Below are positions 1 through 34,904 of a stretch of DNA of 34,904 nucleotides, piece by piece (position 1 is the first letter of the stretch; the number at the start of each line of letters is the position of its first letter). The notes beneath the pieces are model-generated. The model searched no databases. It had not been told where the DNA came from and was given only the letters and a program-made list of their open reading frames with translations. The position numbers were made by a program, and so were the translations under genes. The stretch comes from Candidatus Poribacteria bacterium. GTDB lineage: Bacteria; Poribacteria; WGA-4E; PCPOR2b. Location: NCBI GenBank assembly GCA_022567695.1, contig JADFGN010000010.1, forward strand, positions 1 to 34,904, in the 5' to 3' direction.

Positions 1-116
1 GCGTCGAAGTCCCACGCTTGTATGACAACTGTGTATCCCGCCTCCTCCAAGTGCCACGCAATCCACTCCGCCCACGCACGGTCGGCACGGTTGTAGCTAA
101 CGAAAAAGTCTCTCAT
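1..116 (-). CDS. TIR-domain protein, N-terminal part only
   Basis: This is the first 38 codons of a leftward gene that runs off the window edge. The translation begins M-RDFFVSYNRADRAWAEW and continues through a segment ending in QAWDF. That is the betaA strand, the first helix and the betaB region of a bacterial TIR (TIR_2) domain; the FxSY opening is the family signature. Bacterial TIR domains are NAD+-cleaving or signalling modules, often fused to NB-ARC, TPR or effector domains in defence proteins. The start is fixed by a GGAGGAG ribosome site about 6 bases upstream, and a promoter lies at 163-192. The catalytic Glu and the C-terminal domains are outside the window, so the protein class cannot be decided. 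Domain call is confident from sequence; the defence role is inference. Confidence 0.8.
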   Translation of the reverse strand, partial: MRDFFVSYNRADRAWAEWIAWHLEEAGYTVVIQAWDFD

Positions 117-162
117 CGTCTCCTCCCGGTTATTTTCATTGCCAAAACGCGACCTTTAGACA

Positions 163-192
163 AGTATAATCTTGTTTGAATTGCCGTGTCAA
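163..192 (-). promoter_or_regulatory. Sigma-70-like promoter of the TIR gene
   Basis: Read on the minus strand, TTGACA (187-192) and TATACT (163-168) are separated by 18 bases, about 45 bases upstream of the TIR start codon. Both hexamers are near consensus, so the TIR gene probably has its own strong promoter. Confidence 0.6.
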
Positions 193-267
193 CAATAAAG
201 ATGAAGTCACAAGCGGTTGAGTTTACGGCGGGGCGATCTTTGGTTTCCTCTCCTCGGTGGGTTTTTA

Positions 268-326
268 AGGGCGGACAGTTTTCGCCAACCTCCCCCGGCC
301 CCTCCTTCGTAAGGAGGGGAGATCCG
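268..326 (+). repeat. Dispersed GC-rich palindromic repeat, copy 1
   Basis: The core at 297-326 contains CCCCTCCTTCGTAAGGAGGGG, a near-perfect inverted repeat, preceded by GGGCGGACA and CCTCCCC. The same core and flanks recur inverted at 6922-6970. A related but diverged hairpin lies at 3945-4031. The gene-free stretch 193-421 holds only this repeat and a downstream purine-rich tail (to about 379); no plausible gene was seen in it. Confidence 0.7.
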
Positions 327-421
327 CATACAGTGCTGGTTCTCTCCCTTGGGAAGGGGGAGTTAGAGGGGGTTTTATAGTCCTTTTTTTAAGTGTTCGG
401 CGATGATGCGGGGAATAACCG

Positions 422-1750
422 CTAATCCGCTGCTATTTCGGTGGCTGTCCTGGCGTCCGACAACATCTGCCGAACCATCCCTAACATCACCGCAACATTC
501 TCATCCATGTATCGCGTCAGGTGTTTTTTGGCTTCCGCACCACGCCCTTGATCGATTAGCGTCTTCCCCTCCTTCGCCATCTCATAAGCACTTGCAAAAA
601 GGCTGTCTTGAAAATCTTGCCATCCCGCTCGAACGCTCGCAATCGAATCCGCGCCATTGGCACGTACCGCCAAGCTCAATTGACGGAATAGCCACCATGG
701 ACTGTCGTCTGAGAGATACTCGCCACCAATCGCCAACACCGAAGGTAAATCGCCTTCGATGAACATCGGCAGGAAAACGCCCAAGCAGGGAGAATACAAA
801 CTGCACCAGTAGACGGGTAACTGCGAGCCATCGGCACAGAGATGAGCAACGATACTGGCAGCGGTATTGCCGCCTCCGCCGTCGTCGTTATGATGAATGC
901 AAATGCTCGAGCCGTGCGGAAGGTTTGTTTGGAACGGCTCGTTGGGCGTCTTTCCGTCGGAATGATCGCTCAACAGTGCCATCATCGTTTGGACATTAAT
1001 ATCCCCTGAATATTGGTTCAACACCGCACATGAACGGAGACGGCGCATCGCACCACTCCCTACCGAGCGATCGGCTTCACGGCTGTAGGCTTCCGCGAAA
1101 TTGAAGCGATTCGACTCTCCGCTCCACCAACCGTGAGCTTTCGAGCCATCTACAGCCGTCGGGGATAGGGTATCCCAATCCTTTTCAAGTGAATAGACGT
1201 TGCTAATCCCTATCGCACTTTGCGCCCGTTTGACTGCCCACTCGTGCCCGGCGGTTTCAAGGACATACGCCTCGTTCGGGTCGGCGATGATGTAGCCGTT
1301 ATCGTAAGTGCGCACCCCTTGATCGTTGCGGAATTTTCCTTGTCCGTATTTGGTAATCAACCCGGTCATGACCTCAACGGCTTCGGCGGCAGTTTTCGCG
1401 CGTTCCAAACCGAGTCGAATTAACTCCATGCCAATCAGTTTTGGCGAATCAAATTCCTCGTTTTTGGACTGCAATCCTTCGTTCCCGATAACGACCTGGT
1501 GTTCGTTGAATCCGTGTTCGTAGCCCCAACACCAGTATGGACGCGAGCCAACGTGACGATACGTCGTCGGGGTTTGGGGAATCTGGACAAACTGACATTT
1601 CGCCATCGCCTTCGCGAGGTGAGATTTCCTTTCGTGTTGAACGAGGGGTTGACATTCTATTGCCGGTCGATCGCTATTCTTGGCGAAGATCATCTGATGG
1701 TCTGTCGTTGTGCCGGGTATGGCAACCATCGTGTCGCAACTTTTGAGCAT
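422..1750 (-). CDS. C69 family dipeptidase (secernin-like)
   Basis: This 442-residue protein begins MLKSCDTMVAIPG. The Cys at position 5, followed by DT and then AKNSDRP some 20 residues on, is the N-terminal nucleophile arrangement of peptidase family C69 (PepD/secernin, Ntn-hydrolase fold). In known members the residues before the Cys are removed and the new N-terminal Cys hydrolyses dipeptides. I chose the ATG at 1750 because it has an AAGGGAG ribosome site and places the nucleophile correctly; the in-frame ATG at 1795 would add 15 unlike residues. Length is typical of the secernin branch. It stands alone: the upstream gap holds a palindromic repeat and no partner shares its transcript. 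Function in peptide turnover is from family knowledge. Confidence 0.85.
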   Translation of the reverse strand: MLKSCDTMVAIPGTTTDHQMIFAKNSDRPAIECQPLVQHERKSHLAKAMAKCQFVQIPQTPTTYRHVGSRPYWCWGYEHGFNEHQVVIGNEGLQSKNEEFDSPKLIGMELIRLGLERAKTAAEAVEVMTGLITKYGQGKFRNDQGVRTYDNGYIIADPNEAYVLETAGHEWAVKRAQSAIGISNVYSLEKDWDTLSPTAVDGSKAHGWWSGESNRFNFAEAYSREADRSVGSGAMRRLRSCAVLNQYSGDINVQTMMALLSDHSDGKTPNEPFQTNLPHGSSICIHHNDDGGGGNTAASIVAHLCADGSQLPVYWCSLYSPCLGVFLPMFIEGDLPSVLAIGGEYLSDDSPWWLFRQLSLAVRANGADSIASVRAGWQDFQDSLFASAYEMAKEGKTLIDQGRGAEAKKHLTRYMDENVAVMLGMVRQMLSDARTATEIAAD

Positions 1751-1798
1751 TTTCGTTTCTCCCTTATAAGTACCTGGACTTAAATTTCTGCGCATTTC

Positions 1799-1850
1799 GT
1801 AGGGTGGGCACTGCCCACCAAAGCGGATCGGTGGGCGATGCCCACCCTAC
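1799..1850. repeat. Palindromic intergenic repeat (GTAGGGTGGGCA family)
   Basis: Outer arms GTAGGGTGGGCA (1799-1810) and TGCCCACCCTAC (1839-1850) pair perfectly, with an inner CTGCCCACC/GGTGGGCGA continuation, giving about 21 paired bases around a short loop. It lies just upstream of the C69 gene. A similar half-motif (GCATCGCCACCCTAC) occurs near 5522. It resembles REP-like elements found in many environmental genomes. Confidence 0.8.
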
Positions 1851-1954
1851 AAAAACTTATGTCCGACTACTTAGAATGAGGTAGGAATAAACTTGGTCAC
1901 AGAGATTACCGGATTGTATCATGAGAGAGATGACATGGCAAGCCGAAACATCTT

Positions 1955-3880
1955 TTAATGCCAGAAGGTATAGATATACCGATGCGAGAGCACGCCCCAG
2001 ATATTCCACACACCGCCGACCAAATAATCGCCGAGGATCAAGCCGAAGAAAAATGGAATCGCCCGTCGATACGTGGTCAAGCCACCGTGCTTGAGCAGAA
2101 TCCATTTGATCAGCCAACTGACAAAGATCGATGCCCACATCCAACTCATCGTCCAGTTCAAACTGCTTGCTAACGGATACGCCGCCGGATGAAGGGCCCA
2201 CCAAAGAAAGCGGGTTCGCAAAAAGGTCAACACGACCACGACCCCGAATCCAACGCCGATGAAGGTGGTTGCTGCTGCGTCAATACCTGGCATATAGTAG
2301 AGCCACCGTTGCAAGTGCCGATACGCTTCCCAGCCGAATCCGCCGCCGAAACCATCCTGATAATGGACGTGCAGAAACCCCCAGAACCCGATCCAGATTC
2401 CCACAAAAGATGCAATGAGCATCGCCAAAATGAGACGTTTAGGAGGTGTCCCTGCGAGATCTGCCATCTTCAACCCTTCGAGTTGGTACGGCATTGGGTT
2501 GCAGCGGTGGGCACGGTTGAATCCCCAGAACATCGCGAACATCGTGAGATTCCGTGCGCCGATCCGCCTTGTCCCGAAGAGCTTGGGTAGCATTTGATCG
2601 GGTCCAATATTGTAGAGTTCGTTGACTGGCGGGCCGAGTTCAGCGCGTAAACGGGTCAACGCGAAAACGAGCAGGAAATAGAAGGTGAAGAAGATTGCGA
2701 TGATTCCCAGTGACATCCCCGCCTTTGTACAGAACAGGACGATCGTCGTTATGCCAATCAGTATCAACATGATGGCAATGCGGTATTGTGATTGCAACTC
2801 TCGTTGCGTAGACTCCACCCCCCTCCGACTTTCCCTTCTCTCGTGTCCCGGCACACTTTTCCATAAATACGCACCGACCTGTCTCAGGTGGTGTCTCCCT
2901 TTCCACAGCCCAATCAATGCAATACCAAGATACCCGCCGGACGCTTGTGGTTTGAGGTAGGGGAATTCGGGTAGGCTGTGCCATCCGACCGCGCGACCGA
3001 GTACCAACTCCATCTTCCAAATCCAGTAGAAAACCCAGCACGAGAATGACAGGTCTAGCGGCATGAAGAAACTCAATCCGATGGCGAAAGGGAAGAAGCA
3101 GATCGGTGTCCAGCCCATTGCTCGCCACGGCTCATCAGTAAAGAGACGCCCGATTTCGATGGTGCGAACGGGTAGAAGCGGAATTGCTGGGAAGAAGGCA
3201 TGTAGACCATTGATCAGGTCAATTCCCCCGCTGACGGCGATACCGAGCCAGAGTAGCTTGGAACGGAAAAAGGCGAGTTGACCGCCCTCTTGGATCATCG
3301 CCATTGGGAGTTGAATGATCGGGTAGGAGAGGCGTTCGTGCTGAATCCACTGACGGCTGATGATGATATTCAAGCCGACCATAACCAGCATGAGCGCAAA
3401 TAGGAGAACCGACCACCAGAAAACGGGTGCCAGCCACGCTTTCAGATAAGGCGTGAAATAAAATGTCGATTCGCCTTGATAAAGTTCTTTGAGGATGTGT
3501 GTGTCATCAACGACGAGCCAGCGGGGGAGGTATCTGAAAAACAGCGAACTCCATTCGTTCTCAGGGGTCGAGAACCAAAAGGCGTGTCCGAGTACCGGAG
3601 CAAGTACTTGCAACATATCGTGCCCGGCGATTGCCACGGAAAGCGAAAGCATCGTGTAGATGGTCAGCAGTTCACCTTGCGTCAGCGCGGCTTTCGGCAA
3701 CCACCGTTTGATAAGGAGATTGATCGCGACAAGGAAAAGGATGGTCAACACAACCGTGTAGATCAGCGAAACGGTTGTCGGCGTGGGGGTTTGGATTGAG
3801 AAGTAGCCGTGCGGTATACTCAACACAACGCCGAAAATAATCGATCGCCAGGTCACACGGTTGCTGGAGTTGTTTTTCAT
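1955..3880 (-). CDS. DUF6785-type multi-spanning membrane protein
   Basis: A 641-residue integral membrane protein with many hydrophobic spans. The first follows a short basic N-terminus (RVTWRSIIFGVVLS) and further spans are spread along the whole length. Characteristic segments are ALTQGELLTIYTMLS, an ERLSYPIIQLPMAM loop, and a GPPVNELYNIGPDQMLP stretch before a RAHRCNPMPYQLEG loop. I recognise this as the DUF6785/DUF6784 family common in Poribacteria and Planctomycetes, which has an oligopeptide-transporter-like arrangement. No substrate is known. I prefer the ATG at 3880; the longer start at 3886 is a TTG two codons upstream, and neither has a good ribosome site. No co-transcribed partner is visible. 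Confidence 0.75.
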   Translation of the reverse strand: MKNNSSNRVTWRSIIFGVVLSIPHGYFSIQTPTPTTVSLIYTVVLTILFLVAINLLIKRWLPKAALTQGELLTIYTMLSLSVAIAGHDMLQVLAPVLGHAFWFSTPENEWSSLFFRYLPRWLVVDDTHILKELYQGESTFYFTPYLKAWLAPVFWWSVLLFALMLVMVGLNIIISRQWIQHERLSYPIIQLPMAMIQEGGQLAFFRSKLLWLGIAVSGGIDLINGLHAFFPAIPLLPVRTIEIGRLFTDEPWRAMGWTPICFFPFAIGLSFFMPLDLSFSCWVFYWIWKMELVLGRAVGWHSLPEFPYLKPQASGGYLGIALIGLWKGRHHLRQVGAYLWKSVPGHERRESRRGVESTQRELQSQYRIAIMLILIGITTIVLFCTKAGMSLGIIAIFFTFYFLLVFALTRLRAELGPPVNELYNIGPDQMLPKLFGTRRIGARNLTMFAMFWGFNRAHRCNPMPYQLEGLKMADLAGTPPKRLILAMLIASFVGIWIGFWGFLHVHYQDGFGGGFGWEAYRHLQRWLYYMPGIDAAATTFIGVGFGVVVVLTFLRTRFLWWALHPAAYPLASSLNWTMSWMWASIFVSWLIKWILLKHGGLTTYRRAIPFFFGLILGDYLVGGVWNIWGVLSHRYIYTFWH

Positions 3881-3944
3881 GAACAAAGGGTGATGTCAGC
3901 AAAGATTTTGGTGGGCCGAGCCCATACGCATCAAGCTTAATCCA

Positions 3945-4031
3945 GACCTAACCCCCCGGCCCCCTTCCCTACGAGGGAATGGGGAGAATTGACTCCCCTC
4001 TCCTCGTAGGAGAGGGGCCGGGGGAGAGGTC
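3945..4031. repeat. Large GC-rich hairpin repeat
   Basis: An imperfect inverted repeat: the left end reads GACCTAACCCCCCGGCCCCC and the right end GGGGCCGGGGGAGAGGTC, with an inner CCTCTCCTCGTAGGAGAGG hairpin. It belongs to the same class of intergenic hairpins as 268-326 and 6922-6970, but its sequence differs. It lies downstream of the permease remnant and upstream of the DUF6785 gene. Confidence 0.7.
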
Positions 4032-4087
4032 AGATGGTGGGCAATGCCCCGTACAATACTACGATTCTCACCTCCACGTTTCACGAT

Positions 4088-4236
4088 TTAATACCTCAGC
4101 CATTTCCACAATTCTCCCACCGACGGTCTTTTGCCGTACATCAGTATCCCGACTTTGTATATTTTTCCCACGATGAGAACCACAACAAAGACTGTGATAA
4201 TCATGGCGGCGATATTGAGCAGAATTTCCCACAGTG
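4088..4236 (-). pseudogene. ABC transporter permease, C-terminal remnant
   Basis: The last ~48 codons of a membrane protein, reading PLWEILLNIAAMIITVF, one hydrophobic span, GKIYKVGILMYGKRP, and an LWKWLRY terminus. The KIYRVGILMYGKRP...ELWKWLRY ending is what I know from ABC-2 type (NatB-like) permeases. The reading frame stays open rightward to an ATG at 4327, but that part is antisense to the Kelch gene and shows no permease character, so real homology stops near 4236. The gene has lost its 5' part and promoter, so it is a non-functional fragment. A chimeric assembly join is the alternative. Confidence 0.65.
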
Positions 4237-4848
4237 GCGGTTGATGGGAAAATCTATGCCATCGGGGGATGGAATCGAAATAGCGGTGGAACGCTTGCAA
4301 CAGTTGAGGAATATGATCCGAAAACAAACAGATGGACTAAGAGAGCCAACATGCCTACGCCACGGGATTCCCTAGCTGCTGTTGCGGTTGATGGGAAAAT
4401 CTACGCCGTCGGAGGCAAAGTTATGCGAATTCTTCGACCGGGCGCAGTTGCCATCGAGCAACTTCCGACGGTGGAAGTTTATGACCCCGAAACAGGCACT
4501 TGGACACGAGCGACTGACATGCCGACTAAGCGCGATTCATTCGCCATCAGCGCGGTGAACAAGAAGCTCTACGCTATCGGCGGCGGTTTCCATGAGCATC
4601 TTTCGGTCGTTGAAGAATATACTCTTGCTGCCGATACTTGGGTTAGACTGGCTGATATGCCAACAGCAAGAGGTGAGTTATCTGCTAGCGCGGTAGATGG
4701 AAGGATCTATGTAGTCGGCGGAGACAGTGAGGATCGAGGTATCGTCTCAAGGGTAGAAGTTTTCGACACTGGATTCAGACAACCCCAAAGCGTCAATTCC
4801 GCCGGAAAACTCACGACAATGTGGGGAGAAATTAAAGCGGCTCGGTAG
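4234..4848 (+). pseudogene. Kelch-repeat beta-propeller protein, N-terminally truncated
   Basis: 204 codons with four Kelch-like blades, each showing VDGKIYA(I/V)GG, a V-E-x-Y-D-P segment and a TW/RW...MPT turn (blade starts at roughly residues 2, 50, 106 and 155). It opens inside a blade on a GTG at 4234 with no signal peptide and no ribosome site. Intact relatives normally start with a secretion signal and carry about six blades, so roughly the first third is missing. The 5' end abuts the permease remnant with no spacer, so a deletion (or misassembly) removed both gene heads. The C-terminus looks natural. If expressed it would probably not close a propeller. Confidence 0.65.
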
Positions 4849-4849
4849 G

Positions 4850-5232
4850 TTATTCGAATGTCCGTTTTGCCTCCTCAATGACATCAAGAATCGACGGCTT
4901 TTCGGCGGCAATTACCTCATCCGAAAGGTGCTTATGATGTGGGAAGGTTTTCAACCCGGGAAAATGTGGGGTACTATCATATCGAAAGACAATCTGGTTT
5001 TGGTCATCTTGAAAATGATAGCGATAATCCAGATGTTTGAGATCTTCTTCTTCAGCGATAACTGCTTCGTTTAACTCAAGAAGATGCCCATTGCGAACCG
5101 AAGGCGAATTCGTAAATTGACTCGCTTGGAGGTCAGAACCTCTTCATCATAGCGTTCAACATGGACATTTTCTATACGACGAACAGCAGATTCGACAACA
5201 TCAAGGTACTGACTCAAGATTTTATGCAACAT
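4850..5232 (-). pseudogene. tumE: TumE-family toxin (DUF6516), frameshifted
   Basis: The gene starts MLHKILSQYLDVV and overlaps the end of tumA by 11 bases. Translation proceeds to RIRLRFA, then hits a stop at 5071-5073. Shifting frame by one missing base near 5088-5093 restores NGHLLELNEAVIAEE, then LDYRYHFQDD, IVFRYD and FPHHKHLS, ending at 4850. These are the core motifs of the DUF6516/TumE toxin family, which acts with TumA antitoxins. Total length of about 127 residues fits the family. As written the gene cannot make full-length toxin; either it is inactivated or a base was lost from an A-run in the assembly. It ends one base from the convergent Kelch remnant. Confidence 0.75.
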
Positions 5233-5452
5233 TTTGGAGTCGCTCTGCTAGTATTTGTTTGACAGCCATATAGTGCTGATAGCTATTTGCCCACTCAATG
5301 AAATCCACCGAGTCTTCTATCTGTCCTTTGCGATAGTTGTCGTAGAAGTCTTCAGAACTCATTCCGTAACGATTTTCATAGATACTCAGTTGTTTCGATA
5401 CAGCAACCAGGGCATCTACAGGCGAATCGTATTCTATCTGCTGTTTTCGCAT
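5222..5452 (-). CDS. tumA: TumA-family antitoxin
   Basis: A 76-residue acidic helical protein, MRKQQIEYDSPVDALVAV..., containing the family signature YGMSSEDFYDNY and DSVDFIEWANSYQHY. It is the usual first gene of the TumA-TumE pair, in which the antitoxin neutralises TumE. The ATG at 5452 is preceded by a perfect AGGAGGT at normal spacing; the ORF extends to 5488 but that would skip the ribosome site. Its stop overlaps the tumE start (ATGTTGCATAA), implying translational coupling. A strong promoter lies directly upstream. A distant relative is encoded at 34088-34345. Confidence 0.8.
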   Translation of the reverse strand: MRKQQIEYDSPVDALVAVSKQLSIYENRYGMSSEDFYDNYRKGQIEDSVDFIEWANSYQHYMAVKQILAERLQNVA

Positions 5453-5478
5453 ACTTTTTACCTCCTTGATTAAAAGGG

Positions 5479-5507
5479 AGTATAGCACGATGAATTTGTT
5501 TCGTCAA
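5479..5507 (-). promoter_or_regulatory. Sigma-70-like promoter of tumAE
   Basis: On the minus strand TTGACG (5502-5507) and TATACT (5479-5484) are spaced by exactly 17 bases. The -10 box lies 27-32 bases upstream of the tumA ATG, placing the transcript start just before the ribosome site. Confidence 0.7.
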
Positions 5508-5597
5508 GCAAAAATCTCCAAAGCATCGCCACCCTACACAGCTAAAAATTGCCGCTACTCTTGATGGTGTCGGCATTTTAGCCAATCTAACAAGCTC

Positions 5598-6518
5598 TCA
5601 ATTTCCCATCGTATACTTTAGAATCCAGTCAGAAACTGCTTCCAAAGCGACCGGGGCAATTGTCTCCTCAATCTTCGCGTATTCAGATGGCACTCCGGTT
5701 TCGCTGGTCTGAAACATATGATTGAGATTCGGTAGCTCCGTAACCGTGTAATCTTTATTGCCTCTGGCTTCTAACGCGCCTTTAATAGCGGGGAGATTCT
5801 GCGCGGGCGGGACCTGTAGATCTCGCTCTCCATAGATAGCGAGTACCGGACATTGCACCTGCATCAGTCTCGGCTTCGGATCATACGTCAAAAAGAACCG
5901 GAACCAAGGTGATAGCATCCCCTTTAGCTGGGCCTCCAACTGCGCGTTGACCATCGCCATCATGCCGCCGAGCATTTCTCCCTGCTTCTCCGGCAATTTA
6001 TCAATTAGATCAAACATGCCATCGTAGATTCTTTCTTTGGCGACGTCATTATCCGTCTCTTCCTTCAAGGTGACAAAAATGTGTTCCATCAACGCACGGT
6101 TTATAGCAATTAAGTCCTCGTTGAGTCCCGAAGCCTCGGAAACCAACTTGTTCTGGAGATACATGATTTCCTCACCAATAACACCCGGTCCAGCCATCAG
6201 TATGATGAACGCGACATCCGCTGACTTGGTTGCCACGAGAGGGGCAATTAAACCACCTTCGCTGTGACCGATCAATCCGATCTGCTTGATGTTAATCTCT
6301 TTACGTTCTTGTAGGTACGCAATCCCAGCAAGTACGTCGTTGGCGAAATCTTCGGTCGTGGCTTCTCCGGTGCTCCCTGTCGATCCACCAACGCCGCGGT
6401 TATCCACTCGTAGGACAGCGATCCCACTCCGCGTCAGGTAATCCGCCAACACGAGGAATGGATGATGGCCAAAGACTGTTCCGTCCCGATCCGGTGCCTC
6501 AAAGCCAGGGATTAGCAA
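5598..6518 (-). CDS. Alpha/beta hydrolase, C-terminal catalytic part of a broken gene
   Basis: This frame encodes the alpha/beta-hydrolase fold: LLIPGFEAPDRDG near the start (oxyanion region), a LRVDNRGVGGSTG loop, the nucleophile elbow GLIGHSEGG, a late Asp within LAIYGERDLQVP and the His in LNHMFQ. The nominal TTG start at 6518 is not natural: the frame continues upstream through AGVKIAGTLTLPRSAHP to about 6597, where a one-base loss separates it from the N-terminal domain. Known relatives are single ~450-residue secreted or periplasmic esterase/dipeptidyl-peptidase-like proteins with a beta-rich N-terminal domain. The catalytic triad appears complete, but without the 5' part expression is doubtful. 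Confidence 0.75.
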   Translation of the reverse strand: MLIPGFEAPDRDGTVFGHHPFLVLADYLTRSGIAVLRVDNRGVGGSTGSTGEATTEDFANDVLAGIAYLQERKEINIKQIGLIGHSEGGLIAPLVATKSADVAFIILMAGPGVIGEEIMYLQNKLVSEASGLNEDLIAINRALMEHIFVTLKEETDNDVAKERIYDGMFDLIDKLPEKQGEMLGGMMAMVNAQLEAQLKGMLSPWFRFFLTYDPKPRLMQVQCPVLAIYGERDLQVPPAQNLPAIKGALEARGNKDYTVTELPNLNHMFQTSETGVPSEYAKIEETIAPVALEAVSDWILKYTMGN

Positions 6519-6592
6519 AACTGCAGGGGATGGATGCGCTGAGCGAGGTAGTGTAAGCGTCCCAGCGATTTTTACGCCCGCGTCCTTGTTTT

Positions 6593-7054
6593 CTAAACCA
6601 CCTCTTCTTCATCATAAGGATATAGCTTTTTCGGTTCTTGCGGACGGTTGGGCTTCGGTACGTCAACAAGCCACTTGAAGGTCAAAGGCATTATGTTTGT
6701 TTGCTGCCAATCCCCCGATATTTCCGAACCATCCGGACTCATCATTCCCTCGAAGGATGCGTTCGCCTGCTTTAGCTCAAAGTACACCAATCCCTCGTCA
6801 TGACTTCTGCGGCTAATCGGCAGATCGACCGTGCCCTGATCGGGGCTATCAAACTTGCCTGTGAATTCCTTTTCCGACGTTTCTGAGATCTTAAGAATTA
6901 ACCTTAAGTAGTACTTATCTCCGGATCTCCCCTCCTTACGAAGGAGGGGCCAGGGGAGGTTGTCCGCCCCTGAAAGGTAAAGGGGGAAGGGCACGACGAT
7001 GCGCCATGACCTCAACCCCTCAATACTGAGCGATAGAATTCTCTTAAACCTCAA
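6593..7054 (-). pseudogene. N-terminal domain of the broken alpha/beta hydrolase
   Basis: Residues from about 46 on (LRLILKISETSEKEFTGKF... to KWLVDVPKPNRPQEP) are the beta-rich domain that precedes the hydrolase fold in this family. The frame stops at 6593-6595 directly after YDEEEVV. With one extra T in the TTT run it would read on as VVLENKDAGVKIAG into the catalytic part. The first ~45 residues are translated from dispersed-repeat DNA (6922-6970) and flanking sequence, begin on a TTG overlapping the upstream stop, and show no signal peptide. The gene therefore carries two independent lesions: a repeat replacing the 5' end and a frameshift. Confidence 0.7.
6922..6970 (-). repeat. Dispersed GC-rich palindromic repeat, copy 2 (inside a coding frame)
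   Basis: On the minus strand this carries the same GGGGCGGACA, CCTCCCC and CCCCTCCTTCGTAAGGAGGGG blocks as 268-326, in opposite orientation. Here it sits in the N-terminal frame of the hydrolase and contributes translated residues (SGADNLPWPLLRKEGRSG). Confidence 0.75.
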
Positions 7055-7920
7055 GCCGTTTCGATAAGCTCTTTCGGCAAATTTTCTACGCCGATTTCAC
7101 CATCACATAGTACGACAGCGCGTTCAATGGCTCTTGCGAGTTCCCGGACGTTGACCGGCCAATCGTACGCCATTAATGCATCCATCGCCTCCGGCGCAAG
7201 CGTCGGGACAGGACGGTTGTGTTCTCTGGCGCGTTCTTCGAGGAAATGATCGACCAACAGGGGAATGTCCTCCTTTCGATCGCGCAAGGGCGTTAATTCA
7301 AGGGTAATGGTACTGAGACGCTCAAACAGGTCTTGACGGAGCTTGTTTACGAGCATCTCTGTGCTGAGATGTGTTGCGGCAATGACTCGAACATCACACC
7401 GAATCTTTTCGGTTCCGCCGATGCGCTCAAATTTTCTTGTCCCCATGAAGCGATGCAACTTCACTTGTACGCTTGAGGATAGCCCATCAATTTCATCTAA
7501 AAAAAGTGTTCCACCATCGGCCTGTTCAATCATTCCATGCTTTCGTTGATTTGCGCCTGTAAATGCCCCGCGCTCATGACCAAAAATCTCTGACTCAAAC
7601 AGGGTTCCGGGAATCGCAGTGCAATTGACTGCAATAAACGGTTTATCCCGTCGCGGACTGGTTTGATGGATAAGCCGCGCGACCAACTCTTTGCCCGTGC
7701 CCGTTTCCCCAACCACTAAAATCGGCACGTCTGTTGATGCAGCCTTGCGCCCATCGTCGAGGGTTTTCTGTAGCGGCGCATGCTGCGTGATGACGTTGAT
7801 TTCCAATTCTGGAGTGCTTTCCGGAGCGCGTTCTAAGGCGTCCAGTAATCCTTCTGCCTCTGCGACACTAATCTTCTGCTCAGCGAGCATGGTGAGAATC
7901 TTGCGACATTCGGTTGTCAT
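7051..7920 (-). CDS. Sigma-54-type AAA+ ATPase with N-terminal SHOCT-like helix, no DNA-binding domain
   Basis: A 289-residue protein. Residues 1-30 (MTTECRKILTMLAEQKISVA...) are a short helical hairpin of the SHOCT-like kind. From about 45 it is a sigma-54 activator AAA+ domain: Walker A GETGTGKE (71-78), ESEIFGHERGAFTGA with the intact sigma-54 contact loop GAFTGA (118-123), Walker B GGTLFLDEID (136-145), then DLFERL and a WPVNVREL sensor-II region. The last is unusual in having Val where the family has Gly. It ends at LPKELIETA with no Fis-type HTH, so it cannot bind an enhancer by itself. An AGGAGG site precedes the ATG. It is the third gene of a DUF2089-LRR-AAA operon and may be recruited by its neighbours; that is inference. 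Confidence 0.85.
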   Translation of the reverse strand: MTTECRKILTMLAEQKISVAEAEGLLDALERAPESTPELEINVITQHAPLQKTLDDGRKAASTDVPILVVGETGTGKELVARLIHQTSPRRDKPFIAVNCTAIPGTLFESEIFGHERGAFTGANQRKHGMIEQADGGTLFLDEIDGLSSSVQVKLHRFMGTRKFERIGGTEKIRCDVRVIAATHLSTEMLVNKLRQDLFERLSTITLELTPLRDRKEDIPLLVDHFLEERAREHNRPVPTLAPEAMDALMAYDWPVNVRELARAIERAVVLCDGEIGVENLPKELIETA

Positions 7921-7985
7921 TTGGATTTCCTCCTATAATTTCAGGTTCACACTGTCTACCCCGATCGTGGTAAATAGTGTTTGAT

Positions 7986-8816
7986 TTATGACCACCAATG
8001 ATGCCGCTCAAGCGCGATTTGGCAGGGCGGCAGCGCATTCCTTAATTTCTCGACGCCAGCATTGCTAATCCGTGTGCGTTTCTGTTTCAGGCAGAGATAG
8101 CGCAAGCTTTTCAGCGTGGCGAGGTTCGGAATGCAGCGATCGGTGATGTGAGTGTCATTGATGTAGAGTTCCTCAAGTTTGGGCAACGACATAAGGGGTT
8201 TTATGCCTTCATCGGTAAGGGGTAGCCAACCGAGGTCGAGGATGCGAAGGTTGGACATCCCTTCCAAATGCGTCAAAGTGCGATCAGTCGTGTTTGTGCA
8301 GTGGAAGTCCAACTCTTCGATCTGCTCTTTCGGTACTGAATCAAGCAGATGTTCAATACCCGCATCACTGACTTCGTTTTTTGCAACCCGTAATACGATG
8401 AGCGGCGTGCTTCTGTCCTTGTAGACATCGGCGAAGTGCATGAGTGTCGTGTCGGTAATTTTACATGCAGAGAAATCAAGTATCCGTGCGGGCGTTTTAA
8501 GGAAGTTGATAATCGCTGCCTCCAAGTTGATAGTCGTTGCGTCGCCCAAATCGATCCCGCTCAACTCAAGGACATCGAGCTTAGGAATCTCACCGATGTC
8601 GGCAATTGCTCGATCAGTGAGATCTGAGTCCCACACCGTCAATTCGCGCAAATGAGGCATTTCTTTGAGAATTGAAAAGCTGATGTCAATACAGAACCGT
8701 CTCAGATGGAGATGTTGCAGTGATGATAGCCCTCCAAAATAAGCCAAATCTTGGACAGCCGAGTTGATTTTGCCTTCGGCAAGCATGTTCAAAACTTTGC
8801 GACGTTCGGTTGTCAT
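7986..8816 (-). CDS. Leucine-rich-repeat protein with SHOCT-like N-terminus
   Basis: 276 residues. The first ~17 (MTTERRKVLNMLAEGKI) are nearly the same as the start of the AAA+ protein downstream, and the rest is a run of roughly eight LRR units of the cysteine-containing/GALA type (for example LDFSACKITDTTLMHF, LRILDLGWLPLTDEGI, LEELYINDTHITD). No signal peptide or membrane span, so probably cytoplasmic. LRR folds bind proteins; the partner is unknown. Its start overlaps the DUF2089 stop by 4 bases (ATGA), so it is translationally coupled, and a 65-base gap separates it from the AAA+ gene. The abrupt change from helix to repeats after residue 17 suggests a fusion or replacement of a longer ancestral domain. 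Confidence 0.8.
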   Translation of the reverse strand: MTTERRKVLNMLAEGKINSAVQDLAYFGGLSSLQHLHLRRFCIDISFSILKEMPHLRELTVWDSDLTDRAIADIGEIPKLDVLELSGIDLGDATTINLEAAIINFLKTPARILDFSACKITDTTLMHFADVYKDRSTPLIVLRVAKNEVSDAGIEHLLDSVPKEQIEELDFHCTNTTDRTLTHLEGMSNLRILDLGWLPLTDEGIKPLMSLPKLEELYINDTHITDRCIPNLATLKSLRYLCLKQKRTRISNAGVEKLRNALPPCQIALERHHWWS

Positions 8817-9178
8817 TTTGTGTCTCCTTTCAACAGGGCGATACCCTCTTTGGCAGAGATTTCGCCCTTCTCAATGGCTTCTAAAATCTCCTCCCGTTTC
8901 AGCCGTTCAGCTTGTGGCGCGTAGCCCAACCCCTGAATAACTTCGTCCAATTTTTTTCGGACAGTTGGGTAGGAGATGCCGAGTTGTTTTTCAACCTCTT
9001 TGATGTTGCCCCGTGCCACGAGGAACACCTCGACAAATTCCTGTTGATCTGATGATAACAACGCCAACCGTGACGCAGGAAATTTGCCCTCAAGGGTTAA
9101 ATCGCATGAAACACACTTCAGCTTTACCGGTTCAAGCTCTCCACTGCATATTGGACAGTGGCTCAACGGATTCCGCAT
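8813..9178 (-). CDS. DUF2089 family zinc-ribbon/HTH regulator
   Basis: 121 residues. A zinc ribbon (CPICSGEL...LKCVSC) opens the protein, then a helix-turn-helix segment (IKEVEKQLGISYPTVRKKL), and a C-terminal hairpin (EEILEAIEKGEISAKEGIALL). This is the DUF2089 architecture, presumed DNA-binding. The C-terminal hairpin matches the pattern at the N-termini of the two downstream proteins, suggesting a shared docking or oligomerisation element. AGGAGG lies at ideal spacing before the ATG and a promoter is at 9211-9239. First gene of the operon, so probably its regulator. Family assignment is confident; target and ligand are unknown. Confidence 0.85.
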   Translation of the reverse strand: MRNPLSHCPICSGELEPVKLKCVSCDLTLEGKFPASRLALLSSDQQEFVEVFLVARGNIKEVEKQLGISYPTVRKKLDEVIQGLGYAPQAERLKREEILEAIEKGEISAKEGIALLKGDTK

Positions 9179-9210
9179 GCCGTGTTTCCTCCTTCACTTG
9201 AATTGGCGGT

Positions 9211-9239
9211 ATTATACATCCCAGATTTAATAATATCAA
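9211..9239 (-). promoter_or_regulatory. Sigma-70-like promoter of the DUF2089-LRR-AAA operon
   Basis: On the minus strand TTGATA (9234-9239) and a perfect TATAAT (9211-9216) are 17 bases apart, about 35 bases upstream of the DUF2089 ATG. The operon thus appears to be transcribed by the ordinary holoenzyme even though it encodes a sigma-54-type ATPase. Confidence 0.6.
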
Positions 9240-9277
9240 GTTTAAACATATAATATATTAACTCTTATAATCTATAT

Positions 9278-9294
9278 AGTTGATATTTTCAACT
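9278..9294. promoter_or_regulatory. Inverted repeat between divergent promoters, possible operator
   Basis: AGTTGA (9278-9283) and TCAACT (9289-9294) form a 6+6 palindrome around TATTT in the AT-rich region between the DUF2089 and malic-enzyme promoters. It could be a site for the DUF2089 HTH. Position and symmetry are the only evidence. Confidence 0.3.
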
Positions 9295-9344
9295 TTTGAG
9301 CTACCACACTTAATAATCAATAAACTCGACTTTACGTTTTATCA

Positions 9345-9373
9345 TTGATACTGTTGCTCAAAATGGGTATAAT
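9345..9373 (+). promoter_or_regulatory. Sigma-70-like promoter of the malic enzyme gene
   Basis: TTGATA (9345-9350) and TATAAT (9368-9373) with a 17-base spacer, about 65 bases upstream of the malic-enzyme ATG. It shows the same hexamers as the divergent promoter at 9211-9239. Confidence 0.6.
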
Positions 9374-9438
9374 CATGAAGAAGATCGAGAACACCGCCGA
9401 AGACAGATTCTGATACGGATGATGAAGGAGACTTACCC

Positions 9439-11109
9439 ATGCCATCAAACTTAAAAGAATTGAAAATTTCACAAACAGGTATTGACCTACTACACAACCC
9501 TCTGCTGAACAAAGGCACCGCTTTTACCGAAGCCGAGCGTACTGAATTTGAACTTCATAGCTGGTTGCCCTGCTATGTTTCAACAATGGACGAGCAACTC
9601 CAGAGGATACGCGAGAACTTCGATCGCTTGGAGACGCCGTTGGAAAAGTACATTCAACTCCGTGCTTTACAAGATCGGAACGAAACCCTTTTCTACGCAT
9701 TCATACTGAAGAATATCGAAGACGCTTTGCCGATTATCTACACGCCAACTGTTGGGCAAGCATGTGAGGAATATAGCCATATTTTTCGGTTCCCTAGGGG
9801 CCTATACATTTGCACGGGCACCATCGATCTCATTGGACAGATCATGAGTCGTGTCAAGGAAATCGATCTGATTGTCGCAACTGATGGCGAGGGCATTCTT
9901 GGTATCGGGGATCAAGGTATCGGCGGGATGGGCATCTCAATCGGGAAGTTGTCGTTGTACACAGCAGGAGCGGGTATCCCTCCGTCAGTGTGCTTGCCCG
10001 TGACGCTAGATGTCGGCACGAATAATGAAAGCCTGCTCGCTGACCCGCTCTATCTGGGAGTGCGCCAAGAGCGGCTACGGGGTGACGCCTATTTCGACTT
10101 CGTGGATAGATTCGTTCAAGGGGTAAAGCGTCACCGACCGAATGCCCTAATTCAGTGGGAGGATTTCAGCAAACAGAACGCTTTCTCAATTCTCGAGCGG
10201 TACAGAGGGGATATGTTGTCTTTCAACGACGATATTCAGGGCACCGGTGCAATGGGGCTCGCTGGGATTTTGTCTGCTTTGAGAATTTCGAGGCAAGAGT
10301 TGACCGATCAGGTTTTCATTGTTTTTGGTGCAGGCGCAGGCGGTATCGGCATAGCACAGCAGATTCATACGGCGTTAATCCAGCAGGGACTATCGGCAGA
10401 GGAGGCGAAGCGGCGAATTTACGCGATTGATAGTCATGGATTGATTACAGAGGGGCGTGGTGGCGTGGATGAATACAAAAAGCTGTTCGCCCACCAGCCT
10501 AACTTGACGTCGGATTGGCGGTTGGAGAATGCGAATGAAGTTAGTTTGTTAGACACGGTAATCAACGTGAAGGCTACCGTACTGATTGGCACGTCGGGTC
10601 AACCGAATACGTTCACGGAAAAAATCGCCAAGGGGATGCTCGCAAATACGCCACGTCCAATCATCTTCCCGCTCTCCAACCCAACCGCTAAGACAGAAGC
10701 ACAGCCAATAGACCTCTATCGGTGGACGGACGGAAAAGCGATTGTCGCGACAGGCAGCCCATTTCCTGATGTTGAATACAACGGTGTTCAGTGTCGAATT
10801 GGACAAGGAAACAATGCGTTTGTCTTTCCGGGAATTGGGCTTGGGGCGATTGCTGTTCGCGCTAGGCAGATCACCGACGAGATGTGTACGGCTGCAGCTT
10901 TTGCGCTGCATGAAGCAACGCCACCGGATAAGAGTGCGGTCTTTCCACCAATCGGACAATTCCGCGAGGTTGCCGAGTGTGTTGCTATTGCTGTCGCACA
11001 GGAGGCGATTCGTTCCGGCATTGCAGAAATTGAACAGGTCGATAGAGTTGAAGAAACCATCAAGGAGCGAATGTGGCATCCAACCTACGTTCCATATCAG
11101 CGAGGTTAG
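9439..11109 (+). CDS. maeA: NAD-dependent malic enzyme
   Basis: A 556-residue full-length malic enzyme converting L-malate to pyruvate and CO2 with reduction of NAD(P)+. Visible landmarks are IIYTPTVGQACEEY (the catalytic Tyr region), FPRGLYIC, ATDGEGILGIGDQGIGGMGI, LDVGTNNE, FNDDIQGTGA (metal-binding Asp residues) and a Rossmann loop VFGAGAGGIGIA, then FPLSNPT. The length and YTPTVG form match the large (MaeA/SfcA and eukaryote-like) class. The ATG is preceded by AAGGAG and a good promoter. It links the TCA cycle to pyruvate. Cofactor preference for NAD is inferred from family resemblance only. No operon partner; the protease gene follows after 50 bases and could be co-transcribed. Confidence 0.95.
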   Translation: MPSNLKELKISQTGIDLLHNPLLNKGTAFTEAERTEFELHSWLPCYVSTMDEQLQRIRENFDRLETPLEKYIQLRALQDRNETLFYAFILKNIEDALPIIYTPTVGQACEEYSHIFRFPRGLYICTGTIDLIGQIMSRVKEIDLIVATDGEGILGIGDQGIGGMGISIGKLSLYTAGAGIPPSVCLPVTLDVGTNNESLLADPLYLGVRQERLRGDAYFDFVDRFVQGVKRHRPNALIQWEDFSKQNAFSILERYRGDMLSFNDDIQGTGAMGLAGILSALRISRQELTDQVFIVFGAGAGGIGIAQQIHTALIQQGLSAEEAKRRIYAIDSHGLITEGRGGVDEYKKLFAHQPNLTSDWRLENANEVSLLDTVINVKATVLIGTSGQPNTFTEKIAKGMLANTPRPIIFPLSNPTAKTEAQPIDLYRWTDGKAIVATGSPFPDVEYNGVQCRIGQGNNAFVFPGIGLGAIAVRARQITDEMCTAAAFALHEATPPDKSAVFPPIGQFREVAECVAIAVAQEAIRSGIAEIEQVDRVEETIKERMWHPTYVPYQRG

Positions 11110-11159
11110 ACACATGACTGAAGTATTTAAGCGATACGCGCAATATCCGGGAGTCCTTC

Positions 11160-11981
11160 ATGGATGAGAATCGGCATTATCCCAATATCTCTCAGGCAAT
11201 CGGACTTGTGATTCTATTTTTTGGTCTTATGTTCCTGTTGTCTATTCCTCTTGGAGTCCTTGATCATTTTGTAGACTTTTCTCTTGCAGAACACCCCGCC
11301 ATCCTTGCTGTTATCAATCTCGTTGTAGTCGGACCGATTCTGATAATAGGGCTAAAAAGGACCAAAGCCCCCTTCAGCGAAGTATACCCGCTTGTACCCA
11401 TCCGCCCATCTCTTCTGTTACCTATGGCGATTATGATTGTCGGCACAAGCATTCTCCTCTCCGAAATGGATAACTTGCTCCGCATTTTCCTTCCTGCGCC
11501 TCCGTGGTTCACCGAAGCATTTATGGACCTTACACAAGCGCAAACTAGCCTTTGGGGTTCAATTGCTGCCCTTGTGGTCGTTGCTCCTCTGACCGAAGAG
11601 TTGTTATTTCGAGGACTCATCCTGCGGGGTTTCTGCAGCCATTACAGTGTGCAAAAGGCCGTCGTCGGTTCAGCCATACTTTTTGGGCTCATCCACCTCA
11701 ACCCATGGCAATTCATTGGAGCCACGATTTTGGGTATCTTATTTGCGTGGTGGTTTGTAGAGACCCGTTCTCTCCTTCCAAGCCTTTTTGGACATGCTTT
11801 AGCAAATGCACTCCCATTAGTCTTAGGCGCAGTTTTTCGCCTTGAGATTCAAGGTTACACAAGCGAGTTTAGTCCCAACATGACTGAGTTTCAACCGCTC
11901 TGGTTTGATCTCATTGGTTTGTTATTAACCGGTCTGGGAGGGTGGAGTTTGATACAGGCTTTTCAGAATCCGGAAAATTAG
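11160..11981 (+). CDS. CPBP-family intramembrane metalloprotease
   Basis: 273 residues with several hydrophobic spans and the three CPBP (Abi/Rce1) motifs in order: EELLFRG with Glu146, Glu147 and Arg151; LFGLIHLN carrying the second-motif His; and FGHALANA carrying the third. These residues form the metal/catalytic site in the membrane. The family includes prenyl-protein processing and bacteriocin self-immunity proteases; the substrate here cannot be told. GGGAG precedes the ATG. It lies 50 bases after the malic-enzyme gene in the same orientation and may be read from the same transcript. The 158 bases that follow show only degenerate short repeats such as TGTATCCTGTATCC and no gene. Confidence 0.85.
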   Translation: MDENRHYPNISQAIGLVILFFGLMFLLSIPLGVLDHFVDFSLAEHPAILAVINLVVVGPILIIGLKRTKAPFSEVYPLVPIRPSLLLPMAIMIVGTSILLSEMDNLLRIFLPAPPWFTEAFMDLTQAQTSLWGSIAALVVVAPLTEELLFRGLILRGFCSHYSVQKAVVGSAILFGLIHLNPWQFIGATILGILFAWWFVETRSLLPSLFGHALANALPLVLGAVFRLEIQGYTSEFSPNMTEFQPLWFDLIGLLLTGLGGWSLIQAFQNPEN

Positions 11982-12139
11982 GAAATGGCACGATGCAAAC
12001 GAACAAGCCTAAACCGATGCAAAATACAACTGAACCTGTATTCTGCATCTTGAATCTGTATCCTGTATCCCTGTTTCACCCTTGTTCACCCGGTGTTTTA
12101 TAGACGACCTGAACAGTTCGGTTTCACCTTTCACAAATT

Positions 12140-13501
12140 ATGAGCAAAGCCAAGATCTACTTCCGTTACGATGACGGAACGATTATCGCTGAAAATGCAG
12201 AATCTGCGCCGCCACACTTCGAATGGGACGGACGAGTTGATAAGTGGCGTGCGCTTGCGTTACACTACCCGAACGCCGTGAATCAACTTCGGGAAGGTGG
12301 TATTCCGTACACAACGAGCGTTCCGCGTTATAAGACGATTCGTTCTCAACTCCAACTCGATTTCGCTCTCCATGATTATCAGAAGGAGGCATTGCAGGCG
12401 TGGATAGATGCCGACTGTCTCGGCACAGTGGTGTTACCAACGGGCGCGGGGAAGACATACCTTGCCCTCAAGGCAATTGAACACGTTAAGCGCAGCACAC
12501 TTGTAATTGTACCAACCATCGACCTACTCAACCAATGGTACGACCTACTGGCAAATGCTTTCGATTTTGAGATCGGCATCTTAGGCGGTGGATACCATGA
12601 ACTCGAAGAGATTACCGTCACAACGTATAACAGTGCATACCGTTATTGTAACGAATACGGAAACCGCTTCGGCTTCTTGATTTTTGATGAAGTACATCAC
12701 TTGCCTTCGCCAATCTATAGCCACATTCCCGAATTTAGTATCGCCTCCCGGAAACTCGGTTTGACAGCGACTTATGAGCGTTCTGACGGCGCACACCATT
12801 CGCTGCGTCGATTGATCGGTGAGGTTGTCTATCGCAAGTCAATTGACGCCCTCAAAGGGAAGTATCTTTCGGACTACGAGACGATTCGTCTCTATGTTGA
12901 ACTCACAACGGAGGAGCGGGAAGAATATGATCGGGAGCGGATGCTCTATCTTGAATTTCTACGAGGTCACAATCTTCGCTTGCATCCAGGCGGGTGGCGA
13001 AAATTTGTGCGTTTGAGCACGCAAGACAAAGATGCCCGTCGGGCAATGCTTGCCCTGAATCGCTCTCGCACAATTGCAATCGAAGCGGAAGCCAAGCTGG
13101 AAGTTTTGGAATCACTGATCAAACAGCACTGTCGGAATCAAGCCCTGATTTTTACGGAAAGCAATCGGTTCACCTATAAAATCTCAATGCGCCATCTGCT
13201 GCCAGCGATTACTCATCAGACAAAAACAAAAGAGCGCAAGCGGATTTTGGAACGCTTTAATAAAGGTGAGTATTCGGCCATTGTGACATCGAAAGTCCTT
13301 AATGAAGGAATCAATGTGCCGGAGGCGAGTATCGGGATTGTGCTTGGGGGGAGTGGAAGTTCGCGAGAATACGTCCAACGGCTCGGACGCATTCTTCGCA
13401 AACGGGAAGGAAAACACGCAATTCTCTATGAAGTCATCACGAAGGGTACACTGGAGAAAGGAATCTCCCAGCGGAGACGACGTCAAAAAATCGACAATTG
13501 A
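12140..13501 (+). CDS. XPB/Rad25-like superfamily 2 DNA helicase
   Basis: 453 residues. An N-terminal damage-recognition-like segment (to ~80) is followed by LHDYQKEALQAW (Q-like motif), Walker A LPTGAGKT (about residues 100-107), VPTIDLLNQW, a DEVHHL motif II near 182 and GLTATYERSDG. The C-terminal RecA domain has ALIFTESN, SKVLNEGINVPEA and QRLGRILRKREGK. This is the compact XPB/Rad25 family, an ATP-dependent 3'-5' unwinding helicase in DNA repair. In archaea and some bacteria it works with the nuclease Bax1 (DUF790), but no such gene follows; the convergent nfuA begins 20 bases beyond. No clear ribosome site precedes the ATG. Family confident, partner missing. Confidence 0.85.
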   Translation: MSKAKIYFRYDDGTIIAENAESAPPHFEWDGRVDKWRALALHYPNAVNQLREGGIPYTTSVPRYKTIRSQLQLDFALHDYQKEALQAWIDADCLGTVVLPTGAGKTYLALKAIEHVKRSTLVIVPTIDLLNQWYDLLANAFDFEIGILGGGYHELEEITVTTYNSAYRYCNEYGNRFGFLIFDEVHHLPSPIYSHIPEFSIASRKLGLTATYERSDGAHHSLRRLIGEVVYRKSIDALKGKYLSDYETIRLYVELTTEEREEYDRERMLYLEFLRGHNLRLHPGGWRKFVRLSTQDKDARRAMLALNRSRTIAIEAEAKLEVLESLIKQHCRNQALIFTESNRFTYKISMRHLLPAITHQTKTKERKRILERFNKGEYSAIVTSKVLNEGINVPEASIGIVLGGSGSSREYVQRLGRILRKREGKHAILYEVITKGTLEKGISQRRRRQKIDN

Positions 13502-13521
13502 AAATTATTGATGGTTAATTT

Positions 13522-14145
13522 TTAACCTTTACCTGGTTGATAGTAGGGATTTGCACCGGAGGCGTGGTCAGTTGTATCGATAATCTGCTTGATTTCAGGA
13601 AATACTTCCTGAATCATTGCTTCGACGCCATGCTTCAAAGTAACATCTGCCATTCCGCAGCCCTGGCAGCCACCGCCCATTTCGATGTAAACCGTATCAT
13701 CGGTCACATCCAAAAGGCTGATATGCCCACCGTGAGCCGCTACCCCTGGATTAATCTGATCATCGATGAGTTCCTGAATCTTTTGTGCCTTCGGATTATC
13801 CCAAGTTGGTGTATTGGGGTTATCGATCTTGAAGCCACTTGAGTTCAGATCTTCGACATAGTCAATGGTTACGCCTTTCAGGCTTTTGGCACTTTCCGGA
13901 TCGATGAGAATTTGAATATCGCCGCAGTCAACAATCACATCGTCAGGCGCGGCTTCGACTTCAAGACCCAGCCCATACTGAAACTCGGAAGCTGTACGTC
14001 CCTGTATACTGACTCGTAGCCCCTGAACATCTCCCTCTTCATTCTCAATGATTGACTTGACTTTTTCCCTCGCTGCATCGGTCACGGTAAGGAGAGGGAT
14101 CTCATTCTCCTTCTTTTTCTTTAACCTTGTTAGTAAATTTTTCAT
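13522..14145 (-). CDS. nfuA: Fe-S cluster scaffold/carrier NfuA
   Basis: 207 residues in two domains. Residues ~18-100 are a HesB/IscA-like (A-type) domain lacking the three cluster-binding cysteines, as in other NfuA proteins; residues ~115-195 are a NifU C-terminal domain with the GGGCQGCGM motif (Cys160 and Cys163) that bridges a [4Fe-4S] cluster between two subunits. NfuA delivers clusters to target enzymes. A basic lysine-rich start (LTRLKKKKE) precedes the first domain. The gene is convergent with the helicase and sits downstream of the sigma-factor gene, near a putative SufR-type regulator, which fits an Fe-S homeostasis neighbourhood. Start at the ATG 14145; a ribosome site (AAGGAGG) lies slightly far upstream. 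Confidence 0.92.
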   Translation of the reverse strand: MKNLLTRLKKKKENEIPLLTVTDAAREKVKSIIENEEGDVQGLRVSIQGRTASEFQYGLGLEVEAAPDDVIVDCGDIQILIDPESAKSLKGVTIDYVEDLNSSGFKIDNPNTPTWDNPKAQKIQELIDDQINPGVAAHGGHISLLDVTDDTVYIEMGGGCQGCGMADVTLKHGVEAMIQEVFPEIKQIIDTTDHASGANPYYQPGKG

Positions 14146-14316
14146 TGCTTTGCAGACTCAAGGAACAGTACTGCAACCTCCTTTTTAGGTTTGTTAATTT
14201 ATACCAAATTACGCCTGGATTCGCAATAGCTTTTTCGCGTGGAATTGGCAGTTCGTCCATTTTGTCTGTTTTTCAATAAATAAATCGACTTTCTTGCAGA
14301 CGACTCTTGGCTGCCA

Positions 14317-15303
14317 CTATGCGTGACATGACTGACTTACTGGATTTTTCTCAATATATTCAGGTTTCAATTCTCCCATTTCGTCGTACAGGTGTTGTAG
14401 CCGAGCAATGGCTTCGGTTTGCAATTGTCGGATACGCTCCCGTGTAACGCTCATCTTTGCCCCAATTTCACGCAATGTTTTTTCCTCTCTTCCTTCAAGA
14501 CCAAATCGCATTTTGATGACTTCGCGCTCTCTTGCTTTTAATTTGCTAAGTAGCTCATTGACTAAATCTTGCTCGACTAGGTCTGAAATGGGGCCAACCT
14601 CCGGGTTTGCCGATACATCTTCAACCAGATCCCCTAAAGTTGTTGATACCCTTTCATCGCTGAGGGAAAGCTCCAATGGTACAGTATTGATATTTAGCGT
14701 AAGGATCTCCTCGACTTGCTCGTCTGTCAATTCCAGTGCCTTTGCGAGTTCCTCAACCGTTGGGTCACGATGAAGTGCTTGACGGAGATGGACATAGATC
14801 GACTCAAATTTATTGATTTTTGCAACGACGTATGACGGTAAGCGGATAGAGCGGGAACAGTTGTCGAGGGCCCTCATGATTGCTTGTTTAATCCACCAAA
14901 TGGCATAAGTGCTAAACTTAAACCCTCTGCGGTAATCAAACTTATTTGTCGCCCTCATAAGTCCCATGTTGCCTTCTTGAATCAGGTCTTCCAGAGGAAC
15001 ATTATGTCCGCGGTATTTTGCAGCGACTGAAACCACTAGACGTAAATTTGCCAGGACCAGTTCATCGCGGGCAGATTCATCACCGCTCTCCATGCGTTTG
15101 GCAAGCTCGACCTCCTCTTCTCGGGATAGAAGAGAATGGTGTGAGATGCTATGGAGCCAATTGCTCAAGGCATCAATCTGGATGGCTCTCGGTTCTTCAT
15201 CTAACTTGGCAATCCACTCTTCGCCTTCGAGGTCTGTTTCATCAATGCGTTCTTCGCTCAAAGCCTCGTCTTCTGTGGCATACGCTTCAAGTCCATTAAG
15301 CAT
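14317..15303 (-). CDS. RNA polymerase sigma-70 factor, RpoD/RpoS group
   Basis: 328 residues from the ATG at 15303, chosen because GAGGG lies 9 bases upstream; an ATG at 15318 lacks a site. Region 1.2 ([21 protein letters not shown]) is followed by region 2 ([49 protein letters not shown]), region 3 ([17 protein letters not shown]) and region 4 ([10 protein letters not shown], then [17 protein letters not shown]). All promoter-recognition regions are complete, so this is a group 1 or 2 factor. The ~110-residue acidic start without region 1.1 proper and the short length leave open whether it is the housekeeping factor or an RpoS-like alternative. It has its own strong promoter and is divergent from a putative Fe-S-sensing regulator. 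Confidence 0.9.
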
Positions 15304-15353
15304 CTTGTCTGCCCTCATTTAAATATGATACTGTAAGCCAAATGCGATCGGGA

Positions 15354-15382
15354 ATAGTAACATCATATTTAAGTTTTGTCAA
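15354..15382 (-). promoter_or_regulatory. Sigma-70-like promoter of the sigma factor gene
   Basis: On the minus strand TTGACA (15377-15382) and TACTAT (15354-15359) with a 17-base spacer. It is back-to-back with the promoter of the SufR-like gene, only 26 bases away, so a regulator bound between them could control both. Confidence 0.6.
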
Positions 15383-15408
15383 GTAAATACCTTAAAAAAC
15401 TTTTTGGC

Positions 15409-15437
15409 TTGTAAATACGGGGTTTTTCTGTTATAAT
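15409..15437 (+). promoter_or_regulatory. Sigma-70-like promoter of the SufR-like gene
   Basis: TTGTAA (15409-15414) and a perfect TATAAT (15432-15437), 17-base spacer, about 30 bases upstream of the GTG start and just before a GGAGGTG ribosome site. Confidence 0.65.
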
Positions 15438-15468
15438 TGGCAAAATTATTTTTGGAGGTGTCAGTCAA

Positions 15469-16107
15469 GTGGACTTATTACCCAAGGAAACGCGCGGTGA
15501 GATTACCTCCCTTTTAAAAAAAAGTAATGGTATGACGGCAGGTAAGATTGCTAAGGCTTTGGATCTCCATTCGATGACCATCCGTCAACATCTATCTATC
15601 TTGGAGCGCGAGGGGTTCATCCGCCACAGACGGGAGAAGATTGGGCGCGGCAGACCGACGCACGTGTATCACTTGACGAAGAAAGCTGATGAATTATTTC
15701 CAACCAATTATCAGCGATTTGCGATCAACCTTTTAGATACGTTGACGATGACAGAGGGGCCGGAAAAAGTCAATCAGCTTCTCGAACACCAAATGGAGGA
15801 GAAGATCGCAAGGTATTTCAAAAATTTTGAGCATAAAAGTTTAGCGGACAAAGTTGCTCTGCTCACAGAATTCCTGAACGAAGAAGGATACATGGTTGAA
15901 GTGGAAGAAACATCTGATGGTACCGCTTACTTCCTTAAAGAGCACAATTGTGTTCTTGGATCAGTTGCGAAGAAATATCAGCAAATCTGTCACAATGAAC
16001 TGACTCTATTTCAACGACTGCTCGGTGTTCCCGTTGAACGTCAATGCCATATGGCGGTGGGTGATCACTATTGTGGCTATAAAATTCTTAAAACCAATCC
16101 CGCTTAA
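15469..16107 (+). CDS. SufR-like winged-helix regulator with C-terminal cysteine cluster
   Basis: 212 residues from a GTG start preceded by GGAGGTG. Residues 10-70 form a winged HTH (AGKIAKALDLHSMTIRQHL, then a GRGRPTHVYHLT wing). The C-terminal domain carries Cys161, Cys174, Cys193 and Cys202 (spacing X12, X18, X8) within HNCVLGSVAKKYQQIC and GDHYCGYKI. This layout is typical of the SufR/DeoR-type Fe-S-sensing regulators that repress suf genes when clusters are sufficient. The X12 spacing is as in SufR; the later spacing differs somewhat from what I recall. No suf operon is in view, but nfuA and a sigma factor lie just across the divergent promoter. Regulation of these is inference. Confidence 0.75.
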   Translation: MDLLPKETRGEITSLLKKSNGMTAGKIAKALDLHSMTIRQHLSILEREGFIRHRREKIGRGRPTHVYHLTKKADELFPTNYQRFAINLLDTLTMTEGPEKVNQLLEHQMEEKIARYFKNFEHKSLADKVALLTEFLNEEGYMVEVEETSDGTAYFLKEHNCVLGSVAKKYQQICHNELTLFQRLLGVPVERQCHMAVGDHYCGYKILKTNPA

Positions 16108-16210
16108 AAAGTAAAACCTCATTCGTTAATTCCTACCTTAAGACCCCTTGTTTTTTGCTTTCCGTCCAACTCTACTCAGACAATCTATTGTGCGTAGTGT
16201 TCCTTCGATT

Positions 16211-17017
16211 CTATCCCCAGCGATGTTCCGGTGGGTGGAATAGAAACCCATGAAACAGCTTACGGTGTTCTGAGGACAATCGATTGTAGAAGTCCTTACT
16301 ATAACCCCAGTGTTCTTGGGAGGCGATCATCCAGGGGTGTTCGTAAGCATAGTAAAGCATAATTCGCGCGCCATCGTTTTGCGTCCATGGTCCTGCAGAG
16401 TGCCAGAGTGCGTTATGAAAGAGAATTGCACTGCCTGCTGGTGCGCAAATTTGCATTGCCCCGGGAAACAGGTGCGTTTGCTGGAGGTCTTCTGCAGACG
16501 GGTCATGGAGGGCTTTATGGCTACCGGGAACAACACAGAGATTTCCATGCCCGGTTTCGGTCATATCAGTCAGGTAGTATCCAATTTTGAGTTGTAGCAG
16601 AGGAATAGGTTTCCCCAATCCTCGGTAACCGTTATCGTGGCCATCAATGTGCCAGCCCATGTCCCGCCCCTTGGAGCCATATTCTACAATGGCATCAGAC
16701 GCATGATGATGGGGTAGTGCGTTGAGCAGTCCCGTAACGTATGGCCAAATTGCCGGCCAATCAATTAGCTCCAACAACATTGAATCATCATCCAGGATGT
16801 AGAAGATGCGAGTGTTCTTGCCGCGAATATGAGTCATACCTGTGTGAGGGATGTTTTGCTCTTGAAGCTTTCGCCGTCGGGCAATCACCTGATGAAGTCT
16901 TTCGAGAAGTTGCGAAACGTGGTCTTTCTCCAGAATACTTTCCAAAACCAAGTAGCCGTTGTTGTCGAAAAAGAAGCGTTCTGTGGCGGTGGGTTTTGCA
17001 CCGTCTGTTGTTTTCAT
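16211..17017 (-). CDS. Phytanoyl-CoA dioxygenase (PhyH) family protein
   Basis: 268 residues, a non-haem Fe(II)/2-oxoglutarate-dependent oxygenase. The iron facial triad is visible as GWHIDGHD (His123, Asp125) and ALWHSAG (His206), and the Arg in GARIMLYYA (Arg218) is placed to hold 2-oxoglutarate. CVVPGSHK is the usual loop before the distal His. I chose the ATG at 17017 because AAGAGGA lies at proper spacing; the upstream ATG at 17059 would add a 14-residue basic tail. PhyH families hydroxylate diverse small molecules and are greatly expanded in Poribacteria; the substrate is unknown. A second, only distantly similar member is at 30229-31074. It is transcribed alone. Confidence 0.9.
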   Translation of the reverse strand: MKTTDGAKPTATERFFFDNNGYLVLESILEKDHVSQLLERLHQVIARRRKLQEQNIPHTGMTHIRGKNTRIFYILDDDSMLLELIDWPAIWPYVTGLLNALPHHHASDAIVEYGSKGRDMGWHIDGHDNGYRGLGKPIPLLQLKIGYYLTDMTETGHGNLCVVPGSHKALHDPSAEDLQQTHLFPGAMQICAPAGSAILFHNALWHSAGPWTQNDGARIMLYYAYEHPWMIASQEHWGYSKDFYNRLSSEHRKLFHGFLFHPPEHRWG

Positions 17018-17269
17018 GTATTTCCTCTTGTCAGGTTCAGGTGAAAATCTGTTAGGCATCAGAAAGGATTGAAGATTTTATATCGACAGGGGTTAAGCAC
17101 TCTGTATTGTAAAGCATTGTGTCGTTGCATTGTGTCGTGTGCATTTTGCATCGCACTGCTCAACTTGATATTCGCCTTGAAATATTCGAGCTTCCTCTAT
17201 GGGTTATAATGACGATATAAAGTGCCTAAAGTTGATTCCAAATATCTCGCGGTATTTTGTTGAAAAGAC

Positions 17270-17298
17270 TTGACGGATGCAGTATTTTGGCTTAAAAT
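17270..17298 (+). promoter_or_regulatory. Sigma-70-like promoter of the SDR remnant
   Basis: TTGACG (17270-17275) and TAAAAT (17293-17298), spacer 17 bases, about 28 bases before the ATG. It may now drive the downstream small gene and Shedu genes, since the SDR itself is broken. Confidence 0.6.
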
Positions 17299-17326
17299 CT
17301 AACACACTCAAAAATAGAGGACAGGT

Positions 17327-17862
17327 ATGACAATTTCAAATCTCTTTTCACTAAGCGGGAAGGTTGCGCTCGTCACTGGTGCGAGTCGAGGGATTGGTAA
17401 AGCGATTGCGCTTGGGTTTGCAGGCGCGGGGGCCAAGCTTGCGCTCGTTGCACGTTCTGAAAATAAACTCCTTGAGGTGCAGGCGGAAATCAAAGCCCTC
17501 GGATCGGAGGCAAAGATTTTCCCATGCAATCTCCGACAGATAGAGCGGATTCAGGATTTAATTAGCCAAGTGATTGAGACGTTTGGACAAATCGATATTC
17601 TCGTTAACAACGCTGGGACAACGAATGGGCGTCAAAAGGCGTCAATGTCAACGCAATCGCCCCGGGATATATTGACACAGATCTATCAGCGGGAGTTATC
17701 AAAGATCCGGTGCGATCTACACAACTGTTAGCTCGCATTCCCGTAGCGCGATTTGGCGCGCCAGAAGAGCTTGTTGGCGCGGCGATATTTCTCGCATCTG
17801 ATGCAGCGAAGTACGTTCACGGGCATATTCTGACAGTCGATGGCGGTTGGATGGCGCGTTGA
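17327..17862 (+). pseudogene. Short-chain dehydrogenase/reductase with internal deletion
   Basis: The N-terminal half is intact: a Rossmann TGASRGIG nucleotide loop and the ILVNNAG strand. After NNAGTTNGRQ the frame turns into unrelated residues and stops at 17731. The C-terminal half resumes in another frame from about 17650 as GVNVNAIAPGYIDTD, continuing RFGAPEELVGAAIFLASDAA and VDGGW to a stop at 17862. The ~70-residue middle segment with the catalytic Ser-Tyr-xxx-Lys is gone, so the enzyme is dead. GGCGTCAA occurs twice, 2 bases apart, at the junction (about 17632-17650), suggesting a deletion at short direct repeats. Intact relatives are ~250-residue FabG-like oxidoreductases. Confidence 0.85.
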
Positions 17863-17877
17863 AAGGTGGTGTTTATC

Positions 17878-18159
17878 ATGGCAAGAAAAAATTCACCTTA
17901 TTTCCGTACCCGCAACGCAGACAAGGCACTGGAGTTGTTGAAGGAATGGGGATATGAGTTGAAGCCCACAGCCGGAAATCCTTTTTCCTTTGATGTGCTT
18001 GGGACTAATTTGTATATCCAGACGTTTTCGACGGGGCAAGCTGATGTCCAGCTACTGTGGGATTATAGCCGTTCAGATTACAATTTATTTAGACGGCTCA
18101 AACGGAAGTTCTGGGATGACCATCTCTACTTCAAAAAGCTATTCGAGACATTGAAGTGA
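17878..18159 (+). CDS. Small protein of unknown function upstream of Shedu
   Basis: 93 residues from the ATG at 17878, preceded by AAGGTGG; an upstream start 4 codons earlier is less likely. I do not recognise a family. The protein is basic and aromatic-rich (RTRNADKALELLKEWGYEL, then TFSTGQADVQLLWDYSRSD and LKRKFWDDHLYFKKLF), with no signal or membrane span. Its stop overlaps the GTG start of the Shedu gene (GTGA), so the two are translationally coupled and were probably acquired together. A role as partner, regulator or antitoxin of the nuclease is possible but unproven. Confidence 0.65.
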   Translation: MARKNSPYFRTRNADKALELLKEWGYELKPTAGNPFSFDVLGTNLYIQTFSTGQADVQLLWDYSRSDYNLFRRLKRKFWDDHLYFKKLFETLK

Positions 18160-18440
18160 ATACAGTAACGACCATTGAATCGCTTAGGCAAATTCTCAGA
18201 GGGTATATGCAACTGCTTGAGCGATTTCATATTCGGGAATCCGCCTTACAAAATTACTTGAAGGCTTATCCCATTCTTCTCCACCCATCCTATAAGATCG
18301 TCAATTCTCAGGTTCGTTTAGGTGCGGAATATGTCGCCGACTTCGTGATTGAAACCTACGACGGCAATTATACGCTCGTTGAAATCGAAAAACCAACCGA
18401 TCGGCTCTATCTGCTCAACGGCATCCGTCATCGGCATTGA
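18156..18440 (+). CDS. Shedu-type nuclease (DUF4263), N-terminal part of a frameshifted gene
   Basis: 94 codons from a GTG coupled to the gene before it. The segment EYVADFVIETYDGNYTLVEI with Asp62, Glu76, Glu78 and Lys79 is the PD-(D/E)xK core of the DUF4263 domain, the nuclease of the Shedu antiphage system. The frame ends in a short unrelated tail (GIRHRH). Removing the shift (one base lost near 18420-18423) continues as HPSSALTHAEQQVLDW into the next frame. The whole protein would be about 185 residues, a short Shedu form with a minimal N-terminal helical region. As written the nuclease core is separated from its C-terminal half. Confidence 0.7.
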   Translation: MNTVTTIESLRQILRGYMQLLERFHIRESALQNYLKAYPILLHPSYKIVNSQVRLGAEYVADFVIETYDGNYTLVEIEKPTDRLYLLNGIRHRH

Positions 18441-18712
18441 CGCATGCAGAGCAGCAGGTCTTAGATTGGCAAGGTTGGATTCGACAGAATATCGCATACC
18501 TTCGTTATGAAGCTAATTTGGTGATGAATGCTCCACAAGGTTTGGTAATTATCGGGCAACGTTCGCAAATGAATACGGATGAAATTCGGCGATTGAATGA
18601 AAGAAATCTGAATATGCGAGGGCGTCTGCAGATTATAACCTTTGACGATCTTTCGTTGCGGTTCAGTCAACTGATTCATAACATGGAACAGGTAAACGCC
18701 GCAGCCGTGTAA
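18437..18712 (+). CDS. Shedu-type nuclease (DUF4263), C-terminal part
   Basis: The nominal TTG start opens with THAEQQVLDWQGWIRQN, a very conserved block of DUF4263 that normally follows the PD-(D/E)xK strand by about 20 residues. Then come AYLRYEANLVMNAPQGLVIIGQ and a helical end with ITFDDL. There is no ribosome site of its own, so it is the second half of the gene at 18156 in the -1 frame rather than an independent gene. If the shift is an assembly error, the intact gene would be 18156-18712. The PEP-hydrolase gene follows after about 40 bases. Confidence 0.7.
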   Translation: MTHAEQQVLDWQGWIRQNIAYLRYEANLVMNAPQGLVIIGQRSQMNTDEIRRLNERNLNMRGRLQIITFDDLSLRFSQLIHNMEQVNAAAV

Positions 18713-18751
18713 CTCCTACACGCCTAACTTTATTCATGCGAGGTGCAAAAA

Positions 18752-19582
18752 ATGAAATCAAAACGAGGAGATATTTTAGCCCGATTGCGGGCAAACATTG
18801 AAGCTGGCAAACCGATTATCGGAGCGGGCGCAGGCACCGGCATCTCCGCAAAATGCGAGGAAGCTGGAGGCGTCGATCTCATTGTCATCTATAATTCCGG
18901 TCGTTTCCGCATGGCAGGCCGTGGCTCATTGGCTGGCATGATGCCCTACGGAGATGCCAACCAGATCGTCGTTGAAATGGCAAGTGAAGTGCTTCCCGTC
19001 GTTAAAAACACGCCTGTTCTCGCTGGCGTCTGTGGGACGGACCCGTTTCGTTTGATGGATGTTTTCCTCAAGCAGATTGACGAAATCGGATTTTCGGGCG
19101 TACAGAATTTCCCGACTGTAGGATTGATCGATGGACTGTTTCGGCAGAATCTTGAGGAGACCAATATGGGATACGGTCCAGAGGTAGAAATGATTCGTAT
19201 CGCCCACGAGATGAATCTGCTGACAACCCCTTACGCTTTTAACGAATCGGAAGCTGAACAGATGGCGGATGCGGGGGCAGATATCCTTGTCGCCCACATG
19301 GGACTGACAACCAAGGGATCAATTGGAGCGACGACGGCTTTAACGCTTGAAGAAGCTGCCAAACGGGTACAAGCAATTCACGACGCGGCAAAAGGAGTCA
19401 ACTCAGAGATCATCGTCATTTGTCACGGCGGACCAATTGCTGAACCTGAAGATGCCCAATACATTCTGGATAATACGACAGGTGTTGCCGGATTCTATGG
19501 CGCGTCGAGTGCTGAACGCCTGCCAACTGAACGTGCAATTAAAGCACAAATTGAGTTGTTCAAGTCGATCCACTTTTCTTGA
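18752..19582 (+). CDS. Phosphoenolpyruvate hydrolase family TIM-barrel protein
   Basis: 276 residues from the ATG at 18752, with GCGAGG just upstream. Landmarks are [76 protein letters not shown] and CHGGPI near the end. These define the PEP-hydrolase/Tm-1-like C-terminal TIM-barrel family, related to isocitrate-lyase/PEP-mutase barrels. Members are found with UPF0261 (Tm-1 N-terminal) proteins, but none is adjacent here. The reaction is unconfirmed; hydrolysis or C-C cleavage of a phospho- or keto-acid is a family-level guess. Intact and typical in length; it is downstream of the broken Shedu gene but looks unrelated in function. Confidence 0.85.
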
Positions 19583-19660
19583 TGTGTGTTTCTCCATTGT
19601 TTAGAGGAATAGCGTCAACCACGAAGGAGACATACACGACTGAACCGAGAAAATTACACA

Positions 19661-22600
19661 ATGCAATGTCCTAACTGTGGATTTGAGAATCCGACACAAT
19701 TCAAGTTTTGCGGGGAATGTGGAACCAAACTTTATAGAGATACGACTGTGCCCGATGCTGAACGTCGTCAGTTAACGGTGATGTTTTGCGATTTGGAGGA
19801 TTCAACACCTCTCTCTGAGCAACTCGACCCTGAAGAGATGCGCGAAGTATTGCGCGACTATCAAGCCATTTGCGCGAAAGTAACTCGCCGCCTTGAAGGG
19901 TATATCGCCCGGTATTTCGGCGACGGACTTTTGGTCTACTTCGGGTATCCTCAAGCGCACGAAGATGACGCCCAACGAGCGGTGCGCGCTGGCTTGGAAA
20001 TTGTGGAGGAGATCGCGCGATTAAACCCTCGCCTTGAGGAGGAACTGAATATCAGGCTTGCTGTACGTGTGGGAATTCATACAGGGCTAGTTGTAGCAGG
20101 AGACATGGACGAAGATGAGCGGCTTGAATCTATGGCAATCGTAGGCGGGACCCCGCACATCGCCGATCGGTTGCAGAGCCTTGCCAAGCCTAACACAGTC
20201 GTGATCAGTGACGCTACGTATCGGCTGATTGAAGGATTTTTTGACTGTGGAAATCTGGGGGTTCATTCGCTAAGGGGTTTTTTACAGCCGATGTCATTAT
20301 ACCGTGTCCTCCATGAAAGTGCTGCCCGGAGCCGCCTGGAGGTCGCAGCAAACACCGGACTTACCCCGCTTGTGGGGCGCGAACGAGAAACCGAACTGCT
20401 GCTAAAGCGATGGACGCAGGCAGTGGAAGGGCAAGGGCAAGTTGTTTTAATTGAAGGAGAAGCGGGTATTGGCAAATCACGCTTGGTTCAAGTGTTAAAG
20501 GAACATGTGACACAAAATTCGCAGGCGTGGTTAACTGAGTGCCGTTGTTCGCCTTATCATCAAAACAGCGCCCTTTATCCTGTTATTGATCTGTTAGAGC
20601 ATGTGGTCTTGCAATTTGATAGAAAAGATTCCGCCTATGAAAAACTCGGCAAGTTGGAGGCGTTTGTAGGGCAGTATGGCTTTGCGCTTGAGGAGGTTGT
20701 TCCCCTATTCGCCTCTCTGCTTTCGGTGCCGCTTCATGGGAAGTATGTTCTTCCGAACCTGACACCTGAACGGCAAAAACAGAAAACTTTTCAAGCCTTG
20801 CTGACAATGCTGATGAAACGCCCGACACAGCAACCAGTACTATTTATCGTCGAAGATCTGCATTGGGTAGATGCCTCCACATTGGAATTCCTCGACCTCA
20901 TCATTAAACAGCTATCGACGCAGAGAATCCTAATCTTACTCACCTTTCGCTCGGATTTTAACCGCCCTTGGGGAAATCACCCGAATCTGACTCATATTCA
21001 GCTCTGTAATTTGGTGCGCAAACAGACGATTGCTATGATAGAGAAAATCGTAGGAGGTAAGGCATTACCTTCCCAAGTGCTTCAACAGGTAGTCGCCAGG
21101 ACTGATGGCATTCCTTTGTTTGTCGAAGAGTTTACCAAAATGGTGCTGGAATCGGGACTGCTTCGAGAACGAGAAGATCGCTATGAACTAACAGGTGTGC
21201 TACCTTCGCTGGCGATTCCGACGACACTCCAGGATTCTCTGATGGCAAGACTCGATCGATTAGGTCCGGCTAAGGAGGTTGCGCAATTAGGAAGCACCCT
21301 TGGTCGGGAATTCACGTATGAGCTTCTTTCTTCCATCTCGCCACTAGATGAAAGGGTGCTTCAGAGAGAATTAACACGGTTAGTAGAAGCTGGACTAATC
21401 GACCAGCAAGGAACCGATCACGCAATTGGAACAAAGTACACTTTCAGACATCCACTTATCCAGGAGACGGCCTATCAGCTATTACTCAAAAGTACAAGGC
21501 AGCAGTATCATCAACAAATTGCACAGGTTTTGACGGAGCAATTCCCGAAGACGGTCGAAACCCAACCGGGGTTGCTTGCTTATCACTACACGGAGGCAGG
21601 GCTTAACGAATTGGCGATCGGCTTTTGGCAACGAGCGGGTCAAAGGGCCATTGAGCGTTCGGCAAATGTGGAAGCGATTGGGCATGTCACCAGAGGAATT
21701 GAATTGCTTAAAACACTAACGGATTCGCGCAAACGCTCACAGCACGAGCTTATCTTACAGACGACTCTTGGTCCTGCGTTGATTGCCACTAAGGGATATG
21801 CCGCTCCAGAAGTGGAAAGTGCATACACCCGAGCACGAGAGCTCTGTCGGCAATTAGGTGAAACGCCTCAACTTTTTCCCGTACTGTTTGGGCTGTGGCT
21901 ATTCTATTTGGTCCGTGGTAAGCTACAGGAGGCACGTGCGCTCGGAGAACAGATCACCGAGCTCGCCCAGAGCGTTAAGAATAGGACTTTTCTCTTAGAA
22001 GCTCACCGAGCGTTGGGGGCCACTTTGTACTATCTCGGTGAATTAGAGGAGGCCCAAGCCCGTCTGGAAAAGGGAATTGAACTTCATGATTTACAGCAAC
22101 ACCAATCCCCGGCCTTCCTTCATTATTGGAGTTTAGCTGACCCTGGAATGACTTGCCTATCCTATTCGGCTGCGATCTTTTGGTTCCTCGGATTCCCGGA
22201 TGCTGCCCGGGAGCGAGTCCGTCAGGCGTTAAGGCTTGCCAACGAACTTGCTCGTCCTTTCAGCAAGGTTGTTGCTTTGCATTTTGCGGCTCTAATTTAT
22301 CAATGCCGCAGAGAAGGTCAGGCGGTCCAAGAGAGTGCAGGGGCAGAGATTGCAATTGCGGTCGAAAGCGGGTTCCCGTTATGGGCAGCGGGTGGAACTG
22401 TTCTACGAGGCTGGGCATTGGCAGAGCGGGGGCAATCGAAAAAAGGCATCGCGCAGATGCATCAAGGGTTACTCGATTGGCAAGCTACGGGCGCGGAGAT
22501 GTTGCGTCCATATTTTCTCGGACTGCTTGCTGAGGCGTATGGAAAAGCAGGACGGGCCGACGAAGGATTTACTGTGCTAACGGAGGCGTGGGAAATCGTA

Positions 22601-22906
22601 CACAGAAACGGCGAGTATCTCTACGAATCCGAATTGTATCGGCTCAAGGGAGAACTGATGCTGATGCAAGGTGAGGCGGAGACGGACGTTGAAAAGTGTT
22701 TTCGTCAAGCCATTACAGTTGCCCAAAGCAAAAGTGCGAAATCATTAGAGTTGAGGGGCGTCATGAGTTTGAGTCGGCTGTGGCAGAGGCAGGGAAAAAA
22801 GGTGGAAGCCCAAATGCTGCTTCAGGAGATTTACGACTGGTTCGAGGAAGGGTTTGATACAGCCGATCTGAAAGACGCCAAAGCGTTGCTTGATGAATTG
22901 TCGTGA
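19661..22906 (+). CDS. Zinc-ribbon/class III cyclase/AAA ATPase/TPR regulator
   Basis: 1081 residues. A zinc ribbon (Cys3, Cys6, Cys17, Cys20) is followed by a class III nucleotidyl cyclase domain (~36-215) with the two metal-binding Asp residues 44 positions apart (Asp44 in FCDLEDST and Asp88 in FGDGLL). The Asn of the N-x3-R transition-state motif is replaced by His166 (PHIADR, Arg170 kept). Next is a STAND/AAA-type ATPase: GREREtE start, Walker A GEAGIGKS near 266 and Walker B FIVEDLHWVD near 400. The remaining ~450 residues are TPR-like helical repeats. Such proteins are cytoplasmic signalling hubs; cyclic-nucleotide production here is uncertain. It sits alone, with an ATG at 19661 and no strong ribosome site. 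Confidence 0.88.
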   Translation: MQCPNCGFENPTQFKFCGECGTKLYRDTTVPDAERRQLTVMFCDLEDSTPLSEQLDPEEMREVLRDYQAICAKVTRRLEGYIARYFGDGLLVYFGYPQAHEDDAQRAVRAGLEIVEEIARLNPRLEEELNIRLAVRVGIHTGLVVAGDMDEDERLESMAIVGGTPHIADRLQSLAKPNTVVISDATYRLIEGFFDCGNLGVHSLRGFLQPMSLYRVLHESAARSRLEVAANTGLTPLVGRERETELLLKRWTQAVEGQGQVVLIEGEAGIGKSRLVQVLKEHVTQNSQAWLTECRCSPYHQNSALYPVIDLLEHVVLQFDRKDSAYEKLGKLEAFVGQYGFALEEVVPLFASLLSVPLHGKYVLPNLTPERQKQKTFQALLTMLMKRPTQQPVLFIVEDLHWVDASTLEFLDLIIKQLSTQRILILLTFRSDFNRPWGNHPNLTHIQLCNLVRKQTIAMIEKIVGGKALPSQVLQQVVARTDGIPLFVEEFTKMVLESGLLREREDRYELTGVLPSLAIPTTLQDSLMARLDRLGPAKEVAQLGSTLGREFTYELLSSISPLDERVLQRELTRLVEAGLIDQQGTDHAIGTKYTFRHPLIQETAYQLLLKSTRQQYHQQIAQVLTEQFPKTVETQPGLLAYHYTEAGLNELAIGFWQRAGQRAIERSANVEAIGHVTRGIELLKTLTDSRKRSQHELILQTTLGPALIATKGYAAPEVESAYTRARELCRQLGETPQLFPVLFGLWLFYLVRGKLQEARALGEQITELAQSVKNRTFLLEAHRALGATLYYLGELEEAQARLEKGIELHDLQQHQSPAFLHYWSLADPGMTCLSYSAAIFWFLGFPDAARERVRQALRLANELARPFSKVVALHFAALIYQCRREGQAVQESAGAEIAIAVESGFPLWAAGGTVLRGWALAERGQSKKGIAQMHQGLLDWQATGAEMLRPYFLGLLAEAYGKAGRADEGFTVLTEAWEIVHRNGEYLYESELYRLKGELMLMQGEAETDVEKCFRQAITVAQSKSAKSLELRGVMSLSRLWQRQGKKVEAQMLLQEIYDWFEEGFDTADLKDAKALLDELS

Positions 22907-23021
22907 ACAGCCATTAATCTGAGAATTTCTAAATGAGTTTACAGAAATTTACAACGGTCACCGATCCTTAACCGACGGAATGTCTCAATTCGGTTTGGCA
23001 GGGAGTCGAGCCCGAAGCCAA

Positions 23022-23056
23022 GTAAGCCCTACGGGTGGGAGGGCTTACCTCACGCA
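23022..23056. repeat. Hairpin repeat (GTAAGCCC...GGGCTTAC)
   Basis: An 8-bp perfect stem (23022-23029 with 23041-23048) around TACGGGTGGGA, followed by CTCACGCA. The loop and right flank recur at 30074-30101 and, diverged, at 30128-30148, so this is a dispersed element. It lies between the cyclase gene and the orphan toxin module; a terminator role for the cyclase gene is possible, although no T-run follows. Confidence 0.6.
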
Positions 23057-23161
23057 CTTTTGAACGAAGGCAAGTTCTCACTTTCCACTTTTCTTTGTGG
23101 AGTACAATTTTCCGATCAAAATCGTGACCTACTGATTTTATGCTGAATCTGATGACGTTTT

Positions 23162-23641
23162 ATGAGACAAAGACTGGCAGAACCGGGTGAAGATCTATTT
23201 GTCGGAGCATATAATCAAGCGAGACGTGGAAATTTGAAGACAAGTCTGAACTCCTCGCATACACCTCACCATGTCGTACAGCATGCCGTGAGTCGGCCAA
23301 CTCATGGCAGAGGAATCACGATTAATCTCAGAAGGGATTTACATGAATTGACGCGAACATTTGGAACTCCTGTTCAAACCGCACCCAATTTGCGTACTCA
23401 TTTAGCGAGAGACATCAGAGACTTACGCCGAATCCTGCGAAATGCTGGATACGACCGGAGGACGATAAATAGGCAGCTACGTGAACTTATTCGGCAAAAT
23501 AAAAACTCATACCAATTCTTGATCAATACGCTACGAATACGTAGTGGCGAATTTATTCGCTTCTTTAAGCGAATAATAGGTCGCCACTACGGCGAGGATT
23601 CATTAGTCGCCATTAGATCTGTAAATGGTGTGCGCTTCTAG
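23162..23641 (+). CDS. Orphan polymorphic-toxin C-terminal module, predicted HNH-like nuclease
   Basis: 159 residues. It begins inside what reads like the pre-toxin linker of a larger secreted toxin (LAEPGEDLFVGAYNQARRGN), then SSHTPHHVVQHAV with His33, His36 and His37, RGITINL, and DLHELTRTFG with His61. The second half is a basic helical region (IRDLRRILRNAGYDRRTINRQ). The H-x2-HH block followed by a RG-ITINL strand and a D-L-H-E helix is the pattern of AHH/SHH-type HNH-endonuclease toxin tips of polymorphic toxins. There is no signal, repeat or delivery domain, no ribosome site, and an in-frame stop three codons before the ATG, so it is a displaced tip. A HEAT-repeat gene follows by 6 bases, as expected for immunity. 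Nuclease activity is inference. Confidence 0.7.
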   Translation: MRQRLAEPGEDLFVGAYNQARRGNLKTSLNSSHTPHHVVQHAVSRPTHGRGITINLRRDLHELTRTFGTPVQTAPNLRTHLARDIRDLRRILRNAGYDRRTINRQLRELIRQNKNSYQFLINTLRIRSGEFIRFFKRIIGRHYGEDSLVAIRSVNGVRF

Positions 23642-23647
23642 CAATAA

Positions 23648-24112
23648 ATGAATAGAGAAGAGACAATAATGTTTCTCAAGAAGTACCAGCCTCTGCCTGC
23701 TGATAATCAGATTCCAAAAGCGGTTATAGAGAAATACAATGACGTTCGGATTTATTTTTTAAAAAATCCAGACCGTGAATGTATTCCGTTATTCTTAAAC
23801 TCTTTCGGAGAAGGTGACGGTTATGGTATATACCAATTAGTTGAAGATGTATTAAGAAACTTCCATCCTGAAGAGGTGATACCCCATTTAAAGGAGGGCC
23901 TTTCAAGCCCGTATCCAAGCGTCAGATATTGGTGTGCACAAATTGCTGCGAGTTTTCCTTCCTCCGATTTAATCAAGCCCCTGGCAAAAGTTTTATCTGA
24001 AGGTGACTTTGATATGAAATATGCTGTTATAACAGCGCTTGAACAAATCACCGGCGACAGCGTCACTAATGTTTTAAAAGAAGCGTATAAAAGGGAATCC
24101 GACCCAGAATAA
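23648..24112 (+). CDS. HEAT-repeat protein, probable immunity protein for the orphan toxin
   Basis: 154 codons; a start at the ATG 23669 (MFLKKYQPL, preceded by AGAAGAG) is an alternative. The protein has HEAT-like helical repeats (EEVIPHLKEGLSSPYPSVRYWCAQIAA is followed by LIKPLAKVLSEGDFDMKYAV). Its position right behind a toxin tip, its small size and the HEAT fold fit immunity proteins that wrap nuclease toxins. The frame stops after KRESDPE, but removing one T at 24110 lets it continue as ARAYVCVSGAINRIKQINP to a stop at 24198-24200, adding 29 plausible helical residues. So the C-terminus is probably frameshifted and the natural length is about 183. Confidence 0.65.
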   Translation: MNREETIMFLKKYQPLPADNQIPKAVIEKYNDVRIYFLKNPDRECIPLFLNSFGEGDGYGIYQLVEDVLRNFHPEEVIPHLKEGLSSPYPSVRYWCAQIAASFPSSDLIKPLAKVLSEGDFDMKYAVITALEQITGDSVTNVLKEAYKRESDPE

Positions 24113-24176
24113 TGCTAGGGCTTATGTCTGTGTTTCCGGTGCCATCAACCGCATAAAACAAATTAACCCAAAAGAG

Positions 24177-24211
24177 AAAAGCCGCCTACGATGGATGTAA
24201 GCGGCTTTTTT
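24177..24211 (+). terminator. Rho-independent terminator after the toxin-immunity pair
   Basis: AAAAGCCGC and GCGGCTTTT pair around a 15-base loop and are followed by a run of six T. The stem overlaps the end of the extended HEAT reading frame (stop at 24198-24200), as is common for compact modules. It supports 23162-24200 being one transcription unit. Confidence 0.8.
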
Positions 24212-24263
24212 CTTGTGACCAATCGACACCTTGTTTGTTTAAACATTCCAATAGATAATGGAC

Positions 24264-24298
24264 TAGACCTGACAGGTTTGGCAAACCTGTCAGGTCTA
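24264..24298. repeat. Perfect 35-base palindrome
   Basis: AGACCTGACAGGTTTG (24265-24280) pairs with CAAACCTGTCAGGTCT (24282-24297) around a single G, with a further T/A pair at the ends: 17 paired bases without mismatch. It lies in the gap between the toxin module terminator and the convergent lipoprotein gene. The gap 24212-24438 holds nothing else I recognise. Such perfect near-zero-loop palindromes are usually dispersed repeats or recombination products. Confidence 0.85.
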
Positions 24299-24438
24299 CT
24301 AAATTGTGTCATGTGGAATACAAGACTTACCTTGCCGAGTTATGTTGAGAACAGCACAACGAGTTTTGCACTCCTGAAACCAACGCAAACTCGTGAAACG
24401 CCCAATGCTCAATACTGGATGAGGCTTGCATTATGGAA

Positions 24439-25209
24439 TCAATCGAAGGCAATCACGCCATCATTACCAAGCAATTTGACCTCCGGTTTAAGTAAAATCT
24501 CTCCCTCTTTCACTTCAGGTAGACCAGTTGGGTATAATACGTAGGCGATTCGGCGGGGAAGATGGTTTCCCAAATCTGCCATCATGTTCTCTTCGGTTTT
24601 AAAAACGATTTGGCGCCGTTGCTGCGTTTGAAAGGCATACCAATACTTGAGATAATCCCTGACCCAATCGTTGAAAACCAAATCTCCGGTCTTTGTGTCG
24701 ATTACTTTTATACGGGTCTTGATGAGTGCGCTTAAGCGCTTACGAATGTAAGTCGCCGTGCCCGAAATACCAGCTTGACGTCCCTGCCGCTTGAGAAGTG
24801 TACTATAATCCTTGTCTGTAAATTTTGGATTGTCAATCCTCCCAACTATAATGAGGTCGGCCTTTAATTCTTTCCCGACTTTAGCGGCTAACGCTGAATC
24901 AGCGAAAATGTCCTCCAAGGTTAATCCCAATTCCTGGAGTTTTGCTGCCACTGGATTTACCTTATCGGATTGATCGTAAATCCATTCGACATCTTTCAAG
25001 GCAAGCTCCAAACGGGTGGCGAGATTGAGTGGTATCCGTTTCCCGAGGATACCAGTTTTGTCACCGGCGATAAAAGACGTAATAGCGATTCGAGTTGCCT
25101 CAGAAAGTGCAGGAGCAGTAGAAATTGTAGGACCATCCTTGCCACTAGAACTGCAGCCAGCGATGATAACAAGGACAAGTGGAATAAGAGAAAAGCGAAG
25201 CAAACGCAT
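24439..25209 (-). CDS. Outer-membrane-type lipoprotein, CsgG/LpoB-like
   Basis: 256 residues with a clear lipoprotein signal: RLLRFSLIPLVLVIIAGC with the lipobox IAGC (modified Cys19), followed by SSS, so probably exported and lipidated. The mature part has RIAITSFIAGDK, LATRLELALKDVEWIYDQSD, LELGLTLEDIFADS-like and LKADLIIVGRID segments. These strand-helix patterns recall the CsgG/LpoB/TolB N-terminal fold, in which such proteins form secretion pores or assist cell-wall enzymes. That fold assignment is tentative. AAGGAG precedes the ATG at 25209. It is monocistronic and convergent with the toxin-immunity unit. Confidence 0.65.
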   Translation of the reverse strand: MRLLRFSLIPLVLVIIAGCSSSGKDGPTISTAPALSEATRIAITSFIAGDKTGILGKRIPLNLATRLELALKDVEWIYDQSDKVNPVAAKLQELGLTLEDIFADSALAAKVGKELKADLIIVGRIDNPKFTDKDYSTLLKRQGRQAGISGTATYIRKRLSALIKTRIKVIDTKTGDLVFNDWVRDYLKYWYAFQTQQRRQIVFKTEENMMADLGNHLPRRIAYVLYPTGLPEVKEGEILLKPEVKLLGNDGVIAFD

Positions 25210-25348
25210 TGAAGTTCTCCTTTATGAAGTTTATTTAGTAGATGTTAGTCATTAGGGCTGAGGCATTGGGAATTGTCTTCAGTACCTAATGCTCATATCA
25301 ATAGGATACCACAAAACGAAAATAGATGAAACTAATTTCTTCAATTTT

Positions 25349-26473
25349 TCAAAATCGATCTGGCCACCAAACGTATGGGATGTTCATCGGAAAAAGTGTT
25401 TCCAAAACAGGGATAATTTCTGCATCGACCAAAACATCGGTATCAACTGCAAGGTCTCCGATGCTACGCCGCCCCATCATCAGTTGAATCAGTTTATCCT
25501 GCTGAATTTCAAACCGGTAGGCGTTATCTGTTTTATCCACTGAAGTATGCTCGACATTCCCACGATTAATCTCCAAGCGATCCTCTCCGAGTTCGGTCAT
25601 AATTCGAATCTTCCCGGACCACTGAGCGTGTTGCACCGAGTTCTGAAGGCGTTTCTCCAATTCTCCCTGAATCCGATCGAACGTGCTTGATTGGTTGATA
25701 ATTCGCATCATCCCACCGCTGTTCTTTGGATGGGAGACGGCTGTCCTACCACCATAGCGGCGGCAGAAGACCGCGAATTCGTGGTCGGTGGGTATGAAAC
25801 ACTCAATTTCCTCCTCGCCCATCCTTGCCGCCCGTTCGCCGAGAAAGTGGATAATGGTTTCAAGAATTGATCGAGTTTGAAATCCGATTTCAGCAAGTGT
25901 ACAGTGTTTCTCTGTATCATCGCAAACGAAATAACCAATAACCTCATCGGCGTTGTCCAGTACCACGAACGGCAAGGCTTCTTCGCGGAAGGAACTTCCC
26001 ATCTTAAATCCCCTCCAACGCGCGGCATCTCTCACAAGTGTGCCCGTCCGTTCAGCATTATTCGCCGCGTAGATCTCTAACATCTTGGAGGCATCACGCA
26101 TTTCAAATTTTCGGACGGCGTACGATTGCACAGCTTCACATGCGTCTGCTGTCTTGAAAGTCAGCCTTGACTCTGGCAATGCCGTCGCATAGCCGAACTT
26201 AGGATAGAAATTCGCAATCCCGAATAGCATGGCGATATCAAATCCGTGTTCTACCATCAACGCCGTTGAATCCTCCATGACACGCGCGGCGTAGCCATTC
26301 ATGCGGTGTTTTTCATTGGTGCCAACTCCTCCAATCCCACCCATCTTTAGCACTGCACTTCCGAGTCTCATTTGGTGTTCAAAAATCCAAAGGCGACTCA
26401 CGTTGGTCTCATCGCCAACCGATAGCGACACTTTCCAAACGTAGTCTCGCTCTTGCAATCGATCAATTTTCAT
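25349..26473 (-). CDS. GNAT N-acetyltransferase, Eis-like, with C-terminal sterol-carrier domain
   Basis: 374 residues. The N-terminal GNAT domain has MGGIGGVGTNEKHRMNG (acetyl-CoA pyrophosphate-binding loop region) and FYPKFGYATALPE, the Eis-type signature. A second acetyltransferase-like half follows (residues ~160-270, for example DNADEVIGYFVCDD). The last ~100 residues (LEINRGNVEHTS, then LIQLMMGRRSIGDLAVDTD) are an SCP2-like domain. Eis enzymes acetylate amines such as aminoglycosides or lysines; the substrate is not knowable here. It starts 11 bases inside the end of the histidine kinase gene (overlap 26463-26473), so both are translated from one message and may act together. Confidence 0.85.
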   Translation of the reverse strand: MKIDRLQERDYVWKVSLSVGDETNVSRLWIFEHQMRLGSAVLKMGGIGGVGTNEKHRMNGYAARVMEDSTALMVEHGFDIAMLFGIANFYPKFGYATALPESRLTFKTADACEAVQSYAVRKFEMRDASKMLEIYAANNAERTGTLVRDAARWRGFKMGSSFREEALPFVVLDNADEVIGYFVCDDTEKHCTLAEIGFQTRSILETIIHFLGERAARMGEEEIECFIPTDHEFAVFCRRYGGRTAVSHPKNSGGMMRIINQSSTFDRIQGELEKRLQNSVQHAQWSGKIRIMTELGEDRLEINRGNVEHTSVDKTDNAYRFEIQQDKLIQLMMGRRSIGDLAVDTDVLVDAEIIPVLETLFPMNIPYVWWPDRF

Positions 26474-27314
26474 GATGCGATTTTCCTTTGGGTTGTTTAA
26501 CGGGGAGCGTAACGGTAACTGTCGTTCCTTGTCCGGGAGTGCTTTTTGCCGTAATTATCCCGTCATGACGTTCTGCGATCTTACGACAGATGGCAAGCCC
26601 CATACCTGTGCCCTCAAATTCGACCCGATTATGCAGACGTTGAAAAGGAGTGAAAATGCGAGCAAGATACTTTTCGTCAAAGCCAATGCCGTTATCTTTG
26701 ACATTGATTTGGCAACACGCACTACTTTTCTGATCGGCAAAGACCTTAACGACTGGCCGCACATTTGGACGATGAAATTTCAGCGCATTGCTCATCAAGT
26801 TTCGCAGCAATTGGCGCATCTGTTCCGAATCAGCGTCAATTGTTGGTAGTTCATCGATTTCGACCTGTCCGCCTGTGCGTTCGATACGAACTTCCAAATC
26901 CAATTCCGCTTCTCGGGCGGATTGGGTGAGGTCAGTTGGAACAAAGGGACGCGCCCGGGTCGTTATCCACGAGTACGCGAGTAGGTCGTTAATCAGCGTT
27001 TGCATTCGTGCTGCCGCATTCTGCATCCGCTCCAGGTAATCCCGGCCCTTATCATCAAGCGTGTCATCGAATTTCATCCGCAACCGATAGCCAAACGCTT
27101 GAATCTTGCGAAGCGGTTCCTGCATGTGGTGTGAGGAGATGTATGTGAAGTCCTGTAATTCGCGATTGCTCTGTTCCAATTTTCCGGTGATTCTGATCAA
27201 CGCTTCCTCTGCCTCTTTGCGTTTGGCTTCTGCAACCTTCAATTCAGCCAACCGTTGGCGCATTTCTACCAATTCATCGATAAGCTGTTCTTTCGTTTTT
27301 TCTTTGTCCTTCAC
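26463..27314 (-). CDS. Sensorless histidine kinase
   Basis: 283 residues from a GTG start (AGGAG about 12 bases upstream). A charged coiled coil (residues 1-55) replaces any sensor domain; no membrane span or PAS domain is seen. The dimerisation/phosphoacceptor helix is TYISSHHMQEPLRKI with His62; the next residue is His63 instead of the usual Asp or Glu. The ATPase domain has the N box (NLMSNALKF), the G1 box (DNGIGFD), an F box (IFTPFQRLH) and GTGMGLAI. It resembles phytochrome-type soluble kinases stripped of the sensor. No response regulator is adjacent; the partner gene is the overlapping Eis-like acetyltransferase. Confidence 0.88.
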   Translation of the reverse strand: MKDKEKTKEQLIDELVEMRQRLAELKVAEAKRKEAEEALIRITGKLEQSNRELQDFTYISSHHMQEPLRKIQAFGYRLRMKFDDTLDDKGRDYLERMQNAAARMQTLINDLLAYSWITTRARPFVPTDLTQSAREAELDLEVRIERTGGQVEIDELPTIDADSEQMRQLLRNLMSNALKFHRPNVRPVVKVFADQKSSACCQINVKDNGIGFDEKYLARIFTPFQRLHNRVEFEGTGMGLAICRKIAERHDGIITAKSTPGQGTTVTVTLPVKQPKGKSHHEN

Positions 27315-27371
27315 GCCAGCGGTTTCTCCTGCGTATCTTCGTAATCAGTAATCCGCAAACCTACACCTTCT

Positions 27372-27463
27372 ATCATCCTAAGCGAAGCGAAGGATCTCTT
27401 CAATGCTGTGATAACGGCTGTCCATGTTTGAGATTCTTCGTCGCAAAGTGCCCCAGAATGACA
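27372..27463. repeat. Dispersed intergenic repeat (GCGAAGCGAAGGATCT type)
   Basis: The left end reads ATCCTAAGCGAAGCGAAGGA and the right end GAGATTCTTCGTCGC...CCAGAATGACA, forming an imperfect inverted arrangement about 90 bases long. I recognise this as a common intergenic element of environmental genomes. It lies between the SLBB gene and the histidine kinase, both transcribed leftward, so it would be in the untranslated leader or trailer. Confidence 0.55.
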
Positions 27464-27497
27464 TATTGCGGAGTACTGATAAGATAAAGGGTTACAC

Positions 27498-28679
27498 TCA
27501 ATTTCTTATCAAGAGACTTACCACAACAGAAGTCACCGAAATGAAACTCAAAATCAACGACCAGTTAATCTGCCCCCGCTTCGGAATGAACAGCATATCA
27601 CCTTCATCAAGCAAAATCTTGGGCTCACCCTCATTTTGATTATTTTCCGGATTCAGGTTAATTTTATGGATGGTCTCATCCTTTCGGGTAATTATCACCT
27701 TTTCGAGGTTAGCTGCTACATCGGTACCCCCCGCGAGGGCAATGGCTTGCATAGGGGTAATCGGGTTGCGAATCTTGTATGCTCCGGGATTTCGGGCATA
27801 GCCTAGCACATAGATCGGCTCCATTTTGTAAGCACTCGGAACGAATAACACATCTCCATCTTTCAAGAAATAATTACCGTTATCTTCGCCTGTCATCTCC
27901 CAGAACCGTTCGTCGATGCTCACTTTGGTTTTCTTACCAGCAGCACTTATAATAACCAATCCAGCCAGATCTGCGTTCTCATTGGGGCCCCCTGTCCGCG
28001 CAAGTGCCTCATCAATTTGAATCTGACCTCGAATCAGGAGTTTTCCCGGCTCCTTGACCTGTCCTTGTATATCCACTACACCGAGCGCCGATACACGAAC
28101 CAAATCGCCTCCTTTGACGACAACAGGTTGATAGGGCTTGTCGGGAGATATGTCATACACCTCTAAAGATCCATCCTGACGAACCACTTGGACATCCTTC
28201 AGGTCTGCGCGATTATCGAAACCGCCCGCAATCGCAATTGCCCACTCCAACCCGATTTCGTCCTGAAGCCGAAGTGGATAACGTCCGGGCTGATTGACAG
28301 CGCCACTCACAAAAATTTCCTTTTCGCTCGGGATGGGGGAGACTATGATAAGCGGATTTTTGAGGTGCGCCTGCTGAGAAAGACGGTCATAAACCAGTTG
28401 ATTGACCTCTTCAGGGGTTTTGCCTGCAACCGGTAAATCGCCACCAAAGTAGCTGATTTTTCCATCCTCTCTAACAGTTACAGTTTGATCGTAATCAGAC
28501 TGACCAAAAACAGATATGAGAAGTTTATCTCCCGGCTCGATTCGATAGGTCGCGCCAAACGCAACACTTCCCCCTAGAATCAGAATCGCTAGAGCCATTA
28601 AAATGATAGCTAGCGATTGATGATTACAAGTTGTAGCTTCCTTTTTCACGCGGTGTGAAATCTCCCCTGATAGCTTCAA
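27498..28679 (-). CDS. Polysaccharide export protein with SLBB domains
   Basis: 393 residues from a TTG (overlap TTGA with the gene before); a GTG at 28649 (VKKEATTCN) is an alternative that would put the signal peptide at the start. A hydrophobic segment (AIILMALAILILGGSVAFGA) is followed by a poly-export domain (YRIEPGDKLLISVFGQ, then TVREDGKISYF). Three SLBB-like beta-grasp repeats follow (for example IFVSGAVNQPGRYPL, VDIQGQVKEPGKLLI, IYVLGYARNPGAYKI), and there is a C-terminal span (SLILSFISVTSVVVSLLI). This is the Wza-type outer membrane or periplasmic polysaccharide secretion family; the extra C-terminal helix is less usual. No other capsule genes are adjacent. It is translationally coupled to the DUF2007 gene. 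Confidence 0.88.
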   Translation of the reverse strand: MKLSGEISHRVKKEATTCNHQSLAIILMALAILILGGSVAFGATYRIEPGDKLLISVFGQSDYDQTVTVREDGKISYFGGDLPVAGKTPEEVNQLVYDRLSQQAHLKNPLIIVSPIPSEKEIFVSGAVNQPGRYPLRLQDEIGLEWAIAIAGGFDNRADLKDVQVVRQDGSLEVYDISPDKPYQPVVVKGGDLVRVSALGVVDIQGQVKEPGKLLIRGQIQIDEALARTGGPNENADLAGLVIISAAGKKTKVSIDERFWEMTGEDNGNYFLKDGDVLFVPSAYKMEPIYVLGYARNPGAYKIRNPITPMQAIALAGGTDVAANLEKVIITRKDETIHKINLNPENNQNEGEPKILLDEGDMLFIPKRGQINWSLILSFISVTSVVVSLLIRN

Positions 28680-29059
28680 ACAGTTTCGATGTCTGCATCT
28701 TCATTTTCAATCTGGTTTTTCGGCAGAGAAGCAAGATACTCCTCGATGATCGCCTTTGCGTCTTCAAAATCATCACCATGAACGAGCAGATCGCCCCACT
28801 CTGGTTTCGACCAGTCTTCCCGGATGCCGCCGAGAGCGACTAGATCGTGTGAATGTAAGACAACGTCGATGTTCTCGCTCTCCAATACACCTTTGATCAT
28901 GTTTCCAACAACTTCACTTGGCACAGATTCCACAATCTCCCAATCGACATATTCAACCGTATCCTCTGGTGGAAGTTCTGGCATTAGTTCAATTTGACAA
29001 TCCGAACAGATTGTAATGTCCTGTTGATATTCAGCTTTGCATTGTGGACAGAAAGGCAT
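28676..29059 (-). CDS. Zinc-ribbon DUF2007-type putative signalling protein
   Basis: 127 residues. A zinc ribbon (CPQCKAEY...CSDCQIEL) is followed by a ferredoxin-like domain (IVESVPSEVVGNMIKGVLES, then DVVLHSHDLVALGG, LLVHGDDFEDAKAIIEEYL). The second part matches DUF2007, thought to be a small ligand or protein binding domain. The tail is acidic (NEDADIETV). AGGAGGG precedes the ATG at good spacing. The stop overlaps the first codon of the SLBB gene, so the two may be co-regulated; whether this protein controls polysaccharide export is unknown. Confidence 0.75.
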   Translation of the reverse strand: MPFCPQCKAEYQQDITICSDCQIELMPELPPEDTVEYVDWEIVESVPSEVVGNMIKGVLESENIDVVLHSHDLVALGGIREDWSKPEWGDLLVHGDDFEDAKAIIEEYLASLPKNQIENEDADIETV

Positions 29060-29132
29060 GATGAATCCCTCCTAGATTTCGTTCGTACATTATATCCGAA
29101 ATTCGTGAAATTGGGAAGTGTAAATTTAGGGA

Positions 29133-29957
29133 CTACGACTCAGGGAAATTCCAAATCTGAAGCGCAGTTTTGCCCAAAACCCACTCCCGGTCTTCGGGTA
29201 CGAAGAAGTCCATTTCATCTTTTACAAGAGATAGTGTTTGCGCATAAGTTGCTTTACTCAAACAAACCGGCCAATCCGTTCCCCACATGATGCGTGGCCC
29301 ACCGAATGTGTGATAGACTTTTTTAACCAGCTCATGCGTATCCGTCCAAGGATAGGTGCTGTGAGAGATCGACCATGTGTGGCTGATTTTGACGTAAACG
29401 CGCGGGTATTTTGCCATATCCAGCAACAGATTCTGCTTTTCGGCGGCGTCTATTGGCGCGTCTGCCATGTGATCGATGACGACAATCAGATCGCTGTGAT
29501 TTTCCAGAATTCTCGCGAGATCTGGCAGTCGCTCCGGTTTGGTTAAAATGAGCATGGGGACGCCGAGTTCTTCGGCACGGCTAAAGATGGGAGCCATCAA
29601 CGGTCCCTTGAACCAATCGCCGGCAGGGCCAACGGCCGGACTTAATCGCACGCCATGAAATCCGTGTTCTTCTGTCCAGCGGCTGAGATGATCTGGCGCG
29701 TCGGGATGTTCAGGATTGATTCGGCAAACCCCCATGAATTTATCTGGATAGATCTTCATTGCATGGGCGGCAAAGCTATTATCCCAGCGGTAATGGATGA
29801 CTTGAACCAGCACGGTTTTCTCGACGCCGTTTTCCTCCATCAATTCGAGCAACATTTCCGGGGTCGCGTCTTCAGACGGTGGATGGGTTGTTTCAGGGGC
29901 CCAGGGGAACTGTGGGTCGTTTTTCCAAACATGAACATGCGGATCGATAATTCTCAA
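29133..29957 (-). CDS. Amidohydrolase family (Amidohydro_2) metal-dependent hydrolase
   Basis: 274 residues from a TTG start with GGAG 7 bases upstream. The metal site motif DPHVHVW opens the TIM barrel; a central His (VIDHMADAP) and the late GTDWP Asp follow, as in the 2-pyrone-4,6-dicarboxylic acid lactonase/ACMSD-like group. Others of this type hydrolyse lactones or decarboxylate. Length and completeness are normal. No pathway partner is adjacent: it precedes a small inverted-repeat element and the second PhyH gene on the same strand. Confidence 0.88.
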   Translation of the reverse strand: MRIIDPHVHVWKNDPQFPWAPETTHPPSEDATPEMLLELMEENGVEKTVLVQVIHYRWDNSFAAHAMKIYPDKFMGVCRINPEHPDAPDHLSRWTEEHGFHGVRLSPAVGPAGDWFKGPLMAPIFSRAEELGVPMLILTKPERLPDLARILENHSDLIVVIDHMADAPIDAAEKQNLLLDMAKYPRVYVKISHTWSISHSTYPWTDTHELVKKVYHTFGGPRIMWGTDWPVCLSKATYAQTLSLVKDEMDFFVPEDREWVLGKTALQIWNFPES

Positions 29958-30013
29958 TTTTGCGCTCCAAAATGTTTATTCGTCAAAATTAGTAAAATTG
30001 GATGGTATAATTT

Positions 30014-30221
30014 GGCTCTGTCACATTGAAACTGCCAACCCCGACGAAACCCCAATCCCTGTGGGAGCGGGCCCTACGGGTGGGAAGACAGACCTCACGC
30101 AATCCATCTCGCGATGAAGGGAACTCTTCGAGTGGGAGGACAGACCTCACGCACCTCACGCATCCTTCTGATGGGAAGGCATCGAGTCTGGGAAGACTTT
30201 CCCACAAATGTGACAAAGTCG
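30014..30221. repeat. MITE-like element 1 with inverted ends (GACTTTGTCACATT type)
   Basis: The left end GGCTCTGTCACATT (30014-30027) and right end AATGTGACAAAGTC (30208-30221) are imperfect inverses (12 of 14). Inside are two tandemly placed copies of a GGGTGGGAAGACAGACCTCACGCA-like motif (near 30077 and 30130), also seen at 23031. No ORF of note lies within. A shorter relative is at 31155-31214 on the other side of the PhyH gene. Confidence 0.6.
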
Positions 30222-30228
30222 TAATAAT

Positions 30229-31074
30229 TTACGCTTTGCACATGACATCTTTCCACTCATCACTGAGAATAATCTCCAGTTGATCTTTCGGCTTATAGTA
30301 ATCGGTCGGGTGATAGGCTTCTCCCATGTCGCCAAACAGTCGTCGGCGACGAGGCGTCATCCGCTCCAGCACATGCGCCGGGAGCGTTTCATAATCATAC
30401 GGACGGCACCACATCTGCCCATAGCGGAAGGTGACACTCTTACGAATTCGATCGGTTTTATTCGGTCCCACGCCGTGCCAGAGTGCCCATGGAAAAATGA
30501 CAGCATCACCGGCTTCAGCGAGTATTTGGATTGCTCCGTCTGGATAAGTTCCTAGCTTGGGGCGTTCGGACGGAAAAGGTTTTCTGTGGCTACCGGGCAC
30601 ACACATAAAATTACCACTGTTTGCCAGAGAGAGGTCGGTCAGGAAAAACTGCACCTTGAATTGCAGGGGAAGGCTCTGAGGGTGGGGATGAATCTGCTGC
30701 AACGATTGCCCAGCATCTGTATGGAATCCTATCAAAGGTCCCTCGCCCGGATGTCGGACATAAATCTGGGTGCCCATAATCTGTAGGTAGGGCCCCATCA
30801 AAGAGAGGATTGTCCCGAAAGTCTTGGGGTGGTCGGTTAAGATGTCCAAGGCATCTGTCCGTTCGATTGCCCGGATAATGGTATAAACCCCTTTCCCGAA
30901 TTTCGACGTGGCATTTTGCCGACTTGGAGTTTCTTGAACATAAGTTTCAATGGCGATGTCAACAGCTTTCAAAAGGGTGTGAACTTCAGTCGGTGAAAGA
31001 ACCTGTTTCAGAATGAAGTACCCTTCCTCATGCCATTGGGCTTGTTGCTTCTCTGTTAAATACGGTGATGACAT
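30229..31074 (-). CDS. Phytanoyl-CoA dioxygenase (PhyH) family protein, second copy
   Basis: 281 residues from the ATG at 31074 (GGGAGG upstream, slightly long spacing); an ATG at 31134 adds 20 residues without a better site. The facial triad is GFHTDAG (His118, Asp120) and ALWHGVG (His200), with Arg211 in RIRKSVTFRY for 2-oxoglutarate. FMCVPGSHRKPF is the usual loop. It differs much from the member at 16211, so the two probably act on different substrates. The gene is bracketed by inverted-repeat elements at 30014-30221 and 31155-31214. Substrate unknown. Confidence 0.9.
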   Translation of the reverse strand: MSSPYLTEKQQAQWHEEGYFILKQVLSPTEVHTLLKAVDIAIETYVQETPSRQNATSKFGKGVYTIIRAIERTDALDILTDHPKTFGTILSLMGPYLQIMGTQIYVRHPGEGPLIGFHTDAGQSLQQIHPHPQSLPLQFKVQFFLTDLSLANSGNFMCVPGSHRKPFPSERPKLGTYPDGAIQILAEAGDAVIFPWALWHGVGPNKTDRIRKSVTFRYGQMWCRPYDYETLPAHVLERMTPRRRRLFGDMGEAYHPTDYYKPKDQLEIILSDEWKDVMCKA

Positions 31075-31154
31075 TTTGGTTAATACCTCCCATTGTTCAG
31101 ATAATATGGGTGTTTCAGCAGCGCAGACTTTCATTAACTCGGCACAGGTAACTT

Positions 31155-31214
31155 GACTTTGTTACATTTGCAAACCCACAGTTAATGCACATTGGTTCGT
31201 AATGTGACAAAGTC
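31155..31214. repeat. MITE-like element 2, short form
   Basis: GACTTTGTTACATT (31155-31168) and AATGTGACAAAGTC (31201-31214) are inverse with one mismatch, enclosing 32 bases. The ends match those of the element at 30014-30221. The gap 31135-31436 contains this, an AT-rich stretch and the recG promoter, and no gene. Confidence 0.65.
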
Positions 31215-31300
31215 ATAGTAAAATCTCAAATCTAATTATAGACCATTTGCGTTCTCAGATCTAGTAGAATATTACCAAAAGTCGCAAACTGCTTTTTATT

Positions 31301-31329
31301 TTGCTACCGAACACTTTTTCTGATAAAAT
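31301..31329 (+). promoter_or_regulatory. Sigma-70-like promoter of recG
   Basis: TTGCTA (31301-31306) and TAAAAT (31324-31329), 17-base spacer, about 108 bases upstream of the recG ATG in otherwise gene-free DNA. Confidence 0.45.
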
Positions 31330-31436
31330 TAGTTAAGAGCATTAAACGTCTGGTGTCGATTAGATAGCGTCGTGCATTTCCAACAACTCACACCAAGACT
31401 TTAACTCAACCCACGAACTAACATAAAGACAGAAAA

Positions 31437-33944
31437 ATGAATGAACTGACAAAAATCTTAACGACGATTCGACGCCCCTTTCAACAAGAAATCCGTAACA
31501 AATATCAAGACAACGTGGTAATCAATGGCTTAGGCAGCTATGTACAGCTCTGGGTGAAGAAGGCAAGGCAACTACCGCTCAACCTCGCGGAGAAGCAATC
31601 TCTCAGCCAACTTGCGGACCTATTTGTTGATTACGATGCCTCCTCCCCAATGGAGCGCCTGCATGTCATCGAAGAAGCCACGAAACAGATCGATGAGATG
31701 ACCTCGGTTAAGCGGACGGAATCCCCTGATGAACTCCCTCTGTTTCAGTCCGTTTCCCCAAAACCTACCGTGAGTGCAGATAGCCCTCAGACGGTTCCAC
31801 CGCCAGCGCTCGAAATTGAGGACACGCCTGTTTCAATCGATACCAAATCGCTAGATTTCTTGACACAACCACTTCAATACGCCAAAGGCATCGGTCCGCG
31901 TCGGGCGGCTATGCTTGTCGCAGAACTCAACATTCGTACCGTTGGAGAGCTGTTGGAATACTACCCGCGCGACTATATCGATCGTGCCAACATCCAATCA
32001 ATTTATAATGTTGGACATAGCAGTGAACACGACACCATTCAAGGCAAAGTGGTCAATCAGACCGGATTTACCCCTCGCCGCAAGGGGGCAAAGCCAGTGG
32101 GCAAAATCGCGGTTTATGACGGGACAGGCGTGGTACAGCTTGTCAATTTCGGACGTCGGGTTGGTTATCTCAAACATCTGTTGAAAGTCGGCACGCCCGT
32201 CGTTGTGAGCGGTCAATTCTTTCGGCGCAATAATGAAATCCAAACCACCACGTATGAGTTTGAAGTTCTCGAAGATGAAGATGCTGATCTGATTCACACC
32301 GGACGAATTGTTCCCAAATATCCTCTGACAGCGAAACTCACGCAACGGAGCCTTCGCCAATGGGTCAAGACCGTACTCGATGATTACGCGGAACAGTACC
32401 CTGAGATTCTGCCATTAGATATACGCCAGCGGCAGCAGTTAATCGATCGACAGTCCGCCGTTAAGGAGATTCACTACCCGTCAGCGGAGACACATCGGAA
32501 GGCTGCACGAAAACGGCTCGCTTTTGATGAATTCTTTCTGCTGGAGTTGGGACTTGAACTCAAAAAACAGCGTTGGGAAACGGAGGAGAAGGGTATTGTT
32601 TTTGAGGTACAAGGAAAGCTGTTGGATCGCTTTATCACATCATTGCCGTTTGAACTCACGAAGGCTCAGAAACGAGTGTTTGAGGAAATCAAGGGGGATA
32701 TGGCTTCGCCACAGGCAATGAATCGGCTTCTTCAAGGAGACGTCGGATCGGGGAAAACGGTCGTCGCAGCGATGGCAATGTTGTGCGCCATCCAAAGCGA
32801 CTACCAGGGCGGTTTGATGGTCCCTACCGAGATTCTTGCTGAACAGCACGCTTTCAATCTCACGGAATTGCTTCGACCAATCGGGTTGAACGTTGCTCTG
32901 CTTAAAGGCGATCAACCGAAACAGGAACGAGAGGATACGCTCGCTGAAATCGCCGATGGCTCTGCCCATATTGTTGTGGGAACGCATGCACTCATTCAAG
33001 AAGGCGTGGAGTTTGATCGGCTTGGAATTGTCATCATTGATGAGCAGCATCGCTTCGGTGTCATGCAGCGCGCAACATTGAGGGACAAAGGAAACACGCC
33101 AGATGTCTTGGTCATGACGGCGACGCCCATTCCACGCACGCTCGCCCTCACGGTCTATGGCGATCTCAACGTGTCTGTGATTGACGAGATGCCGCCGGGT
33201 AGACAAACGATTACGACGCGGTGGGTGAAAGAGGAGGGGCGCGAAAAATTATACGAACAAATCGAAAGAGCCGTCAAGCGCGGAAGGCAAGCATATATCG
33301 TCTATCCACTCGTGGAAGAATCGGAGAAACTCGAAGATCTTAGAGCGGCGACGGAAATGGCGGAGCATTTCCAGCATGATGTTTTCCCGGAGCTACGTGT
33401 GGGCTTGTTGCATGGACGGATGCGTTCTGTGGAGAAGCAGGAAGTCATGGGGCAATTCAAAGCGCGACAGATTGACATCTTGGTCTCGACGACGGTTATT
33501 GAAGTGGGAATAGACGTGCCAAACGCCACAATCATGGTGATTGAAAACGCCGAACGGTTTGGGTTGGCGCAACTTCATCAGTTACGCGGACGGGTTGGAC
33601 GTGGTCAGCACAAATCCGCCTGCTATATCATTGGAGCCCCGAAAGGGGATGATGCAGTTGCGCGGATTAAGATCATGACGCGCACCAACGACGGTTTCGA
33701 GATCGCCGAGGCAGATCTGAATATTCGGGGGCCGGGCGAGTTCTTTGGGACGCGGCAATCGGGGCTTCCAGATTTCAAGATTGCCAATCTCATCAAAGAT
33801 GCCCCCTTGCTGGAGGTGGCGAAAGCGGAAGCGCGTCAGCTTGTCAAAGCGGACCCAAGTTTAAGTCAGCCCAAACATCAGTTACTCAAGCGAATGTTGC
33901 AGACGTATTGGAAGGAGAATTTGGAGATGGTGTCGATTGGGTGA
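31437..33944 (+). CDS. recG: ATP-dependent DNA helicase RecG
   Basis: 835 residues. RecG remodels stalled replication forks and Holliday junctions. The wedge/OB domain (~165-350) begins at LQYAKGIGPRRAAMLVAELN. The first helicase domain has Walker A GDVGSGKT near 437, PTEILAEQH, a DEQHRFGV motif II near 535 and MTATPIPRTLALT; the second has LLHGRM, VSTTVIEVGIDVPNA and QLRGRVGRG. The family-specific C-terminal block (ADLNIRGPGEFFGTRQSG) is present. An N-terminal extension of about 140 residues, in part Pro/Ser-rich, precedes the usual start; such extensions occur in several phyla. Ribosome site is weak. Followed by a separate promoter and the TA genes. Confidence 0.97.
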   Translation: MNELTKILTTIRRPFQQEIRNKYQDNVVINGLGSYVQLWVKKARQLPLNLAEKQSLSQLADLFVDYDASSPMERLHVIEEATKQIDEMTSVKRTESPDELPLFQSVSPKPTVSADSPQTVPPPALEIEDTPVSIDTKSLDFLTQPLQYAKGIGPRRAAMLVAELNIRTVGELLEYYPRDYIDRANIQSIYNVGHSSEHDTIQGKVVNQTGFTPRRKGAKPVGKIAVYDGTGVVQLVNFGRRVGYLKHLLKVGTPVVVSGQFFRRNNEIQTTTYEFEVLEDEDADLIHTGRIVPKYPLTAKLTQRSLRQWVKTVLDDYAEQYPEILPLDIRQRQQLIDRQSAVKEIHYPSAETHRKAARKRLAFDEFFLLELGLELKKQRWETEEKGIVFEVQGKLLDRFITSLPFELTKAQKRVFEEIKGDMASPQAMNRLLQGDVGSGKTVVAAMAMLCAIQSDYQGGLMVPTEILAEQHAFNLTELLRPIGLNVALLKGDQPKQEREDTLAEIADGSAHIVVGTHALIQEGVEFDRLGIVIIDEQHRFGVMQRATLRDKGNTPDVLVMTATPIPRTLALTVYGDLNVSVIDEMPPGRQTITTRWVKEEGREKLYEQIERAVKRGRQAYIVYPLVEESEKLEDLRAATEMAEHFQHDVFPELRVGLLHGRMRSVEKQEVMGQFKARQIDILVSTTVIEVGIDVPNATIMVIENAERFGLAQLHQLRGRVGRGQHKSACYIIGAPKGDDAVARIKIMTRTNDGFEIAEADLNIRGPGEFFGTRQSGLPDFKIANLIKDAPLLEVAKAEARQLVKADPSLSQPKHQLLKRMLQTYWKENLEMVSIG

Positions 33945-34020
33945 TTCGACCACAAGTCAGGTTTGTAATACAAGATGCCATCTTGTGCTACTCTTTGGAA
34001 ATTGCTTCATCCCGGTCTGC

Positions 34021-34049
34021 TTGCTCTTGCCGCTAACCTCTGGTATAAT
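34021..34049 (+). promoter_or_regulatory. Sigma-70-like promoter of the TumA-like/hicBA unit
   Basis: TTGCTC (34021-34026) and TATAAT (34044-34049), 17-base spacer, about 38 bases before the ATG at 34088. Confidence 0.5.
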
Positions 34050-34087
34050 TTGGCAGAAATTCAATCCGATTTTGGAAGGAGATACTG

Positions 34088-34345
34088 ATGACTGCACTCA
34101 CATTAACCTTTCCTCACGAGCGTCCGTTACAACCGTTGGTGGAAGCAGCGCTCAAGAATGAGCAATGCCTTCTGCAAGCTGGCATTCGACGTACCGAGCA
34201 TCGCCTGCGAGAATTTGAAACGAAGTATGGTCTTTCTTCGACGGAGTTTCTCCGGCGCTATGAAAATGACGAATTGCAGGAGACACTCGATTCCATAGAG
34301 TGGATTGGCGAATATCGCTTGCTAGAACGAATGCGGGAAAAGTAG
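34088..34345 (+). CDS. Orphan TumA-like antitoxin
   Basis: 85 residues. The core KYGLSSTEFLRRYEN...ETLDSIEW aligns with YGMSSEDFYDNY and DSVDFIEWA of the antitoxin at 5222-5452, so both belong to the same family. GGAAGGAG precedes the ATG. Its expected toxin (TumE) is missing: only nine codons follow in an overlapping frame (VLQEIHFED then stop at about 34374) before the hicB ribosome site. It may be a decayed pair or an antitoxin serving a distant toxin. Confidence 0.65.
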   Translation: MTALTLTFPHERPLQPLVEAALKNEQCLLQAGIRRTEHRLREFETKYGLSSTEFLRRYENDELQETLDSIEWIGEYRLLERMREK

Positions 34346-34404
34346 ACGTGTTGCAGGAGATTCATTTTGAGGATTAATCTAAATCTTCAATAGGAGTTAA
34401 TTGT

Positions 34405-34644
34405 ATGATAATTACATACACCGCGAAGTATACAAAAATAAACTCTGGCTACATGGGGCAGTTGGTTGAGTGGCCAGAAGTAATAACGGAAGGAAGCACT
34501 TTGGAAGAGTGTCGAGAAATGCTTCAAGATGTACTCAATGAAATGATACTCGCTTACCGGCAGCAAGGTAACGAGATTCCCATTGGTGGTGGCCTGCTGG
34601 AGCAAATACCTGTTGAGGTAGGGCATGTCAGTCAAACGACGTGA
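34405..34644 (+). CDS. hicB: HicB-family antitoxin
   Basis: 79 residues: a partial RNase-H-like HicB domain (YTAKYTKINSGYMGQLVEWP, then EVITEGSTLEECREML, LNEMILAYRQQG). It neutralises the HicA toxin encoded 20 bases upstream of its own end. The C-terminal DNA-binding domain of longer HicB proteins is absent, so autoregulation may use other means. TAGGAG precedes the ATG. The order antitoxin-before-toxin is the less common HicB-HicA order. Confidence 0.85.
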   Translation: MIITYTAKYTKINSGYMGQLVEWPEVITEGSTLEECREMLQDVLNEMILAYRQQGNEIPIGGGLLEQIPVEVGHVSQTT

Positions 34645-34813
34645 TTTAATCAAATATTTTGGGGAAAACGGGTTTTATCTGTTGCGTGAAGGTCGGAGAC
34701 ATTCTATCTACACGAATAACCAGAGGACAGTACCCATCAAAAGGTATCGCACGATTGATAGGATAACAGCCAACGAATTGTGCAAACAAGCAGGATTGAG
34801 GCCGAAATTCTGA
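34625..34813 (+). CDS. hicA: HicA-family mRNA interferase toxin
   Basis: 62 residues: VKRRDLIKYFGENGFYLLREG, the catalytic His in GRRHSIYTN, a VPIKRY strand and helical end (ANELCKQAGL). This is the double-stranded-RNA-binding-like HicA fold that cleaves mRNAs independently of codon. It overlaps hicB by 20 bases, so is translationally coupled. The catalytic His is present and the frame is intact, so the pair is probably functional. Confidence 0.88.
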   Translation: MSVKRRDLIKYFGENGFYLLREGRRHSIYTNNQRTVPIKRYRTIDRITANELCKQAGLRPKF

Positions 34814-34830
34814 TAATAAAAGGACATTAA

Positions 34831-34904
34831 ATGGCAAACGATCGACCAAACATCTTACTCATTACCAGTGACCAGCAACATTGGAACACATTAGGTTGCC
34901 TAAA
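34831..34904 (+). CDS. Sulfatase family protein, N-terminal part only
   Basis: The first 24 codons (RPNILLITSDQQHWNTLGC follows the start) have the N-terminal strand of alkaline-phosphatase-fold sulfatases, where the Asp-Gln pair contributes to the metal site. No signal peptide is visible at the start. The C-x-P-S-R formylglycine motif is beyond the window. AAAGGA precedes the ATG; the gene lies 17 bases after hicA. Arylsulfatases are abundant in the lineages suggested by the rest of the window. Confidence 0.8.
   Translation, partial: MANDRPNILLITSDQQHWNTLGCL

Follow-up and report, generated by a model that had tools for sequence, protein, structure and literature searches.

Shedu proteins and their relatives

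Shedu proteins are anti-phage nucleases; they sense a trigger through their N-terminal domain, after which DNA is cut by the nuclease. The authors of PADLOC regard Shedu as a system made of one gene (PMC8565338), and two further papers describe the N-terminal domains as diverse (PMC12904381; PMC12137116). No two-gene Shedu was found among the titles and abstract openings of the papers listed by literature searches. The locus described here lies in a window of 34,904 nucleotides, the whole stretch of DNA that was analysed, from a Candidatus Poribacteria MAG (7.3 Mb in 733 contigs, completeness 91%, contamination 6.68%). The initial annotation had presented it as a Shedu (DUF4263) nuclease coupled to a small partner protein. 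The reading that we consider likely is a more modest one, that of an inactive, 5'-truncated type I Shedu remnant beside an orphan gene.

A scan of GTDB with a single short pattern round the HAEQQ block of the nuclease returned 19 loci, which are to be taken as a sample. In seventeen of them the nuclease match is preceded, in the same frame, by 107 to 272 residues, within proteins of 257 to 424 residues. The length is 363 to 424 residues in 15 of these 17, the two shortest proteins being those of loci L051 (257) and L045 (326). The exceptions among the 19 are L057, a remnant, and L058, in which 32 residues precede the match within a frame of 287 residues. Short SduA proteins do exist: PADLOC-DB holds four models of 211-230 positions (PDLC00379, PDLC00395, PDLC00396 and PDLC00397), a protein of 224 residues from genome G272 matches a short PADLOC SduA model at E 5e-75, and a relative of 254 residues is encoded on Rhodococcus plasmids. 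No Shedu relatives were found in phages or among PDB sequences, and two scans of IMG/VR, in which 9 and 99 stretches fitted the patterns, gave no confirmed one.

Within the phylum, 5 of the 84 genomes surveyed carry a match to the Pfam family SduA_C (PF14082) at E <= 0.001, above the Pfam cut-off in three of them. To note, two Poribacteria matches above the cut-off, L068 (genome G071) and L071 (genome G031), lie inside open frames of 671 and 674 codons, on the minus strand of these loci. Another Poribacteria genome of the same class, G075, retains 36 residues of the Shedu gene seen in the window, with an identity of 72-80% depending on the stretch aligned. This scrap occupies positions 1489-1596 of L007, on contig C299 (GTDB record DTYX01000299.1, which is also that of the remnant L057), between two open genes, one uroporphyrinogen-decarboxylase-like and the other mandelate-racemase-like (names given by eye). 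No further convincing piece of the Shedu profile was detected on this contig.

Genomic setting of the locus

Between 17.3 and 19.6 kb of the window, the plus strand carries in succession an SDR oxidoreductase gene, the 93-residue ORF, the two frames of a Shedu nuclease and a PEP-hydrolase-like gene (Table 1).

Table 1. Features of the Shedu-like locus, in window coordinates
Feature	Position	Strand	Evidence
SDR oxidoreductase, broken, two pieces in different frames	17327..17862	+	Pfam adh_short; tblastn against L063-L065
Shine-Dalgarno-like site AAAGGTGGTG	17862..17871	+	sequence
Orphan protein of 93 residues (probable gene)	17878..18159	+	codon score; no family match; AlphaFold2
Shedu (SduA_C) nuclease, first half	18156..18440	+	PF14082; own profile; conservation
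Shedu (SduA_C) nuclease, second half with HAEQQ block	18422..18712	+	PF14082; own profile
PEP-hydrolase-like gene (PF09370)	18752-19582	+	PF09370

The PEP-hydrolase-like gene is matched in 79 of the 84 phylum genomes at E <= 1e-60. Gene order was compared by searching the 32 window proteins, at E 1e-10, against eight PEP-hydrolase regions from the same family or order (L027-L034, that of L027 being a short contig of 5147 bases) and against the corresponding region of G075 (L039), and, at E 1e-3, against three SDR regions (L063-L065). Beyond the query gene, the sole window protein with a relative in these regions is that encoded at 7051-7920, which has one in L029 (48% identity). Scans for promoters and terminators gave results at chance level, with 6 promoter-like sites (shuffle mean 4.3, sd 2.4) and 2 terminator-like sites (2.3 in shuffles). 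One of the promoter-like sites, with 10 of 12 positions, precedes the SDR gene (17270-17298).

The SDR gene itself is broken. Its N-terminal piece (17327-17731) matches Pfam adh_short at E 1e-26, and its C-terminal piece, read in another frame, extends from about 17620 to 17862. In all three relatives (L063-L065, by tblastn) these pieces start 525 nt apart, compared with 293 nt here, which amounts to 232 nt missing.

A Shedu nuclease in two frames

The assignment to Shedu made in the initial annotation holds, PF14082 and the PADLOC model for SduA type I, PDLC00389, both being matched by the two pieces of the nuclease. The 18156-18440 frame matches model positions 3-58 of the 159 of PF14082 (E 7e-7, 29.9 bits for a cut-off of 27) and the frame ending at 18712 matches positions 69-158 (E 1e-7, 32.6 bits). 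When the whole genome was searched, the score of the first piece was 26.8 bits alone and 27.2 bits with its same-frame neighbours. The two pieces cover consecutive stretches of PDLC00389, 203-289 and 290-373. A profile of our own was built from the 17 homologues of the GTDB scan that possess an N-terminal part and one plasmid protein (n=18). The first piece matches its positions 197-283 with 80 bits and the second its positions 282-372 with 94 bits, the next-best frame of the window reaching 2.3 bits. The Shedu identity of both pieces is far beyond chance. Positions 1-196 of the profile, which precede the nuclease, are matched by no frame of the window.

The nuclease is not encoded by one continuous ORF. 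The single-base loss proposed at about 18421 is borne out by the flanking conserved residues, E-I-E-K-P before and H-A-E-Q-Q after, which bracket a break at about 18418-18425 with a net loss of one base. The last few codons of the 18156-18440 frame fall past the break, and the HAEQQ block is indeed found in the next frame. The two open frames overlap at 18383-18437 only.

The PD-(D/E)xK core, described as kept in the initial annotation, is preserved for the most part but not entirely. The first half contains the GxExxxD and ExE motifs, with D, E and E present, and the second half contributes the HAEQQ block; in the first half, a lysine kept in all 18 homologues is replaced by a glutamine. Columns at least 90% conserved number 24 in the profile, one of which belongs to the absent N-terminal part; of the 23 columns of the nuclease core, 20 are kept in the window, including D, E, E, H, A and Q.

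The 93-residue protein

The small ORF begins with an ATG 15 nt past the SDR stop, a GTG at 17866 offering an alternative start for a protein of 97 residues. The Shine-Dalgarno-like site ahead of it begins on the final base of the SDR stop codon. At its other end, the overlap with the DUF4263 frame is as initially annotated: the TGA stop occupies 18157-18159 and the nuclease frame opens at a GTG at 18156, resulting in a shared GTGA. Such a 4-nt overlap is a usual sign of translational coupling. The codon score of the ORF (0.080) is the highest of the six frames, the next being -0.001; blocks read in a wrong frame attain it in 9 cases of 327, and 15 of the 69 blocks from real genes lie at or below it. 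Because of its Shine-Dalgarno-like site and its gene-like codon use, the ORF is probably a real gene. It is probably expressed.

The protein is an orphan. It has no family match in Pfam, PADLOC, PHROGs or NCBIfam, and its six partial matches to PDB sequences (best E 0.064) were not counted as related. No convincing homologue was found in two overlapping sets of 193 and 386 relatives, in the 84 phylum genomes, or in plasmids and phages, by searches whose sensitivity is limited for such a short protein. Pattern scans fitted 36 stretches in GTDB and one in IMG/VR, none of which was confirmed. The 82 genomes of the phylum of G272 yielded none either, in a search that contained no known positive and whose empty result is uninformative. 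Two matches were dropped: that in G067 (E 0.005) lies inside a frame of 2100 codons, and that in G358 (E 2.8e-4, 33% identity over 46 residues) contains two internal stops and has a score that is unsurprising in one of 386 genomes.

The neighbourhood of Shedu genes was also covered. The initial annotation had looked to homologues of the small protein, and to their neighbours, as a check; tblastn against 71 loci, including the 17 homologues with an N-terminal part, found no convincing homologue beside Shedu. It returned eight copies of the window locus itself, a match in L066 (E 0.011) with internal stops, and a 28-residue match in L008 (E 0.93). For want of homologues, the small protein was not met away from DUF4263 neighbours either, which the initial annotation had named as part of a refutation. 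The contig of G075 that carries the Shedu scrap yielded nothing convincing for the small gene (best 5.1 bits, E 0.26). Nor does the protein resemble the N-terminal parts of the 17 Shedu homologues, the hhalign score of 12.2 falling within the range of ten shuffles (7.1-14.0).

AlphaFold2, run on the single sequence, gives a low-confidence model (mean pLDDT 67, pTM 0.55) with a predicted order of one strand, one helix, four strands and one helix. Foldseek detected no match to this model in the PDB or BFVD at E <= 0.001, the best in BFVD being an uncharacterised siphovirus protein (E 0.0029). The highest Z in VIA-align is 7.0 (1v8c_B), among rows for KA1, METTL16 and RNase H3, a level typical of unmatched models. 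A degenerate Hjc-like PD-(D/E)xK fold was considered by eye and found no support in the structural rows, bearing in mind that a model of such low confidence excludes nothing.

A probable decayed one-gene Shedu

A decaying locus is favoured because three lesions are found together: the frameshift in the nuclease, the loss of its lysine, and an SDR gene with 232 nt missing, the last of which the initial annotation did not mention. The Shedu scrap left in G075 is a further sign. To judge from the sequence, the locus looks decayed, and the decay, if any, would be recent since conservation persists over most of the nuclease core. An assembly error could lie behind either the frameshift or the SDR lesion. 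The 17 window gene frames used for codon statistics stay open over 7266 codons, which speaks against a high general rate of indel errors, though roughly, as these frames were picked as long ORFs. We infer that the lesions are real.

The likely history would start from a one-gene Shedu composed of an N-terminal domain and a PD-(D/E)xK-type DUF4263 nuclease. By analogy with other Shedu proteins, the intact form would have sensed a trigger through the former before cutting DNA with the latter. The N-terminal half would have been lost, and a frameshift falling after the ExE strand and before the HAEQQ block would have cut the nuclease half. The product translated now would comprise about 89 nuclease residues followed by a few out-of-frame ones, with neither the HAEQQ block nor the N-terminal domain. 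Such a product is not expected to be an active enzyme, because the second half of the nuclease fold is missing from it. The small gene is flanked by a broken gene on either side, and the joint of the truncation would have set the nuclease remnant against its end, creating the GTGA overlap, which is most likely accidental. The role of the small gene, if it is expressed, need not concern Shedu.

The short form of the nuclease is best read as a truncation because 17 of the 19 loci fuse an N-terminal domain to it that is absent here; the existence of short Shedu proteins means that this is not proof. Two features speak against our reading, namely the good Shine-Dalgarno-like site of the small ORF and the 4-nt overlap, the usual mark of coupled genes. 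The coupled two-gene Shedu of the initial annotation is nevertheless not supported, in view of the same-frame N-terminal domain of these 17 loci and of the small protein having no homologue beside a Shedu gene in the 71 loci compared. No evidence was found that the nuclease and the 93-residue protein work together.

Among the alternatives, a genuine and active two-gene Shedu, in which the 93-residue protein would serve as sensor or regulator in trans and the frameshift would be an assembly error, is unlikely. It would account for the GTGA overlap, the Shine-Dalgarno-like site and the gene-like codon use of the small ORF, it fits the reported diversity of N-terminal domains and the existence of short SduA proteins, and it agrees with the preserved D, E, E and HAxxQ block. 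It has to contend with the 71 loci compared, in which no homologue of the small protein lies beside a Shedu gene, with a likeness to Shedu N-terminal domains that stays at shuffle level, with an adjoining SDR gene that is broken too, and with the loss of an otherwise invariant lysine.

An improbable variant is that the two-gene Shedu was real in an ancestor and was recently inactivated, the nuclease and the SDR gene decaying afterwards. Overlapping genes, and lesions that affect two neighbouring genes and leave the small ORF intact, are what such a history might leave behind. A second copy of the small gene is what it lacks: neither the 84 phylum genomes nor the 386 relatives contain a convincing one, and the contig with the G075 scrap shows no convincing piece of it.

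We also consider it unlikely that the fused sensor of a split Shedu has given way to a distinct alpha+beta protein of 93 residues, with a TBP/KA1-like order of elements in the low-confidence model, which would be translationally coupled to a nuclease-only subunit and act on it in trans. Finally, programmed minus-one frameshifting, which would produce a full nuclease from the two frames, is very improbable: the frames do overlap at 18383-18437, but conservation on both sides confines the shift to about 18418-18425, a stretch in which inspection by eye reveals no slippery heptamer, and a single frame encodes the block in each of the 17 homologues that possess an N-terminal part.

As read here, the locus matters little: a known defence gene gains another degraded copy, alongside the scrap of G075. 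Control of a nuclease-only Shedu by the small protein in trans, if it were shown, would give a separable sensor to a family that is otherwise presented as a one-gene system, and sensor and nuclease could be studied apart.

Comparison with known Shedu systems

The same genome contains a second Shedu-like ORF, on contig C342 (loci L005 and L038 of genome G000), which encodes about 200 residues (site at L005 822-2028, with the upstream ORF). It resembles the window nuclease in being a short SduA_C-like protein that overlaps an upstream ORF. It differs from it by its scores, 24.3 bits with the Pfam model (cut-off 27) and 6.7 bits with our own profile; it has no PADLOC match at E 0.01 and no plasmid match. 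Its upstream ORF of 205 residues bears no likeness to the 93-residue protein of the window, has no match in Pfam, NCBIfam or PADLOC, is absent from plasmids and was found, in the 193 relatives searched, in its own genome alone. The C342 pair was considered as a case for a general two-gene arrangement and gives it no support.

The short SduA proteins covered by the four PADLOC models are similar in length to the nuclease core that remains in the window copy. The pieces of the window nevertheless fit the long-form model PDLC00389 better: PDLC00397 (E 1e-5) and PDLC00379 (E 2e-4) match the second piece only, PDLC00395 the first only (E 0.006), and PDLC00396 does not appear among the window matches at E up to 1. 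Set against SduA type I, the window copy has lost the N-terminal domain, is split by a frameshift and carries a replacement of the invariant lysine, whereas the two halves of the nuclease still follow one another as they do in this type, with the D, ExE and HAxxQ residues conserved.
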